Shown here piece by piece: positions 1 through 64,000 of a stretch of DNA of 64,000 nucleotides. Origin of the DNA: Hoylesella nanceiensis DSM 19126 = JCM 15639 (lineage in GTDB: Bacteria > Bacteroidota > Bacteroidia > Bacteroidales > Bacteroidaceae); NCBI RefSeq assembly GCF_000379965.1, contig NZ_KB904327.1:310001-374000 (forward strand), in the 5' to 3' direction. Each line of letters opens with the position of its first letter. Within the stretch, counting starts at the first letter, position 1. The translations under genes and the position numbers were made by a program. The notes beneath the pieces are model-generated. The model was not told the DNA's origin and did no database searches. It saw only the letters and a program-made list of their open reading frames with translations.

Positions 1-2301
1 CATATCAAGAGCTCCAGGACTAATCATGCGCTGAAGATTTCCTTTGGCATAATAACATTCTGGTCTATGCTTTTCTCTTGGGATCACAACAGTGATGAAT
101 TCTTTCTCGTTTCTCCAAGAAATGATATTCATCATTGGCTCTTCTGTTTCAGGTTGTATTTCCTTTAAGCTATTATATAGAAGCTTAAACAACTCAATTT
201 GAGATTGGCCTCGTTGATATTGAATTACAAATACAGGAACAATAAATGTATTGATGATACCTAATTGTTCTTGTTCATTAATCAATACAAGTGGTTTTAT
301 GTCGTTTTTAAGTCTGTTCCAATCATTTTGTAATGGTAAAATGCCATTTGTTCCCGCTTGGAAATGCAAGTGATCGGGCGCAGAAGCACCACTTAAAGGA
401 CCATTATAGAATAGCATCATCTCAGGGAATTCACAAAGGAAATGATACACTTCATCTATATTCGAATAGATTCTTTGTGGTTGATGTTGTGTAGATGCAA
501 TTGTAAAGTGGATAGGAAGAATTGGAAAAGGATTCACTAATATCTCAAATCTACTATCAAATCGCTTTATTAACTGCTCTTCTGGGCGTTGTTTCTTGCA
601 TAAAAAACAAGGACGTTGCTCTATATCTGCTTTAGAAATACTAGCTCCCGTAGAGACAAGTCTGCTTGGGTTATGTTGTAATTTCACATAGTTCTCCCCT
701 ATTTCTAAGGTTTTTGTTTCTATTTCAGAAAGCCTTTTATATCGCTTCTCAACCTCTTTCCAATGTGAAAGCTGTTGATTAAAGAATCTATTTAAGCTAC
801 TATTAACCAATGAATTATTATTGGTTATATTCTTATTAAAACGAGCTAATATCTCAATCGTTCTAATTTTATCTTTATATAGGTTGTTGGCATTTACCTT
901 TTCAATGCTTAGAGCAGCATCAGAGTTACCTCCCCAGCGTCTACAAAGATAGAGTTCGTCGTATATTCTACCTATTTTATAGTCACGAGAGATGCGTAAT
1001 CCCACAGCGTAGTCTTCTCCATAACTTGTGTTAGGGAAACCTATTTCACGCAATATAGGTGTGTAAAAGGCTCTAGGTGCGCCTAATCCGTTTATTCTTA
1101 GAGCATTATTACAACCATTATTGTCTGTCCACTCTTTGTGATCGATAAGACCTGGAGGTAGAGTTTCTAGCTCAAAGTTGCATATTCTGTAGCTACCAAC
1201 AATCATTGCAGCCTTTTGTTTATAGAAAGCATCAACGACTTTTTGAAGTGTAGAGCTACTAGAATAAAGATCGTCGCTATCTAATTGCACTGCAAACTTA
1301 CCACAATGAGTTGAGTTTATAGCATAGTTCCAACAGCCTCCAATACCCAAATCTGTTCTTTCAGGTATAAGATGAACTAAGTTTTGGTAACTCTTTGAGA
1401 GCTCGGATAATATATTTGTTGTATCATCTGTAGAATGATTGTCAACAACAATCACGTTAAATCTAAAACTTGTTTTTTGTTTTAGGGCAGAAAGAACAGC
1501 ATCTGATATTGTTTTTTCTCTATTGAATACAGGAATAATAACCGACGCTTCGAGGTTAAAGTGATAGTCATTAAATTGAATGGGTTGATAATTTGCAATG
1601 TTTACAAGCATCTTTTGTTTATCAAGAAATACTGTAAAGGCCTTTTCCATATCAATTTGTATGTCTCGAAAAGCCGCATTTACATAATCAAACTGTTTCT
1701 CCCCACTCTTCCTATTGTCTGTTTCTGTTTTTGTGTAGAGGTATTCATCAATATGAACAATTTTATTATTGGCTCCAGCAAACAAGCGGAACGAATACCA
1801 ACCAGCATACTTATAGCTTTCTTCTTTGTTTGAATTGAGGAATTCTCTCAATGCTTGAGTTTTGATAAGAACAAGCTGTCCAAAGTCAAAATCATCTCTA
1901 ACACTTCCTATTTGATAGTTTATTAGAGGATGTTTTTGTATTTGTCCTTCAATGATGTCATAATGATCTGCATACACAATATCTGCATCAGTATCTTTTG
2001 CAACCTGAATCATTCTTGAAAGAGCATTGTATCCCCACTCTATAGATGCATTTTTGAGGTTCAATAAGATATATGGAGATGTTGCATGTTCAATCAATTG
2101 ATGCAGCATTTCGGTAGAAAGAAAGTCGTGAAAACAAACGACTTTTATATTATTTTTATTTAATTCAGTATTGAAATGTTCATCTTTTACCAATGCATAG
2201 ACAGAGGTGATTTCTTTTTCATTTGCCACCTTTTCAAGTGTTTCAGGGCTATTTAAGAATCCTTCTCCTGGTAAGAAATAATCTATATGGTTAATCATCA
2301 T
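1..2301 (-). CDS. Glycosyltransferase family 2 fused to DUF4922 (HIT-like phosphorylase) domain, 3' end cut by window
   Basis: The frame is open from the ATG at 2301 (a second ATG follows at 2298) to the window edge, 767 codons without a stop, so the C-terminus is missing. Residues 1-250 form an alpha/beta region with a GT2-like look (ADIVYADHYD). A clear GT2 domain follows: VIIPVFNRE from residue 254 and the nucleotide-sugar DxD (LDSDD) at 341-344. From about residue 540 the protein resembles DUF4922, with the HIT-type signature DHLHFQ at 643-648, as in VTC2-like GDP-hexose phosphorylases. One chain thus appears to carry sugar transfer and nucleotide-sugar phosphorolysis. No signal peptide, so cytoplasmic. 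It is divergent from rlmN with its own promoter. Domain calls are firm; the substrate is unknown. Confidence 0.8.
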   Translation of the reverse strand, partial: MMINHIDYFLPGEGFLNSPETLEKVANEKEITSVYALVKDEHFNTELNKNNIKVVCFHDFLSTEMLHQLIEHATSPYILLNLKNASIEWGYNALSRMIQVAKDTDADIVYADHYDIIEGQIQKHPLINYQIGSVRDDFDFGQLVLIKTQALREFLNSNKEESYKYAGWYSFRLFAGANNKIVHIDEYLYTKTETDNRKSGEKQFDYVNAAFRDIQIDMEKAFTVFLDKQKMLVNIANYQPIQFNDYHFNLEASVIIPVFNREKTISDAVLSALKQKTSFRFNVIVVDNHSTDDTTNILSELSKSYQNLVHLIPERTDLGIGGCWNYAINSTHCGKFAVQLDSDDLYSSSSTLQKVVDAFYKQKAAMIVGSYRICNFELETLPPGLIDHKEWTDNNGCNNALRINGLGAPRAFYTPILREIGFPNTSYGEDYAVGLRISRDYKIGRIYDELYLCRRWGGNSDAALSIEKVNANNLYKDKIRTIEILARFNKNITNNNSLVNSSLNRFFNQQLSHWKEVEKRYKRLSEIETKTLEIGENYVKLQHNPSRLVSTGASISKADIEQRPCFLCKKQRPEEQLIKRFDSRFEILVNPFPILPIHFTIASTQHQPQRIYSNIDEVYHFLCEFPEMMLFYNGPLSGASAPDHLHFQAGTNGILPLQNDWNRLKNDIKPLVLINEQEQLGIINTFIVPVFVIQYQRGQSQIELFKLLYNSLKEIQPETEEPMMNIISWRNEKEFITVVIPREKHRPECYYAKGNLQRMISPGALDM

Positions 2302-2318
2302 TGTTTTATTTTTACTTG

Positions 2319-2326
2319 CAAATATA
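2319..2326 (-). promoter_or_regulatory. -7 promoter element for the GT2-DUF4922 gene
   Basis: On the minus strand this reads TATATTTG, an exact match to the Bacteroidota -7 consensus TAnnTTTG, 17-20 bases before the two candidate ATGs at 2301 and 2298. No clear -33 TTTG was seen. Confidence 0.6.
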
Positions 2327-2368
2327 TATAAAACGAATGAAAATAGACCTATTTTATCTTTTTTTCCG

Positions 2369-2376
2369 TAACTTTG
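2369..2376 (+). promoter_or_regulatory. rlmN: -7 promoter element for rlmN
   Basis: TAACTTTG matches the Bacteroidota -7 consensus. It overlaps the in-frame TTG at 2374, which therefore cannot be the start codon and pushes the start of rlmN to the ATG at 2404. Confidence 0.7.
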
Positions 2377-2403
2377 CATAAGAAAATAAGATCTAAAATT
2401 GAT

Positions 2404-3444
2404 ATGATGACAGACAAACAGGCACTTTTAGGAATGTCTTTGTTTGAACTAAAACAAGCTGTAACTAATCTGGGTATGCCCGAATTTACAGCAAAGCAGA
2501 TTGCAAAATGGTTGTATTCGCAACACGTTTCGTCGATAGATGAAATGACAAATATATCTAAAAGCAATCGAGAAAAGCTCAAAGAACATTTTTATATAGG
2601 CTGTGCAAAGTTTATAGATGCACAGTATTCCAAAGATGGAACCATAAAATATCTTTTTCCAACTCAATCAGGAAAGTTTGTAGAAACAGTATATATCCCT
2701 GATAAAGACCGTGCAACTCTTTGCGTTTCGTCACAGGTTGGTTGTAAGATGAATTGTTTATTCTGCCAAACAGGCAAACAAGGATTTGAAGGAAACCTAA
2801 CTTCTTGCGATATTCTTAATCAGATTTATTCTTTGCCCGAACGTGATAAGTTAACCAATATCGTGTTTATGGGGCAAGGAGAACCTATGGATAATTTTGA
2901 TAATGTTTTAAGAACAACTCAAATTCTCACATCTGATTATGGCTATGCATGGAGCCCTAAGCGCATAACAGTTAGTAGTGTTGGTGTAAAAGGTAAGTTA
3001 GAACGATTCTTAAACGAAAGCGATTGTCACGTCGCAATAAGTATGCACAACCCAATAGCTAGTGAACGAGCTAGTATTATGCCTGCAGAAAAAGGAATGT
3101 CGATAGATAGTATTGTTGAGTTATTAAGAAACTACGATTTTGCTCATCAACGTCGACTCTCTTTTGAATATATTGTTTTTGATGGATTGAATGACACTAA
3201 AGAGCATGCACAATATATAGTAGACCTTGTTAGAGGCCTAGAATGTCGCTTTAATCTCATTCGTTTTCATCAAATACCAAATGTTCCGCTTAATCCAACT
3301 AATGAGAAGAAGATGGAACAATTTAGAGATTACCTCACTTCTCATGGTGTATTCACAACAATTAGAGCAAGTAGAGGACAAGATATATTTGCTGCTTGTG
3401 GCTTATTATCAACTGCTAAGAAAGAAAAAACAGCTAAACAATAA
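2404..3444 (+). CDS. rlmN: 23S rRNA (adenine-2503-C2)-methyltransferase RlmN, radical SAM
   Basis: RlmN methylates C2 of A2503 in 23S rRNA and of A37 in some tRNAs. The 346-residue product has the radical-SAM cysteines CKMNCLFC (Cys114, 118, 121), the MGQGEPMDN segment and the C-terminal catalytic Cys in FAACGLL that forms the methyl-cysteine intermediate. The N-terminal helical domain (LFELKQAV, KQIAKWLY) is complete. I chose the ATG at 2404 (the next at 2407 is equally possible) because the upstream in-frame TTG lies inside the promoter. It is followed after 20 bases by the pdxA-like gene, so the two are probably co-transcribed. The hydrophilic C-terminal tail is slightly longer than usual. 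Confidence 0.95.
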   Translation: MMTDKQALLGMSLFELKQAVTNLGMPEFTAKQIAKWLYSQHVSSIDEMTNISKSNREKLKEHFYIGCAKFIDAQYSKDGTIKYLFPTQSGKFVETVYIPDKDRATLCVSSQVGCKMNCLFCQTGKQGFEGNLTSCDILNQIYSLPERDKLTNIVFMGQGEPMDNFDNVLRTTQILTSDYGYAWSPKRITVSSVGVKGKLERFLNESDCHVAISMHNPIASERASIMPAEKGMSIDSIVELLRNYDFAHQRRLSFEYIVFDGLNDTKEHAQYIVDLVRGLECRFNLIRFHQIPNVPLNPTNEKKMEQFRDYLTSHGVFTTIRASRGQDIFAACGLLSTAKKEKTAKQ

Positions 3445-3464
3445 ATACGAAAAACAAATGTTTT

Positions 3465-4586
3465 ATGGAAAATAGAAAGTTACGCATTGCAATAACTCAT
3501 GGAGATACCAATGGTGTTGGGTATGAAATGATATTAAAAGCATTTACAACTCCTGAGTTATTAGAATTATGTACTCCTATTATATATGGCTCACCAAAGC
3601 TCGCAGCCTATCATTCTAAGGTGTTAGAAATACCAACAAACTTTACAATTATCAACAATGCTCGTGAGGCAACAGATGGAAAAGTGAATCTTCTAACATG
3701 TTTTGATGAAGAAATTAAAGTAGATTTTGCCCACCCTAGTAAAGAGTCTGGTGTTGCAGCGATAAAGGCTTTAGATGCAGCAATAACCGATTATAGAGAG
3801 GGATTGTATGATGTTTTAGTGTCTGCTCCTATCGATAGCGCAAATATTAATGTCGAAGGAGTTCCTTTTAAAGGACTTACTCACTATCTAGAAACTTGTA
3901 TGGGTAAAACAAACGATGCGCTACAAATTTATAGTAATGAGTATTTACGTATTGCAACATTAACAAATTACATTGACATTAAAGATCTTCCCAATTATAT
4001 TACCAAGGAAAATATCATTGAGAAAGTAACTACTTTGCATAAAACCCTACAAAAAGATTATCGTATTTCTTTGCCACGTATTGCTGTGTTATCCCTTAAT
4101 CCAGATGGAAATGGCGAAGAAGAGAAGAATATTATCGCTCCTGCAATAACTCAATTAGCAAGTGAAGGTATTAATGCTTTCGGTCCTTTTGCTGCAGATA
4201 GTTTCTGGGATAATGATGAGTTTGGTATGTTCGATGCTGTTTTAGCCATGTATCACGACCAAGGTATTATTCCTTTAAAGACTTTAGTTCAATCAGACAA
4301 TGTTTTAACTGTGAGTGGTTTACCAATTATATGTACTGCTCCTGCCCTCTTCTCTCCTTTCAATGATGCAGGAGAAGGTATTGTTAATGAGAATTGTTTA
4401 CGACAAGCTATATATCAAGCAATTGATATTTTTAGAAATAGAATTACATTTGAAGAACCTTATGCTAATCCTCTTAAGAAGCTGTATCACGAAAAAAGAG
4501 ATGAAGTAGAAAAGGGACGCTTCTCTAATAACAGACAGAGAGATAATCAAAAGAATTCTCATTCAGAACAGAAAAATGAAGAATAA
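3465..4586 (+). CDS. pdxA: PdxA-like protein, degenerate active site
   Basis: Overall this is a PdxA (4-phosphohydroxy-L-threonine dehydrogenase) homologue of 373 residues: the start (GDTNGVGYE), IIYGSP and the YHDQG motif (His264) match Bacteroidota PdxA. The active site, however, is eroded. Of the three metal-binding histidines known from E. coli PdxA (His166, 211, 266) only the last is visible. The TTH motif reads TNY (168-169), NPHAG is NPDG (212-215) with a short deletion, GHTE is GLTH (137-140), and the RTSxxHGTA stretch is replaced by CTAPALFSPF. There is no frameshift or stop. A working dehydrogenase is doubtful; an altered role is possible. The last 11 bases overlap the next gene, indicating an operon. 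The symbol denotes family only. Confidence 0.8.
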   Translation: MENRKLRIAITHGDTNGVGYEMILKAFTTPELLELCTPIIYGSPKLAAYHSKVLEIPTNFTIINNAREATDGKVNLLTCFDEEIKVDFAHPSKESGVAAIKALDAAITDYREGLYDVLVSAPIDSANINVEGVPFKGLTHYLETCMGKTNDALQIYSNEYLRIATLTNYIDIKDLPNYITKENIIEKVTTLHKTLQKDYRISLPRIAVLSLNPDGNGEEEKNIIAPAITQLASEGINAFGPFAADSFWDNDEFGMFDAVLAMYHDQGIIPLKTLVQSDNVLTVSGLPIICTAPALFSPFNDAGEGIVNENCLRQAIYQAIDIFRNRITFEEPYANPLKKLYHEKRDEVEKGRFSNNRQRDNQKNSHSEQKNEE

Positions 4587-5598
4587 ATACCAAAATTTCT
4601 TTTTTCTATTTGGTGTTACGATATTTGCAATTATGGTGTATAACTTAGGTTTCACCGTAATTGTAAATAATATACGCCATGCCGGTTACTGGTTTTGGCT
4701 TATTTTGGCTTTTTGGTTGGTGTTGTATTTAGGCAATACGCTATCTTGGTATTTAATTATTAAAACAGGAAAGCCTAAAGATAAGGTGGAAAAAATAAAT
4801 TTCTTTTGGCTTTATAAAGTCACTATTTCTGCCTTTTCGCTTAATTATGCCACTCCAGGAGGCTTAATGGGAGGTGAACCTTATCGCATAATGGAACTAA
4901 CCCCCAAGATTGGTACAGAGCGAGCAACATCTTCTGTATTGCTATTTGTAATGACTCATATTTTTAGTCATTTTATATTTTGGCTTTTTGCCATATTTCT
5001 TTTCCTTCTATTTGAATCTTTTTCGTTGCTCGAAGGCAGTGTTGTTGCGATTACAGGAGTCATACTATTATTAGGTATAGCCTTTTTCTTGAAAGCCTAT
5101 AAGTATGGTTTAGCTGTGAAGTTATTGGAACTTTGTAACAAAATTCCTTTGGTAAAACGATATTCTTTGCCTTTTATTGAAAAACATTATGATCAGTTGC
5201 AAAGAATAGACCAACAAATATCTGCACTTAAAAACGAAAATAGATTCACTTTCTTTTCTGTTGTATTTATTGAATTTGTAGGTAGAGTTATTTCTTCTTT
5301 TGAAATAATGTTTATTCTACTTATAGTAAATCCTGAGGTAAGTTTTGTAAAATCATTGATAATTATAGCTTATACTAGTTTAATTGCAAATCTACTTTTC
5401 TTTATGCCTTTACAGCTTGGAGGACGTGAAGGAGGCTTTATTCTGAGTTCAGTCCAACTTGGTTTCTCGGCATCTTCGGGTAGTTTTTTAGCTATTATTG
5501 TAAGAATTAGAGAACTTATATGGACAGGAATTGGGTTGTTGCTTATCAAACTAGATAGAAAGAAGAACATAAAACTCACCAAAGGAAAAGACGATTAA
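4576..5598 (+). CDS. YbhN/UPF0104-type integral membrane protein (flippase-like, LPG-synthase membrane domain)
   Basis: A 340-residue polytopic membrane protein with about eight hydrophobic segments, from residues 8-24 to a last one near 315-330. The glycine-rich cytoplasmic motifs typical of the lysylphosphatidylglycerol synthase membrane-domain family are present: NYATPGGLMGGEPYR near residue 95 and LQLGGREGGF near 280. These families are called flippase-like. No soluble aminoacyl-PG synthase domain is attached, so lipid aminoacylation is not expected. The start overlaps the end of the pdxA-like gene by 11 bases. A small hairpin followed by a T-run lies 33 bases after the stop. The physiological substrate is unknown. 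Confidence 0.8.
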   Translation: MKNKYQNFFFLFGVTIFAIMVYNLGFTVIVNNIRHAGYWFWLILAFWLVLYLGNTLSWYLIIKTGKPKDKVEKINFFWLYKVTISAFSLNYATPGGLMGGEPYRIMELTPKIGTERATSSVLLFVMTHIFSHFIFWLFAIFLFLLFESFSLLEGSVVAITGVILLLGIAFFLKAYKYGLAVKLLELCNKIPLVKRYSLPFIEKHYDQLQRIDQQISALKNENRFTFFSVVFIEFVGRVISSFEIMFILLIVNPEVSFVKSLIIIAYTSLIANLLFFMPLQLGGREGGFILSSVQLGFSASSGSFLAIIVRIRELIWTGIGLLLIKLDRKKNIKLTKGKDD

Positions 5599-5630
5599 AG
5601 ATATAAAGCGCATCTATTTTCTGTTTTTAT

Positions 5631-5652
5631 ATCGATGAAATCGATCTTTTTT
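5631..5652 (+). terminator. Short intrinsic terminator after the YbhN-like gene
   Basis: ATCGAT, loop GAA, ATCGAT (5631-5645), then C and six Ts. The stem is short, so this is a moderate call; it ends the rlmN-pdxA-ybhN unit. Confidence 0.45.
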
Positions 5653-5677
5653 ATTTGCTTGATATCCTGTTATCACC

Positions 5678-5765
5678 CTTTGCAGAATATAAAAGCATCT
5701 CTTTTATAGATTAAAAGTAATGTTATTACAGTGTAAAAGCAACGTAATTATTCGGTAAAAACAAT
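5678..5765 (-). repeat. 22-bp periodic direct repeat array A (4 units, minus orientation)
   Basis: Read on the minus strand, four units begin at 5765, 5743, 5721 and 5699, each exactly 22 bases apart. The cores are ATTGTTTTTA, GTTGCTTTTA, ATTACTTTTA and GATGCTTTTA; the other 12 bases differ. It lies in the 387-base convergent gap between the YbhN-like gene and pdxT, 150 bases past the pdxT terminator hairpin. Apart from the terminators I see nothing else in this gap. Confidence 0.65.
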
Positions 5766-5915
5766 GCTTTTATAATATTATGTTGATAGGAAAATATTTA
5801 ACTGGGATTACTTTTATTCTCTTTTAAAAGCTTATTCCAATATATAAAGGATAGTAAGTATAACTCAAAAATAAAGATTTCATCGTTTTTTTGAGTATAA
5901 TCTCTGTAAAGAAAA

Positions 5916-5953
5916 GAGGTTAATAAATAAGTTTGACCTTATTTATTAACCTC
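5916..5953 (-). terminator. Intrinsic terminator of the pdxST operon
   Basis: A perfect 16-bp inverted repeat (5916-5931 with 5938-5953) and a 6-base loop, 32 bases past the pdxT stop. On the minus strand it is followed by TTTTCTTT. The stem could also stop rightward transcription. Confidence 0.8.
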
Positions 5954-5985
5954 AATAACTTTATTATATCGTATGAATTACTGTC

Positions 5986-6564
5986 TTATTTCACCATTTG
6001 TTCTAAGAAATAAGCATGAATACTAGAGTCATTTCCTAGTTCAGGATGGAAAGATGTAACCAATTGATTTGCTTGCTTGGCTGCAACAATATGGCCATCA
6101 ACCTCTGCTAACACCTCCACATCTTTTCCTACAGATTTGATATAAGGTGCTCGTATGAATGTCATAAGGAAGCTATCCGATACATATTTCATCTTTTCGT
6201 TGGTCTCAAAAGAACCTAATTGACGTCCATATGCGTTACGAACAACCTCAATATCCATTGTTGCAATACGTTGAACATCACTCTCTCCCACTACATTTTG
6301 AGCAAGAAGTATAAGTCCTGCGCATGTACCAAATACGGGTAAACCGTTAGATATTGCAGTTTGAATGTCGTTCAACAAATCGAGTTCGTGTAGAAGTTTT
6401 ATCATTGTGGTGCTTTCTCCACCAGGGATAATTAGTCCGTCTTTATGTTGTTGCCAGTCTTCTTTCTTGCGAATTTCAAATACTTCAACGTCACCAAGAC
6501 TTTTAATCATCTCCTCGTGCTCAATAAAAGCACCTTGAAGGGCTAGAACTGCAATTTTTTTCAT
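5986..6564 (-). CDS. pdxT: Pyridoxal 5'-phosphate synthase glutaminase subunit PdxT
   Basis: PdxT hydrolyses glutamine and channels ammonia to PdxS for direct synthesis of pyridoxal 5'-phosphate. The 192-residue product is full length with an intact class I amidotransferase triad: nucleophile Cys81 in GTCAGLILL, and His173 and Glu175 in FHPEL. The oxyanion motif PGGESTT (47-53) is present. Its start overlaps the pdxS stop by 4 bases, so translation is probably coupled. It is the last gene of the three-gene B6 operon and is followed by a strong terminator. Confidence 0.97.
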
Positions 6565-7436
6565 TTGCCTCTTTCAGCCATTAACAACTCAATCTCTTGC
6601 TCGTTGATACCAACCATAGCTTCGCCTAAATCTTCAGAGAGCTCTGCAATCATCTTAGCGTCTTTATAGTTAGTAACAGCTTTCACAATTGCAGCAGCAC
6701 GTTTCTCTGGATTTCCGCTCTTGAAGATACCACTTCCAACGAATACGCCTTCTGCTCCTAGTTGCATCATCAATGCTGCGTCTGCAGGAGTTGCAACACC
6801 ACCAGCAGCAAAATTAACAACAGGTAGCTTACCATTGTCGTGAACATACTTCACCAACTCATAAGGAGATTGTAGTTGTTTTGTTGCTTCGAATAACTCA
6901 CCTTCAGTTAATGAAACGATACGGCGAATCTCACTTTGCATCATACGCATGTGACGTACTGCCTGAATGATATCTCCTGTTCCAGGTTCTCCTTTGGTTC
7001 TAATCATAGTTGCACCTTCTGCTATTCTGCGAAGAGCTTCTCCTAAGTCTTTAGCACCACAAACAAAGGGAACTGTAAAGTCGTTTTTGTTGATGTGATA
7101 GATGTTATCTGCTGGTGAAAGTACTTCACTTTCGTCGATATAATCTATTTCAATTGCTTGAAGTATTTGAGCTTCTGCAAAATGGCCAATACGGCATTTC
7201 GCCATAACAGGAATACTAACAACTTCTTGTATGCTCTTAATCATCTTTGGATCGCTCATACGTGCAACACCACCAGCAGCTCTAATGTCTGCAGGAATAC
7301 GTTCTAGTGCCATAACTGCACATGCACCTGCAGCTTCAGCAATACGTGCTTGTTCAGGAGTTGTTACGTCCATAATAACTCCACCTTTTAGCATTTGAGC
7401 TAAATTTCGATTAAGATTTTGTCTGTTTTCTTTCAT
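6561..7436 (-). CDS. pdxS: Pyridoxal 5'-phosphate synthase lyase subunit PdxS
   Basis: PdxS condenses ribose 5-phosphate, glyceraldehyde 3-phosphate and ammonia into PLP as a dodecamer with PdxT. The 291-residue TIM barrel keeps the key residues: Asp in VIMDVTT, the Schiff-base Lys in [10 protein letters not shown], the second Lys in [11 protein letters not shown] and the phosphate-binding [10 protein letters not shown] region. It lies 10 bases after the regulator-like gene and overlaps pdxT by 4 bases. Functional on sequence grounds. Confidence 0.97.
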
Positions 7437-7446
7437 AATTCAATAT

Positions 7447-8445
7447 TTATTTTTTCTTTCTAAAATTACTTGGGGGAACTCCTACTTTCTTTTTAAAGAA
7501 CTTCGTGAAATGTGCTTGTGATGAAAAGCCATTTCGATAGGCTATCTCTTGAATAGTAGAAAAAGAATTCTGTAAATCAAGTTCTATCTGTTCTATAAGA
7601 TAATCTTCTATAATGGTTTTGGGAGTTTTGTTGCTAACGGCCTTTGTTACCTGTGATAAATATCGACTGCTTACATTGAATAAGTCGGAATAGAAGCGTA
7701 CGTCACGATTGTCTTTGTAATATTTCGACACGGCATCTATAAACTCTTGGTATAAAAGGTTGATACGCTCGGAAACTACTCTCTTTTCCTTTTCTTTCTC
7801 AGCAGCAAACAAATAGGCATTATTAATGGCATCTTCAAGAGAATTATTCTTGCTTAAATAAGATGCAACAGCTGAAGAAAAATAGTTATTTTTTCCGTGG
7901 AAGAAACTGTCTACCAATACAACTTCTTTGCAACCAAAGGCTTTTAATTGTGCAATTGCTTTCTGTTTATCCTCGTTAGACTCAATGGTTATGCCTAAAA
8001 TATATTCTGCATCGATATTTCTTATAACGACAATAGTTGACAATGGCAATAAGCGATTCTTTATTTGAGATATGACATCTCGGCTCATAAGCTCATCACC
8101 ATTACTAGAATAAACAATTGGATTGTATATAACAGATTGTATGTTATATTTGGAAACCATATCGCAAATGACCTTTAAGACATTTACATTTCGAATCATA
8201 CCAAGCTTTAATATCTTTGCTTGGGTATCGTTTACAAGTGCTTCGATTTGCGCTTCGATGATATTTGATGGCAGATCGAAGAATTCTTGAATACCCAAAG
8301 TGTTCTGAACCGTAATACTTGTTATCACGGAAACAGATGGAATTCCTAGTGCTTCAAATACCTTTATGTCGGCTTGTATGCCTGAAGTACCAGTGCCATC
8401 AGAACCTGTTATTGTTAAAACTGGTGTTAGTTTGTTGTCTATCAT
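7447..8445 (-). CDS. ThiD/PdxK-like domain fused to AraC-type DNA-binding domain; candidate B6 regulator
   Basis: The N-terminal part (residues 8-216) aligns with hydroxymethylpyrimidine/pyridoxal kinases of the ThiD/PdxY family: LTITGSDGTGTSGIQAD at 10-26, the LGM motif at 81-83 and NIDAEYIL at 143-150. The C-terminal part (about 236-330) is a two-HTH AraC/XylS domain ending in FKKKVGVPPSNFRKK. The catalytic GTGC anion-hole loop of ThiD is absent. In its place is HGKNNYFSSA (183-192), and about 30 residues of the preceding ATP-binding region are missing, so kinase activity is unlikely while the vitamer pocket may persist. It is the first gene of the operon with pdxS and pdxT. I infer a transcriptional regulator sensing a B6 vitamer; HMP is the alternative ligand. 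Confidence 0.8.
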   Translation of the reverse strand: MIDNKLTPVLTITGSDGTGTSGIQADIKVFEALGIPSVSVITSITVQNTLGIQEFFDLPSNIIEAQIEALVNDTQAKILKLGMIRNVNVLKVICDMVSKYNIQSVIYNPIVYSSNGDELMSRDVISQIKNRLLPLSTIVVIRNIDAEYILGITIESNEDKQKAIAQLKAFGCKEVVLVDSFFHGKNNYFSSAVASYLSKNNSLEDAINNAYLFAAEKEKEKRVVSERINLLYQEFIDAVSKYYKDNRDVRFYSDLFNVSSRYLSQVTKAVSNKTPKTIIEDYLIEQIELDLQNSFSTIQEIAYRNGFSSQAHFTKFFKKKVGVPPSNFRKKK

Positions 8446-8486
8446 AAGATATCAACTACAAAGTAAGTTATTTTTATCGAGAAAAA

Positions 8487-8525
8487 AAAATGATGTTCCC
8501 TTATAGACAAAGAAAACACCATTTT
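8487..8525 (-). terminator. Intrinsic terminator after the amylase gene
   Basis: On the minus strand, AAAATGGTGTT (8525-8515) pairs with AACATCATTTT (8497-8487) with one mismatch, followed by a run of Ts. It closes the fabD-amylase unit, 22 bases past the amylase stop. Confidence 0.65.
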
Positions 8526-8546
8526 GTATAAATCATTTTATGAACC

Positions 8547-10232
8547 TTATAAGATAAACTTATAAACTCTAGCACCATAAGGGTCGATTCCCACTTTGAA
8601 TGGCTTCTCAGGAGAGAACATTTGGAAAGTGGTTTCACCTGTTAATAAATCAACAGCATTTACTTGTCCTTCTGATAATGAAAGATGTTCAAAAGCGTGT
8701 CGAGGAATATTAATAGCACATTGCATTTCTAAGTCTGAGAAGTTAGCAACAACCAATAGCACCTCTTGCTTATATGCACGAATGAAAGCATATAAAGAGT
8801 TAGAATTGAAGTTAGATGTCAATGGATTGGCGTACATCAAATCGAAGAAGGAACCCACTGAAACAACTTTCTCTTTGCTCGCAATGCGTAGTATGGCATT
8901 ATACTTATCCCATATTACTTTTTCTTGAGCTGTTAATGCATTCTTTTTATAATAACCTCTATAAAGTTTATCAATTCCCCAGTAATCAAAGATAGTTGTT
9001 CTTCCATCTCTTCCACTGAATCCTTCTGCATCCATTCCTGGTTCACCTAACTCTTGTCCTGCATAAAGCATAAAAGGATTGGATAATAATAAAGAGCTGA
9101 CAACAACTCCAGGGAATCCTTTTTCTGCATCATTTGCAAAGAAAGGAGACGCAATTCGTTGCTCATCATGATTCTCTAGGAAATAAAGCATCTTATTCTT
9201 TATATGATCGGTAGCTTGCCATTGCTTGGTAATTTCTGTAGGCTTTCTTGTTCCTGCGATAACACCTCTTACGCAATCGTACATTCCTACCTTATCATAT
9301 AGATAGTCGAATCCACTTTGTATATAAGTATCATACAATGAAGGATTATAGACTTCACCAATAAAAAGAATATATGGGAATTCGTTCTTTACTTCTTTTA
9401 TAGCGTAAGTCCAGAATGCTGATGGAACCATTTCTGCCATATCACATCTAAATCCATCAACTCCTTTTCTAGCCCAGAATAGAAGTATGTCGGTCATCTT
9501 CTTCCAAGTAGAAGGAATAGGATCAAAATGTTCTGTATGTTCGCCGCATGGATTGCAATAATCTACACCATAATTAAGTTTAATGGTTTCATACCAATCA
9601 TCTTTATTGGGTGCATTATCAAAGCGATCATTGCCCGTAGCTTTTGCTGGTTGCTCAAAATAAGTTGTGTCTGTAGCTTCAGAATACAAACTAAAAGTTG
9701 GAGCAAAAGAAAGCCCATTACAATAATAAAAGTTATTGTTGGTATCGAAATTCTTGGTGGTGTTATCGTTTTCACCTAAATCTTCGACTCCTTCTGGTTT
9801 TGTTATTGATTTGTATTGGCGTGCTACATGGTTGGGGACAAAATCTATAATGGTTTTTAAACCAACCTTACTTGTTCGAGAAAGAAGAGCTTCGAACTCT
9901 TGCATTCTGTCTGGAACGTTTTCTGCTAAATCTGGATCTACATCATAGTAATCGACAATCGCATATGGAGAACCTGCCTTACCTTTTACAATTGCTGGAT
10001 GTTGTGTAGGAATTCCATACTCTTCGTATGAAGTTGTGCTTGCGTGTCTAATTATTCCGGTATACCAAACATGGGTACATCCCATGCTTTTAATGCGTTT
10101 CAGGGTTGATGTATTAAAGTCATTCATTTTACCAACGCCATTTTCGGTAATCGAACCATTGACTATATTATTGTGATTGCGATTACCGAAAAGGCGAGTA
10201 AAGACTTGATAAATAATTAATTTCTTATTCAC
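8547..10232 (-). CDS. Cytoplasmic GH13 alpha-amylase family enzyme
   Basis: A 561-residue glycoside hydrolase family 13 protein acting on alpha-glucans. The barrel motifs are visible in order: IIDFVPNHV (conserved region I), DGFRCDMAEM with the nucleophile Asp (region II), FIGEVYNP with the acid/base Glu (region III) and LENHDEQR with the transition-state Asp (region IV). A small beta-sandwich follows. There is no signal peptide, unlike the secreted SusG-type amylases, so it probably acts on intracellular glycogen or imported maltodextrins. It lies 34 bases after fabD and may be co-transcribed. Exact specificity cannot be read from the sequence. Confidence 0.9.
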   Translation of the reverse strand: MNKKLIIYQVFTRLFGNRNHNNIVNGSITENGVGKMNDFNTSTLKRIKSMGCTHVWYTGIIRHASTTSYEEYGIPTQHPAIVKGKAGSPYAIVDYYDVDPDLAENVPDRMQEFEALLSRTSKVGLKTIIDFVPNHVARQYKSITKPEGVEDLGENDNTTKNFDTNNNFYYCNGLSFAPTFSLYSEATDTTYFEQPAKATGNDRFDNAPNKDDWYETIKLNYGVDYCNPCGEHTEHFDPIPSTWKKMTDILLFWARKGVDGFRCDMAEMVPSAFWTYAIKEVKNEFPYILFIGEVYNPSLYDTYIQSGFDYLYDKVGMYDCVRGVIAGTRKPTEITKQWQATDHIKNKMLYFLENHDEQRIASPFFANDAEKGFPGVVVSSLLLSNPFMLYAGQELGEPGMDAEGFSGRDGRTTIFDYWGIDKLYRGYYKKNALTAQEKVIWDKYNAILRIASKEKVVSVGSFFDLMYANPLTSNFNSNSLYAFIRAYKQEVLLVVANFSDLEMQCAINIPRHAFEHLSLSEGQVNAVDLLTGETTFQMFSPEKPFKVGIDPYGARVYKFIL

Positions 10233-10266
10233 CTTTATATCGTCTTCTAATCTTTTAGGATTTATA

Positions 10267-11154
10267 TTATTCTACTCCGTGGGCAGCAACAGTCTTATCA
10301 ATGCGGCCAATCATTCCTTGTAGTGCTTTTCCAGGTCCACATTCTGTAAAATCATTAGCTCCGTTTGCTATCATATTATTGATAGTTGCGGTCCAACGTA
10401 CTGCTCCTGTTAATTGAGCAACAAGGTTTTTCTTAATTTCTTCTGCGTCTGTGTGTGCTAATGCATCTACGTTTTGATAAACAGGGATACGAGGTGTATT
10501 GAAAGTAACACTCTCAATAGCTGCTTGAAGTTCATCTTTTGCAGGTTGCATTAATGGAGAATGGAATGCACCAGATACTGGTAAAGGAAGTGCTCTCTTT
10601 GCTCCTGCTTCTTTCATCTTCTCACATGCAGTATTGATTGCATCGATACTACCAGAAATAACTAATTGACCTGGACAGTTATAGTTTGCTGCAACTACTA
10701 TGTTTTCAGGTGTAGATATAGATGAACATATTTCTTCTACCTTCTCATCTGCAAGACCAATGATTGCTGCCATGGTACCTTTTGTAGCTTCGCAAGCTTT
10801 TTGCATTGCGTTAGCACGTGCTGCAACAAGTCTAAGACCATCTTCAAAAGAAAGTACTCCTGCAACAACTAAAGCAGAGAACTCACCTAAAGAGTGACCT
10901 GCAACCATTTCTGCATCTAGCTTATCTTCTAGAGATAATGCTGTTATAACGCTGTCTAAGAATACGGCAGGTTGAGTTACTTTTGTTTGTTTAAGTTCCT
11001 CATCTGTACCGTTAAACATTATTTCTGTGATATTGAAGCCAAGAATTTCATTCGCTTTGTCGAATAGTTCTTTCGCAAGGGCACTTGAGTTGTATAACTC
11101 TTTACCCATTCCTACGTATTGAGCCCCTTGACCTGGGAAAACAAATGCTTTCAT
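10267..11154 (-). CDS. fabD: Malonyl-CoA:ACP transacylase FabD
   Basis: FabD loads malonyl from CoA onto acyl carrier protein for fatty-acid synthesis. The 295-residue product starts with FPGQGAQYVGMG, has the nucleophile serine in GHSLGE, the AARANAMQ segment with the carboxylate-binding Arg, and the catalytic His in GAFHSPLM. Length and motifs are those of a full enzyme. The start ATG at 11154 is preceded by a good -7 box. The amylase gene follows 34 bases downstream. Confidence 0.96.
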   Translation of the reverse strand: MKAFVFPGQGAQYVGMGKELYNSSALAKELFDKANEILGFNITEIMFNGTDEELKQTKVTQPAVFLDSVITALSLEDKLDAEMVAGHSLGEFSALVVAGVLSFEDGLRLVAARANAMQKACEATKGTMAAIIGLADEKVEEICSSISTPENIVVAANYNCPGQLVISGSIDAINTACEKMKEAGAKRALPLPVSGAFHSPLMQPAKDELQAAIESVTFNTPRIPVYQNVDALAHTDAEEIKKNLVAQLTGAVRWTATINNMIANGANDFTECGPGKALQGMIGRIDKTVAAHGVE

Positions 11155-11186
11155 GTTCTATTTATTTATGATAATATTTGGAGGTA

Positions 11187-11194
11187 CAAATATA
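11187..11194 (-). promoter_or_regulatory. fabD: -7 promoter element for fabD
   Basis: Minus-strand TATATTTG, an exact fit to TAnnTTTG, 33 bases before the fabD ATG. Confidence 0.6.
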
Positions 11195-11250
11195 ACATCT
11201 TTTTCTTAAATTCATTTAGATAAAAGAATATTTATGTTATATTTACAAGA

Positions 11251-11292
11251 ATAAAATATCCCGAAAAACATGATGTTATCGGGATATTTTAT
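11251..11292 (-). terminator. Terminator of the rpsF-rpsR-rplI operon
   Basis: A perfect 14-bp inverted repeat (11251-11264 with 11279-11292) and a 14-base loop, starting 40 bases past the rplI stop. The following minus-strand sequence is T-rich (TTCTTG) but has no long T-run. Confidence 0.7.
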
Positions 11293-11332
11293 ATTACTAC
11301 AACTGTATAGTTATAATTGTTACAATAAATTA

Positions 11333-11806
11333 TTATTTCTCAGCTGTTTCTTTCTCTTCCTTTGCTGTCTCAGCTACAACCTTAACAGGTACGATTGCTT
11401 CAACTTCTTTGTGGAAGTGAACAGTAGCTTCAAAATCACCTACGTGCTTGATATCACTCATTGTGATAATTTTACGGTCAATTTCGAAACCTTTTTTCTT
11501 TAATTCTTCTGCTACGATTGCAGCGTTTACAGAACCATAAGTAGCACCTGTTGCAGATACTTTAACTTCGATAGTTAGCTCAACACCTTCTAATTCAGCA
11601 GCTCTCTTTTCTGCATTAGCTTTAATAGCTGCAAGTTTGTGAGCTTGTTGTTTTAGGTTTTCTGCTAATACTTTCTTTGCTGATTCTGAAGCAATGATAG
11701 CTTTTCCTGTTGGGATAAGGTAGTTACGGCCATAACCTGATTTTACGTTTACGATATCATTTTTATAGCCTAAACCTATAATATCTTCTCTAAGTATAAT
11801 TTCCAT
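11333..11806 (-). CDS. rplI: 50S ribosomal protein L9
   Basis: L9 binds 23S rRNA domain V. The 157-residue product has the N-terminal L9 signature (MEIILREDIIGLGYKNDIVNV, then GYGRNYLIPTGKA), the long connecting helix (about 45-80) and the C-terminal domain ending near FHKEVEAIVPVKV. A short Glu/Lys-rich tail follows. It is the last gene of rpsF-rpsR-rplI, 15 bases after rpsR. Confidence 0.97.
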   Translation of the reverse strand: MEIILREDIIGLGYKNDIVNVKSGYGRNYLIPTGKAIIASESAKKVLAENLKQQAHKLAAIKANAEKRAAELEGVELTIEVKVSATGATYGSVNAAIVAEELKKKGFEIDRKIITMSDIKHVGDFEATVHFHKEVEAIVPVKVVAETAKEEKETAEK

Positions 11807-11821
11807 TTCGTTACCTCCTTT

Positions 11822-12091
11822 TTATTTCATTAAATCTGTTACATAAGGAAGCAAGGCAATTTGGCGAGCACGCTTAACTGCTTGCGCAACACGTCTTTGG
11901 AATTTCAAAGATGTACCTGTAATTCTACGAGGTAAGATCTTTCCTTGTTCGTTTAAGAACTTCTTCAAGAATTCAGGATCCTTATAGTCAATATACTTAA
12001 TACCACTCTTTTTAAAGCGACAGTATTTCTTTTTCTTATTGTCAACTGATGGTGGGGTTAAATAACGAATTTCGCTTTGTTGTTCTGCCAT
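11822..12091 (-). CDS. rpsR: 30S ribosomal protein S18
   Basis: An 89-residue S18 with the characteristic [18 protein letters not shown] and [13 protein letters not shown] segments; it binds S6 and 16S rRNA on the platform of the 30S subunit. It lies 2 bases after rpsF and 15 before rplI. The standard order in Bacteroidota supports the call. Confidence 0.97.
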
Positions 12092-12093
12092 GA

Positions 12094-12438
12094 TTAAGCC
12101 TCCTGTTTTTTAGCGTATTTATTCTTTCTCTTGATAGCATACTCTGCTGCATACTTATCAAGTTTAACAGTAATGAAACGGATAATTCTCTCGTCGCGAC
12201 GATAGCCAATTTCGAGAGTATTAACAATTGTAGGCTCAGCCTTGAACTCTAACAAGCAATAAAAACCTGTAGATTTTTTGTCGATAGCATAAGCCATCTT
12301 CTTTAATCCCCATGCCTCTTCGTTCAAAATCTCAGCACCATTATCGGTAAGAAGCTTTTTGAACTTAGCGACCGCTTCCTTCATCTGTTCATCAGATAAA
12401 ACGGGAGTTAAAATGAAAACGGTTTCGTAATGATTCAT
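12094..12438 (-). CDS. rpsF: 30S ribosomal protein S6
   Basis: A 114-residue S6: [19 protein letters not shown] at the start, [23 protein letters not shown] in the middle and [14 protein letters not shown] in the last strand. S6 pairs with S18 in the 30S platform. First gene of its operon, with a promoter box 45 bases upstream. The tail is Lys-rich ([12 protein letters not shown]). Confidence 0.97.
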
Positions 12439-12482
12439 ACTACTTTAAATTTATTGAAAAATATGTTTATTAATTCGAGGTG

Positions 12483-12490
12483 CAAAGTTA
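12483..12490 (-). promoter_or_regulatory. rpsF: -7 promoter element of the rpsF operon
   Basis: Minus-strand TAACTTTG, matching TAnnTTTG, 45 bases before the rpsF ATG. No clear -33 element. Confidence 0.65.
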
Positions 12491-12597
12491 GTACTTTTTT
12501 ATGAATATCATCCATGGAGTTTTATAATAAGCGAAGAATTATCTTTAATTAACAAATTAATAGCTTGAAAATTCTTGTCTATCCCAAGTGATAGTTA

Positions 12598-12605
12598 TAT
12601 TTTTG
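12598..12605 (+). promoter_or_regulatory. -7 promoter element for the small membrane protein
   Basis: TATTTTTG matches TAnnTTTG. It lies inside the extended reading frame, so translation cannot begin at the in-frame GTG at 12588 and the ATG at 12633 is preferred. Confidence 0.55.
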
Positions 12606-12632
12606 TGCTCCGTAAGAGATTATTATAGACAA

Positions 12633-12812
12633 ATGAAAGAATATATATATAATGCTTTTGGTTTACACCTTATATATATAGGGGTACTGCTACAAATATT
12701 GAGTGCTTTTCAATTTATGAGCGGATATAAGAATATTTGCATTATTGCAGGTTTCTTATTAGTCTGTATTGGTTTTGTAACCTATCTCCTACTCAAAAAG
12801 AAACAACATTAA
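12633..12812 (+). CDS. Small two-helix membrane protein, unknown function
   Basis: I do not recognise this 59-residue product. It starts MKEYIYNAFGLHLIYIGVL, has two hydrophobic segments (about 9-26 and 32-51) and ends in a basic KKKQH tail. The topology is two transmembrane helices with the tail probably cytoplasmic. A promoter element sits 28 bases upstream and it is alone between divergent rpsF and convergent glucokinase genes. An independent promoter and a good membrane pattern argue that it is real. Confidence 0.6.
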   Translation: MKEYIYNAFGLHLIYIGVLLQILSAFQFMSGYKNICIIAGFLLVCIGFVTYLLLKKKQH

Positions 12813-12892
12813 AATATTTATAGATCCAATCCATAATAAGGACTTCTTTATTAGAGAAGAGCTTGGATTGAAAGATAAAGGTTAAATAAAAA

Positions 12893-12936
12893 TGATATCA
12901 TCTAACTATATTTTAGTCTATAGAAAGATGATATCA
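12893..12936 (-). terminator. Inverted repeat between the small ORF and glucokinase, possible bidirectional terminator
   Basis: TGATATCATCT (12893-12903) pairs perfectly with AGATGATATCA (12926-12936) across a 22-base loop. It is 31 bases past the glucokinase stop, and the downstream minus-strand sequence is T-rich. Confidence 0.5.
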
Positions 12937-12966
12937 CTTATTTTAGAATATCTTATTCTTAAAGAA

Positions 12967-13944
12967 TTATAGATCCCATCCTACAGCAGATGCACCTAAT
13001 ACAGCAGCAGAAGAACCTTCTAGACCGCTAATTAAGAATTTTGCTTTGTTCTTATAAATCTTCAAGACATGTTCGTCGAAGCTTCTTTTCAAAGGTTCCA
13101 TTAGTAAGTCGCCAGCTTTTGTTAATCCACCGAAGAAGATAAACGCTTCAGGTGAAGAGAAAGCTGCAAAGTCTGCACATGCTTCACCTAGCATTTCACC
13201 AGTAAAGTCATACACTCTTTTTGCAAGTTTGTCACCTTTGCTAGCAGCAATACTAACATCTAATGAAGTAATATCTTCTGGGTTTAATTCACGTAATAAC
13301 GAATCTTCGTCAGAATTTTGTAAGAACTCACGAGCAGTTCTTGCTACACCTGTTGCAGAGCAGTAAGTTTCTAAACAACCTGTTCTACCGCAACCGCAAG
13401 AGCGTCCGTCTTCTCTACGGAATGGAACGTGACCTAATTCTCCAGCGAAACCATCACATCCGTAAACTACTTGACCATTTATAACGATTCCAGAACCAAC
13501 ACCTGTACCAAGAGTTATTACAATGAAGTTTTTCATACCACGTGCAACTCCGTATGCCATTTCACCAATAGCAGCAGCATTTGCATCATTAGTTAAACCT
13601 ACAGGAATATTGTTAAGACGTTCAGAGAATAGTTTTGCCAAAGGTACTTTGCCGTCATGTGCCCATGATAAGTTTGGAGCGAACTCTATCGAACCGCTAT
13701 AGAAGTTGCCATTAGGAGCACCAATACCCATAGCTTTAATTGTTTCGATACCACCAACTTGTTCTATTATAACGTTAAGAGCGTCGATAGCACGATCTAC
13801 ATATTCTTCTACAGTGTTAGAAGCTGTTTTTATTGCAGTCGTAGCTTTGATCTCCCCTCTACTATCTACAATTCCAAATACAGAGTTTGTACCTCCTAAA
13901 TCAAGGCCTATTACATAGGGCTTTACTAATGGTTCTTCATTCAT
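12967..13944 (-). CDS. ROK family glucokinase
   Basis: A 325-residue ROK sugar kinase phosphorylating glucose (possibly other hexoses) with ATP. The N-terminal phosphate loop GLDLGGTNSVFGI, the catalytic Asp in LTNDANAAA, ITLGTGVGSG, and the zinc-binding signature CGCGRTGCLE after GHVPF are all present. No HTH precedes the kinase, so this is an enzyme rather than a NagC-type repressor. It is monocistronic with an excellent -33/-7 promoter 58 bases upstream. Confidence 0.93.
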   Translation of the reverse strand: MNEEPLVKPYVIGLDLGGTNSVFGIVDSRGEIKATTAIKTASNTVEEYVDRAIDALNVIIEQVGGIETIKAMGIGAPNGNFYSGSIEFAPNLSWAHDGKVPLAKLFSERLNNIPVGLTNDANAAAIGEMAYGVARGMKNFIVITLGTGVGSGIVINGQVVYGCDGFAGELGHVPFRREDGRSCGCGRTGCLETYCSATGVARTAREFLQNSDEDSLLRELNPEDITSLDVSIAASKGDKLAKRVYDFTGEMLGEACADFAAFSSPEAFIFFGGLTKAGDLLMEPLKRSFDEHVLKIYKNKAKFLISGLEGSSAAVLGASAVGWDL

Positions 13945-14001
13945 GTTGTTATATTTTAATATTGTTTATTGTCCGATTATTTAAAGATTAAAGATGTTTC
14001 G

Positions 14002-14032
14002 CAAAGTTATTAAAAATATGCTAGCTTGCAAA
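14002..14032 (-). promoter_or_regulatory. Full -33/-7 Bacteroidota promoter for glucokinase
   Basis: On the minus strand TTTG (14032-14029) is followed after 19 bases by TAACTTTG (14009-14002), the textbook spacing. The kinase ATG is at 13944. Confidence 0.85.
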
Positions 14033-14084
14033 CTTTTAAATAGAAAATTTGTGCAATCGGTGTTTTTTTTGCAATTTTGCATCC

Positions 14085-14756
14085 ATGTTTCTGAATATTA
14101 ATCACATTGATATATTAGATTTAATCCTAAAGGGAATACTAATAGGCATTATTGCATCAGCTCCAATGGGTCCTGTTGGTATTCTTTGCATTCAAAGAAC
14201 GCTAAATAAAGGTCGTTGGTATGGCTTTGCTACTGGATTTGGAGCAGCCGTAAGCGATATGCTATACGCTTTAATTACAGGACTTGGAATGAGCTTTATT
14301 ATGGATTTTATTAGTAGTCCTCAAGCTCTTTTTATACTTAAAATAAGCGGAAGCCTCATTCTTATGGCGTTTGGAATATATTCTTTTAAAAGCAATCCAA
14401 CTAAAAAGATTCATAAGAGCGGTAAGAAAAAAGGAAGTTTGATATATAATATGGCGACAGCTTTTGGGGTAACCATATTTAATCCTTTGATTATTTTCCT
14501 TTTTATCGCCTCATTTGCTCAGTTTGCATTTATAAGACCCGACCATCCTTTTGAAATGGGTGTAGGTTATTTCTGCATCTTTTTAGGAGCACTTCTATGG
14601 TGGTTTGGACTAACATGGTTGATTGATCAAATCAGAGGAAAGTTCGATACATCTGGAATCTTATTGATCAATAAAATAATTGGTTGCGTTGTTATTATCT
14701 TTTCTGCCATTATGTTGGTAGGAACAGCATTCAATTTATACACCATTTCAATATAA
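14085..14756 (+). CDS. LysE/RhtB-family transporter
   Basis: A 223-residue inner-membrane protein with about six hydrophobic segments. The LysE-family N-terminal motif SAPMGPVGILCIQR (about 24-37) and the following GFATGFGAAVSDMLYA are clear. The family exports amino acids or related small molecules; the substrate here is unknown. I prefer the ATG at 14085 to the in-frame TTG at 14049, because the upstream stretch encodes a non-family Cys/Phe-rich peptide. It starts the run LysE, DUF4924, rfbD, prfC. Confidence 0.85.
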   Translation: MFLNINHIDILDLILKGILIGIIASAPMGPVGILCIQRTLNKGRWYGFATGFGAAVSDMLYALITGLGMSFIMDFISSPQALFILKISGSLILMAFGIYSFKSNPTKKIHKSGKKKGSLIYNMATAFGVTIFNPLIIFLFIASFAQFAFIRPDHPFEMGVGYFCIFLGALLWWFGLTWLIDQIRGKFDTSGILLINKIIGCVVIIFSAIMLVGTAFNLYTISI

Positions 14757-14795
14757 ATTTTATCTTTATTCATTTAGAATAAATACTTGATTATT

Positions 14796-15338
14796 ATGTT
14801 TATATCACAAGAACTAAGAAAGAAAAATATCGCAGAATACCTATTATACATGTGGCAAGTCGAAGATCTTATTCGAGCTTACCAATGTTCTTTGTCTAGA
14901 ATACAAAACGAATACATCGCTAAATTTGATTATTCAGAAGATAAAAAGGCAGATTTAATCGACTGGTATGGCGATCTTATCCGAATGATTAATCAAGAGG
15001 GTAAACGTGAAAAGGGACATCTTTCTATCAATTCAATTCTTGTAGAAGATCTAAAAGACTTACACAATCAGTTACTTCAAAGTTCAAAGTTTCCTTTTTA
15101 TAATGCCGAATATTATAAAGTTCTACCCTTTATAGTAGAATTAAGAAATAAAGGAGATAAAGATATCAATGAAATAGAAACCTGCTTAAATGCTCTTTAT
15201 GGTGTGATGATGCTGAAACTGCAAGGCAAACCATTGTCAGTAAATACAGAAAATGCCATTAAAGAGATTACTATTTTTATTGGTATGCTTTCTGATTATT
15301 ATTTAAAAGATAAAACAGAAGGACTCGTTTTTGAATAA
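14796..15338 (+). CDS. DUF4924 family protein
   Basis: A 180-residue, mostly helical soluble protein matching DUF4924, a Bacteroidota family of unknown function (FISQELRKKNIAEYLLYMWQ, later LIDWYGDLIRMINQEG). No signal peptide or membrane segment. The ATG at 14796 is used rather than the TTG at 14787. It lies between the LysE gene and rfbD, and its neighbourhood with rfbD and prfC is common in the phylum. Confidence 0.8.
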   Translation: MFISQELRKKNIAEYLLYMWQVEDLIRAYQCSLSRIQNEYIAKFDYSEDKKADLIDWYGDLIRMINQEGKREKGHLSINSILVEDLKDLHNQLLQSSKFPFYNAEYYKVLPFIVELRNKGDKDINEIETCLNALYGVMMLKLQGKPLSVNTENAIKEITIFIGMLSDYYLKDKTEGLVFE

Positions 15339-15369
15339 ACTTTCTGTTCTTAGAATATAACATCACGAT

Positions 15370-16224
15370 ATGAGAATTTTAGTAACAGGTTCTAATGGGC
15401 AATTAGGAAGTGAAATTGTTGCACTTCAGGCCCAAGAAACCCTACATCAATGGTTTAATCTAGATATAAATGAGTTAGATATTACAGATAAAAATGCCGT
15501 AGAGCAGTTTGTTCTTAGTAATAAAATTGATGGGATCATTAACTGTGCAGCTTATACCAATGTAGATAAAGCCGAAGAAGATGTTGCTCTTTGTTATAAG
15601 GTTAATAGAGATGCACCTCAATATTTGGCGCAAGCAATTGAAAAAGTAGGTGGATTTATCATTCATATATCTACTGATTATGTTTTTGATGGAACCAATA
15701 ATATTCCCTATACCGAGCAAGATAAGCCCAATCCTGTAACCATTTATGGAAAAAGCAAGATCGAAGGAGAACAATATGTTTGTGAGTCTTGCAAACAACA
15801 TATTATTATTCGTACTGCATGGGTTTATTCTTCGTATGGAAAGAATTTTGTAAAAACAATGATTAAGTTGGGTAAAGAGAAACCAAGCTTAGGTGTTATA
15901 TTCGACCAAATAGGCTCTCCTACTTATGCAAGAGATTTGGCTAAGGCTATCATTACAATTGTAAATCAAGGTATTATACCTGGATTTTACAACTTTTCAA
16001 ATGAAGGCGTTATCAGTTGGTACGATTTTACGAAGCACATTCATCAACTTGCTAATATCACTTCGTGCAAGGTTGCGCCAATTCATACTGCCGACTACCC
16101 TACTCTTGCTCAACGTCCACATTTCTCTGTGCTTGATAAAACCAAGATAAAGAATACCTATAATATTGAAATTCCTTATTGGAGAGATTCTTTAGAAGAA
16201 TGTATTCAACTCCTTGAACAGTAA
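15370..16224 (+). CDS. rfbD: dTDP-4-dehydrorhamnose reductase
   Basis: RmlD/RfbD reduces dTDP-4-dehydrorhamnose to dTDP-L-rhamnose with NAD(P)H. The 284-residue extended SDR protein has the nucleotide motif TGSNGQLGSEI (6-16), INCAAYTNVDKAE, STDYVFDG and the catalytic YGKSKIEGE (Tyr/Lys). It stands alone here without rfbA, B or C, as is usual in Bacteroidales where rfbD neighbours prfC. 31 bases separate it from each neighbour, suggesting one transcript. Confidence 0.93.
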   Translation: MRILVTGSNGQLGSEIVALQAQETLHQWFNLDINELDITDKNAVEQFVLSNKIDGIINCAAYTNVDKAEEDVALCYKVNRDAPQYLAQAIEKVGGFIIHISTDYVFDGTNNIPYTEQDKPNPVTIYGKSKIEGEQYVCESCKQHIIIRTAWVYSSYGKNFVKTMIKLGKEKPSLGVIFDQIGSPTYARDLAKAIITIVNQGIIPGFYNFSNEGVISWYDFTKHIHQLANITSCKVAPIHTADYPTLAQRPHFSVLDKTKIKNTYNIEIPYWRDSLEECIQLLEQ

Positions 16225-16255
16225 AAGAAAATAGAATAATAAATAAAGTATAGAC

Positions 16256-17824
16256 ATGCTTAACGAAATAGAAAGAAGAAGAACGTTTGCAATTATATCA
16301 CACCCCGACGCAGGTAAGACTACTCTTACTGAGAAGTTCCTTCTCTTCGGAGGTCAGATACAAGTTGCAGGAGCCGTAAAAAGTAATAAAATTAAGAAGA
16401 CAGCAACTTCAGACTGGATGGAGATTGAGAAACAAAGAGGTATCTCTGTTTCTACATCTGTGATGGAGTTTGATTATAATAACTATAAAATCAACATTCT
16501 AGATACTCCTGGTCACCAAGACTTTGCTGAAGATACTTACCGTACTTTGACTGCTGTTGACTCTGCAATTATTGTTGTTGACTCTGCAAAAGGTGTGGAA
16601 ACACAAACCCGAAAGCTCATGGAGGTTTGTAGAATGAGAAAGACTCCAGTTATCATTTTCGTTAATAAAATGGATAGAGAAGGACGTGATCCTTTTGATA
16701 TCCTCGACGAATTAGAAAAGGAACTACAAATTAAAACTTGTCCTTTGTCATGGCCTATCAATCAAGGAGCTAAGTTCAAGGGTGTTTATAACATATATGA
16801 ACAAAAATTAGACCTCTTCACTCCTAACAAACAAAAGGTGACAGAGAAGGTTGAAGTTGATATAACAAGTAAGGATCTAGACGCTCATGTGGGTGATAGT
16901 GATGCCTCTAAATTGCGTGAAGACCTAGAACTTGTTCAAGAAGTATATCCAACTTTCGACAATGCGTCATATAAAGCGGCAGAAACAGCACCTGTGTTCT
17001 TCGGATCAGCATTAAACAACTTTGGTGTACAAGAATTGCTCGATTGCTTTGTGGAGATTGCTCCTTCTCCTCGTCCAACTAAAGCTGAAGAACGAGAAGT
17101 GAAGCCAGAAGAACCCAAGTTCACTGGATTTATCTTTAAAATTACAGCAAATATCGACCCTAATCATCGTAGTTGTATTGCTTTCTGTAAAATTTGTAGT
17201 GGTAAATTTGTGCGTAATCAACCCTATTTACATGTACGTTTAGGAAAAACAGTACGTTTTTCTTCACCCACACAGTTCATGGCTCAGCGTAAAAGTACTA
17301 TTGATGAGGCGTATCCAGGTGATATTATTGGTTTACCAGATAATGGTATCTTTAAGATTGGTGATACTATAACCGATGGAGAACAATTGCATTTCCTTGG
17401 TTTACCATCATTTTCTCCTGAGATGTTTAAATACATTGAGAACGATGATCCAATGAAAACAAAGCAGCTTAATAAGGGTATCGATCAGTTAATGGACGAA
17501 GGTGTTGCTCAGTTATTTGTCAATCAGTTTAACAATCGCAAGATCATTGGAACCGTAGGACAACTTCAATTCGAGGTAATTCAATATCGTTTGGAAAACG
17601 AATACAATGCTAAATGTCGCTGGGAGCCTGTTCATCTTTACAAAGCTTGTTGGATTGAGGCTGATAGCGAGGCTGAATTAGAGAATTTCAAGAAGCGAAA
17701 ATATCAATATATGGCGAAGGATAAGGAAGGAAGGGATGTGTTCCTTGCCGATTCTAGCTATGTGTTGAGTATGGCACAACAAGACTTTGAGCATATAAAA
17801 TTCCACTTTACATCTGAGTTCTAA
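16256..17824 (+). CDS. prfC: Peptide chain release factor 3
   Basis: RF3 is a GTPase that recycles RF1/RF2 from the ribosome after termination. The 522-residue product has G1 HPDAGKTTL, switch I with [12 protein letters not shown]3 DTPGHQDF, G4 NKMD and the RF3-specific C-terminal domain ([21 protein letters not shown]). Length matches E. coli RF3 (529). A good terminator hairpin lies 35 bases after the stop, then repeat array B. Confidence 0.97.
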
Positions 17825-17859
17825 TAATCCTTTTACTAAAGGAAAAATAGCATATAAAT

Positions 17860-17897
17860 AAAAGAGAGTATGTATTGTAAAATACACACCCTCTTTT
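17860..17897 (+). terminator. Intrinsic terminator of prfC
   Basis: A 17-bp stem with two mismatches (17860-17876 with 17881-17897) capped by the tetraloop GTAA and followed by Ts. The left arm shares AAAGAGAGTATGTAT with the rpsA terminator. Confidence 0.8.
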
Positions 17898-17955
17898 TTG
17901 TTTTAGTTACTTTAGGGTCTGTTCTTTAGGATCTTATATATTCTCTTCTAATAGC

Positions 17956-18043
17956 ATTGCTTTTATAAAACAAAGGCATTGTGTTTACATTTCAGTTGCA
18001 TTACTTTTTGATAGAAAAAGCAATGAGTTTTTCTACCTATTTA
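17956..18043 (+). repeat. 22-bp periodic direct repeat array B (4 units, plus orientation)
   Basis: Units begin at 17956, 17978, 18000 and 18022, exactly 22 bases apart. Cores: ATTGCTTTTA, ATTGTGTTTA, ATTACTTTTT, AATGAGTTTT. A weak fifth unit may start at 18044. The array begins 59 bases beyond the prfC terminator. The gap 17825-18165 otherwise holds only the terminator and the promoter of the next gene. Confidence 0.7.
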
Positions 18044-18126
18044 CTTGCATAAGCCGTTTAACTATAAAATATTTTATAAGTATTATTTTTTTTATTCATT
18101 TAAGAACATACTTTAAATTTTAGTTG

Positions 18127-18134
18127 TATATTTG
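18127..18134 (+). promoter_or_regulatory. -7 promoter element for the transglutaminase-like gene
   Basis: TATATTTG fits TAnnTTTG and ends 31 bases before the ATG at 18166. It overlaps the upstream in-frame extension, supporting the later start. Confidence 0.6.
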
Positions 18135-18165
18135 CAATATACTATCTAAAAAAAACAGCATCTGT

Positions 18166-19989
18166 ATGAAACGAGATTTATTTTCACAGCGTTTGTGGGT
18201 GTTTCTAGCATTTCTCACCTACTCCTCTTTATGTCTTAATGCGCAAGAATGGGACGATAAAGTTATTATTTCACAATGTAAGGATAACTATCAAATTATA
18301 GAAAATAAAGGAAATCCAATTGTAAAAAACGAGAAAGATATCACCTTTTTATCTAATACGGTATCAACTGTAGCGCCTGAAACGGGTGCTTTGTATGGAG
18401 AATTTATTACGTTAGATAACGTTTCATGTAAAGGAGAAAAGATATATAAAAACATAACTCCTGAAAATGTATTCTATGATGATACAAAGGTTTGTATAGC
18501 GAAAGGCTATATCACAAAAAAAGGAAAAACTTGCAACACTTCTTATAAGCGTACTTTTAAGGATATAAAATACTTTACTCGTGTGTATTTGCTTGAAGAT
18601 TTTTTTACGCAAAATAAGATAGTAACGCTCACTATACCTAAAACTTTGAAGGGGTATCGTATTCAAGAGATGAATTTTAAGGGTTTTCCAATTGTAAGTA
18701 AGCACGAATCAACTGCCGATGCTGATGTTTATACTTATACAATTACTAATGCAAAGCGTATGAAAGAGGACTCAAGCATGCCTCCTTTTGCTAATATTTA
18801 TCCCTATTTGCTTATTGTAGGACCATTCCCTACGGTGAATGATCTTTACACCTGGTCGATGGAAATGTCAAATGTTGATTGTGATATTCCTAATATGCCT
18901 GCTCTTTTGAAAGAAATCAACGCCAATAGTAAAACCGATGAAGATCGTATAAGTAATACTTTTAAGTGGGTTCAAGAGCATATACGCTATGTGGCTTTTG
19001 AGCATGGAATTGCAGGACACCGGCCAGATACACCAAAAGAAGTTGTTAGAAAACGATATGGTGATTGTAAAGGTATGGCTTTGTTGCTTAAAACTCTATT
19101 GAAAGCGCAAGGTTTTGATGCTCGTTTAACAGATATAGGAACAAATGAAGTGCCTTATAAAATGAGTGATATTCCAGCTTTAGGAGCTGCTAACCACGCT
19201 ATATGCACACTTTTTTTAAAGGGAAAGACTTATTTTCTAGATGCTACATGTGACTATATTCCTTATAATTATGTGCCACAACACATTCAAGGTTCTGAAG
19301 CAATGATTGAGAATGGAGATACTCCTTTGCTTAAAATGGTACCTAAAGCTAATCCCGACCAATCGTTAGATAGTCTTAGTTATACTTATCATTTTGCCAA
19401 TAATGCATTACAAGGAAAAGCTACCTATATGCTTTGTGGGGATATGAAAGAATGGTTCATGAGCTCTATGGCTGCTTCTTCTCAAAAAAATCACGAAGAA
19501 TATTTGGCAAATAACCTTAATACAGATAGTCATAATATGAAGGTGTCTAATGTAAAATGGACAGATAAAGAGCCTCAACACGAGTGGACTCGCTTTGAAG
19601 GTGATGTGGTTAATGATGCTGCATGGCAAGAAGATGGAAAAGAAGTGTATGTAGATTTAAATCCACATAATAATTTATTCGACAGACGTATAGACACTGT
19701 TAGACGTACACACGACTATTATTTCCCTGTACGCTGTAATATTGTTCGTAGAGCTTCGTTCACTATTCCTGCAGGATATAAGGTTGAGTCTCTACCAGTC
19801 TCTGCTACATTCACTACCCCTGAAGGTACTCTTAGCTGCTCGTTTACACGCAAAGATAATATAATAGTGTTCCATCAAAAAATGCAAATCAACAAACGTA
19901 GAATACCACTTGCTAATATTCCAAAATGGAATGAAACTATAAGAAGATGGAAAGATGCATGTAATGAACAAGTTGTTTTACATAAGTAA
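18166..19989 (+). CDS. Secreted transglutaminase-like protein with intact catalytic triad
   Basis: A 607-residue protein with an N-terminal signal peptide (hydrophobic WVFLAFLTYSSLCLNA, then QEW) starting at ATG 18166. An N-terminal beta-rich region like DUF3857 is followed by a transglutaminase/protease core near residues 260-380. Its Cys lies in YGDCKGMALLL, its His in AANHAIC and its Asp in FLDATCDY, so the thiol triad is complete. A C-terminal beta domain follows. The family acts as periplasmic or surface peptidases or amidases, but the substrate is not known. A paralogue lies 69 bases downstream, probably co-transcribed. Confidence 0.8.
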   Translation: MKRDLFSQRLWVFLAFLTYSSLCLNAQEWDDKVIISQCKDNYQIIENKGNPIVKNEKDITFLSNTVSTVAPETGALYGEFITLDNVSCKGEKIYKNITPENVFYDDTKVCIAKGYITKKGKTCNTSYKRTFKDIKYFTRVYLLEDFFTQNKIVTLTIPKTLKGYRIQEMNFKGFPIVSKHESTADADVYTYTITNAKRMKEDSSMPPFANIYPYLLIVGPFPTVNDLYTWSMEMSNVDCDIPNMPALLKEINANSKTDEDRISNTFKWVQEHIRYVAFEHGIAGHRPDTPKEVVRKRYGDCKGMALLLKTLLKAQGFDARLTDIGTNEVPYKMSDIPALGAANHAICTLFLKGKTYFLDATCDYIPYNYVPQHIQGSEAMIENGDTPLLKMVPKANPDQSLDSLSYTYHFANNALQGKATYMLCGDMKEWFMSSMAASSQKNHEEYLANNLNTDSHNMKVSNVKWTDKEPQHEWTRFEGDVVNDAAWQEDGKEVYVDLNPHNNLFDRRIDTVRRTHDYYFPVRCNIVRRASFTIPAGYKVESLPVSATFTTPEGTLSCSFTRKDNIIVFHQKMQINKRRIPLANIPKWNETIRRWKDACNEQVVLHK

Positions 19990-20058
19990 GTAACAGCTCT
20001 TACTATTGTCATCTTTTAATACAATTGAATTGATAACTAAATAATAAATATTAGTCCT

Positions 20059-22194
20059 ATGAAGAAGATTTTATTTTCATTATTATGCATCTTTATTGCC
20101 CTACCTTCATTGGCGTTTGACAATAATGACTACAAGAAATTTGTAGAAAAAGTTAAGGAAGAAGTATGGGGACAAGATCTTCCACAGTTTAAAAATCGCA
20201 ATGTCCCAGCAAAGTATAAAAATGAGTCTGCGGTCATTCTTGCTCGTTATGAGGAGGTAATTGTCGACCAAAAACGTAAATTTAGTTTTTGGGCAGGCAA
20301 CAAAATGGTTAAACAAATCAATGGAACTCAGATTCAACGTTATCTAATTCAAATAAAAGATAAAGCTGCATTAGATAAGTTCTCGACCTTTGATTTTCAG
20401 ACTTATAATCGTTCTTATAGTTACTTCGGCCGTGATGACCATAGAACTGTTCTTGGTGTTAAGGTGATTAAAGCCGATGGAACAGAAAGAATTATTGATA
20501 GTAGTGATTATCAAGATGTTGAAGAAGGTAAGAAAGGTAAGGATAAGCGAGCAAAACTAGCTGTCCCTGATTTGCAAATTGGCGATTTAATTGATTATTT
20601 CTTCTACGACCTCGATTATATTAAAGAAGAAAATATGCCTCCTTTTGTATTTGTATTTCGTTCAAAATACCCTACTCTAGATTATCAAATACATTGTGCT
20701 ATCGATAAAAAACTTTGTACACAGTATCGTGCAATGAATGGAGCTCCAGACTTTACTGCTTCTAATGATGATGACAATGTTATTTTAGATGTACGTGTAA
20801 AGGATATTGAAAAGACGCTCCCTCAGTATGCTTATAAAACAACTATGCAAACACCATATACTGCTTTATACGTAACAGGTAAAGTGGCAGTGGGCTATAT
20901 TCCTAAGAGTACAAAAGAAAAGGGACTTCACGCTAATCCATCTGCAAAGGAGATACAGTTAGATGCATGGAAACGTTGGGAAGATAGAGGTGATAAATGG
21001 ACCTTTGAAGAAATACTAGGAAAGACTATTACTCAAGCAAAAAATATGAAAAGCGATGAAGAGAAAGCTAATTTCATATACGACTACATGGTAATGAGGT
21101 CTTTGATATTTAAAAAGCAGTATATGGATCATAACATTCTATTTGGAACTCTTTTCCCACAAGCATTGAAAAAGGCTAAAGTCCCATTCACAAGAGTTAT
21201 CTCAACAACATGGAGTGATGAAGCATTAAGTAATATTATTAACTTTGATAATGCAGTATCACTGATAGAACTTAATAATGGTCAGCTCTTTTCTAATCCT
21301 AATGTATATTCTGTTAGTGGCAAAGTGTTATTTAGTCAATTGCAAAATAGAGAGGCGCAACGTTCAAAATCACCTAATAACTTTTCAGATGGTCCATTTG
21401 AAGAATTTAAAACTCTAGCATCGAAATCATCAGATAATGTCGAGAAGATTGATGTAAATGCGACAATTGATGATGTTATTTTACATATAACTCGTACTGA
21501 AACACTTACAGGGAATGAGAAAGAAGGTGCCATTCCTACTTATGCCACAGCTGAAGAAATCTGTAAGGCATGGGGAGAGCCATATGGTGTTCACGGCTAT
21601 GCAGATATTCTTACCTATAAAAAAAGTAAGGGAGAGGCTGCTGCTAAGGAGCGTGCAGAGGCTGACAAAAAAGAGATAAGTGAGAACTTCCAAGAAGAAA
21701 TAAAGAATTATCACGATAAAGCACCTGTTAGTATTGAGTCTACTGAAGTTACAAGTGTAGGACAAAACAATACTCCTTTTACCTATAAGGTCGCTTATAC
21801 TATGGATGGATTAGTTAAAAAGGCGGGAAAGAACCTTACTCTTTCTGTGGGACAGCTTGTAGGACAACAAACACATATCGAAGGGAAAGAACGCCAACGT
21901 ACTGACGATATCATCTTCTCTTATCCTCGTACCTTTGTTGCGACTATTAATGTTGAACTTCCTTCAGGATATGATGTTACTCCCGAAAGCCTACAAAAGC
22001 TCAATACTAATTTTAATAATGAGGATATGCGATTTGTAACCAAAGCAGAAGTAACGGGTAATAAATTAGTTATTCACTTAGAAAAAGAATACAAAAAGCA
22101 AATGGTTCCTGCTGCTCGTTGGCAAAATGTTCTTGAAGTATTAGATAGAGCCTATGAGTTTAATAACCAACAAGTGATTCTTAGAAAGAAGTAA
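20059..22194 (+). CDS. Secreted DUF3857 / transglutaminase-fold protein, catalytic residues absent
   Basis: A 711-residue exported protein (signal peptide MKKILFSLLCIFIALPSLA). Residues about 50-250 match DUF3857 (IQIKDKAALDKFS, VLGVKVIKADGTERIID, AVPDLQIGDLIDYFFYDLD). The central region (about 335-440) has the transglutaminase fold, with KANFIYDYMVMRS corresponding to the helix before the active site. However, no Cys, His or Asp is seen at the triad positions that are clear in the upstream paralogue. A long beta-rich C-terminal part follows. It may be a binding partner of the upstream enzyme. A strong hairpin ends the unit. Confidence 0.75.
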   Translation: MKKILFSLLCIFIALPSLAFDNNDYKKFVEKVKEEVWGQDLPQFKNRNVPAKYKNESAVILARYEEVIVDQKRKFSFWAGNKMVKQINGTQIQRYLIQIKDKAALDKFSTFDFQTYNRSYSYFGRDDHRTVLGVKVIKADGTERIIDSSDYQDVEEGKKGKDKRAKLAVPDLQIGDLIDYFFYDLDYIKEENMPPFVFVFRSKYPTLDYQIHCAIDKKLCTQYRAMNGAPDFTASNDDDNVILDVRVKDIEKTLPQYAYKTTMQTPYTALYVTGKVAVGYIPKSTKEKGLHANPSAKEIQLDAWKRWEDRGDKWTFEEILGKTITQAKNMKSDEEKANFIYDYMVMRSLIFKKQYMDHNILFGTLFPQALKKAKVPFTRVISTTWSDEALSNIINFDNAVSLIELNNGQLFSNPNVYSVSGKVLFSQLQNREAQRSKSPNNFSDGPFEEFKTLASKSSDNVEKIDVNATIDDVILHITRTETLTGNEKEGAIPTYATAEEICKAWGEPYGVHGYADILTYKKSKGEAAAKERAEADKKEISENFQEEIKNYHDKAPVSIESTEVTSVGQNNTPFTYKVAYTMDGLVKKAGKNLTLSVGQLVGQQTHIEGKERQRTDDIIFSYPRTFVATINVELPSGYDVTPESLQKLNTNFNNEDMRFVTKAEVTGNKLVIHLEKEYKKQMVPAARWQNVLEVLDRAYEFNNQQVILRKK

Positions 22195-22296
22195 GCATGT
22201 AAGTCTTGAGAAAAGAAAAGTCTTTTATATTCTCTAAAACTAAAACTATAAAGGGCTTTTGAGAATCAATAAAAAAAATAGTTATATACGAAAAGA

Positions 22297-22327
22297 GGGA
22301 AGCTCCATATTGATATTGGAGCTTCCC
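22297..22327. terminator. Bidirectional intrinsic terminator
   Basis: GGGAAGCTCCA (22297-22307) pairs perfectly with TGGAGCTTCCC (22317-22327). A-rich sequence on the left and T-rich on the right suit both the rightward DUF3857 gene and the leftward membrane gene ending at 22426. Confidence 0.8.
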
Positions 22328-22425
22328 TTTATAGTTTAATAATGCTATTACTCCTTTATATTGTATTAAAGTGAATCATAATAGTTTTTAATAATAAACA
22401 AGATATAGAAGTTACATCTTTAATG

Positions 22426-23049
22426 CTATATCAAAAGAACAAATTTTATAGAGTAGATGAGCTGAACAAGAATGATATATATAATAATGTAAGGAGCAAT
22501 TTGCTTTATTCCATTGCTTAAAGCCTCAATAATGAGGTTGCCCTTTCTAAGTCTTCCAATAATAAGTCCATAAGTAATAGAACTGAAGAGAGCAATAAAA
22601 GCAATGAGAGGAACAATACTTTTAGAGAAACTACTTGGGAATAATTGTCCTGTTATACTTAACATTGCAGCATGAGGAATGAAAGAAAGGAGGGCAATTA
22701 CAGTGAACCATATCATTATTTCGATTAGAACGATACGGAAGCCTAAACGCTCTCGATAACTCAAAGTGTGTGAACGTTTAAATACTTGTAGTATATTACT
22801 GGCACGAATAGCCCCCCAGGACAATCCTATAAGAATAATCCAAACCAAAATATTGGAAGCTACATTATTAGTAAAATTGCCCAAAAACCACCTCACTCCT
22901 TCTCCACTTAATAATGATCTACCATTGAATTCGGGATAAATTGTTTTTATCATCCACGATAAAATTACGACCATGATTTGTAACAAAAGAAGGCTACAAG
23001 TGATAAATGCAATATTTAATTTAAATAAACTCTTAAGTTTACTCATCAT
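22426..23049 (-). CDS. Polytopic membrane protein, possibly AbgT-like N-terminal half
   Basis: I do not firmly recognise this 207-residue protein. It has about five hydrophobic segments (from 15-35 to a last one near 185-205). The stretch LLSGEGVRWFLGNFTNNVAS followed by a long hydrophobic segment recalls the start of AbgT-type p-aminobenzoyl-glutamate transporters, but the protein is less than half their length. The ATG at 23049 overlaps the end of the response-regulator gene by 11 bases. It is thus the third gene of the sensor operon and may be its output or a membrane partner. Confidence 0.55.
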   Translation of the reverse strand: MMSKLKSLFKLNIAFITCSLLLLQIMVVILSWMIKTIYPEFNGRSLLSGEGVRWFLGNFTNNVASNILVWIILIGLSWGAIRASNILQVFKRSHTLSYRERLGFRIVLIEIMIWFTVIALLSFIPHAAMLSITGQLFPSSFSKSIVPLIAFIALFSSITYGLIIGRLRKGNLIIEALSNGIKQIAPYIIIYIILVQLIYSIKFVLLI

Positions 23050-23764
23050 CTGCAACTAAGTTATTGATGTCTAAGACTCTTAATTCCAAAGCTCTAACAA
23101 CCAAACGAGTAGCATTAATACCAACACCTCCATTTCCATTTGGAAAGAGTTTTTGGATCAATTCATTTTGTCTTTTCTCTAAACTCTTTACACCAAAAGG
23201 CATGCCACGTAGGTTTGTGATCTGTTCTTTAGTATATCCTAGAGCCAAGTGGCGTAAGAAGCGTTCATCGTATTCGTCTATCTCATAGTTGATAAGTGCT
23301 TCGTTATGCTGAATTTCGTGAGATATAGCTTCTTTAAATCTAGATAGTATCTTTTCAAGAATAGGTTGATTAAAAACTAGTTTCTTACCACTCATTACAC
23401 TAGATACGTCAGCATAAGTTAAGAGTTCTCCTGTTTTTAGAATAATTCCATCACAACCTGCATCTAAAACGTCTACCCAAAGTTTTTCATTTAGAATCTC
23501 TCCTGTGAAGATAAGTATCTTTACATCTGGATAGTTTTGCTTTGTTTGTCGACATATTTCAACTCCAATAGTTGTAGAGCCACCTAAACCTAGATCGAGA
23601 AGAACAAGGTCTGGAAGTTCTTGTTTTATGAGTTTCCAATATGAATATTCGTTATCGGCAGTGCCAATTATTTTTGCTTCGGGTATTTCTGTTTTGAGAA
23701 TACCTTCTGTACCCTTTAGTTCTAAGGGTACATCTTCTACAATAATGACTTTAAATTCTTCCAT
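23039..23764 (-). CDS. Response regulator with REC and LuxR-type HTH-like output domain
   Basis: A 241-residue two-component regulator. The receiver domain (about 3-120) has the acidic pair Glu10-Asp11, phospho-acceptor Asp57 in LVLLDLGLGG, the Thr in LIFTGE and Lys110 in GIILKTG. The C-terminal part (about 160-225) contains an HTH resembling the LuxR/NarL group (LRHLALGYTKEQITNLRGM, then VKSLEKRQNELIQKLF). Its start overlaps the end of the kinase gene by 28 bases, so the two are certainly a pair. The insert between REC and HTH and the unusual HTH fit a Prevotella-type family (DUF5932). Confidence 0.85.
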   Translation of the reverse strand: MEEFKVIIVEDVPLELKGTEGILKTEIPEAKIIGTADNEYSYWKLIKQELPDLVLLDLGLGGSTTIGVEICRQTKQNYPDVKILIFTGEILNEKLWVDVLDAGCDGIILKTGELLTYADVSSVMSGKKLVFNQPILEKILSRFKEAISHEIQHNEALINYEIDEYDERFLRHLALGYTKEQITNLRGMPFGVKSLEKRQNELIQKLFPNGNGGVGINATRLVVRALELRVLDINNLVADDE

Positions 23765-26700
23765 ATTACAGTTGTAAATACGATTTCTATATATTGTTTA
23801 TTATTTCTTTCAATCGCTTGTATGCCTACGGCACGCATGTTTGTTTCCTCTCCTAGTTCTCTGATTATCTGTCTACAAATTAGATAACGTATATCTATTG
23901 TTTCAGAAGTAAACATCTGTTTGAGTTCTTTCTCCTTTAAGTTATTGGCAGGAAGCTCAATATAGACCTTTACATATTTATCGCCGTAAGGTTCTTCTTC
24001 AATGGCTAGTGTTGTAATTTGATTAATCTTCTTTATTAAGGAGAAGAGATACTTGAGGGTTGAAGTATCCACGTTTATCTTTGAACGCAGTTGACTAACA
24101 GCCTGAAGAAGAAACAAACTATAGAGTTCTTTATAGTAGTGTAGCAACTCTTCAACAACTTTTATTTCAATATCCTCTTGCTCTATTAGTTGTTTTATGC
24201 GTGAGGGATAATACATTGTCTCATGTTTAAAGGTGGACAAGCTATTATCTAATAAGTTGTTTGATATATAAAGAGCATCTGCTTCATACTTAGTTTTGCT
24301 CAATTCGTCTTTCAAGAGTGTTAAATCTTTATTCTGCTGTTCTAATAAAGTACATTCTAATTTCAAAGAATGTTTGATCTCTTTCACGATATCATTGAGT
24401 AAATGAAGACGAGTATTACTTTGTTCTTTATTAAAACTGTTGCTCCATAAAGTCTCTATTAATCTAAGTTTCTCCTTTGCATTTTGTGTATCTGATAATA
24501 GAATACTATTGATTCGATTTATCTTATCAATGCAAAAACGATAATAAAGCTCGTGTCTATAGTATAAAAAGTAATAAGCAGGGATTAATAATACAAGCAA
24601 AAGGATAAGCAGAATAATGGCAATATTCTTATTACTCTCTGATGTTTGCATCACTTTTACATAGTCACCAAGAGTATTGTCGGCACTCTTTATGCGGAAA
24701 AGTTGAGTGTAGACACTGTTATTATAATTGTATAAATCCCAGCGATTAAGGGCTAATGCTGCCACAGCCGATTCATTTCTAAAGTCTAGAATGATGTCAT
24801 AATCGGTATTAACGTGCTTTGCAAACCATATTAATTCAGCGGCTTTATTAGGGTCTCCGCTTTCTTTTAATAGGATATTGCTTTTAGGGTGCTTTACATG
24901 ATAAGCTTTATTGAGATAAACAATGCAACTATCAGTAAACTCAAGAGTAAGCTCATAGGTCTCATTTAAATTTGAGTAATAGGCACTATCTGCATATTCT
25001 CCAGCTTTTTGAATGAATTGTTTTTCTTGTTTATCAATATTAGGTGCACCAAATGATGTTGCAGATAGTATTGAACAGAACAAAACTAAGAATGTTTTCT
25101 TCAAGCCTTTAGGGAGTGTAAAGTAGAATCTACTACCCTTTCCAACTTCACTTTCAGCTCCAATTGAGCAATTCTTAAATATAGAACTAACTTTCTTATA
25201 TTTCTCAATAATACCTTTACAGTTCATTAAGCCAAAGCCATATCCTTTTTCTTGTATAGAAGAAGTGTTCTGTTTTAGTTCTATTTTCTTGAAAGAGAAT
25301 AAGTTTCTCAATCCTTCTTCATCAATCCCTACTCCATTATCAATTATAGAAACCTCAACATAATCGTCTAAAGATTTTGCTGAAATAGTAACTTCTCCAC
25401 CCGAAGGAGTGAACTTTCGAGCATTGTCTGCTAAGGTATTTATCATGAAAAGAGTAAGTGTCTTATCAGCTTTAACCACTTCTGAGGTGTCTACAACATT
25501 CAAATTAATGTTCTTTAGTTGGTAAGACATACTATTCTTTTTAAGTAGCTCAAAGATAGTTTGCAATGGAAAACTCTCTATTCTCAAACTAATGTCTCCC
25601 TTATGCATCTGTATCCAGCTTGTTAGAACAGTATTTGTTTGGTTTATAGAGTTGGCAAGTTCCGAGATATAAGCCAAGCGTTGCTGACGAATATCTGTAC
25701 TTTCAGAAGTATTTATAATTAATTTGTGGATTTCATTAACCATTCTATCAATCAAAGGATAAGTGTTACTAACCAAAGAGACTTTAGCCCTTTGTTCAAT
25801 ATTCTTTTCCTTATTCATCACTACATATCGCTGCTCTTGGTACAGTTGCTCTTTAACCTCTTCGCAGGTTTCCTGAAAATCTTCAAGTTTTTGTTTGTTT
25901 TCAGCCTCCCATTGTTCAAGTGGAGACAACAAAGAGGTGATTTTAAACTTGCGATCACTTCTTCTTTTCATTCTATCAAAGATAAAAAGAAGGAGTATAA
26001 CCAATAAAATCATTATCACAACAGATGTAACCATGATATTTAGTTGGTGTGAAGATTTACTCAATTGTTCTGCTCTCGACTCTAAGAAGCGGTCTTGTCG
26101 AGTGATTTCTTGCATATCTAAATAGATATTTCTATTGTAATCACTTAACTGTTTGTCGTCAATAGCAGAATAAGCAAGCGACATTTGTTCTCTAATAGAG
26201 GCAACCAAGTCAGGGGCTTGTTGAATTTTTATGTTATCACTTAGAGCATGTTCAAGACACCATAGCGCATCTTCATATTGTCCTTGTTCCCAAAAAGACT
26301 TAGCAAGACTACGATATGCCCCCGCAATTTGATAGACATCGCCATATTTTTTGAACAAATCCACAGATTTAACGGCTATTTCTTTTGCAAGAAGGTCTTC
26401 AAATTGATTATCAGGAATAATGGTTCTCAGCATCGAACTATTATTCATTACAAGAGTATTGCCTGTTTCTGGATTAGATAAAGACTCACTAATACTTTGC
26501 AAAGCGTTTGCTTCCCAATAGATAAAGTCATTTTTCTTTGCGATAGTATAGCAGTTAATAAGGTAGTCAAGCTCTTCTTGTTTAGCAGAATAATTATCTT
26601 TTTTATGAATAATACCTCCTGAACCAATACTATAATAATAGTTAAGTAGCTGAGCAGTGTCACGTTGTATACCTCCATGAGGGTCAATATTTTGTAACGC

Positions 26701-27258
26701 TTCAATAGAATTTTCATTTAATCCTATGTAATAAAAATAGGTAGAAAGAATGATATAGTATTCCGTTCTCGCAAAAAGCAATCTTTTACGTTGATGCAAA
26801 TTCAATACATCTTCCTCCTCTTTAATTCTCTCTAAGCGCTCTTCTGCGTGTTGTTTATAATCATAGAACTCCTTATTTTTTGATTGACGTTGGCATAAGC
26901 GCATAAACATAATGTCAGAAATAAGTAGTTCTATCTGATTGTCTGTAACCTTTTGAGCCTCGAACAATTGAGTTTTTGCCTCATTATAGTTCATCTTTGC
27001 CGTACTAACAAAAGCAATATTATTCAGTGCTTCTGCATGTCCTGCACCATATCCTTCTGATAATTTGAGTGCTTTAGTGGCATAATAGTTGGTGCTATCA
27101 AGGTCTTTATAGTGAAAAAGATAAGATTTTTCGTTTAATTCATCAACTAAACTCCTCGACTTTTGCGCTGTGCAAGCCGAAGAAAAAAACAATATCGATA
27201 AACCAAAAGAAATGTTTATCAGCAATATTATAAATGATTTAATCTTTAAAGAAAACAC
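23737..27258 (-). CDS. Large membrane histidine kinase with two sensor modules (DUF5112/DUF5113 type)
   Basis: A 1173-residue protein. It has an N-terminal signal with a lipobox-like FFSSAC (Cys30), a periplasmic TPR-rich sensor (about 35-400), a transmembrane helix (407-428), a coiled coil and dimerisation region with candidate phospho-His511, and a HATPase domain with N box (LADNARKFTP, 609-618), G1 DNGVGID and G2 GYGFGL. A second signal-like membrane segment (719-737), a second extracytoplasmic helical region, another transmembrane helix (879-900) and a cytoplasmic C-terminal domain follow. The overlap with the response-regulator gene gives the partner. The order resembles Prevotella kinases annotated with DUF5112 and DUF5113. 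The stimulus is unknown. Confidence 0.85.
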   Translation of the reverse strand: MFSLKIKSFIILLINISFGLSILFFSSACTAQKSRSLVDELNEKSYLFHYKDLDSTNYYATKALKLSEGYGAGHAEALNNIAFVSTAKMNYNEAKTQLFEAQKVTDNQIELLISDIMFMRLCQRQSKNKEFYDYKQHAEERLERIKEEEDVLNLHQRKRLLFARTEYYIILSTYFYYIGLNENSIEALQNIDPHGGIQRDTAQLLNYYYSIGSGGIIHKKDNYSAKQEELDYLINCYTIAKKNDFIYWEANALQSISESLSNPETGNTLVMNNSSMLRTIIPDNQFEDLLAKEIAVKSVDLFKKYGDVYQIAGAYRSLAKSFWEQGQYEDALWCLEHALSDNIKIQQAPDLVASIREQMSLAYSAIDDKQLSDYNRNIYLDMQEITRQDRFLESRAEQLSKSSHQLNIMVTSVVIMILLVILLLFIFDRMKRRSDRKFKITSLLSPLEQWEAENKQKLEDFQETCEEVKEQLYQEQRYVVMNKEKNIEQRAKVSLVSNTYPLIDRMVNEIHKLIINTSESTDIRQQRLAYISELANSINQTNTVLTSWIQMHKGDISLRIESFPLQTIFELLKKNSMSYQLKNINLNVVDTSEVVKADKTLTLFMINTLADNARKFTPSGGEVTISAKSLDDYVEVSIIDNGVGIDEEGLRNLFSFKKIELKQNTSSIQEKGYGFGLMNCKGIIEKYKKVSSIFKNCSIGAESEVGKGSRFYFTLPKGLKKTFLVLFCSILSATSFGAPNIDKQEKQFIQKAGEYADSAYYSNLNETYELTLEFTDSCIVYLNKAYHVKHPKSNILLKESGDPNKAAELIWFAKHVNTDYDIILDFRNESAVAALALNRWDLYNYNNSVYTQLFRIKSADNTLGDYVKVMQTSESNKNIAIILLILLLVLLIPAYYFLYYRHELYYRFCIDKINRINSILLSDTQNAKEKLRLIETLWSNSFNKEQSNTRLHLLNDIVKEIKHSLKLECTLLEQQNKDLTLLKDELSKTKYEADALYISNNLLDNSLSTFKHETMYYPSRIKQLIEQEDIEIKVVEELLHYYKELYSLFLLQAVSQLRSKINVDTSTLKYLFSLIKKINQITTLAIEEEPYGDKYVKVYIELPANNLKEKELKQMFTSETIDIRYLICRQIIRELGEETNMRAVGIQAIERNNKQYIEIVFTTVIWKNLKSLL

Positions 27259-27282
27259 TATTGCGATTTATTTTATTCGCTA

Positions 27283-27290
27283 CAAAGTTA
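27283..27290 (-). promoter_or_regulatory. -7 promoter element for the histidine kinase operon
   Basis: Minus-strand TAACTTTG, 25 bases before the ATG at 27258. The gap to the divergent LacI-type gene is only 143 bases, so both promoters could share an operator. Confidence 0.65.
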
Positions 27291-27366
27291 CAGTATCTTG
27301 ATGATTATTACATAATTTCTCTATCAAATAAACCATATTTAGACTAAAAAATTAATTATTTCTTTG

Positions 27367-27374
27367 TATTTTTG
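27367..27374 (+). promoter_or_regulatory. -7 promoter element for the LacI-type regulator
   Basis: TATTTTTG fits TAnnTTTG, 28 bases before the ATG at 27402. Confidence 0.6.
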
Positions 27375-27401
27375 TGCACAAAACAAGTATTATAGAGTTT
27401 C

Positions 27402-28466
27402 ATGACAGAAAAAATACGCATAAAAGATATAGCACTTCGAGCTGGAGTGTCGGTTGGAACTGTTGATAGAGTTCTACATAAACGTCCTAATGTTTCTCCC
27501 AAAGCTTTGGAAAAGGTAGAAAAAGTTCTTAAGGAAATGAACTATCAACCCAATGTTTATGCGAGTGCACTCGCCTATAATAAATCATATACCTTCTATT
27601 TGCTTATTCCTGATCATGGTTCTGAGACCTATTGGGAGGAAATTGAGAAAGGTGCTTATAGCGCAATGGAGGCAAGACGTGACTTTCATATTAATGTAAA
27701 GATACTCTATTTCAAACGTTTTAATGAGGCTTCGTATTTAGAACAGGCTCAAAAATGTTTAGAGGCACAACCCGATGGAGTTATTATTGTACCTTCAGAA
27801 CTAGACTTAACAAAGAAGGTAACAGAGTCGTTTATAGCTCAACATATTCCTTTTGTACTATTAGACTCTTATATGCCCGACTTAAAGCCACTGTCTTTCT
27901 TTGGACAAGACTCGCTTGCAAGTGGCTATTTCTCTGCTAAAATGCTTATGCTTTTGGCTTCTGAAGAGAAAACGATAATGCTTATGAAACAAACTAAGAA
28001 TGGAAGAGTAACCAGTAAGCAGCAAGCACACCGAGAAGTTGGATTCAGACATTATATGGATGAGCACTTTCCTAAGGTGAATATAGTAGAATTGAACCTC
28101 CCAACAGAAGAGGATAAGGGAGAATATTATAAACTTTTAGAAGATTTCTTTAATAAAAATCAGGATGTACATCATTGCATAACCTTTAACTCTAAGGCAC
28201 ATATTGTGGGTGAGTTTTTGCTTCATACCAACAGAAGAGATGTACAAATTATGGGTTATGACATGGTTGAAAAGAACATAGATTGCTTAAAACAAGGTAG
28301 TATATCTTTCTTAATTGCTCAACATGCTTATCTTCAAGGGTATAGTTGTGTTGATACTTTGTTCAAAGCAATAGTACTTAAGGCTGAAGTTGAGCCTGTA
28401 AATTACATGCCAATTGAATTAATTTCAAAAGAAAATGTAAACTTCTACAGACGACTTCAATTGTAA
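27402..28466 (+). CDS. LacI-family transcriptional regulator
   Basis: A 354-residue regulator. The N-terminal HTH (IRIKDIALRAGVSVGTVDRVLH, 5-26) with the hinge region (NYQPNVYASALA) is typical of LacI/PurR. A periplasmic-binding-protein-like domain (65-350) follows, with FYLLIPDHGS, PDGVIIVPSE and QIMGYDMVEKN. The effector is probably a small sugar-like molecule, but the pocket does not identify it. The genes directly downstream (NhaC antiporter after 48 bases, then the nucleotidyltransferase-like gene) may be its targets. Confidence 0.9.
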   Translation: MTEKIRIKDIALRAGVSVGTVDRVLHKRPNVSPKALEKVEKVLKEMNYQPNVYASALAYNKSYTFYLLIPDHGSETYWEEIEKGAYSAMEARRDFHINVKILYFKRFNEASYLEQAQKCLEAQPDGVIIVPSELDLTKKVTESFIAQHIPFVLLDSYMPDLKPLSFFGQDSLASGYFSAKMLMLLASEEKTIMLMKQTKNGRVTSKQQAHREVGFRHYMDEHFPKVNIVELNLPTEEDKGEYYKLLEDFFNKNQDVHHCITFNSKAHIVGEFLLHTNRRDVQIMGYDMVEKNIDCLKQGSISFLIAQHAYLQGYSCVDTLFKAIVLKAEVEPVNYMPIELISKENVNFYRRLQL

Positions 28467-28514
28467 AATTACTTTCAATATAATTGTCTTTATACTTCTT
28501 ATAAGTAGCTATAT

Positions 28515-29804
28515 ATGAGTGAAATAAAACATATTAAAGGGTTAAAAGCTTTAACTCCACTTTTTCTTTTTATTGCTTTATATCTTTCTTGTGCTATTGT
28601 TGCAAAGGATTTTTATAAACTTCCAGTAACAGTAAGTTTCTTAATTGCAAGTATATGTGCGATTATGATGACCACAGGAGAAAGCATAGAGAAAAGAATT
28701 TCAATCTTTACAGAGGGTGCAGGACAAAATAGTTTATTGCAGATGGTGTGGATTTTTATTCTTGCAGGAGCTTTTGCTGCATCTGCTAAAGCAATGGGAA
28801 GTGTTGATGCAACAGTTTATTTTATTCTAAGTATATTACCCGCAAAGTTTATTCTTGCAGGACTTTTCTTATCTGCCTGTATCATTAGTCTTGCTATTGG
28901 TACAAGTGTGGGAACCATTATTGCATTAGTTCCAATAGCATCGGGCTTATCTCATGTCTTAGGAGTAGATGAACCTCTTATGTTAGGTATTGTTATTGGG
29001 GGAGCTTTCTTTGGAGATAACCTTTCATTTATATCTGATACAACGATAGCTGCAACGTCAAGTCAAGGCTGTAGTATGAAAGATAAATTCAAGGTAAATA
29101 GCTTAATCGTTGTCCCTGCAGCAGTCTGCATACTTATTATATATACAATCCTAGGACACGGACTAGAAAAACCAGCTGATTTGCCTGACTTTAATTATGT
29201 TCATCTTATTCCTTATATCGTTGTAATTCTTATGGCTTTGAGAGGAATAAATGTGATGATTGTTTTAATTGTGGGTATTGTCTTTAGTGGAGTACTTGGA
29301 TTTTTTGCTCAAAGTTATGACCTATATGGTTGGTTTGCCACTTTAGGTGGTGGTATGACAAGTATGGGTGAGCTCATAATCGTAACAATGTTGGCAGGTG
29401 GATTGCTTGCTGTTATTAAATATAATGGTGGCATTCATTATATCATTGCTATTTTGACCAAATTTATTAAGGGTAAGAGAGGAGCTGAATTGTCTATTGG
29501 TCTTCTTGTTTCATTTGTTAATGTATGTACAGCCAACAACACCGTAGCAATTATAACAGTAGGAAATATCGCTAAACAAATAAGTAAAAAGTTTGAGATA
29601 GACTCACGAAAATCAGCAAGTATTCTCGACACTTTCTCTTGTGCAACGCAAGGATTGCTTCCCTATGGGGCGCAAATTCTTATGGCTGCAGGCTTAACCA
29701 ATGTTTCACCTATTGAAATAGTTGGTTATACCTACTACCCTATTAGTATTGCATTGATGGCTTTATTATCGATATTAGTGCGTTATCCTAAAAAATATTC
29801 TTAA
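28515..29804 (+). CDS. NhaC-family Na+/H+ antiporter
   Basis: A 429-residue integral membrane protein with about eleven hydrophobic segments. Family motifs: the conserved SLAIGTSVGTIIALVPIA, GGAFFGDNLSFISDTTIAATSSQG (family signature with acidic residues in the membrane) and NVCTANNTVAIITVGNIA. Such proteins exchange Na+ for H+; some relatives exchange organic acids (malate/lactate). It follows the LacI-type gene by 48 bases, and 6 bases separate it from the next gene, so one operon is likely. Confidence 0.9.
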   Translation: MSEIKHIKGLKALTPLFLFIALYLSCAIVAKDFYKLPVTVSFLIASICAIMMTTGESIEKRISIFTEGAGQNSLLQMVWIFILAGAFAASAKAMGSVDATVYFILSILPAKFILAGLFLSACIISLAIGTSVGTIIALVPIASGLSHVLGVDEPLMLGIVIGGAFFGDNLSFISDTTIAATSSQGCSMKDKFKVNSLIVVPAAVCILIIYTILGHGLEKPADLPDFNYVHLIPYIVVILMALRGINVMIVLIVGIVFSGVLGFFAQSYDLYGWFATLGGGMTSMGELIIVTMLAGGLLAVIKYNGGIHYIIAILTKFIKGKRGAELSIGLLVSFVNVCTANNTVAIITVGNIAKQISKKFEIDSRKSASILDTFSCATQGLLPYGAQILMAAGLTNVSPIEIVGYTYYPISIALMALLSILVRYPKKYS

Positions 29805-29810
29805 GGAAAT

Positions 29811-30623
29811 ATGGATATAATACGTCGAAACTTTCTTACATTATTAAAGTCTGGGGCTTTAAATGAATATGGAAACATTGAACCAATGTCTAGTTTTAAA
29901 TGGGAACAACTATTTAAAATGGCAGTGGTACATAATGTTTCATCTTTTGTTTATAAAGGATTGAAACATCATCAATACGATAAAGAGTTCAATGTTCCTA
30001 ACCCAATCCTCCGTAAGTTAGAAGAAGTTTCTAATCAAGATAATGCTTTTGAAGAATCTACAGAGATCAAACTATCCAACAAGTTGTTGAATATAAGACT
30101 TAAGAAGATAAGGAATGAAGAACTTTCAAATAACAGTTCATCCCTTACAACATTAGATCTACTTGAGCTGTTAATCGATAATGTGAGCAATCTGTTTAGA
30201 AAAGGATTGTCTATAAAATTGGTATTAGAACTTGGAACCTACTTAAGAAACAATGGAGATGATGTTGATTTTAATAAATTAAATCGTTGGCTGTCTAGTC
30301 TACATATTGTAAATATAACAGCACTTATTGGAAGTATTTTGATAACAGTATTCAAGTTTGATAAAAGTGAAGTACCCTTTGTAGATAAAGTTAGTAACTC
30401 TTCATATGCGCTATTTATGCATGCGCTAGGAAACGTCAAAAAGAATAGTAATAAAGAGGAATGGACTATTAGAGAAGGAGACAACGGTTTTGTTTACAAT
30501 AACCCCGAAGTACTAAGAAAAAACATAAAAAGGAGTTTCAAATATTTCCCTTATGCACCAATAGAAGCAAGTAGTAATTTTATCACCAGTTTTATTCATA
30601 GCATATCAGATGTGCAAGAATAA
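29811..30623 (+). CDS. Nucleotidyltransferase-family-like protein lacking the catalytic core
   Basis: A 270-residue soluble protein. The N-terminus (FKWEQLFKMAVVHNVSSFVY) and the C-terminal helical part (KGLSIKLVLELGTYLRNN, then DFNKLNRWLSSLHIVNI) resemble the flanks of the uncharacterised NTP_transf_5 nucleotidyltransferases. The expected central core with LLKG and a GDIDLL-type aspartate pair is absent, and the protein is about 100 residues short of the family norm. It may have lost enzymatic function. It lies 6 bases after the NhaC gene. Family membership is an inference from weak pattern matches. Confidence 0.5.
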   Translation: MDIIRRNFLTLLKSGALNEYGNIEPMSSFKWEQLFKMAVVHNVSSFVYKGLKHHQYDKEFNVPNPILRKLEEVSNQDNAFEESTEIKLSNKLLNIRLKKIRNEELSNNSSSLTTLDLLELLIDNVSNLFRKGLSIKLVLELGTYLRNNGDDVDFNKLNRWLSSLHIVNITALIGSILITVFKFDKSEVPFVDKVSNSSYALFMHALGNVKKNSNKEEWTIREGDNGFVYNNPEVLRKNIKRSFKYFPYAPIEASSNFITSFIHSISDVQE

Positions 30624-30689
30624 GGAGAAATCAAAATATAATATATGTAAAAAAACACGATGAAAAATATATCAAATTATAGTTTTTCG

Positions 30690-30697
30690 TAACTTTG
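30690..30697 (+). promoter_or_regulatory. -7 promoter element directly before the GH25 gene
   Basis: TAACTTTG lies only 5 bases before the ATG at 30703. The transcript would then begin at or next to the start codon, giving a nearly leaderless mRNA. Confidence 0.6.
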
Positions 30698-30702
30698 TAG
30701 AC

Positions 30703-31404
30703 ATGAAACGTATATTTATATTCATTCTTTCTTGCATCTTTTCAATTGCAGGTTTTGCCCAAGACGAATTTTATAATTGCGAAGATACTTGTAGTCATGT
30801 GCATGGTATTGACCTTAGTCACTACCAAGGAAATGTCTTTTGGGAAACAATTGGAGAAAACACAAAGATGGCTTACGTGTATCTTAAAGCCACAGAAGGT
30901 GGAGATAACATCGATAAAACATACGCCTACAACATTGAATTAGCTCATAAATATGGACTAAAGGTAGGTTCTTATCATTTTTTTAGACCCAAAACGAACT
31001 TAACTAAGCAGTTAGAAAACTTCAGAACTCAATGTAGACCTGAAGACCAAGATCTTCTTCCGATGATTGATATCGAAACAAAAAGCGGATTACCAACAGA
31101 AGAATTCTGTGATTCTCTTTTGAAATTCTTAACAATGGTCGAGAAAGAATACAAGCAAAAGCCTCTACTTTATACCTTTACTAACTTCTATGATAATTAT
31201 CTTTCAGGCAAGATTGATGGTTATAAACTGATGATTGCACAATATACTCAACGAGAACCAGTCTTAAAAGATGGTAGAGATATAACCATGTGGCAATATA
31301 CTGGTAAAGGAAGAATTAACGGAATTAATGGCTATGTTGATAAAAGTAGATTCTTTGGGACGCATGGTATGCGGGAAATACGATTCATTCACTTTAAACA
31401 ATAA
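30703..31404 (+). CDS. Secreted GH25 lysozyme (N,O-diacetylmuramidase)
   Basis: A 233-residue protein with a clean signal peptide (MKRIFIFILSCIFSIAGFAQ). The GH25 fold begins with GIDLSHYQGNVFW (Asp37) and carries the catalytic pair DIE (Asp123, Glu125) in LPMIDIETKSG. YLKATEGG and GSYHFFRP are also typical. These enzymes cleave the beta-1,4 bond of peptidoglycan; here probably in the periplasm for wall remodelling. It has its own promoter and the zinc-ribbon gene follows 17 bases later. Confidence 0.92.
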   Translation: MKRIFIFILSCIFSIAGFAQDEFYNCEDTCSHVHGIDLSHYQGNVFWETIGENTKMAYVYLKATEGGDNIDKTYAYNIELAHKYGLKVGSYHFFRPKTNLTKQLENFRTQCRPEDQDLLPMIDIETKSGLPTEEFCDSLLKFLTMVEKEYKQKPLLYTFTNFYDNYLSGKIDGYKLMIAQYTQREPVLKDGRDITMWQYTGKGRINGINGYVDKSRFFGTHGMREIRFIHFKQ

Positions 31405-31421
31405 CATAAAATCAAAAAACT

Positions 31422-32570
31422 ATGGCTATAATAAAATGTCCTGAATGTAATGCATCTGTAAGCGACAGAGCCCCAGTTTGCCCTACTTGTGGTGCAGAAA
31501 TAAGGGGTAAAGTAACAGTCTGTCCTACATGTGATACGGCTTATTTTACAGAAAAAGGAGAATGTCCTAAGTGTGCTTTAGAAAAGAATACAGCAGCGGT
31601 TGCATCTGTTAAAGAAACAACTCCTATAGAAGCTCCAATACAAACAGTTGAGGCTGTTCCTCCAACAGAGCCTAAAACACCTACTCCACCACAAAATAAG
31701 AAGCCTAAAAAAGTTATTATTTTGTCTTCATTTATCATTGCATTAATTCTTTGTGCTACCCTTTTCTATGTTTATAGTAATGCACAAAAGAAAAATGAGA
31801 AAGAGGCTTACGAACTAGCAATGAAGAGTAAGGAAATTGGAATACTTGAAGACTATCTTAATACTTATGCAAAAAATGCTCCACAAGAGCATATCGATTC
31901 AATCAATGCGCATCTAACAATATTACGTTCTACTGACAATGATTGGACAAATGCGCTTATTAGTAATACTAAAGAAGCTTTCGAAGACTATTTATCTAAA
32001 TCTGAAAATCCTAAACATAAGAAGGAAGCACTGCAAAAAATCGATTCTTTAGACTTCGTTGCTGTATCACAAAAGAACACAATTGAAGCTTATAACACTT
32101 ATATAAACGACCACTATGATGGCAACTACATCAATGAGGCTAACGAAAAGATAAGAGTTCTAAAGGCTAAAGAGGTGCAACAAGATGAATATCAGATGGT
32201 AGCCGGAACCATAAAGACTTTCTTTAGAGGTATAAGTGAACGCAATGAAAATAAGGTACAAGAAACAATTAGTCCCAATATATCATCGTTCCTTAATAAA
32301 ACCGATATCAAACATTCTGATATCGCAGTATTTATTAGCAAGCTATATAAAGATAATGTAGAGGCAATAGACTGGAATATCGATAAGAATCTAAAGATTA
32401 AGAAGAAAGAAATAGGACTTGAAGAATACGAATATACAACGGAATTCTATGTATCCCAAGATGTTAAATTAAAAGACGGTCAGTCTGAAACCAATAAATA
32501 TAAGGTACAAACACGAATAGATCCTACTGGAAAAATCGTAGAATTTAATATGATTAAGATCCTAGAATAA
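31422..32570 (+). CDS. Double zinc-ribbon membrane protein, unknown function
   Basis: A 382-residue protein. Residues 5-60 hold zinc-ribbon pairs (CPECNASVSDRAPVCPTCG, then CPTCDTAYF and CPKC). A Pro/Thr-rich linker (70-95), one transmembrane helix (about 98-119, VIILSSFIIALILCATLFYV) and a helical C-terminal part follow. A small NTF2/DUF4878-like region (about 265-380, YQMVAGTIKTFFRGISERN) may close it. The topology suggests a cytoplasmic zinc ribbon and a periplasmic C-terminal domain. It lies 17 bases after the GH25 gene, so a cell-envelope role is possible. Confidence 0.7.
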   Translation: MAIIKCPECNASVSDRAPVCPTCGAEIRGKVTVCPTCDTAYFTEKGECPKCALEKNTAAVASVKETTPIEAPIQTVEAVPPTEPKTPTPPQNKKPKKVIILSSFIIALILCATLFYVYSNAQKKNEKEAYELAMKSKEIGILEDYLNTYAKNAPQEHIDSINAHLTILRSTDNDWTNALISNTKEAFEDYLSKSENPKHKKEALQKIDSLDFVAVSQKNTIEAYNTYINDHYDGNYINEANEKIRVLKAKEVQQDEYQMVAGTIKTFFRGISERNENKVQETISPNISSFLNKTDIKHSDIAVFISKLYKDNVEAIDWNIDKNLKIKKKEIGLEEYEYTTEFYVSQDVKLKDGQSETNKYKVQTRIDPTGKIVEFNMIKILE

Positions 32571-32642
32571 CAATTTTAGTTAAAAAAAAATAAACTATTC
32601 ATTTGCAAATGCAGTTATATCCATATTGTAATAGCAATAATG

Positions 32643-32650
32643 TAACTTTG
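32643..32650 (+). promoter_or_regulatory. rpsA: -7 promoter element for rpsA
   Basis: TAACTTTG, 61 bases before the rpsA ATG at 32712, leaving an AT-rich leader of about 55 bases that could carry S1 autoregulation signals. Confidence 0.7.
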
Positions 32651-32711
32651 CAACGATTTTTATTTAATCAATATAAAGTCTAACTTTATTAATTCATTTT
32701 TAATTAACATT

Positions 32712-34487
32712 ATGTCAAACTTAAAGAACGTACAACCATTAGAAGACTTCAATTGGGAAGAATTCGAAAATGGTTCTGGCAACAACGCCAGCAAGGAAGC
32801 CCTTGTAAAGGCTTATGATGAAACCCTTAATAAAATTGCAGAACACCAAGTTGTTGAGGGAACTGTTACTCATGTAGACAAGAAAGAAGTTATTGTTAAC
32901 ATCGGTTACAAGAGTGATGGTATCATTCCTGCATCTGAATTCAGATACAACCCAGACCTAAAAGCAGGTGATAAAGTGGAAGTATATGTAGAGATGCAAG
33001 AAGATAAGAAAGGACAACTTGAACTTTCTCACAAGAAAGCACGCCTAAATAAGAGCTGGGATCGTGTTAATGAAGCTCTTGAAAAAGAAGAAATTGTACA
33101 AGGTTACATCAAGTGTCGTACAAAGGGTGGTATGATTGTTGACGTATTCGGTATCGAAGCATTCTTACCAGGAAGCCAAATCGACGTTCATCCAATTCGT
33201 GACTACGACGTATTCGTAGGAAAAACTATGGAATTCAAGATCGTTAAGATCAACCAAGAGTTCCGTAACGTTGTTGTTTCTCACAAGGCTCTTATCGAAG
33301 CTGAGCTAGAAGCACAAAAGAAAGAAATTATTAGCAAACTTGAAAAAGGCCAAATCCTTGAAGGTACAGTTAAAAACATCACTTCTTATGGTGTATTTAT
33401 CGACCTTGGTGGTGTTGATGGTCTTATTCATATAACAGACCTTTCATGGGGTCGTGTAAGCGATCCACACGAAGTGGTTGCTTTAGACCAAAAGATCAAC
33501 GTTGTAATTCTTGATTTCGATGATGAAAAGAAACGTATCGCTCTAGGTCTTAAACAATTAACTCCACACCCATGGGATGCTCTTAACACTGAACTTAAGG
33601 TGGGTGACCACGTTAAGGGTAAAGTAGTTGTTATCGCAGACTACGGTGCATTCGTTGAAATTGCTCCAGGTGTAGAAGGTCTTATCCACGTTTCAGAAAT
33701 GTCTTGGAGCCAACACTTACGTTCAGCTCAAGAATTCTTACACGTAGGTGACGAAGTTGAAGCTGTTGTTCTTACACTTGATCGTGAAGAACGTAAGATG
33801 TCTTTAGGTATTAAACAACTTAAAGAAGATCCATGGGAAACTATCGAAGTGAAATATCCAATCGGTAGCAAACACACAGCTAAGGTTCGTAACTTTACTA
33901 ACTTCGGTATCTTTGTTGAGCTAGAAGAAGGTGTTGACGGATTGATCCACATCTCAGACCTTTCTTGGACTAAGAAAGTTAAGCACCCATCTGAATTCAC
34001 TCAAGTAGGAGCTGAAATCGATGTTGTTGTTCTTGAGATAGATAAAGAAAACCGCAGACTAAGCCTTGGTCACAAGCAACTTGAAGATAATCCTTGGGAT
34101 GCTTATGAAACTCTTTACACTCCAGGTTCATTGCACAAGGGTAAGATCACTGAGATGATGGACAAGGGTGCTGTTATCACATTGAACGAAGGTGGAGAAG
34201 GTTTCGCAACTCCAAAACACCTAGTTAAAGAAGACGGCACACAAGCTCAAGTAGGTGAAGAACTAGACTTCAAGGTTATCGAATTTGTAAAGGAAACTAA
34301 GAGAATTATTCTTTCTCATAGCCGTACTTTCGAAGAAGGTAAAGAAGAGGCTAAACCTCGCAAGCAACACACAAGCAACGCTAAGAAGAACGATTCTGCT
34401 CAAGTAAACAACGTGGCAGCAAGTACTTCTCTTGGTGATATCGATGCTCTTGCAGCATTGAAAGCTAAAATGGAAAAAGGTGAATAA
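32712..34487 (+). CDS. rpsA: 30S ribosomal protein S1
   Basis: A 591-residue S1 with six S1 RNA-binding repeats, starting near residues 45, 130, 215, 300, 385 and 475. They are recognisable as GVFIDLGGVDGLIHITDLSW and its variants in repeats 3-5; the first two and the last are more divergent. S1 delivers mRNA to the 30S subunit. Codon choice shifts toward C-ending codons compared with neighbours, as expected for a highly expressed gene. The hydrophilic tail (KPRKQHTSNAKKND) is lineage-specific. It is monocistronic, with its own promoter and a strong terminator. Confidence 0.97.
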   Translation: MSNLKNVQPLEDFNWEEFENGSGNNASKEALVKAYDETLNKIAEHQVVEGTVTHVDKKEVIVNIGYKSDGIIPASEFRYNPDLKAGDKVEVYVEMQEDKKGQLELSHKKARLNKSWDRVNEALEKEEIVQGYIKCRTKGGMIVDVFGIEAFLPGSQIDVHPIRDYDVFVGKTMEFKIVKINQEFRNVVVSHKALIEAELEAQKKEIISKLEKGQILEGTVKNITSYGVFIDLGGVDGLIHITDLSWGRVSDPHEVVALDQKINVVILDFDDEKKRIALGLKQLTPHPWDALNTELKVGDHVKGKVVVIADYGAFVEIAPGVEGLIHVSEMSWSQHLRSAQEFLHVGDEVEAVVLTLDREERKMSLGIKQLKEDPWETIEVKYPIGSKHTAKVRNFTNFGIFVELEEGVDGLIHISDLSWTKKVKHPSEFTQVGAEIDVVVLEIDKENRRLSLGHKQLEDNPWDAYETLYTPGSLHKGKITEMMDKGAVITLNEGGEGFATPKHLVKEDGTQAQVGEELDFKVIEFVKETKRIILSHSRTFEEGKEEAKPRKQHTSNAKKNDSAQVNNVAASTSLGDIDALAALKAKMEKGE

Positions 34488-34513
34488 TTAGTATACTGAA
34501 TTCCTATATGAAT

Positions 34514-34551
34514 GAAAGAGAGTATGTATCGCAAGAGGCATATTCTCTTTC
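34514..34551 (+). terminator. Intrinsic terminator of rpsA
   Basis: A 17-bp stem (34514-34530 with 34535-34551, one mismatch) with tetraloop GCAA, followed by TCATTTTT. It shares its left-arm sequence with the prfC terminator. Confidence 0.85.
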
Positions 34552-34651
34552 TCATTTTTAATACTATTCTTTTAAGTGTATACCAATTGAACAGTTCTTC
34601 AATTATATATACTAATTCTTTATTATTAAATGGTTTTCGACACATAGAATA

Positions 34652-34783
34652 ACTGCTTTTTTTGAGAAGTTGTTCTCTTTTCTTTGTGAAATAATACTGC
34701 TTTTGTAGTATAATCTCATTGCTTTTATCTTTTAATCTCATTGTTATTTAAAACCTTTTTCATTGTGTTTTAATGAAAATAGT
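34652..34783 (+). repeat. 22-bp periodic direct repeat array C (6 units, plus orientation)
   Basis: Units begin at 34652, 34674, 34696, 34718, 34740 and 34762, every step exactly 22 bases. Cores include ACTGCTTTTT, ACTGCTTTTG, ATTGCTTTTA, ATTGTTATTT and ATTGTGTTTT; the second unit (TCTCTTTTC) is weak. This is the longest of six such arrays. It lies in a 598-base gap after rpsA, 100 bases past its terminator. From 34784 to the promoter at 34961 I see nothing further. Confidence 0.75.
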
Positions 34784-34960
34784 GATTTATCTCCCCTATT
34801 TATTATATTGGTTAATATAAACAATCCATGCTCTCTTTTCTGTATTTGTGCGTACCTTGATGAACTAAAATAACATTGTTTGTAGAATTAATGTAGCAAA
34901 TAGCACCTCTTCTTGCTGTTTTTATTGAACTTAAAAGGGCATGAAGACGAAAATAATATG

Positions 34961-34968
34961 TATATTTG
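34961..34968 (+). promoter_or_regulatory. -7 promoter element for the PD40 gene
   Basis: TATATTTG fits TAnnTTTG, 117 bases before the ATG at 35086, which would leave a leader of about 110 bases. Confidence 0.45.
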
Positions 34969-35085
34969 CATAAGGCTTTCTTTATTTTAAGGAGCTATTC
35001 TTTTTTCCTTATTCATTTGCTTTAGAAGAGCAAGAGAAGAGGATAATAGGAAATCTAGAGATTTAATTTATATAAAGATATTTCT

Positions 35086-36216
35086 ATGGCACGATATATA
35101 TTATTTTTAATTTGCTGTCTTTTTGCATTCACTAGCACTCAAGCACAGAAGAAAAAGGTAGTAAAGAAGAAAGAAACAAAAGCAAAGGTAGTTGCTACTG
35201 ATAAAAAAGTGGATAATAGTTTGTTTGCAACAATGCTCCCTAACACTGATAAATTATTGGTGATAGATAGTATGGTGGTAGATAAAGAGTCGTTTTTAAA
35301 GCATTTAGATTTGCAAAATGAAAACGGATATGTTGGTATAGAAAATAATAATGCTTGGTTTATAAATGCCTTAAAGAATAAGAAAATATATGCTTCTGGT
35401 GATTCTTTATCAGGAAGAAAACTTATTCTAGCCTATTATGTCAATTCTAAATGGGAAGATAGACGTCCTATATCTGAATTAAATACCCTATTTTCAGACA
35501 TTAATTTTCCCTTTTTAATGCCCGATGCCACTACCCTTTTCTTTTCTGCAAAGGGACATAATAGTATTGGAGGATTTGATATCTACACCACAAGATTAGA
35601 TGTTGACAATGGAGGTTTTTATATTCCAGACAATTATGGATTGCCATATAACTCTACAGCAAACGATTATTTCTTGGCAATTGATGAAATAAACAATCTA
35701 GGTTGGCTTGTTTCTGATCGCTATCAACCAGAAGATAAAGTATGTATTTATATTTTTGTTCCTAATAAAAATCGTGTGAAGCTAGCTCAAGAAGGCTTCG
35801 ACAATAATACGATTAAGAAATTAGCTCAATTAAATAGCATTCAAGATACTTGGAACTTTGGCAATAAGCAAGAGGCGATGCGCAACTTAGAACGCCTTAG
35901 AACTCAAAGAAATGTGGAAAATAAAGGGAGAGAATCTGTTCTTTTTATTGTAAATGACAAAATAAAATACACATCATTAAGTCAGTTTAAATCGAATAAA
36001 AGTAAGCAATTATTTGCAAAATTAGAAGATAATAAGCAATTGGTTGCAAAACAAAAGACTGAACTAGAAAATTTAAGAATACAATATAAGCAAGCAAATA
36101 AAGCAAAGCAATCATCTTTAAAACAAGATATTCTCTTTATTGAAAAGCAGCTTATGAAATATCAGCTTGAGCAAAAAGGGCTTGAACGAAACATTAGAGA
36201 GTTAGAACTTAATTAA
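35086..36216 (+). CDS. Secreted PD40-repeat (TolB-like) protein with C-terminal coiled coil
   Basis: A 376-residue exported protein (signal peptide MARYILFLICCLFAFTSTQA) with a Lys-rich linker (22-45). WD40-like PD40 elements are visible as FPFLMPDATTLFFSAKGHNSIGG and DYFLAIDEINNLGWLVSDR. The last 80 residues (about 295-376) are a charged coiled coil. It resembles Bacteroidota cell-envelope proteins with PD40 repeats, but without the usual OmpA domain. Function unknown. The nucleoside phosphorylase gene follows by 23 bases. Confidence 0.75.
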   Translation: MARYILFLICCLFAFTSTQAQKKKVVKKKETKAKVVATDKKVDNSLFATMLPNTDKLLVIDSMVVDKESFLKHLDLQNENGYVGIENNNAWFINALKNKKIYASGDSLSGRKLILAYYVNSKWEDRRPISELNTLFSDINFPFLMPDATTLFFSAKGHNSIGGFDIYTTRLDVDNGGFYIPDNYGLPYNSTANDYFLAIDEINNLGWLVSDRYQPEDKVCIYIFVPNKNRVKLAQEGFDNNTIKKLAQLNSIQDTWNFGNKQEAMRNLERLRTQRNVENKGRESVLFIVNDKIKYTSLSQFKSNKSKQLFAKLEDNKQLVAKQKTELENLRIQYKQANKAKQSSLKQDILFIEKQLMKYQLEQKGLERNIRELELN

Positions 36217-36239
36217 TAAACATATAAAGATATAAGACC

Positions 36240-37112
36240 ATGAGTAAATATTTTGCACCTTCAGAACTCATTATAAATCAAGATGGAAGTGTTTTCCACT
36301 TACATCTTCACCCCGAACATCTTGCAGATAAAGTTATACTTGTTGGCGATCCAGGCAGAGTATCGCAAGTTTCAAGTCACTTTGAAAGCATAGAATGTGA
36401 AGTAAGTAACCGTGAATTTAAAAGCGTTACAGGAGTTTATAAAGGCAAACGAATTACAGTTGTAAGTACAGGTATTGGTTGTGACAACATCGATATTGTT
36501 GTTAATGAGCTAGATGCTCTTGCAAATATTGATTTTGAAACACGAAAAGAGAAAGCAAATCTTAGACAACTAACATTTGTTCGTATTGGAACTTGTGGAG
36601 GTTTGCAAGAATATGTGCCCACAGGAACATACATTGCAAGTGAAAAAAGTATTGGATTCGATGGATTATTGAACTTTTATGCTGGCAGAAATGAGGCGTG
36701 CGACCTTGAGTTTGAAGCAGCATTTAAGAAGCACATGAATTGGAATGAATTATTGGGCGCTCCTTATGTTATAGATGCAGACAAAGAGTTGATAGATCGA
36801 GTTGCTGCTGATGACATGGTAAAAGGAGTTACAATTGCATGCGGTGGTTTCTTTGGTCCACAAGGAAGAGAATTGAGAATTCCTCTAGCCGATCCTAATC
36901 AGAATCAGAAAATAGAAGACTTTGAATATAATGGCTACAGAATTACCAACTTTGAAATGGAAAGTAGCGCTCTAGCAGGATTGGCTAAGTTAATGAATCA
37001 CAAGGCTATGACCTGCTGTATGGTAATCGCCAATAGACGAGCTAAAGAAGTAAATGCAAGCTATAAGAATTCTATTGAAGGATTGATTGAAAGAGTCTTA
37101 GACAGAATTTAA
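36240..37112 (+). CDS. Nucleoside phosphorylase, uridine phosphorylase-like
   Basis: A 290-residue nucleoside phosphorylase (PNP/UDP family I). GDPGRV (phosphate loop), VSTGIGCDNIDIV, RIGTCGG and the C-terminal TNFEMESSALAGLA with the ribose-binding Glu are all visible. These enzymes cleave uridine or a related nucleoside with phosphate. The base-specific residues do not settle the substrate. Cytoplasmic, probably co-transcribed with the PD40 gene. Confidence 0.88.
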   Translation: MSKYFAPSELIINQDGSVFHLHLHPEHLADKVILVGDPGRVSQVSSHFESIECEVSNREFKSVTGVYKGKRITVVSTGIGCDNIDIVVNELDALANIDFETRKEKANLRQLTFVRIGTCGGLQEYVPTGTYIASEKSIGFDGLLNFYAGRNEACDLEFEAAFKKHMNWNELLGAPYVIDADKELIDRVAADDMVKGVTIACGGFFGPQGRELRIPLADPNQNQKIEDFEYNGYRITNFEMESSALAGLAKLMNHKAMTCCMVIANRRAKEVNASYKNSIEGLIERVLDRI

Positions 37113-37232
37113 ATACATCTAAACTAAAAAACAAAGAAGATATAGGAATGGAATCATTTTTTTGATAAGTGGTTTATTTCTTATTTGAATAAAAAGAGCA
37201 GAAAGAATCGTTCTAATTTTAAGATATATAAA

Positions 37233-38603
37233 ATGAACAATAACGACACTATATGTGCACTTGCCACCGCTCAAGGTGGAGCTATTGGGGTAATTCGTAT
37301 CTCTGGAGAAGATGCTATTAATAATGTTGCAAAATGTTTTGAAGCTGCTTCGGGTAAAAAACTTGAGGAAGTAGCTGCTCAGCGCATTATCTTTGGTAAC
37401 ATTAAAGACGAAGAGGGAAACATTATAGATGAAGTTCTGGTTTCTATTTTTCGTGCTCCTCATAGCTATACAGGCGAAAATACCGTTGAAATATCGTGTC
37501 ATGGATCAACATATATCTTAAATACAATCCTCCAAATTCTTATTAAAAGCGGTTGCAGACAGGCTCTTCCTGGTGAATTTACACAACGTTCGTTCTTGAA
37601 TGGCAAGATGGACTTGAGTCAGGCAGAAGCTGTAGCCGACCTTATTGCATCAACTAATAAAGCTACCCATCAACTAGCTTTAGGGCAATTGCGTGGCCAT
37701 TTCTCTTCAGAATTGGCAGAGTTGAGAAATAAATTATTGAAAATAACTTCATTAATAGAACTTGAACTCGACTTTAGTGATCAAGATGTAACCTTTGCAG
37801 ACAGAGAAGAGTTGGCAGAATTAGCTCAGCAAATCAATAAGAAAATTAAGACTTTAGCTAAGTCTTTTGAAACAGGACAAGCCATTAAGAATGGTATTTC
37901 TGTTGCAATTATTGGTAAAACGAATGTTGGTAAAAGTACATTATTAAATTGTTTGCTCAAAGAAGAACGAGCAATTGTTAGTGATATACATGGAACGACA
38001 CGAGATGTAATCGAAGATACCATCGAGATAAACAATATTACGTTTAGATTTATCGATACTGCAGGTATCAGAAATACAGATGATACGGTTGAAAATTTAG
38101 GTATTGAACGAACCTACAAGAAATTGTTGGAAGCTATAATCATATTGTGGGTTGTTGATGAAATTCCTACAAAAGAGGAACTTGCAGAGATGAAAAAGCA
38201 AACGATAGATAAAAAACTTATCATTGTTTGCAATAAGTCTGATGAGAAACATCTAGCCTTCCCTAGTGAAGAAGTTGACAACTCAGTTTCAATAGTATCG
38301 ATATCAGCTAAATTTAAAGAGAATATTGATTGTCTTGAAGAAACTATTTATGCCGCAGCAGACATTCCTGATATCCATGAAAATGACGTTATTGTAACCA
38401 ATGCACGTCACTATGAAGCACTGATAAGAGCTCAAGAAAGTATAGAACGAGTGATTGAAGGCATTGACAACGACTTGAGTGGCGATCTTTTAAGCGAAGA
38501 TCTTCGCCAATGTCTCATCTTCCTTGCCGAAATTACAGGTGGTGTTATTACTTCAAACGAAGTTCTTGGTAACATATTTAAGCATTTTTGCATCGGGAAA
38601 TAA
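37233..38603 (+). CDS. mnmE: tRNA modification GTPase MnmE
   Basis: MnmE with MnmG installs the aminomethyl group on wobble uridine 34. The 456-residue product, from the ATG at 37233, starts NNNDTICALATAQGGAIGVIR, the usual N-terminus. An upstream in-frame ATG (37185) would add a non-family Lys-rich peptide. The N-terminal tetrahydrofolate-binding domain (1-120), helical domain and inserted G domain (GKTNVGKSTLLN, DTAG, NKSD) are complete, and the chain ends in the essential CIGK motif. Confidence 0.96.
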   Translation: MNNNDTICALATAQGGAIGVIRISGEDAINNVAKCFEAASGKKLEEVAAQRIIFGNIKDEEGNIIDEVLVSIFRAPHSYTGENTVEISCHGSTYILNTILQILIKSGCRQALPGEFTQRSFLNGKMDLSQAEAVADLIASTNKATHQLALGQLRGHFSSELAELRNKLLKITSLIELELDFSDQDVTFADREELAELAQQINKKIKTLAKSFETGQAIKNGISVAIIGKTNVGKSTLLNCLLKEERAIVSDIHGTTRDVIEDTIEINNITFRFIDTAGIRNTDDTVENLGIERTYKKLLEAIIILWVVDEIPTKEELAEMKKQTIDKKLIIVCNKSDEKHLAFPSEEVDNSVSIVSISAKFKENIDCLEETIYAAADIPDIHENDVIVTNARHYEALIRAQESIERVIEGIDNDLSGDLLSEDLRQCLIFLAEITGGVITSNEVLGNIFKHFCIGK

Positions 38604-38699
38604 ACTGTTACATAGATAAAATTCCATTATCATTCAAGTGGTAAAGGTAGTAAAGTGTCTTGAAGCATGGAATAAAAGAATATAATAACATATTAAAGT

Positions 38700-39077
38700 A
38701 TGAAAAAGATATTGATGATGAGTATACTAAGTACTATATTTGGATTGTTTAGTTGTAATGCGCAATCCAACAAATTCGAGAGTGTAGATGTTGCTACGTT
38801 TGCAAAAGTAATTGCAGATACAACAGTTGTGCTTCTAGATGTTCGTACACCAGAGGAGTATGAAGAAGCACATATTGGAAATGCAATCAACATAGATGTG
38901 TTACAAGATAACTTTGAAAGTAATGCTATATCTGTCTTACCAAAGGATAAGAAAATAGCTCTTTATTGTCGAAGTGGTAAGAGAAGCAAGAAGGCAGCTA
39001 ACATTTTAGCAGCTAAAGGGTATAAAATCATAGAACTAAATACTGGTTATTTAGGCTGGATTGAGGCAAAGAAATAA
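38700..39077 (+). CDS. Rhodanese-domain lipoprotein
   Basis: A 125-residue protein with a lipoprotein signal (MKKILMMSILSTIFGLFSC, Cys19 as lipid anchor) and one rhodanese domain. DVRTPEEYEEAHI and the active loop YCRSGKRS with catalytic Cys are intact. Single-domain periplasmic rhodaneses move sulfane sulfur or protect thiols. A strong terminator follows. Confidence 0.9.
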   Translation: MKKILMMSILSTIFGLFSCNAQSNKFESVDVATFAKVIADTTVVLLDVRTPEEYEEAHIGNAINIDVLQDNFESNAISVLPKDKKIALYCRSGKRSKKAANILAAKGYKIIELNTGYLGWIEAKK

Positions 39078-39122
39078 CTGATATAGGGCTTTAATGCAAT
39101 TGTATTTAGAGCTTATCGATAT

Positions 39123-39156
39123 TTTCTGGTTTACTTATGTGTGAGTAAACCAGAAA
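39123..39156 (+). terminator. Intrinsic terminator after the rhodanese gene
   Basis: A perfect 13-bp stem, TTTCTGGTTTACT (39123-39135) with AGTAAACCAGAAA (39144-39156), followed by TTGTTTT. Confidence 0.8.
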
Positions 39157-39224
39157 TTGTTTTATGTTGCATCGAAAGTCTGTACAAAGTATATTATACT
39201 CTTGTAACCCCCTTTAATCAATAT

Positions 39225-40202
39225 TTAAGGATTAACAGCCTTAAAGTATTTGTCTAAAGTGAGCAGAGCAATAGCATCTTCTCGGCCTTTATTTTTGAAT
39301 ATTTCCACATATTCGTGTGCATGTTTCACTATTGCTTCAGCTTCATCTGTATGCTCAATATAGTAATTAATACGCTCTTCAAGGTCAGATAGGTCATCTT
39401 TCACCTCTATATAATGATAGTTTGGAATGAGCGTTCCCTCCATAAACCAAGTCTCGCAAGTGGGCTTTGGCATCACAGCAATAGAGTTTGAAGACATAAC
39501 CCACTTTAAATTACTAGCTACATCGTTACCCTCTAACGCCATAATGAACTTGCAATGTAGATGTGCTTGAATACTTATTTTTTCTCCCCACCATTCAGGA
39601 TAGGCTTTATCTCTTACCTTGATATCAAATAAAGGGTGATTAAAGAAAGTCTTAACAAAGTGTAAACGCTGGTCGTTTCGACGAGAAATACCTCCTCTAA
39701 ATATCACTTTGTTCTCTTTTTCACTAAACGGAATATGATCATTCACAAAGATAAAATGACGAACATAATCCATATTAAAGAGTGTGATGTTGGCGTTTTT
39801 AGCATGTAGTAGTCTACTTTTAGCCACACAAGGTAAAGGTTCATCTCTATAAATATCACCAGGTAGCAATATCCAATGAAGTGTTTTAGAAAACCAACGG
39901 GCATACTTCATCGCATCATAATAGAACACTTTTTGTCCTGTCATAGGTTGTTTGCCCACTTCTACAGACTCTTTTAGCCATTGCTCTTTATCATATTGCG
40001 CTGGACTTTCTAAACGACAATAGTAGTTTGCCCGAGACATAAGATACTCATAATCGTCTCTTTTTCTAATTTTCTCTAGCTTCTTTGCTAAGAATGGGCG
40101 AAGCAAACATTTTGGGAAAAGCTCCCTATAAACACTCAATACATAGTATTTGAGCTTAGAATTCTTTCCACTATTTATCTTATAAAGCAGTTTTTTCAGC
40201 AT
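39225..40202 (-). CDS. Glycosyltransferase family 90 (CAP10/LpsA-like)
   Basis: A 325-residue protein resembling GT90 enzymes. KVIFRGGISRRNDQR and CKFIMALEGNDVASNLKWVMSSNS, followed by CETWFMEGTLIPNYHYIEV, are the typical nucleotide-sugar and acceptor motifs. Bacterial members add xylose or other sugars to LPS or capsule. No signal peptide. It stands alone with its own promoter. The acceptor cannot be told from the sequence. Confidence 0.85.
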   Translation of the reverse strand: MLKKLLYKINSGKNSKLKYYVLSVYRELFPKCLLRPFLAKKLEKIRKRDDYEYLMSRANYYCRLESPAQYDKEQWLKESVEVGKQPMTGQKVFYYDAMKYARWFSKTLHWILLPGDIYRDEPLPCVAKSRLLHAKNANITLFNMDYVRHFIFVNDHIPFSEKENKVIFRGGISRRNDQRLHFVKTFFNHPLFDIKVRDKAYPEWWGEKISIQAHLHCKFIMALEGNDVASNLKWVMSSNSIAVMPKPTCETWFMEGTLIPNYHYIEVKDDLSDLEERINYYIEHTDEAEAIVKHAHEYVEIFKNKGREDAIALLTLDKYFKAVNP

Positions 40203-40276
40203 TGTCTCAATTATTTGTGAGGTAGAACAGTTCTTTTATAGAGTGTGTTACTCTAATATTGTTTCTTTATTATGTA

Positions 40277-40284
40277 CAAATATA
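40277..40284 (-). promoter_or_regulatory. -7 promoter element for the GT90 gene
   Basis: Minus-strand TATATTTG, 75 bases before the ATG at 40202. Confidence 0.5.
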
Positions 40285-40302
40285 CAATAAAAAGGTGAAT
40301 AT

Positions 40303-40503
40303 TTAAATAAGATTTTCTAATTCAGTTATTGAATAAGTCTTATTCTCTTGAATTTCCTTTAAGCATTTATTCTTTTCTTCGACATTAGGAACAAAATACT
40401 TACACGACCTCGCTCGTGCTGTATCATGGTCTTGAGACCGATCAATGCCAAGATTATTCATATAGACGACACAATTTCTCTCCTCTAAAATAGCTGGTGA
40501 CAT
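40303..40503 (-). CDS. Small hypothetical ORF, possible gene remnant
   Basis: I do not recognise this 66-residue frame (MSPAILEERNCVVYMNNLG from the ATG at 40503; an in-frame TTG at 40536 adds 11 residues). It is hydrophilic with a possible soluble fold. No promoter or terminator of its own is visible, and the codon pattern is not clearly coding. It could be the decayed end of a larger gene upstream of the GT90 enzyme, or a genuine small protein. Confidence 0.3.
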   Translation of the reverse strand: MSPAILEERNCVVYMNNLGIDRSQDHDTARARSCKYFVPNVEEKNKCLKEIQENKTYSITELENLI

Positions 40504-40760
40504 ATTTTTTACATAACAAGCAATTGTATATATCAAACTTTTAGAATTCTAACCATTTTAGATGCACCTGCATTGTATTATGTTCTTTTAAAGTTCAATA
40601 TAAAATTATCTTTTAGGTCAAATAATTGATCTATTATTTTGATAGTATATGAATATATGCAAAGTAATTTATTGCAATATCTACTAACAAAGATAGATGA
40701 TTTTGATTAAAATAGAATTATTTTATACCAGAAAAACTACATAAAAGATTAAGTTAGAGT

Positions 40761-40870
40761 ATGAATGAAAGCAAAGAACAAGAAAATAGAATAGCAAAAG
40801 CAATGATATTGAGGTATAATAGCAATCCTTTTAGCAGATAAAAGCAGTGAAAAAGAAATAGAATAGCATT
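40761..40870 (-). repeat. 22-bp periodic direct repeat array D (5 units, minus orientation)
   Basis: On the minus strand units begin at 40870, 40848, 40826, 40804 and 40782, each 22 bases apart. Cores: AATGCTATTC, ACTGCTTTTA, ATTGCTATTA, ATTGCTTTTG and CTTGTTCTTT. A weak sixth begins at 40760. The array starts 42 bases beyond the thiL terminator. The remaining part of the gap, 40504-40760, is AT-rich and I see nothing in it. Confidence 0.7.
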
Positions 40871-40911
40871 GAAAATAAACTATTCCCTAATAAATAAGGA
40901 TATATAAAAAA

Positions 40912-40948
40912 GCAGTCTAATATCTCGCATAAACGAAATATAGACTGC
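40912..40948 (-). terminator. Intrinsic terminator of thiL
   Basis: GCAGTCTA (40912-40919) pairs with TAGACTGC (40941-40948), and the stem can extend inward through further A-T and C-G pairs. On the minus strand it is followed by a run of Ts (40904-40911). Confidence 0.8.
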
Positions 40949-40976
40949 CAATATCTATTTAAATATAAAAAGGCTA

Positions 40977-42047
40977 TTAGTCTTTTATTGGATTCCAACC
41001 TTGCGCTTTCAATTCAAACTCATTATTATCTCGTGTAACAAGTTGCATACCTAACTCAGGTTTTGTGATATGTCCAATAATTTTTACATTCTGCATATTG
41101 TTTATTTTCTCATGGTCTCCAATGGGAACAGTAAACAAGAGTTCATAATCTTCACCACCATTTAGAGCACAAGTTGTAACATTCATATTCAACTCCTCTG
41201 CCATTATAGCTGTTTGATAGTCGATAGGAATATTTTTTTCATATACTCTACAGCCGCAATTACTCTGCTTACAGATATGAATTAGTTCGCTGCTCAAGCC
41301 ATCAGAAATATCAATCATTGCAGTAGGACGGATATTTTCTTCTTTTAATTGCTTAATAATATCTCCCCTAGCCTCAGTTTGTAACTGTCGTTGCAATAGA
41401 TATTCTTTACCAGCAAAATCGGGTTGAAAGTTACGAAGCTCGTCAAGCATACGTTGATTGTTGTTCTTTCTTGCTTCGTCTACTTGTTGATAGTAAACCA
41501 CTTTTTCTCTTTCTAGCAACTGAAGTCCCATATATGCAGCACCAAGATCGCCAGAAACGCAAATCAAGTCGGTATCTTTTGCTCCGTTTCTATATACTAT
41601 GTCTTCTTTTTTAGCTTCACCAATGCAAGTGATACTGATAGCTAAACCTGTATAAGAAGAAGTAGTATCACCACCAACGATATCTACATTCCACTTTTCA
41701 CATGCTGCTCTTACACCGCTATAAAACATCTCTAAGTCTTCAACTGTAAAACGCTTACTAAGTGCTATGCTTACTGTTATCTGCTTTGGAGTACCATTCA
41801 TTGCGAAGATATCACTGATATTAACCATTGCCGACTTGTATCCAAGGTGCTGAAGATCTATATAAGTAAGGTCAAAATGAACGCCTTCCATCAACATGTC
41901 AGTAGAAACAAGTACCTCCCTAGATGGATAATGCAACACCGCACAATCGTCTCCAATACCATAAAGAGTTGATTCGTTTTGCGGTTTTATATCTTTTGTT
42001 AGGTGATTGATTAATCCAAACTCACCAAGTTTTGAAATATCTGTCAT
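40977..42047 (-). CDS. thiL: Thiamine-monophosphate kinase ThiL
   Basis: ThiL phosphorylates thiamine monophosphate to the active cofactor. The 356-residue PurM-fold protein starts with LGEFGLI and has IGDDCAVL, the metal-binding STDMLMEGVHFDL, the VNISDIFAMNG segment, IVGGDTTSS and the C-terminal MIDISDGLSSEL and GGEDYELLF. All the nucleotide- and Mg-binding acids are present. 181 bases with a weak hairpin separate it from punA. A strong terminator follows. Confidence 0.95.
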   Translation of the reverse strand: MTDISKLGEFGLINHLTKDIKPQNESTLYGIGDDCAVLHYPSREVLVSTDMLMEGVHFDLTYIDLQHLGYKSAMVNISDIFAMNGTPKQITVSIALSKRFTVEDLEMFYSGVRAACEKWNVDIVGGDTTSSYTGLAISITCIGEAKKEDIVYRNGAKDTDLICVSGDLGAAYMGLQLLEREKVVYYQQVDEARKNNNQRMLDELRNFQPDFAGKEYLLQRQLQTEARGDIIKQLKEENIRPTAMIDISDGLSSELIHICKQSNCGCRVYEKNIPIDYQTAIMAEELNMNVTTCALNGGEDYELLFTVPIGDHEKINNMQNVKIIGHITKPELGMQLVTRDNNEFELKAQGWNPIKD

Positions 42048-42123
42048 TAATTCAATTACTTAATTATTTTATAATGAACTGTTATACAAAGAGAAATTAT
42101 TGCCTTTTATTATGAATAGGGAA

Positions 42124-42176
42124 AAGAACCAACCTCTAAATAGATTATAATACTTAATCACTTGGGGCTGGTTCTT
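42124..42176 (-). terminator. Weak inverted repeat between punA and thiL
   Basis: AAGAACCA (42124-42131) pairs with TGGTTCTT (42169-42176) across a 37-base loop, with TTTTCCC following on the minus strand. Possible attenuating terminator after punA. Confidence 0.3.
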
Positions 42177-42228
42177 GTTTTTATATCTTATAGTTCGACT
42201 TTCTTTTGTATAATAGAATATCAACAGA

Positions 42229-43038
42229 TTATGAGCGACGAATCATCTCACGCATAATCTCTGTCATCAAAGGTTGAGCCTTGTTTGCAGCAATTTGCAC
42301 TTCTTCATGACTCACTTCAACAGCAGTTCCTTCCAATCCAAGGTCAGTAATAATACTCATACCAAACACTTTAATACCGCTGTGGCATGCAACAATCACC
42401 TCAGGAACGGTACTCATACCCACAGCATCAGCACCTAAGCGATAGAAGGCACGATATTCTGCAGGAGTTTCAAATGTTGGTCCGCTTACACCCATGTAGA
42501 CACCATGAACCAAACGAATGTCCTTTTCCTTAGCAATGCTATTTGCTAATTCGATAAGTCCTTTGTTATAAGCTTCATGCATATCTGGGAAACGAGGACC
42601 AGTTGGGAAGTTCTTTCCTCTTAAAGGATGTTCGGGGAAGAAGTTTATATGGTCTGTTATCACCATAAGGTCACCAATTTGGAACTCAGGATTCATACCT
42701 CCAGCTGCATTTGACACAAAAAGAGTCTCGATACCAAGTTCATGCATTACTCTTTGAGGGAAGGTAACTTCTTTCATTGAGTATCCTTCATAATAATGAA
42801 ATCTACCCTCCATGGCCATAATATCTTTGCCACCTAGTTTACCAAAGATAAGTCTTCCAGCGTGTCCTTCTACAGTTGAGACAGGGAAGTTAGGTATATC
42901 GTTATATGAAAAACTATAAGCATCAGTTATTTCTGAAGCTAATTGTCCTAGTCCTGTTCCCAATATTATTGCTGTCTTTGGACTTGTTGTCATCCTTTCT
43001 TTTAGCCAAGATGCTGTTTCTTGAATTTTTTCGTACAT
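42229..43038 (-). CDS. punA: Purine-nucleoside phosphorylase
   Basis: A 269-residue trimeric-type PNP that cleaves inosine or guanosine with phosphate. AIILGTGLGQLA (phosphate loop), VSTVEGHAGRLIFG, MEGRFHYYEGYS, LFVSNAAGGMN and the C-terminal DAVGMSTVPEVIVA with base-binding residues are intact. The start MYEKIQETASWLK is typical for the family, although 116 bases of the coding region overlap the end of lpxK in another frame. Confidence 0.95.
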   Translation of the reverse strand: MYEKIQETASWLKERMTTSPKTAIILGTGLGQLASEITDAYSFSYNDIPNFPVSTVEGHAGRLIFGKLGGKDIMAMEGRFHYYEGYSMKEVTFPQRVMHELGIETLFVSNAAGGMNPEFQIGDLMVITDHINFFPEHPLRGKNFPTGPRFPDMHEAYNKGLIELANSIAKEKDIRLVHGVYMGVSGPTFETPAEYRAFYRLGADAVGMSTVPEVIVACHSGIKVFGMSIITDLGLEGTAVEVSHEEVQIAANKAQPLMTEIMREMIRRS

Positions 43039-44101
43039 AACTTGTTATTTTGTTGTTAAATAATTCTTGTTGATCGAGCATAAAAGATACCGTAATTGGC
43101 AATACGTATAACGAATCTTTCAACTCAGTTAATTCTGATTCCAGGTGCTTTAATCGTGTTGCATCTTTCTCAGTTGTTATAATCATTTTAGGTGAAGGCA
43201 TACTCTTATAGGTCGCTATCACCTCTTGTAAGTCTTTATCAGTAAACTGATGATGATCTCTATACGATAGAGATGTAATTTTATTGGTGTACTGTTGCAA
43301 GTCAACAATTATTTGTTTAGGCGAAGCAATACCTGTTAATAACAACACATTGGTGTCGTTTGTTATTGAACTGAGAGGTTGCTGCTTGTCTTTAAACAAT
43401 AGTTTTAAGTCGCAATAGTCGATTGTTGTAAAGAATAAACTTTGATATGGATAAAGATCCATAGCCTTTGTAAGCACTCTAAACTCCATAGGTTTAAGGT
43501 CTTTGGGACACTTTGTTATAATAACAATGTCCGCTCTCGACTTTCCTTCTTGTGGTTCTCTTAGTCGTCCTGCGGGCAATAGCTTATCATATATAATCAA
43601 TCTATGATAATCAATCAGCAGAATATTGATACCAGGTTTCACATATCGATGTTGAAACGCATCGTCTAAAAGAATAACATCAGTGTCTTTTGTCTCCTCA
43701 TCACTTGTAAGTCGATCAATACCATTACACCTATTCTTATCTACAGCGACATAAACATCTGGATATTTCTCTTTCATTTGGAATGGTTCGTCACCTATTT
43801 CAAATATAGAAGAGTCTTTGGTTGCAAGCTTAAATCCTTTGCTTTTACGCTTATAGCCACGAGATAACACAGCCACCTTCACTTGATCTTTAAGTAAACG
43901 GACAAGATATTCAACGTGAGGTGTTTTGCCTGCGCCACCCACTGTTATATTTCCAATAGATATAATAGGTATCTTATAGGTTTTACTTTTAAGTATACCT
44001 ATTTCAAATAGTTGATTTCTGAATCGAACTGCAAGCCCATATAACCAACTAAAAGGCAAAAGCCAATCGTTTATCTTTATAAAATCACCTTCGATTCTCA
44101 T
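42923..44101 (-). CDS. lpxK: Tetraacyldisaccharide 4'-kinase LpxK
   Basis: LpxK phosphorylates the 4' position of the lipid A disaccharide at the inner membrane. The 392-residue product has an N-terminal membrane-associating helix, the P-loop SIGNITVGGAGKTPHVEYL, the LSRGYKRKSKGF segment and the DDAFQHRYV motif. The family fold ends near YVLPITVSF; the last 38 or so residues (polar, Asn/Lys/Arg-rich) are encoded within the first 116 bases of punA in another frame. sppA is 8 bases upstream. Confidence 0.93.
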   Translation of the reverse strand: MRIEGDFIKINDWLLPFSWLYGLAVRFRNQLFEIGILKSKTYKIPIISIGNITVGGAGKTPHVEYLVRLLKDQVKVAVLSRGYKRKSKGFKLATKDSSIFEIGDEPFQMKEKYPDVYVAVDKNRCNGIDRLTSDEETKDTDVILLDDAFQHRYVKPGINILLIDYHRLIIYDKLLPAGRLREPQEGKSRADIVIITKCPKDLKPMEFRVLTKAMDLYPYQSLFFTTIDYCDLKLLFKDKQQPLSSITNDTNVLLLTGIASPKQIIVDLQQYTNKITSLSYRDHHQFTDKDLQEVIATYKSMPSPKMIITTEKDATRLKHLESELTELKDSLYVLPITVSFMLDQQELFNNKITSYVRKNSRNSILAKRKDDNKSKDSNNIGNRTRTISFRNN

Positions 44102-44109
44102 AGTTCTGA

Positions 44110-45882
44110 CTATTTAATATTTAAAACATAAGGAAGTTGAGCCTGCATCATTTGGCGTTGTTTTGCCACTCTTACCATAGCAAGAGGTTCGTACAAGTCG
44201 CCTAAAGTCAAACGTAATTGCTCGTCAATATAGCTATTTCGTCCTCCTTCTTCCTTGAACATATCCAACCAAGAGGCTTTTGCAGGATAGTTGTTTGTAC
44301 TATAATTGCTTAGTTTTGCTAGCTGTGCAGCCTTAGCAACAGCTTCATTTAAACCTCCAAGTTGGTCAACTAAATGAATTTTAAGTGCATCAGAGCCCAA
44401 CCATACATGTCCTTGTGCAATCTCTTCCACTTGATCAATGGTTAAACGACGGCCATCTGCCACTCTTTTTCTAAACAAAGAATATCCTCGTTGTATCTTT
44501 GCTGTTAAGTATTTTACCTCATCTTGATTTAAAGGACGAGCAAAAACGTTACCAAAAGAACTATTCTTATTTGTTTGTATTTCATCAAACTTCACGCCTA
44601 GTTTACCATTAACCAAACCGCTAAAGTCGGGAATAACGCCGAAAATGCCAATACTTCCTGTTAGTGTTGTGGGCTGAGCTATAATCCAATTAGCATTACA
44701 ACTTAAGTAATATGCACCCGAAGCCGCATAGTCACCCATAGAAATAACAACAGGTTTCTTTGCTTTTAATTCTGTAACTTGATGCCATATTTGTTCTGAA
44801 GCATATGCATCACCACCGCCAGAGTTAATGCGTATAACAACAGCTTTTACGTCATCGTTATTCATAAGTTTCTCTAAATCGGTGCACATTGTCTGACTAA
44901 CAATATCATTTCCTTGTGCAAAAAGTCCTGCAGCCTGGTTTTGTGTAATTGTTCCTTGAGCATAATACACAGCAATTTCATTCTTATCACCTGTTGAATT
45001 CTCTACTTGCTGCATATCAGAAATACCTACTTGATTAATAACATCTGTGGATTCTTGTCCCAATAATTTATTAATAATAGGCTTAATTTGGTCGGTATAA
45101 ACAAGCCCATCAACAAGTTTATAAGATAATAGCTGTGTTGCTGCCTCTAAAGCAATGAGTCTATCTGCATAAGCATTTAGTGAGTCTACCTCTACCCCTC
45201 TACTTTTTGCAACAGATTGGCATAAAACTTGCCATGTTCCATTGAGGAAACGGCCTACTTGCTCTTTGTTTGCATCACTCATTTGGTCTTCGGTATACAT
45301 CTCAGTCGCACTCTTATACTTACCTACCTTTATAACATTGTATCTCACTCCCACTTTAGCAACAGCCTCTTTTATAAACATTGGCTGAGCAGCAAGACCA
45401 TGCCAGTCGAGCATTCCTTCTGGATTTATAAGTACTTTATTAGCAACTGAAGCTACATAATAGGCTCCTTGAGTGTATTCATCTCCATAAGCTACAATCC
45501 ATTTTCCTGAGTTTCTAAAGTCAAGAAGAGCGTTTCTTACTTCTTGAAGAGTGGCATAACCTGAGCTTAGTAAGCCTGCTTCAATATAAATACCTTTTAT
45601 ATCATCATTATCTTTAGCCTTTTGAATAGCTGAAAGAAGCTGGTCTAAGCCTAAAGAATTCACAGTATTACCTGTTATTTGTCCTAATATATTCTCCTTA
45701 GTTTGTTCTTCTATTGTGCCTGAAAGATTGAGTACAAGTACAGTATTCTTTTTAATTGACACCTTAGAACTAGACGAAGCCACCATTCCCGCTAAAGAAA
45801 TTGTAAACAAAATGAATGCAATAACGCTAAAAATGATTAGTCCCGTAATGGTGGCAAGTACTGATTTGAAGAAACTTTTCAT
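44110..45882 (-). CDS. sppA: Signal peptide peptidase SppA, 67-kDa type
   Basis: A 590-residue membrane-anchored Ser/Lys protease (transmembrane helix about 10-35) with tandem ClpP-like domains. The general-base Lys lies in GKYKSATEMY in the N-terminal domain. The nucleophile Ser is in MGDYAASGAYYLS, followed by TLTGSIGIFG, in the C-terminal domain. It degrades signal peptides in the membrane. The start is taken at 45882 (MKSFFKSVLATITG). The longer frame to 45945 would add a Cys/Ser-rich stretch without family match. It leads the operon sppA-lpxK-punA. Confidence 0.92.
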   Translation of the reverse strand: MKSFFKSVLATITGLIIFSVIAFILFTISLAGMVASSSSKVSIKKNTVLVLNLSGTIEEQTKENILGQITGNTVNSLGLDQLLSAIQKAKDNDDIKGIYIEAGLLSSGYATLQEVRNALLDFRNSGKWIVAYGDEYTQGAYYVASVANKVLINPEGMLDWHGLAAQPMFIKEAVAKVGVRYNVIKVGKYKSATEMYTEDQMSDANKEQVGRFLNGTWQVLCQSVAKSRGVEVDSLNAYADRLIALEAATQLLSYKLVDGLVYTDQIKPIINKLLGQESTDVINQVGISDMQQVENSTGDKNEIAVYYAQGTITQNQAAGLFAQGNDIVSQTMCTDLEKLMNNDDVKAVVIRINSGGGDAYASEQIWHQVTELKAKKPVVISMGDYAASGAYYLSCNANWIIAQPTTLTGSIGIFGVIPDFSGLVNGKLGVKFDEIQTNKNSSFGNVFARPLNQDEVKYLTAKIQRGYSLFRKRVADGRRLTIDQVEEIAQGHVWLGSDALKIHLVDQLGGLNEAVAKAAQLAKLSNYSTNNYPAKASWLDMFKEEGGRNSYIDEQLRLTLGDLYEPLAMVRVAKQRQMMQAQLPYVLNIK

Positions 45883-45970
45883 AGACTTTTTTGTTTTATG
45901 CTTATTAAATGATGTAGAAGTTTGTACAATGCAGATTGAAAACAAATGCTTTCACCAGCACACAATAATG

Positions 45971-45978
45971 CAAATATA
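45971..45978 (-). promoter_or_regulatory. sppA: -7 promoter element for sppA
   Basis: Minus-strand TATATTTG fits TAnnTTTG. It is 89 bases before the preferred ATG at 45882 and 26 before the alternative at 45945. Confidence 0.55.
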
Positions 45979-45989
45979 GCAAATTATTT

Positions 45990-46061
45990 TAATAGTATAA
46001 GTATTTGTAGCTATAAACTTTCACCTAAAAGAAAGTTATTTCTACTTTTCTTATACTATTA
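45990..46061. other. Nested inverted repeat between pcrA and sppA
   Basis: A perfect 12-bp outer repeat, TAATAGTATAAG (45990-46001) with CTTATACTATTA (46050-46061), encloses an inner 7-bp hairpin AACTTTC (46016-46022) with GAAAGTT (46031-46037). It may act as the pcrA terminator or another RNA structure; no clear T-run follows. Confidence 0.5.
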
Positions 46062-46119
46062 TTCATGGTTTTTCTATTAGTCTTTACAATCTTAAACCAA
46101 TAGAATGAAAGTAAAAAGA

Positions 46120-48531
46120 TTAGCCTATGATGGTGAATTTGGCAAACTTAAGTAGCAATTGTTTGGTGCCTATATTCGCAAACTCTACTGTTGCTTTAGC
46201 ATTTTCACCTGTTCCTTCTAATTGTAAAACCTTTCCTTTGCCAAATCGTTGATGCTCAATTATTGCTCCAATGTTCAATTCTCCTGCCGAAGTAGATGTA
46301 CTTTCAACCTTTGTTTCTGCGTTTGTTGGATTGATAAGACGATTCACTTTAACTAGTCTTCCACCCTCTTTTACCAATCGTTGTTTAAATCTTTCTGAGA
46401 AAGGATCAACCTTTGGTTCAGGTTTTCGTAGTCCAACAATACGTGGTTTTGCATCTGCCATAAACTGAGAAGCCACTGGGTGACTATTTTGAGCATTCAT
46501 TCTCGAATTATTTTGCATTGACATTGCATTGTAAGAGCTATGCTTTAATGAGCTAAAAGCATTGCTATTATCATCAAATTCGATATGTTTTTTATCCAAT
46601 TCTTCTACAAATCTACTTCTATTGTTAAACTCCACATTACCAAAACGATATCTATTTTTAGCAAAAGTAATAGTACAACGCTTCTCTGCTCGTGTGATAG
46701 CAACATATAAAAGACGTCTTTCTTCTTCTAACTTACGCAAAGAATCGCACATCATCGGACTGGGAAAGATGTTCTCTTCCAATCCTACAATGAAGATATT
46801 GGGATATTCTAATCCTTTTGAAGCATGTATTGTCATCAACGAAACCTTATTGTCTGTATCGTCACTTGAATCTGAATCAGATAATAAAGCAACCTGTTGC
46901 AAGAAATCTGGTAATCCTATTGAAGCACCCTCTCCTTCTTCTTTACGAGCATCTACAAACTCTTGAAGACTATTAATGAATTCTTGTATATTCTCTTGGC
47001 GTGACAATCCTTCAACATCTGTACTCGAAAAGATGTCTGCTGTAATTCCACTTTCTTTTATAATCTGCATTCCTAATACAAAAGCATCTTTCTTATCAAG
47101 TTGCTCTATAAAACCTTTTATTAAGTCAACAAATCCCGAAAGTTTTGTTATTGTACCCTTGTTGAGCGATACATTGTATTTTGTAGGTGAAGAAATTACT
47201 TTCCATAGGCTTACATTATGTAAACGAGCTGCATCAATAACCTTTTGAATTGTAGTGTTTCCAATGCCTCGAGTAGGATAATTAATAATTCTTCTTAAGG
47301 CTTCTTCGTCAGAAGGATTAACCACAAGTCGAAAATATGCAATGACATCTTTTATTTCCTTGCGTTGATAAAAGCTGAGTCCTCCATAAATAACGTATGG
47401 AATTTGCATCTTTCTTAGTTCATCTTCAAAAGCTCTGCTCTGCGAATTTGTACGATATAAAATGGCAAAATCTTTATATTCTTCGTCAAATTTACGTCGT
47501 ATTTTATTAATATCTCTACAAACGATAGAGGCTTCTTCTCTATCTGAGGCAGCTTCTTTTACTACGAGTTTCTCCCCTTCTTCTTGCATACTATAAACAT
47601 CTTTGGGGATTTGATGTTTATTATATTTAATTAATCCGTTTGCTGCTTGAACGATATTCTGTGTTGAACGATAGTTTTGTTCAAGTTTAAAGAGTTTTGA
47701 ATCGGGATAAACTTTCTGAAAATTTAGTATATTATCTATGTTAGCACCACGGAAGCCATATATACTTTGTGCATCATCTCCAACAACACAAATATGTTGT
47801 TTCTCTTTGGTTAACAAGCTAACAATCTGTTGTTGCACTGAGTTGGTATCTTGATACTCGTCTACTAAGATATAAGAAAAAAGGTTCGCATACTTTTGTC
47901 TGATTGCTTCATGCTCCTTAAATAACCTATAAGTGTTCATTAGTAGGTCGTCAAAATCCATGCAATTGGCATTAAGACATCGTTGAGTATAAACCTTATA
48001 GATACTGTGCACCAATGGAATATTATCTCTTTTATCTCGTTCAATAAGTTCTGAATCTGATGTATATTGCTCCGAAGAGATGAGCATATTCTTGGCCATA
48101 CTTATTCTTGAAGATATGCTTGCGGGCTTATAAGTTTTATCATCTAATTGAAGTTCTTTCACGATTGTTTTAATTAACGAGCGTGAATCACTTTCATCAT
48201 AGATCGTAAAGTTACGTTGATAACCTATTGAAGCAGCTTCACTTCGAAGAATTCGTGAAAAAATAGAATGAAAAGTACCCATTTGTAATTGACGGGCAGA
48301 CTGCTCTCCCACTAAAGTTGCTATTCTTTCTTTCATTTCATTAGCAGCTTTATTGGTGAAAGTCAAAGCCAAGATGGTCCAAGGCATAAAGCCTTTTTCT
48401 ATCAAATACGCAATTTTATAGGTTAGAACACGTGTTTTTCCAGATCCAGCTCCTGCTATAACCAGTTGTGGTCCTGATAGATATTCAACCGCATCTCTTT
48501 GCTTTTCATTTAATTCATTCAAAAGATTCAT
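46120..48531 (-). CDS. pcrA: UvrD/PcrA-type superfamily 1 DNA helicase
   Basis: A 803-residue 3'-5' DNA helicase acting in repair and in clearing replication blocks. Motif I GAGSGKTRVLT, motif II LVDEYQDTNSVQQ, motif III VGDDAQSIYGFRGA, motif IV EQNYRS, motif V SLMTIHASKGLEY and motif VI LLYVAITRAEK are present. The C-terminal ending (GAIIEHQRFGKGKVLQLEG) is the PcrA-type RNA-polymerase-interaction domain. Start at ATG 48531 (MNLLNELNEKQRD); the longer frame to 48558 adds nine non-family residues. Confidence 0.95.
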   Translation of the reverse strand: MNLLNELNEKQRDAVEYLSGPQLVIAGAGSGKTRVLTYKIAYLIEKGFMPWTILALTFTNKAANEMKERIATLVGEQSARQLQMGTFHSIFSRILRSEAASIGYQRNFTIYDESDSRSLIKTIVKELQLDDKTYKPASISSRISMAKNMLISSEQYTSDSELIERDKRDNIPLVHSIYKVYTQRCLNANCMDFDDLLMNTYRLFKEHEAIRQKYANLFSYILVDEYQDTNSVQQQIVSLLTKEKQHICVVGDDAQSIYGFRGANIDNILNFQKVYPDSKLFKLEQNYRSTQNIVQAANGLIKYNKHQIPKDVYSMQEEGEKLVVKEAASDREEASIVCRDINKIRRKFDEEYKDFAILYRTNSQSRAFEDELRKMQIPYVIYGGLSFYQRKEIKDVIAYFRLVVNPSDEEALRRIINYPTRGIGNTTIQKVIDAARLHNVSLWKVISSPTKYNVSLNKGTITKLSGFVDLIKGFIEQLDKKDAFVLGMQIIKESGITADIFSSTDVEGLSRQENIQEFINSLQEFVDARKEEGEGASIGLPDFLQQVALLSDSDSSDDTDNKVSLMTIHASKGLEYPNIFIVGLEENIFPSPMMCDSLRKLEEERRLLYVAITRAEKRCTITFAKNRYRFGNVEFNNRSRFVEELDKKHIEFDDNSNAFSSLKHSSYNAMSMQNNSRMNAQNSHPVASQFMADAKPRIVGLRKPEPKVDPFSERFKQRLVKEGGRLVKVNRLINPTNAETKVESTSTSAGELNIGAIIEHQRFGKGKVLQLEGTGENAKATVEFANIGTKQLLLKFAKFTIIG

Positions 48532-48589
48532 TCTCTTATATATTATTTTTGGTTTCAAGAAAAGTTCAAATTATGAATAATAACAGTTT

Positions 48590-49288
48590 TTATTTAGGGT
48601 CTTCTCCTTCTTTTGGCATCAAAGGAACATGTCTCATTTGAACTAAAATCTGTTTTTGTCGCTTACGAATATATGCACTTGGATGAGCACTATTAAACTT
48701 AATAGGATTGGGAAGCGTTGCTGCTATAAGAGCACAGTCACTTCTTGTTAGCTCATTTGCATTGGCTTCGAAATGGTATTTAGCAACTGCACTAACTCCA
48801 TAAATACCTTTTCCCATTTCAATAGAATTGAGATACACTTCCATTATACGCTGTTTGCTCCACATTAGCTCAATTAATGCAGTGAAATACACTTCAAATC
48901 CTTTTCTTATCCACGAACGACCAGGCCAAAGAAATAGATTCTTTGCAGTTTGTTGAGATATGGTACTTGCTCCCAACTTCTTGCCATTCTTCTTCATATT
49001 GTGTATTGCAGCCTTCTCAATAGCATCATAATCAAATCCATGATGCTTCATAAAACGCTGATCTTCACTTGCAATAACAGCGACAGGCATGTACTTTGAC
49101 ATCTCAGAAAGAGGCACCCAAGAATGATGTATGCCTGCTCCTTCATCGTCTCCAGAATGTTGTATGTAGCGTATAATCATCAACGGGGTGATATATACGG
49201 GCATAAAACGATATAAAACCACTGCAAGAATACTACTTCCAAAGAACAAAGCGAGTGTCCAACGTATAATTTTTCGTAATAATCTCAT
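48590..49288 (-). CDS. mtgA: Monofunctional peptidoglycan glycosyltransferase MtgA
   Basis: A 232-residue GT51 enzyme with an N-terminal membrane anchor (about 8-28). The catalytic Glu lies in [35 protein letters not shown] and the second Glu in [16 protein letters not shown] follow. It polymerises lipid II in the periplasm without a transpeptidase domain. It lies 58 bases before pcrA on the same strand. Confidence 0.94.
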
Positions 49289-49300
49289 AATAATAAAAGA

Positions 49301-49322
49301 GGAGCACTCGCTATGGTGCTCC
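49301..49322 (-). terminator. Intrinsic terminator between the OmpA lipoprotein gene and mtgA
   Basis: GGAGCAC (49301-49307) pairs with GTGCTCC (49316-49322). On the minus strand the T-rich TCTTTTATTATT follows. Confidence 0.6.
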
Positions 49323-49359
49323 CCATTTTTAATGCTTTTATAATAAGTTTCTTCTCTTC

Positions 49360-50037
49360 TTATCTTAAAGTACCATTGTTGGCAGCATTAACCATTGCTT
49401 GACTTGCATATAAATACACTTCAACACGACGGTTTTGTTGACGTCCACTAGCTGTAGAGTTGCTAGCAACTGGCTCTGAACTACCTTTACCTTGGATGTT
49501 TTTGAATTGAGATCCTGTTACACCACATGACTCTAAGTAGTTAACAACACTACGAGCACGACTGTTACTCAAAGGAATATTGATTCCATCGTTACCTGTA
49601 GAGTCTGTATGTCCATAGATATCAACATGACAATCTCTGTTATCTTTCAATATAGTTGCAAACTTTGCAAGGTCATTCTTACTTGTTTGGCTTAACACTG
49701 CCTTGTTTGTTGGGAATAAAATTCCACTATCAAATGTCACTTTAACAGCCTTTAAGCCGTTCGCATCTGTAATTTCTTCAACCTTTGCAGTTTTTACTTT
49801 TGATGCAGTTTCTTTGGCAACCTTATCCATGTGACGGCCAATTATTGCGCCAGCACCTGCTCCTACAGCTCCACCAATAGCGGCTCCAACAGCTGTGTTA
49901 CCTGCAATCTTTCCAATAATAGCACCTAAAACGGCACCACCACCTGTACCAATAAGGGCACCAGTTCCTTGTTTTGTCTGACAACTTAGTACTGTTAAAC
50001 AACACATACCAAGTGTTATTACCTTTACTTTCTTCAT
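49360..50037 (-). CDS. OmpA-family lipoprotein with glycine-zipper region
   Basis: A 225-residue lipoprotein (lipobox ending at Cys19 in VLSC). A glycine zipper (about 27-67; alternating G/A with [17 protein letters not shown]) precedes an OmpA C-terminal peptidoglycan-binding domain (about 95-210), with [23 protein letters not shown] and the [10 protein letters not shown] signature. It resembles E. coli YiaD and probably tethers the outer membrane to peptidoglycan. It is divergent from proS, with back-to-back promoters. Confidence 0.9.
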
Positions 50038-50068
50038 AATTTACCTGTAAAATTAATATAACTCATTG

Positions 50069-50076
50069 CAAAGGTA
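50069..50076 (-). promoter_or_regulatory. -7 promoter element for the OmpA lipoprotein gene
   Basis: Minus-strand TACCTTTG fits TAnnTTTG, 32 bases before the ATG at 50037. Confidence 0.6.
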
Positions 50077-50119
50077 ATTCTTTTTTATCACAACCCATTT
50101 ATTTACCAACATTTTTTTG

Positions 50120-50127
50120 TACTTTTG
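50120..50127 (+). promoter_or_regulatory. proS: -7 promoter element for proS
   Basis: TACTTTTG fits TAnnTTTG, 39 bases before the proS ATG at 50166. A near -33 match (TTTA) lies 18 bases upstream. Confidence 0.6.
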
Positions 50128-50165
50128 CAGCCAAATTAAACAATACAATAATATAGAAATAACTT

Positions 50166-51647
50166 ATGCCAAAGGAACTAAAAGAACTCACTAAAAGAGC
50201 TGAGAATTATAGTCAGTGGTTTAATGATCTTGTCATTAAGGCTGATTTAGCTGAACAATCAGCTGTTAGAGGTTGTATGGTTATTAAGCCATATGGATAT
50301 GCTATTTGGGAGAAAATGCAACAACAACTCGACAAAATGTTTAAAGAAACGGGTGCCCAAAATGCATATTTCCCTCTACTTATTCCTAAATCATTCTTAA
50401 GTAGAGAAGCAGAACACGTTGAAGGATTTGCGAAAGAATGTGCAGTTGTTACTCACTACCGTCTAAAGAACAGCGATAGTGGTGCAGGAGTAGTTGTTGA
50501 TCCATCTGCAAGATTAGAAGAAGAACTTATCATTCGTCCTACATCTGAAACCATTATATGGAACACTTACAAGAATTGGATTAAATCTTGGAGAGATCTT
50601 CCTTTGATGTGCAACCAATGGTGTAATGTAATGAGATGGGAAATGCGTACCCGTCCATTCTTAAGAACATCTGAATTTTTGTGGCAAGAAGGTCATACTG
50701 CTCACGCAACAAAAGAAGAAGCAGTTGAAGAAGCACGTAAGATGTTAGGTGTTTATGCAACATTTGCAGAAAAATGGATGGCAGTTCCTGTTCTTCAAGG
50801 CGTAAAAAGTGAAAGCGAAAAGTTTGCAGGTGCACTTGATACATATACTATCGAGGCTATGATGCAAGATGGAAAAGCACTTCAAAGTGGTACATCTCAC
50901 TTTTTAGGACAAAACTTTGCAAAATCATTTGACGTAACATTCTTGAATAAAGAGAATAAAGCAGAATACGTATGGGCTACATCTTGGGGTGTATCTACAC
51001 GTCTTATTGGTGCTTTAATTATGACTCATAGCGATGACAATGGTTTGGTTCTTCCTCCAAAGCTTGCTCCTATTCAGGTTGTTATCATTCCTATTGCAAA
51101 GGGAGAAGAACAATTATCTGCTATCACAGAAAAGCTTCAACCAGTTATTTCTAAGCTAAGAGAAAGTGGTATTAGCGTTAAATTCGATGATAGTGATAAC
51201 AAACGTCCTGGATTCAAGTTTGCTGATTATGAGTTAAAGGGTGTTCCTGTTCGTCTAGTTATGGGTGGAAGAGACCTTGAAAGCAATACTGTTGAAATCA
51301 TGAGACGTGATACTCTTGAAAAAGAAACTGTTTCATTAGACGGAATTGCAGAACACATTATACAGCTATTAGATCAGATCCAAGACAATATCTTTGAGAA
51401 AGCTCGCAAGTATAGAGATGAAAGAGTCTATGAATGTGAGAACTATGAAGAGTTTAAAGAAAAAGTAAAAGAAGGCGGTTTCTTCCTTTGTCACTGGGAC
51501 GGTACAGCCGAAACAGAAGCTAAAATCAAAGAAGATACACAAGCAACTATTCGTTGTGTGCCCTTTGCTTACGAACAAACAGAAGGTGTAGACATGGTTT
51601 CTGGTAAGCCATCTAAATACCGTGTCATCATTGCAAGAAGCTACTAA
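50166..51647 (+). CDS. proS: Prolyl-tRNA synthetase, eukaryote/archaeal-like short type
   Basis: A 493-residue class II synthetase of the type without the editing insertion (about 480-500 residues, against 570 for the E. coli type). Motif 2 [20 protein letters not shown] with [10 protein letters not shown] and motif 3 [14 protein letters not shown] are visible, followed by the anticodon-binding domain (about 285-390) and a C-terminal zinc-like domain ending in the RSY motif. It charges tRNA-Pro. This form is usual in Bacteroidales. The transporter gene follows by 24 bases. Confidence 0.95.
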
Positions 51648-51671
51648 ATAAATAATTAATAATTTTTGACA

Positions 51672-53366
51672 ATGAAATGGTTAGACTATCTATTTAATAA
51701 CACTGAGTCTGTTGCCCACATTGCATTATTATTTGCTTTAGTAATCTCTATCGGAGTATTATTAGGTAAAATAAAAATTGCAGGTATTTCGCTTGGTGTT
51801 ACATTTGTACTTTTTACTGGTATCATTGCAGGACACATTGGGTTCACTGCTCCCATACCAATTCTTACTTTTGTACAAGACTTCGGTTTGATTCTATTTG
51901 TATTCTGTATTGGTCTACAGGTGGGGCCTGGTTTCTTCGAAAGTTTTAGAAAAGGAGGAGTAACCTTAAATATGTTATCGACAGTAACGATTCTTCTAAA
52001 CATCTTAGTGATGTTTGGTTGTTATTATCTTTTCTTCGATACATCTAACCCACACAACCTTCCAATGATGGTAGGAACACTCTTTGGAGCTGTAACTAAC
52101 ACTCCTGGACTTGGTGCTGCCAATGAAGCTTTGGTGTCTGTGTTCCCTAATGAGGCCACACGACCAATGATTGCAAGTGGTTATGCTTGTGCTTATCCTC
52201 TTGGAGTACTTGGTATCATTGGAGCAACTATTGCAGTTCGCTACATCTGTAAGATCAATCTTGAGAAAGAAGACAAACAACTTGCAGAGGCAGAAGCAGA
52301 GAATCCACATGCTAAACCACACCAAATGTACTTAAAAGTACGTAACTCTTTCATCGTAGGAAGAACCCTTAAACAAATATCTGAGTTCTTGAATCGTGAA
52401 ATGGTTTGTACTAGAATGTTACAAAATGGAACAATTATTATTCCTAATCAAGAAACCATTTTCAACTTAGAAGATGAAGTTCTTATCGTGTGTGCAGAAG
52501 GAGATTATGAAGCTATTCAAGCTTTTATTGGCCCTGAAATTGAAGCTCAATGGAAAGAAGAGCCTCAAGCTCAACCACTGATTTCAAGAAGATTAATTGT
52601 AACAAATCCTTCTATTAATGGTAAAACTCTTGGTCGTTTGAATCTTTCTAGCATCTACGGAGTAAACGTAACACGTATTACTCGTCAAGGAATAGACTTG
52701 TTCGCAACAAGAGATCACCGTTTCCAAATTGGTGATAGAATTATGGTTGTAGGTCCAGAAGACAACGTAAATCGTGTAAGCTCATTGGTTGGTAACTCTA
52801 CCCGCCACCTAGATGCACCAAATATTGCAACAATCTTTATTGGAATTGTTGTTGGTATCATCTTCGGAAGTATTCCAATCAGCCTTCCAAATATGCCCGT
52901 TCCTCTTAAGTTAGGTATTGCTGGAGGTCCACTAATCATCTCTATTCTCATTGGTCGCTTTGGATATAAATTCAAACTTGTATCCTACACCACTACATCT
53001 GCAAATATGATGTTGCGAGAGATTGGTTTGGTTCTATTCCTTGCATGCGTTGGTATTAAGGCAGGGGCACACTTCTGGGATACTGTTGTACAAGGAGATG
53101 GATTGAAATATGTTTACACTGGTTTCATTATTACCATTATTCCTATCTTAATTATAGGAACAATTGCTCGAATGAAATTCAAGTTTAATTATTTCACCAT
53201 TATGGGAATGCTTGCAGGAACATACACTGACCCACCTGCTTTGGCGTACGCAAACCAAATTAGCAGCAGAGAAGCAGCATCTATTGGTTACTCAACCGTG
53301 TATCCATTAACTATGTTCCTCAGAATATTTACAGCACAATTAATTGTACTTTTCTTCTGCGGATAA
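51672..53366 (+). CDS. AspT/YidE-type putative transporter with two TrkA-C domains
   Basis: A 564-residue membrane protein with the AspT-YidE-YbjL layout. An N-terminal half with about five hydrophobic segments (FCIGLQVGPGFF, with GTLFGAVTNTPGLGAA) precedes two central cytosolic RCK_C/TrkA-C domains (about 215-385). A homologous C-terminal membrane half follows (GLVLFLACVGIKAGAHF, MLAGTYTDPPALAYA). Such proteins are aspartate/alanine exchangers or of unknown specificity. The ATG at 51672 is preferred over the TTG two codons upstream. Probably co-transcribed with proS. Confidence 0.87.
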   Translation: MKWLDYLFNNTESVAHIALLFALVISIGVLLGKIKIAGISLGVTFVLFTGIIAGHIGFTAPIPILTFVQDFGLILFVFCIGLQVGPGFFESFRKGGVTLNMLSTVTILLNILVMFGCYYLFFDTSNPHNLPMMVGTLFGAVTNTPGLGAANEALVSVFPNEATRPMIASGYACAYPLGVLGIIGATIAVRYICKINLEKEDKQLAEAEAENPHAKPHQMYLKVRNSFIVGRTLKQISEFLNREMVCTRMLQNGTIIIPNQETIFNLEDEVLIVCAEGDYEAIQAFIGPEIEAQWKEEPQAQPLISRRLIVTNPSINGKTLGRLNLSSIYGVNVTRITRQGIDLFATRDHRFQIGDRIMVVGPEDNVNRVSSLVGNSTRHLDAPNIATIFIGIVVGIIFGSIPISLPNMPVPLKLGIAGGPLIISILIGRFGYKFKLVSYTTTSANMMLREIGLVLFLACVGIKAGAHFWDTVVQGDGLKYVYTGFIITIIPILIIGTIARMKFKFNYFTIMGMLAGTYTDPPALAYANQISSREAASIGYSTVYPLTMFLRIFTAQLIVLFFCG

Positions 53367-53385
53367 AAGTATTTCAATAAAATAT

Positions 53386-53416
53386 AAAGGACTATATCGC
53401 TTTGATATAGTCCTTT
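53386..53416 (+). terminator. Intrinsic terminator of the proS-transporter unit
   Basis: A perfect 13-bp stem, AAAGGACTATATC (53386-53398) with GATATAGTCCTTT (53404-53416), a 5-base loop and a downstream T-run. Confidence 0.9.
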
Positions 53417-53619
53417 TTTTGTTTATAAGCTGATAGGTTCATTGTTATCGCCACTTATTATACCTATATTGAATTAGTGATAGTATTCACTTTTTATACT
53501 CTTCTACTACTTCTATTGCTTTATTATTGAGCATTATAAATATGTATAATACACTATAATAGAAGTTCATACTAAGCTTATCTAATCAAAATAGAGGAAG
53601 GTATTGTTTTATTTAAATA

Positions 53620-53707
53620 AAAGCTGTAAAATGAAAACAATGAGATTAATATATAAAAGTATTGGAATTGCCTAATAAAAAGAGTGCAATTAAATTATTA
53701 TGTCAAT
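53620..53707 (-). repeat. 22-bp periodic direct repeat array E (4 units, minus orientation)
   Basis: On the minus strand units begin at 53707, 53685, 53663 and 53641, 22 bases apart. Cores: ATTGACATAA, ACTCTTTTTA, AATACTTTTA and ATTGTTTTCA. Weak in-phase units may lie at 53729 and 53597. It is the most degraded of the six, 82 bases beyond the phosphohexomutase terminator in a 499-base convergent gap. Apart from the two terminators I see nothing else between 53417 and 53865. Confidence 0.55.
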
Positions 53708-53788
53708 GCTTTTCGCTACAAAGAAGAATAATCTCAGCCCCTGCTCTCCTATTGTAATGATTGGAATGGAGGCAGGATCAAATAAAAA

Positions 53789-53828
53789 GTCTAGTGTTCT
53801 ACTCCTTAAAAGGCATCAAACACTAGAC
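53789..53828 (-). terminator. Intrinsic terminator of the phosphohexomutase gene
   Basis: GTCTAGTGTT (53789-53798) pairs with AACACTAGAC (53819-53828) over a 20-base loop. On the minus strand CTTTTTATTT follows. Confidence 0.7.
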
Positions 53829-53865
53829 CTAAAAATATCTTTAATACTAACTGATTATGATGAGA

Positions 53866-55614
53866 TTAGTCTAAAGAAAGTTCTTTTTTAAACTCTTCAA
53901 TCTTTTCAAGTGCTTCTTTTACGCAACGTTCATAACAACCTGCGCATTTCATTTCGCCTTTTACTTCGAAGTAGAATTTAATCTTAGGTTCAGTTCCTGA
54001 AGGACGAACACTTACCTTATCACCATTCTCACAGAACCATTGTAGAACGTTACTTGTATCTGGCATCTCTAATTTTGTAACATTTCCATTAGCATCTGTT
54101 TGTTCTAGCTTAAGGAAATCTTTTGTAATTACGATTGGAGAATCACCAAGTTGCTTTGGAGGATTGTTTCTAAAGTTCTCCATCATTTGCTTAATTTCAT
54201 CAGCACCAGTCTTTCCAGGACGAACAACATTTACTGTAAATTCGTGTGAGAAGCCATATTCTAGGTATATTTCCATTAGCAAGTCGTATAGAGTCTTACC
54301 TTGATCTTTAGCGTATGCGCAAATTTCTGCGAGCAAACACATTGCAGAAACAGCATCTTTATCACGCACAAAGTCTTCTGCCATGAATCCATAACTCTCT
54401 TCACCACCGCCAATATATTGTTTAACTCCTTCGAATTCCCTAATCTCTCTAGCAATCCATTTGAAGCCAGTGAAGCAGTCTATCATCTCAACATTGTTCT
54501 TATCAGCAATCTTCTTGATAAGTTCTGTTGTTACAATAGTTTTCACAATGAAGTCGTTAGGCTGCATCTTGCCTGTCTTTATTCTGTTGGTAATGATGTA
54601 ATAAAGGAAGATAAGACATGTTTGGTTACCATTGATAAGTACCCATTCACCCTTATCATTTTTACAAGCCATACCTACTCGGTCTGCATCTGGGTCTGAT
54701 GCCATAACGATGTCGGCATCAATTTCTTTTGCATCACGTAGCGCTAGAGTTAGAGCTTCACCATTTTCAGGGTTAGGACTTACAACTGTTGGAAAGTTTC
54801 CGTCTTTCACCATTTGCTCTTTTACAGTGTAAACCTTTTCAAATCCCCATCTCTTTAAGCTTTCAGGAATAAGAGTTCGTCCTGCACCATGTAATGGAGT
54901 ATAAACAATTTTAAGGTCTTTATGACGTTCAATAACTGCAGGATCGATACTTAAAGTCTTGATTCTATCTAAGTAAAGATCATCAATTTCCTTACCAATG
55001 ATTTGGATTAGGTCGTTATTTGCATTGAATTTAACATCTTCAATCTTCACTTTTTCTACCTCATCGATGATACCTTTATCGTGAGGAGCAAGCACCTGAG
55101 CACCATCATCCCAGTAAGCTTTGTAGCCATTGTATTCTTTTGGATTGTGACTTGCTGTTAGATTCACACCTCCTTGACATTTCAATTCACGAATTGCGAA
55201 TGACACTTCAGGTGTAGGACGCAAGTCATCAAATAGATAAACCTTTATTCCATTGGCAGAAAAGATAGCTGCAACGGTCTCAGCAAACAATCTACTATTG
55301 TTACGACAATCATGACCAACAACAACAGAGATAGTTTCTTTATTTGCAAAAGACTTCTTAAGATAATTAGCAAAGCCTTGAGTTGCCATTCCAACAGTAT
55401 AGATATTCATTCTATTAGAACCTGCTCCCATGATACCACGCAATCCTCCTGTACCGAATTCAAGGTCTTTATAGAAGCTATCTATTAGTTCTGTCTTGTC
55501 AGAATTATCAAGCATAGCTTGCACTTCTTTTCTTGTTTCTTCATTAAAAGAAGAAGACAACCACTCTTTTGCTTTGTTTTCGCAAGAAATAATTAGTTCT
55601 TGGTTATTTTCCAT
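53866..55614 (-). CDS. Phosphoglucomutase/phosphomannomutase (phospho-sugar mutase)
   Basis: A 582-residue alpha-D-phosphohexomutase. The phospho-serine loop GGVNLTASHNPKEYNGYK, the metal loop ASDPDADRVG, the sugar-binding GGGEESYG and the C-terminal phosphate loop VRPSGTEPKIKFY are intact. It interconverts glucose 1- and 6-phosphate, possibly also other hexose or pentose phosphates, linking glycogen, cell-envelope sugars and glycolysis. The length fits the PgcA/PGM2-like subgroup. Monocistronic, with promoter and terminator. Confidence 0.93.
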   Translation of the reverse strand: MENNQELIISCENKAKEWLSSSFNEETRKEVQAMLDNSDKTELIDSFYKDLEFGTGGLRGIMGAGSNRMNIYTVGMATQGFANYLKKSFANKETISVVVGHDCRNNSRLFAETVAAIFSANGIKVYLFDDLRPTPEVSFAIRELKCQGGVNLTASHNPKEYNGYKAYWDDGAQVLAPHDKGIIDEVEKVKIEDVKFNANNDLIQIIGKEIDDLYLDRIKTLSIDPAVIERHKDLKIVYTPLHGAGRTLIPESLKRWGFEKVYTVKEQMVKDGNFPTVVSPNPENGEALTLALRDAKEIDADIVMASDPDADRVGMACKNDKGEWVLINGNQTCLIFLYYIITNRIKTGKMQPNDFIVKTIVTTELIKKIADKNNVEMIDCFTGFKWIAREIREFEGVKQYIGGGEESYGFMAEDFVRDKDAVSAMCLLAEICAYAKDQGKTLYDLLMEIYLEYGFSHEFTVNVVRPGKTGADEIKQMMENFRNNPPKQLGDSPIVITKDFLKLEQTDANGNVTKLEMPDTSNVLQWFCENGDKVSVRPSGTEPKIKFYFEVKGEMKCAGCYERCVKEALEKIEEFKKELSLD

Positions 55615-55660
55615 AATCGTATGTAATTTATTAATTGTCGTTTTTTAATTCTTATTGTAG

Positions 55661-55668
55661 CAAAGATA
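55661..55668 (-). promoter_or_regulatory. -7 promoter element for the phosphohexomutase gene
   Basis: Minus-strand TATCTTTG fits TAnnTTTG, 47 bases before the ATG at 55614. Confidence 0.6.
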
Positions 55669-55713
55669 ATCATTTTTATTCATACTTATAGCATTATTAC
55701 AAGTCTTTTTTCG

Positions 55714-55721
55714 TATTTTTG
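55714..55721 (+). promoter_or_regulatory. -7 promoter element for the DUF4491-rlmH unit
   Basis: TATTTTTG fits TAnnTTTG, 34 bases before the ATG at 55755. Confidence 0.6.
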
Positions 55722-55754
55722 CACCATTCAAAATAACAAAGGTAACAGAAAGAA

Positions 55755-56087
55755 ATGGAATTTTATTATAAAGGTGTTCTCATCGCAATTAGTACATTTA
55801 TTATCATAGGAGTGTTCCACCCTATTGTCATTAAAGTAGAATATTACTTTGGAACAAAACTCTGGTGGGTATTTTTAGTAACAGGAATATTATCTGTATG
55901 TGCAGCTCTTTTCATTGAAGATGTATTTATCTCTTCTCTATTTGGGGTACTTGGTGCGTCATTATTATGGTCTATTGGAGAAATCTTCGATCAAAAGAAG
56001 CGTGTAGAAAAAGGTTGGTTCCCTATGAATCCTAAAAGAAAAGACGAGTATTCTATTCGCGAAGAGGATAAAAAAGAGAATCAATAA
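55755..56087 (+). CDS. DUF4491 family small membrane protein
   Basis: A 110-residue protein with three hydrophobic segments (about 7-27, 36-53, 57-77) and a charged C-terminal tail (KKRVEKGWFPMNPKRKDEY). It matches DUF4491, a family of unknown function found mainly in Bacteroidota and Firmicutes. It precedes rlmH by 25 bases and shares its promoter. Confidence 0.8.
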   Translation: MEFYYKGVLIAISTFIIIGVFHPIVIKVEYYFGTKLWWVFLVTGILSVCAALFIEDVFISSLFGVLGASLLWSIGEIFDQKKRVEKGWFPMNPKRKDEYSIREEDKKENQ

Positions 56088-56112
56088 CCATATTCATAAT
56101 ATCATTCTATAA

Positions 56113-56583
56113 ATGAAAAGCGAACTTATTGTTATCGGAAAAACCGTAGATAAGCACATTATTGCTTGTATAGAAGACTACAACAAGCGCATTTCTCACT
56201 ACATGTCGTTTGGTATTACAACCATACCTAATATTAAAGACACCAAGAATATGAGTGAAGATGTACAGAAAGAGAAAGAAGGTGAGATGATATTAAAGAT
56301 GATTCAACCTTCTGATCATGTTGTATTGTTAGATGAACATGGTAAGAGTTTCCGCAGTATTGAGTTCGCAGAATGGATAGAACAAAAACAAATTCACACC
56401 CGAAAGCTAGTCTTTGTCATTGGAGGTCCTTATGGATTCTCACCCAAAGTATATGAAAGGGCGAATGAAAAGTTGTCTCTTTCTAAGATGACTTTCTCAC
56501 ATCAAATGATAAGACTCATCTTTATTGAACAGATATACAGAGCTTGTACGATCATTAAAGGTGAGCCTTATCATCACGAATAA
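56113..56583 (+). CDS. rlmH: 23S rRNA (pseudouridine-1915-N3)-methyltransferase RlmH
   Basis: A 156-residue SPOUT-class methyltransferase with the trefoil-knot SAM site: VVLLDEHGKSFRS, LVFVIGGPYGFSP and the C-terminal FSHQMIRLIFIEQIYRACTI with the terminal Tyr-His-His. Full family length. It methylates pseudouridine 1915 in helix 69 of 23S rRNA. Confidence 0.96.
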   Translation: MKSELIVIGKTVDKHIIACIEDYNKRISHYMSFGITTIPNIKDTKNMSEDVQKEKEGEMILKMIQPSDHVVLLDEHGKSFRSIEFAEWIEQKQIHTRKLVFVIGGPYGFSPKVYERANEKLSLSKMTFSHQMIRLIFIEQIYRACTIIKGEPYHHE

Positions 56584-56617
56584 AATATTTTCTTGTAAGT
56601 TTTATTAGTTGATTGAA

Positions 56618-58432
56618 TTAATCCGATGAGTAATCGGAAACTATTTTACGGTACATTGAATAAACTGTTGTACGTGAAATATATCCAATCATAATATTAT
56701 CAAGTGTCACAACAGGTATAAAGTTCAACGAAGAATTATCGAACTTTGCCATAATCTCTTCCATAGGATCATCTTCTCTCACGCTTATTGTGAGCGAAGT
56801 CATAATCTTTCCTACTGTAAAACGTTGATATAACTCTGTTCTAAACATAAGATGTCTGATCTTGGTTATGTCTATTTCGCCCAATAAAACACCCGAATGG
56901 TCAGTAACAGGCATAAAGCTTGTGTCACTCCTACTTATCTCTTTCACTAAATCCCCTAAGGTCATATCAGGATAAACCTTCACAAAATCTTTAATAATCA
57001 ATGAATTTAGATTCATTAAAGTTAATACAGAGCGGTCGGTGTGGTGTGTAATTAATTTACCTTGATGCGCCAAACGTATTGCATAAATGCTGTGGGGCTC
57101 GAAGATACTGATAAACATTACTGACACCAATGACACAATGATCAATGGCATAAACAACTGATAACCGCCCGTTATCTCTGCAATTAGGAAGATACCTGTT
57201 AGTGGTGCGTGCATAACTCCAGCAATAACCCCTGCCATTCCCAATAGAGTAAAGTTCTTTTCAGGAAGATATAAGCCTATTTGATTGGTGTTCCAAAAGC
57301 GTGAAAAGAGGAAACCTCCAAAGGCACCAATAAACAAAGAAGGTGCAAAAGTACCACCACAACCGCCACTTCCGTTGGTTGCTGAGGTTGCAAATACTTT
57401 GGTTAAAACCGTTAATGCTACATAAATTATAAGCAAGTTTCCATGTCCATAGAACAAGGAGTTATTCATTATCACATTCCAATCAGCTTCTGTTCTACCA
57501 CTTAACAATACATTTATAGCGCTATATCCTTCTCCATAAAGCACAGGAAAGAAGAATATTAATGAGCTTAAGATAATTCCTCCAAGCAAAAGACGAGTGT
57601 AACGATACTTCTTTAGCTCACCAAATATACCTTCACATGAAGCCATTAGGCGAATAAAATATAAGCTTATAACTCCACAGAATAATCCAAGTAGAACACT
57701 TGCAGGTATTCTATCGACGCTCCAAGCACTATCTAAAGCAAAAGAGAACATAGATTCTCCACCACGAAAGATATAAGTAAAGCAGGTAGCTGTTACACAA
57801 GAAATAAGGATTGGCATAATAGATGCCATCGAAAGGTCTACCATTAATACCTCAAGTGTAAAGACCATACCTGCTATTGGAGCCTTAAAGATTCCTCCAA
57901 TAGCAGCAGATGCGCCACAACCAACAAGCAACATCAGTGTTTTCTTGTCCATATAGAAGAATCTACCCAGGTTAGAACCAATGGCAGAACCTGTTAATAC
58001 GATGGGAGCTTCAGCTCCAACAGACCCTCCAAAACCAATAGTTATGGCAGAGGCAAGTACTGATGACCAACAATTATGACCTTTTAGACGGGATTGTTTA
58101 CTTGAAATGGCATATAAAACACGTGTTATACCATGTGAAATATCATCTTTAACAACATATTTAATGAATAAGGATGTAAAGAAGATACCCACAACTGGGA
58201 ATACAAGATATAGCAAGTTATAAGATTCGGTTGTAAATCTTGAGGTTAAAACATGTTGTATTTGTTCTATCAACCAATGAAGAACTAAGCCTGCAAATGA
58301 TGCACATAACCCTATAAGAAATGCAACTATGAGGATAAGTTGGCGTTGGGGAACATGGCAATGTACCCACATTATGATTTCTTTTGCGCTTATTCTATAA
58401 TCTTTTGTAGACTGTTTCATTGATGACATCAA
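56618..58432 (-). CDS. ClC-family chloride channel/transporter with CBS domains
   Basis: A 604-residue protein. The first 420 residues form the ClC membrane core, with GGSVGAEAPIVLTGS (gating Glu), GIFKAPIAGMVFTLEV and GGTFAPSLFIGAFGG (anion-binding Phe). Two CBS domains follow (about 470-600; DFVKVYPDMTLGDLV and IMTSLTISVREDDPMEEI), which may sense adenine nucleotides. Whether it is a channel or a Cl-/H+ exchanger cannot be told with certainty. A hairpin lies just upstream of the ATG. Confidence 0.9.
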   Translation of the reverse strand: MMSSMKQSTKDYRISAKEIIMWVHCHVPQRQLILIVAFLIGLCASFAGLVLHWLIEQIQHVLTSRFTTESYNLLYLVFPVVGIFFTSLFIKYVVKDDISHGITRVLYAISSKQSRLKGHNCWSSVLASAITIGFGGSVGAEAPIVLTGSAIGSNLGRFFYMDKKTLMLLVGCGASAAIGGIFKAPIAGMVFTLEVLMVDLSMASIMPILISCVTATCFTYIFRGGESMFSFALDSAWSVDRIPASVLLGLFCGVISLYFIRLMASCEGIFGELKKYRYTRLLLGGIILSSLIFFFPVLYGEGYSAINVLLSGRTEADWNVIMNNSLFYGHGNLLIIYVALTVLTKVFATSATNGSGGCGGTFAPSLFIGAFGGFLFSRFWNTNQIGLYLPEKNFTLLGMAGVIAGVMHAPLTGIFLIAEITGGYQLFMPLIIVSLVSVMFISIFEPHSIYAIRLAHQGKLITHHTDRSVLTLMNLNSLIIKDFVKVYPDMTLGDLVKEISRSDTSFMPVTDHSGVLLGEIDITKIRHLMFRTELYQRFTVGKIMTSLTISVREDDPMEEIMAKFDNSSLNFIPVVTLDNIMIGYISRTTVYSMYRKIVSDYSSD

Positions 58433-58444
58433 AAAAGTTAAGAA

Positions 58445-58477
58445 GAAATTGGAATAGAACTCTCCTATTCCAACTTC
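58445..58477. terminator. Hairpin between tsaC and the ClC gene
   Basis: GAAATTGGAATAG (58445-58457) pairs with CTATTCCAACTTC (58465-58477), 12 of 13 pairs. On the minus strand it is T-rich (TTCTTCTTAACTTTTTTG) and ends only 13 bases before the ClC ATG, so it may end the tsaC transcript or attenuate the ClC gene. Confidence 0.55.
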
Positions 58478-58518
58478 ATGTATTAGAGTATATATTTAGG
58501 ATGATACGTTTTCAAATG

Positions 58519-58628
58519 ACTAATCTTATCTTTTAAAAGGATTGCTTTTAGCATATAATTGCAATGCTTTTGCAACTCAAAAGGACTGCTATTGAATCCT
58601 AAGAATATTGTTATTAGCCCTTTAAAAG
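58519..58628 (+). repeat. 22-bp periodic direct repeat array F (5 units, plus orientation)
   Basis: Units begin at 58519, 58541, 58563, 58585 and 58607, exactly 22 bases apart. Cores: ACTAATCTTA (weak), ATTGCTTTTA, AATGCTTTTG, ACTGCTATTG and ATTGTTATTA; a partial unit begins at 58629. It is the only array pointing against the flanking genes, but like the others it starts just downstream (42 bases) of a hairpin. Confidence 0.7.
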
Positions 58629-58646
58629 ACTATATTCATCTGCAAT

Positions 58647-59216
58647 TTACTTGCGAATAATCGTCACTTCTCCTGTTTTTGTCAGCTTAATTATGCTAGA
58701 TGGTGTATGAGGTTTATGCTCTTGGCGACGTGTCCAGCATACATAATCAACCCCATCTATTATCTCTTGAGCAATATCTCGATAGTTTGGAGCTGTTGGT
58801 TCACCGCTAATATTAGCACTAGTACTTACCAATGGTTTTTGAAAACGGTAGCATAGTTCTTTTGAAAAAGCCTCTCTTGTTATTCTAATAGCAATGCTTC
58901 CGTCCTCCGCAATCAAGTTAGGAGCAAGGTTAACTGCATCGTCTAATATTACAGTTGTTGGCTTATCTGCTAGTTCCATCAAGTCCCATGCAACATTAGG
59001 AACATTCTTTACATATCGTTGAACACGTGAATCAGAATCAACTAAACAAATCATTGCTTTAGAGTCTGCACGTTTTTTCAATTCATAAACTTTGGCAACA
59101 GCAGCTTCATTAGTTGCATCACAACCAATACCCCATACAGTATCTGTTGGATAAAGTATCAAACCACCTCGCTTTAATACTTCTATTGCGTTTTTTATAT
59201 CTTCACTTTGAGTCAT
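58647..59216 (-). CDS. tsaC: Threonylcarbamoyl-AMP synthase (YrdC/Sua5 family)
   Basis: A 189-residue YrdC-domain protein making threonylcarbamoyl-AMP for the t6A modification of tRNA. KRGGLILYPTDTVWGIGCDA, KRADSKAM and PLVSTSANISGEPT are the substrate-binding motifs. It lacks the C-terminal Sua5 domain, so it is the short TsaC form. It has its own promoter and lies between fmt and the ClC gene. Confidence 0.92.
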   Translation of the reverse strand: MTQSEDIKNAIEVLKRGGLILYPTDTVWGIGCDATNEAAVAKVYELKKRADSKAMICLVDSDSRVQRYVKNVPNVAWDLMELADKPTTVILDDAVNLAPNLIAEDGSIAIRITREAFSKELCYRFQKPLVSTSANISGEPTAPNYRDIAQEIIDGVDYVCWTRRQEHKPHTPSSIIKLTKTGEVTIIRK

Positions 59217-59237
59217 TTCTTATATATTTTTATACCA

Positions 59238-59269
59238 CAAAGGTAATCATTTATTAAAGCAATTCCAAA
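59238..59269 (-). promoter_or_regulatory. tsaC: -33/-7 promoter for tsaC
   Basis: Minus-strand TTTG (59269-59266) and TACCTTTG (59245-59238), 20 bases apart, 22 bases before the tsaC ATG. It shows that tsaC need not depend on the fmt transcript. Confidence 0.7.
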
Positions 59270-59280
59270 TAAATTGCAAA

Positions 59281-60258
59281 TCATTTAAGGATGTATTGCT
59301 CTAGATTTTTGAATCCATTTAAGAAGTCTTTGGCATTCATTCTGCGCTTGCCAGCAAGCTGTAATTCTTCAATAGATAAATAATTATTTGTAGTAGCTAC
59401 AAGTATTCTACCCTTATCTACCACAATTGTTCCTACAGCTTCTTTAGAACTTTCCTCTGTTCTCGATGTTTTAAAAATCTTCAAGACTTCTTCTTTTCCA
59501 TCTTCAGCTTGTTCTTTATTACATAAAAGCGTCCAAACTCCAGGATAAGGAGATAGTCCTCTCACAAAATTATATACCTTTTCATCTGATTGATTCCAAT
59601 TGATTTTGCATGTTTCTTTAAAGATTTTGGGAGCAGGCAGAAGATTTTCATCTTCTTTTTGTGGTGTAGTTGGGATTTCCTTTCCATATTCTAACACTGC
59701 ATTTAGAGTGTCTACTGCAGCTTGTGCCCCTAAATTCATCAAGCCCTCATATACATATTCTACATCAGCAGTCACAGGAATATCAAACTCTTTCTGCAGA
59801 ATCATCTTACCAGTATCAATCTTATGGTCTAAGAAGAAAGTGGTAACACCTGTCTTTTTCTCTCCATTTATGATCGCCCAGTTGATTGGTGCAGCTCCTC
59901 TATACTGCGGAAGAAGTGACGCATGCACATTAAATGTGCCATAAGGAGGCATATCCCAGACGCTTTCAGGTAACATTCTAAAAGCTACAACCACTTGAAT
60001 ATCGGCATTATACGAACGCAACTCCTCTTGAAAAGCTTCGTCTTTCATTTTTACTGGTTGCAAAACAGGAATACCTTTACTACATGCATAGGTCTTTACA
60101 GGTGAAGGTTGCAACACACTTCCGTGTCTTCCTACAGGCTTATCGGGTTGCGTTACTACTGCAACAACATTAAATTGCTCTTCAACTAGCTTATCTAATG
60201 TGGCTACAGCAAACTCTGGTGTACCCATAAAAACAATGCGTAAATCTTCTTTTTTCAT
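59281..60258 (-). CDS. fmt: Methionyl-tRNA formyltransferase
   Basis: A 325-residue enzyme that formylates initiator Met-tRNA. RIVFMGTPEFAVATLDKL, TQPDKPVGR, the catalytic region NVHASLLPQYRGAAPINWAI and DTGKMILQ are intact, followed by the C-terminal tRNA-binding domain (FVRGLSPYPGVWT). The ATG at 60258 (MKKEDLRI) is preferred; one at 60267 adds three residues. It follows the helicase gene by 30 bases. Confidence 0.96.
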   Translation of the reverse strand: MKKEDLRIVFMGTPEFAVATLDKLVEEQFNVVAVVTQPDKPVGRHGSVLQPSPVKTYACSKGIPVLQPVKMKDEAFQEELRSYNADIQVVVAFRMLPESVWDMPPYGTFNVHASLLPQYRGAAPINWAIINGEKKTGVTTFFLDHKIDTGKMILQKEFDIPVTADVEYVYEGLMNLGAQAAVDTLNAVLEYGKEIPTTPQKEDENLLPAPKIFKETCKINWNQSDEKVYNFVRGLSPYPGVWTLLCNKEQAEDGKEEVLKIFKTSRTEESSKEAVGTIVVDKGRILVATTNNYLSIEELQLAGKRRMNAKDFLNGFKNLEQYILK

Positions 60259-60288
60259 CACTCCCATATCAATATGATGTAATAATTT

Positions 60289-61629
60289 CTATTTAATTCG
60301 TTCTACTATGGTCTTAAGACCTTTTATTTTCTCATTTTTAAGCGTTGCAACAAGAGCATCAATCTTTTGTCTTGATACCGCAGCATAGCAATATCTTTCT
60401 CCAACATCAATACGTCCTACATCTTCTTTACCTAGGTTTCCTTTCTTACATAAAAAGCCTAAGATGTCGCCTTTGCTTATTTTATCCTTCTTTCCTTTAC
60501 CTATATATAAGGTAGCCATTGCGGATTGAGGAGCTAAAGACTTTGTTTCTTCACATTCAAAGAGTGCTGGTGAGTCATTAACATAAGTAGGAATAGCTTC
60601 TTCTGGCGATAGGATAAAGAAGTATTTACCTACATTATTCCATCGGGCAGTTCTACCAATACGATGAATAAACGTTTCTTCAGTATCTGGAAGATGATAG
60701 TTAATGATGTTATTTACATCAGCAATGTCAAGTCCTCGAGATGCTAAATCGGTTGAAACAAGTATATTGTTTGATTTATTTGAGAAGAGAAAGAGTGCCG
60801 CTTCACGTTGTTTTTGCTCAAAACCGCCATGTAAAGCACTTACACAAAAGCCTTCTTTAGAAAGATATTCATACACTCTATCAACACTTTCACGATGATT
60901 TAAGAACACAATAGAACTCTCATTACCGAGCATTTTCAATAAGGTTGAAAGCGTTTCAAGTTTATCTTTGCTAGTACTTGTTATATAATAAGGCTCTATT
61001 CTATCTGTTGGTTGATTGTCTTCATCGAGGAAAAGCACCTCTTGGGTATTGTTTTTACGAGCAAAAAGATATAAATCGGGCGAGTTGGTTGCAGACAATA
61101 AAATACGACGACGCACAAAAGGAAGACTATCTACAAGTATTGTCATTTCCTTTCTAAATCCAACTTTAAGACATTTGTCGAACTCATCTATTACAAGTGT
61201 TTTGACATTATCTATCTCAAAGTTATGTTTATCAATATGATCGTTTAATCTTCCAGGCGTACCAAAGATGATTTGAGGCTTTAATTTATTGATTTCTCTA
61301 TGCTCATCCATAGTTGCTCGACCTCCATAACATGCGTAAGCACGAACCTGATTGAGTGCTCTTTTAAGGATATCAGTTGTTTGTATTGCCAATTCTCGAC
61401 TGGGAACAACAACTATTACCTGCACAGAATCAGACGAAAGATCTATCTTTTCAAGTATAGGAAGTAGATAAGCTAATGTCTTTCCCGTTCCTGTTGGAGA
61501 AAGAATGACTATATCTTTTGAGGTATCTTTAATGGCTTTATAGGCTTCTTGTTGCATTTCATTCAAAGCCTTAATGCCCAACTTATCTAAAAAACGTTGT
61601 AAATAATCTTTATACTCCATTGCCTTCAT
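60289..61629 (-). CDS. DbpA-like DEAD-box RNA helicase with DEFD motif
   Basis: A 446-residue helicase: Q motif (LGIKALNEMQQEAY), Walker A SPTGTGKTLAY, motif II DEFD in VIDEFDKCL instead of DEAD, motif III SATNS and motif VI HRIGRTARW. The last 75 residues (ATLYIGKGKKDKISKGDIL on) are a DbpA-type RNA-binding domain that in E. coli targets 23S rRNA helix 92. A role in 50S assembly is therefore likely. It starts 2 bases after the upstream TPR gene; an alternative ATG lies at 61620. Confidence 0.9.
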   Translation of the reverse strand: MKAMEYKDYLQRFLDKLGIKALNEMQQEAYKAIKDTSKDIVILSPTGTGKTLAYLLPILEKIDLSSDSVQVIVVVPSRELAIQTTDILKRALNQVRAYACYGGRATMDEHREINKLKPQIIFGTPGRLNDHIDKHNFEIDNVKTLVIDEFDKCLKVGFRKEMTILVDSLPFVRRRILLSATNSPDLYLFARKNNTQEVLFLDEDNQPTDRIEPYYITSTSKDKLETLSTLLKMLGNESSIVFLNHRESVDRVYEYLSKEGFCVSALHGGFEQKQREAALFLFSNKSNNILVSTDLASRGLDIADVNNIINYHLPDTEETFIHRIGRTARWNNVGKYFFILSPEEAIPTYVNDSPALFECEETKSLAPQSAMATLYIGKGKKDKISKGDILGFLCKKGNLGKEDVGRIDVGERYCYAAVSRQKIDALVATLKNEKIKGLKTIVERIK

Positions 61630-61631
61630 TC

Positions 61632-62840
61632 TTATTTTCTCAATAACTTATCTATTTCTTCAAACTCTTTTCCCATATTCAAGTTTAGATATATGGTGTA
61701 AAGAGCTACTGCCCATTTATCTTTATCTTGTGGTTCTCTCTTTCTATACTCCTCCAAATAGCCTAAAGCCTTTGTGTATAAAGAGTTTATTTTTGATTTA
61801 TTTTTGCCCACATTTCCTACTTTTGTACTTAAATCTACTGCCTTATTAAAATAAGATAGACCGATATTTAAAAGTATTCCAGATGTTGTATCTTTCTCTG
61901 CTAATAACGATTTACAAATGTCAATACATTGATCATATCTCTTTAAGTGATACAATATAGAGCTTTTAGCAAAGCGGAACGAATGGTTTAAGCTATCAAT
62001 TGCAAGAGCTCTTTCTACTAAATCCAATCCTTCTGAATAATTATCTTCACTAGCATAGAATGAAATTAGTCGTGAAAAGAAAAAAGGAGAAACAGGATAT
62101 TTATCAAATCCTTCTCTCAATGTTTGCTCATAACGAACTGTATCTTTATTCATTTTATAAATCTCAGAAAGATATTGAAGTGTATTAGCATGGTGAGTAG
62201 AATCCGTAAGAGCCAAAGGTGCATAACAAAGAGCTTTGTTTGCATCTTGTATTTTATAGCCACAGAACACTGTCCAATAAGCTGCTTCAGGCAAATATTT
62301 GTCTTTTTGTGGAAGATTATAAGAGCTAAATATCGCATGCTGTGCAGTAGTTATATAAAGACTCAATAAATCAAAGCCATTATTATAGTCTTTCTTACGA
62401 ATAAAGAACACTCCCCCATTAAACAAATTAGCTCGAGTACTCAATAACATATTGGCATATTTCTCACGAGATTTGTTTATTTCTTTTGGGGGGTTATTAT
62501 CCTTTACTTGAATAGAATCAAAACAAATAGCTACTTTAAACATTTCAGCTATATTGTTATAGAACAGAGTTGTGTCACAAGGACGCTTTAGATAAAGAGC
62601 TTCATTGCCATTTAAATATCTCTTATTCAATACATCAAACAGTGTATTCCAAACTTTATCATTATGTGTATTTGCAGAATCTTTAAGTAAGTCCCGCATG
62701 ATCTGTTCTGCTTGATTTAAATTGTTTGATTTCTTTATCATTTGCTTCACTTGAGAAATTTCTTTCTTTTGTGCCATGAGTGATAGCGAACATCCTGCAA
62801 ATAATAGTATAATCAATAATTGTATTCTTATTTTTTTCAT
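61632..62840 (-). CDS. Exported TPR-repeat protein, second of pair
   Basis: A 402-residue helical protein with a signal peptide ending after SLMAQ (MKKIRIQLLIILLFAGCSLS; a Cys at 17 could be a lipid anchor). TPR-like repeats are visible from about residue 170, for example YSEGLDLVERALAIDSLNHS and RYDQCIDICKSL. It shares layout with the upstream TPR protein. Function unknown. It is translated just before the helicase gene (2-base gap). Confidence 0.75.
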   Translation of the reverse strand: MKKIRIQLLIILLFAGCSLSLMAQKKEISQVKQMIKKSNNLNQAEQIMRDLLKDSANTHNDKVWNTLFDVLNKRYLNGNEALYLKRPCDTTLFYNNIAEMFKVAICFDSIQVKDNNPPKEINKSREKYANMLLSTRANLFNGGVFFIRKKDYNNGFDLLSLYITTAQHAIFSSYNLPQKDKYLPEAAYWTVFCGYKIQDANKALCYAPLALTDSTHHANTLQYLSEIYKMNKDTVRYEQTLREGFDKYPVSPFFFSRLISFYASEDNYSEGLDLVERALAIDSLNHSFRFAKSSILYHLKRYDQCIDICKSLLAEKDTTSGILLNIGLSYFNKAVDLSTKVGNVGKNKSKINSLYTKALGYLEEYRKREPQDKDKWAVALYTIYLNLNMGKEFEEIDKLLRK

Positions 62841-62849
62841 CTTCTTATA

Positions 62850-63929
62850 TTATTTTTCTGTAGGCATTATCTTTGCAAGTGATTTCAATGCTGCCCTATC
62901 TTTCAATGCATAAAGAACTACATAAAGTGGATTTCTCCAATCCACTTCCTTATATTCTGGATCTTTTTCTTTAACAAGTTCTAAGTTCTTACGTGCTATA
63001 TTTAAATCATCTCTAATCTGTCTTTGCTGTTCTTGGGTGAAACGTTTGCTTGTTTCTTTTATATTATCACGATACTCAAAGGCTTTAGAGCTATAACTTA
63101 TGCCAATGTTGTATAACAAATGAATAGACGATCCACCTAATTTTTCAGCCGAAGTAAAAGCTTCTATTGCCTCATTCCATTTCTTTTTACTCATCATAAT
63201 CTCTCCCCACAACAATAAAACTTTTACGTTTTTAGGATCACGCAACAACTCTTCGTTTGTAAATTGTTCTAGCTCTGCAGCATATTGTGGTTGAGATAGA
63301 TATTCGATTATTAAGTGAAAGAAAAGCGGATTGTTGGGATTTGTTGTATGAAGATTTAGCAAAGCCAATAGATATACTGTTGAATCGGTTGGTGTTTCAA
63401 TTTGTTCTTTCATACACAGCACCTTTAATTCTGCAGACTTTTCTGCCCAATCTTTAAACAAGAGTGACTTATCTACATAAAAATCAGCATCCTTATATTT
63501 TTTATTTGAATAAAAATGTGAAGCTGCATTATAGAATATTGCGCCCAAATTATCTTGATTTAGTTTGAATAGTGATGACGAAGCACTTTCTATAATTACA
63601 TTAGTGATATACTTACGAGTAGCAAAACTTAAAGCAGTATCTTGTAGCTTTGAAAGTAACTTCGTTCGAAGAGACACCAAACGATCTTTATTTTGTGCAA
63701 CATAAGCACGATGAACAGCATCTTGTTTCTCACACTCTAATCCTAAAAGAATGGCATTTGCTGCTTTCATATAATACTGGTTAGAATCTTTCTCCAAAGC
63801 AATACTACTCAAGAGACTATTCAATTGTTCATTTATTTGCGGTGTTTTATCTTGCTTCTTTTGTGAAGATGCAAACAACATAAACGCATTGAGCATCAAT
63901 ATTATAATAAGTTTTATTCGTCTTTTCAT
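62850..63929 (-). CDS. Exported TPR-repeat protein, first of pair
   Basis: A 359-residue protein with a signal peptide (MKRRIKLIIILMLNAFMLFAS) and a helical body with TPR-like units, for example KWNEAIEAFTSAEKLGGSS and NIGISYSSKAFEYRDN. Both proteins end in a similar region (YTKALGYLEEYRKREPQD here corresponds to NIARKNLELVKEKDPEYK), suggesting an old duplication. Nine bases separate it from the second TPR gene. It probably begins the operon TPR-TPR-helicase-fmt. The 71 bases up to the window edge show no clear promoter. Confidence 0.75.
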   Translation of the reverse strand: MKRRIKLIIILMLNAFMLFASSQKKQDKTPQINEQLNSLLSSIALEKDSNQYYMKAANAILLGLECEKQDAVHRAYVAQNKDRLVSLRTKLLSKLQDTALSFATRKYITNVIIESASSSLFKLNQDNLGAIFYNAASHFYSNKKYKDADFYVDKSLLFKDWAEKSAELKVLCMKEQIETPTDSTVYLLALLNLHTTNPNNPLFFHLIIEYLSQPQYAAELEQFTNEELLRDPKNVKVLLLWGEIMMSKKKWNEAIEAFTSAEKLGGSSIHLLYNIGISYSSKAFEYRDNIKETSKRFTQEQQRQIRDDLNIARKNLELVKEKDPEYKEVDWRNPLYVVLYALKDRAALKSLAKIMPTEK

Positions 63930-64000
63930 ATAAAGTGTATTTAAAAAGAATGTCTATTACACAGAAAAACATTCCATCTACTTTGTGCTTTCTATATGAT

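Follow-up and report, generated by a model that had tools for sequence, protein, structure and literature searches.

The window analysed here is a 64,000-nt stretch of Hoylesella nanceiensis DSM 19126 = JCM 15639 (assembly GCF_000379965.1, contig NZ_KB904327.1, positions 310,001 to 374,000 of the forward strand; GTDB lineage Bacteria; Bacteroidota; Bacteroidia; Bacteroidales; Bacteroidaceae). At 7447..8445 on the minus strand, an open reading frame with an ATG start encodes a 332-aa protein in which a ThiD-derived pseudokinase domain is fused to an AraC-type DNA-binding domain. It is the first gene of an operon and is followed after 10 bases by pdxS (6561..7436, minus strand), encoding the lyase subunit of PLP synthase (TIGR00343, 495 bits; cut-off 438). 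The end of pdxS overlaps by 4 bases with pdxT (5986..6564, minus strand), encoding the glutaminase subunit (TIGR03800, 226.5 bits; cut-off 105.6). The ORF coordinates agree with an earlier sequence-only reading of this DNA, which had placed the fusion gene 10 bases from pdxS at the head of pdxS-pdxT. A putative operator lies just upstream of the fusion gene and is described below. An alpha-amylase-family gene (8547-10232, minus strand) lies immediately upstream of the operon, an order repeated in G136 (L047) and L115. Elsewhere in the window, a PdxA-family gene (3465-4586, plus strand; PF04166, 272 bits) has no operator nearby; PdxA belongs to the DXP-dependent B6 route, and the host genome is without PdxJ.

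Pfam places Phos_pyr_kin (PF08543) at residues 16-177 of the fusion protein with 155.7 bits, well over the gathering score, in a match that spans only profile positions 1-161 of 246. HTH_18 (PF12833) was found at residues 253-330 with 64.8 bits (cut-off 33.6), and HTH_AraC was also matched. The AraC-type domain occupies residues 240-330 (7456..7728, minus strand), has two helix-turn-helices, and is complete, as had been proposed, since the HTH_18 match covers profile positions 2-79 of 80. The family profile of the fusion matches AraC-family DNA-binding domains of solved structure, and the best solved relatives of the kinase part by sequence profile are 7r8y, 4jjp, 7l07, 8g1h, and 1ub0. The kept portion of the kinase is the substrate-side half of the ThiD fold (residues 8-140; 8026..8424, minus strand), with the GSD and QAD motifs, T45, Q47, and K80-x-G82. 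Residues 183-187 (7885..7899, minus strand) read HGKNN in place of the ThiD catalytic loop HGTGC, and the HGTGC helix of ThiD has its aligned counterpart in the remnant HGKNNYFSSAVASYL. The KGGH...D...NT stretch of real ThiDs is absent before residue 183, and TPN has become VIR. The sequence-only reading, that the ThiD-like part lacks the GTGC loop and the preceding ATP-binding stretch and keeps the substrate-side motifs, is thus borne out on both counts.

We compared 94 fusions (the window, 79 of the 80 named loci, with L134 left out as cut by its contig, and 14 of 22 family-draw genomes), some of which are near-copies. None retains the cysteine of GTGC, which is replaced by Asn in 76, Gly in 12, and Ser in 6; the threonine of GTGC, the proline of TPN, and the lysine of KGGH are likewise each found in 0/94, and the GGH stretch is gapped in 83/94. 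Ten residues are invariant in all 94: D16, G22, D26, T45, Q47, Q66, K80, G82, H183, and G184. ThiD-invariant columns, defined as those with the same residue in at least 25 of 26 reference ThiDs, are retained in at least 90% of fusions at 20 of 37 positions in the N half and 5 of 29 in the C half, so that the N half is also not untouched. The reference ThiDs were chosen for GTGC and GSD and therefore score 26/26 in those two motifs by selection; the other motifs are unaffected.

The strong PF08543 match could be read as an active pyridoxal or HMP kinase that merely carries an AraC domain. This is hardly credible, however, because the catalytic cysteine, the GTGC loop, TPN, and KGGH are lost, the TIGR00097 (ThiD) score of 158.3 bits falls below the cut-off of 204.95, and the host genome has a separate pyridoxamine kinase (L141, NF005491; 251.6 bits versus a cut-off of 231). 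We rejected an active kinase on the missing catalytic residues. By its domains the window protein is a member of the AraC/XylS family, and by cut-off and catalytic residues it is not a ThiD. The fusion genes nevertheless match a thiamine-kinase family while lacking its catalytic loop, and genomes that carry them could be wrongly credited with an HMP kinase, which is a warning for annotation. The other PF08543 match of the host genome is an NAD(P)H-hydrate dehydratase/epimerase (L142), with TIGR00196 and TIGR00197 over cut-off. A ThiD paralogue in another genome (L194:117-989, G013) has GTGD for GTGC and Glu for a ThiD-invariant Gln and passes the TIGR00097 cut-off.

The kinase-like part has dN/dS values of 0.018 to 0.137; the ratio was computable in 14 of 15 close pairs, some of them with saturated dS. 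A decaying gene was rejected on these low values and on the wide spread of intact copies. Further, both domains are present in 71/71 family members scanned, window included, which together with the low dN/dS indicates neither a chance fusion nor a single decayed gene. The length of the kinase-like domain varies: among the 83 fusions in our tree, 11 are full-length, 30 are of the middle type seen in the window, and 42 are short. The shortest fusion seen, 258 aa in G567 (L211:75-851), retains GSD, QAD, VQ, K-x-G, and HGQAN; it is also without the D-P-V...G-D-L stretch of the kinase fold. Such repeated shortening would fit a ligand-free dimerisation scaffold, in which case the protein would activate pdxST constitutively or under some other control, and ribokinase-fold enzymes do often dimerise. 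We consider this improbable, because the shortening spares the pocket motifs GSD, QAD, VQ, K-x-G, and HG, which are under purifying selection. If the domain is instead a ligand-binding pseudokinase, its size series is a natural deletion series that may tell which part of the enzyme suffices for sensing.

A scan of named genomes gave 527 candidates, and the best 80 all hold ThiD-AraC fusions. Their hosts are Prevotella, Segatella, Hoylesella, Leyella, Phocaeicola oris, and unnamed Bacteroidales (one locus, L134, is cut by its contig), and the carrier species include Segatella copri, S. buccae, Prevotella denticola, and P. histicola. In a draw of 151 genomes from the same family, the closest full-length relatives of the window protein are 48 to 52% identical to it. 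A phylum draw of 395 genomes, scored for at most five candidates per genome, showed a full-length fusion only in the window genome among the matches listed; the other listed matches are to the ThiD part. A tree built on the N-terminal part separates the fusions, as a single group, from 26 Bacteroidota ThiDs (SH-aLRT 98; 109 rows after 11 near-copies or odd rows were dropped, by a quick method on few columns). Because the fusions group apart from the ThiDs, which are their neighbours in the tree, a single origin is likely.

The association with PLP synthase seen in the window recurs across these genomes. In 73 of the best 80 named loci, pdxS and pdxT lie downstream of the fusion gene on the same strand; the distance to pdxS is at most 212 nt in 67 of these 73, and the fusion gene and pdxS overlap by 4 nt in 7. 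In the family draw, PdxS was found in 26 of 151 genomes and the fusion beside it in 22 of these (with fusion gene and pdxS in divergent orientation in G060). The remaining four PdxS genomes (G013, G140, G025, and G051) have no fusion in the 8 to 9 kb around pdxS, and none of the 125 genomes without PdxS shows a fusion among the matches listed (Fisher test, 1e-22, uncorrected for kinship). Similarly, among 120 genomes drawn from the genus, 53 carry the fusion and 56 carry PdxS, and none has the fusion without PdxS. The threshold of 1e-70 used for this draw can miss short fusions; indeed G567, whose short form falls below the threshold and whose operator is present, makes a 54th fusion genome. 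In two other PdxS genomes, G639 and G655, there is no fusion at 1e-70, no operator match, and no fusion ORF in the stretch upstream of pdxS.

In seven of the 80 loci pdxS is missing next to the fusion gene; five of the seven genomes carry it elsewhere: L095, L103, and L110, which are labelled Segatella copri, L108, a near-copy of these, and L111. No PdxS was found in the genomes of the other two, L084 and L116, yet they keep both the fusion and the operator; these may be incomplete assemblies or cases in which the target has changed. In L084 and L116 the gene after the fusion resembles, by eye, a response-regulator/anti-sigma protein. In L073, pdxS is interrupted at about 3959-4829 (three tblastn pieces) despite fusion and operator, perhaps through a sequencing error.

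The upstream regions of the fusion genes have in common a 46-bp element, TTnTACAAAnTGnnGTTTTCTTTGTCAAAAnGGGAACAnnATTTTn, which we take as a putative operator. A matrix was built from 72 upstream regions (the 80 loci minus L134, L126, L073, and six near-copies, plus the window). With this matrix, the window site (8486..8531, minus strand) scores 52.7 bits, the second-best place in the 64 kb scores 7.8, and shuffled upstream regions reach at most 2.1. Columns within the element carry 1.02 bits of information each versus 0.07 in the flank (62 loci). The element contains two half-sites 21 bp apart; direct repetition is best at 21 bp among shifts of 10 to 33 (z 4.2), and there is also an imperfect dyad centred on operator position 26, the test against a null covering the 21-bp direct repeat only. 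In 70 of the 80 loci, the fusion gene or pdxS is preceded by a site of at least 20.9 bits (L073 being counted as having its site upstream of the fusion gene), and no site of at least 10 bits occurs elsewhere in the 566,009 bases of all 80 loci.

The element lies next to sequences that we read by the -33/-7 promoter consensus. In the window the -7 box is TTACTTTG (8459..8466, minus strand), and its TTTG begins 23 nt past the end of the operator. The same spacing of 23 nt (68 sites) or 24 nt (16 sites) is found in all 84 sites that reach 15 bits among 94 sequences examined. The -33 position coincides with the last 4 bp of the operator (8486..8489, minus strand), which read TTTT here; TTTG is present at this position in 24 of 65 distinct sites, of which 18 end in it and 6 have it one base earlier. 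The ATG lies 13 nt past the -7 box in the window and 4 nt past it in L059 and L061.

An RNA leader, such as a riboswitch or attenuator, would be a different explanation of the element, and one clade has outer arms that could base-pair (ATGATGTT/AACATCAT), with T's after them. These arms are not conserved across the family, however, and no Rfam match was found at E<=1 in 5400-9000. In addition, the -7 box lies downstream of the element in 84/84 and the ATG follows so closely that the element would not be transcribed from this promoter; in the window it would lie upstream of the transcript. An RNA leader is therefore very improbable, and we rejected a riboswitch on the position of the -7 box and the Rfam result.

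The layout also bears on the direction of control. Tandem half-sites 21 bp apart, of which the promoter-proximal one abuts the -33 position, with a mostly imperfect -33 box, are the class II activation layout of AraC-type proteins. Repression of pdxST by the fusion protein, with B6 as co-repressor, is a common kind of end-product control, and the operator does end at the -33 position. Against this, the half-sites stand in tandem at fixed spacing just upstream of -33 rather than across the -7 box or the start, which is where AraC proteins sit as activators, and the -33 TTTG is imperfect in most sites, which is what a promoter dependent on an activator should show. From the position of the site, the fusion protein probably activates, and repression seems unlikely.

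We also searched whole genomes with an operator model, R1, trained on 45 of the 65 distinct sites and including sites of the S. copri type. In the H. nanceiensis genome it matches only the site described here at E<=0.05 (E 4.6e-9). In the 151 genomes of the family draw, the fusion-pdxST operon accounts for the strongest matches; among the others, the flanking genes of five were read. Many of the training sites come from genomes that were later searched, so the matches indicate that few other sites exist rather than being independent finds. As candidates for further regulon members, matches at 1.1e-4 in G032 and G109, away from recognisable B6 genes, were rejected and taken as chance.

Genomes in which pdxS is separated from the fusion gene show which of the two the element follows. 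In 5/5 unlinked genomes, which amount to about two lineages, the element lies upstream of pdxS (22.2 to 40.9 bits) and is absent upstream of the fusion gene, where the best score in the locus is -7.9 or lower. Seven further loci have a spacer of 136 to 1144 nt between the fusion gene and pdxS; here too the element lies upstream of pdxS (24.8 to 36.4 bits), and none is found upstream of the fusion gene (-7.5 or lower). These 12 pdxS-side sites were kept out of matrix building, and they are not 12 independent lineages. Conversely, four pdxST loci without a fusion have no element, with scores of at most 1.2 bits. The putative operator thus tracks pdxST and not the regulator gene.

There are exceptions. 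No recognisable site was found in L118, L128, L132, or L133, each of which has a fusion, adjoining pdxST, and an assessable promoter, and a basal clade (G023, G049, G060, and G106) has at most the promoter-near half-site. We also picked by eye 11 fusion-bearing genomes of the genus draw with unlinked or displaced pdxS. The model matches at pdxS in G588, G607, and G591; G588 and G607 had already entered the count as L137 and L122, respectively, and the site in G591 is similar to that of S. copri. G663 has a match at pdxS (20.0 bits) with its fusion gene 509 kb away, and G644 has a match at the fusion gene. At E<=0.05 no match was found at pdxS or the fusion gene in G606, G630, G564, G621, G548, or G552. 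Matrix scores upstream of pdxS are 18.3 in G644, 10.1 in G621, 9.1 in G663, 2.2 in G630, -1.2 in G552, and -5.0 in G564; in G606 and G548 the best site of the stretch is away from the pdxS promoter. Several displaced-pdxS promoters keep GGAA(C) and the boxes by eye and were not counted as evidence.

Taken together, the co-occurrence, the operon position, and a conserved operator that tracks unlinked pdxST lend strong support to the earlier proposal that the fusion protein regulates pdxST. We consider it quite probable that the protein is an AraC-type regulator of pdxST whose pseudokinase domain binds a ligand, with DNA binding at the operator predicted from sequence comparison. The ligand itself is suggested by pocket conservation and by the target genes, which point to a B6 vitamer as the likely choice, in line with the B6-vitamer sensor that the sequence-only reading had proposed. 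ThiC, ThiD, and PdxJ were all not found in the H. nanceiensis genome, leaving PdxST as the only way to new PLP recognised there, which speaks for a B6 vitamer without showing it. The retained pocket residues are common to ThiDs and HMP kinases and alone cannot tell pyridoxal from HMP, and comparison with the GTGD-bearing ThiD paralogue L194 did not separate the two. A plasmid search for a pyridoxal-kinase comparator gave none among 40 of 393 records listed.

Alternatively, the regulator could use the ThiD pocket to sense a pyrimidine, HMP or another, and so link B6 synthesis to thiamine status. Q47, T45, and D26, invariant in 94/94, and GSD are ThiD-type residues, Q47 and D26 presumably being the equivalents of HMP-contacting residues in crystal structures of ThiD, and the tree neighbours of the fusion domain are ThiDs. 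Yet a genome with neither ThiC nor ThiD cannot use these enzymes to make or activate HMP, the fusion co-occurs with PdxS, and the strongest operator matches of the family draw, in which the neighbours of five other matches were read, belong to the fusion-pdxST operon. A pyrimidine ligand accordingly appears quite improbable.

For a regulator that senses a B6 vitamer, we propose the following mechanism. The ligand domain would be a former ThiD kinase that has lost ATP binding and catalysis and kept its vitamin pocket. Two DNA-binding domains would sit on the pair of half-sites, spaced 21 bp, that immediately precedes the promoter of the operon of regulator, pdxS, and pdxT; the promoter-proximal domain would lie against the -33 position, and the sigma factor would thereby be helped (class II activation). 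When a B6 vitamer is plentiful, pyridoxal or PLP would fill the old substrate pocket and turn activation off, and PLP synthase and the regulator itself would both fall. The ligand is cast as an off-switch by analogy with PdxR, which regulates pdxST, activates as the apo-protein, and has PLP as its anti-activator (PMC5320631); we lean only slightly toward this direction of the switch.

More tentatively, and with a little less than even confidence, we suggest that this is lineage-wide B6 control in Prevotella-type bacteria. A ThiD captured once and stripped of its ATP half would read PLP directly, its 5'-phosphate lying at the former GTGC site that once held the transferred phosphate (HG-x-x-N in most), as a dedicated activator of pdxST that acts in trans in Segatella copri. 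If so, the forms that survive (full-length, 332 aa, about 295 aa, and 258 aa) show how small a part of an enzyme is enough for a sensor.

The fusion protein resembles several known systems in part. With ThiD (PF08543, TIGR00097) it shares the fold family and the substrate-side motifs, but it differs from ThiD in being fused to an AraC domain, in lacking the catalytic cysteine and the ATP-side motifs, and in scoring under the TIGR00097 cut-off. AraC/XylS activators have the same order of ligand domain, linker, and double helix-turn-helix, and their tandem half-sites next to -33/-35, as in the araI layout, parallel the putative ones 21 bp apart here; their usual ligand domain is a cupin, whereas the putative ligand domain of the fusion is a ThiD-type kinase fold. 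ThiR proteins, reportedly ThiN-domain transcriptional repressors of archaeal thiamine genes described in a 2017 paper, are alike in that an enzyme domain from a vitamin pathway has become part of a transcription factor acting on that pathway, although the enzyme, the helix-turn-helix, and the vitamin are all different.

A further parallel is PdxR of the MocR family, a pdxST regulator that also has an enzyme-fold sensor domain. The two differ in build: PdxR/MocR joins a GntR helix-turn-helix to an aminotransferase fold, and the fusion joins AraC to a ThiD fold. The sequence-only reading had drawn this contrast, and neither PdxR domain is among the Pfam/NCBIfam matches of the fusion. PdxR is named as a B6 regulator in PMC9997740 and PMC6593275, in whose main texts a term search did not find AraC, and the main text of PMC5320631, which treats three Bacteroidetes lineages, yielded neither AraC nor Prevotella to the same kind of search. 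Among the titles listed from the open literature, which covers few subscription journals, none concerned a ThiD/AraC or pyridoxal-kinase/AraC fusion. What appears new is the combination of a putative enzyme-derived sensor on an AraC regulator, a newly described candidate operator, and a taxonomic range of its own. The regulators of PLP synthesis named in the main texts of PMC9997740, PMC6593275, and PMC5320631 are MocR-type; if our reading is correct, bacteria of the gut, rumen, and mouth would have a separate, as yet unnamed regulator of B6 synthesis.
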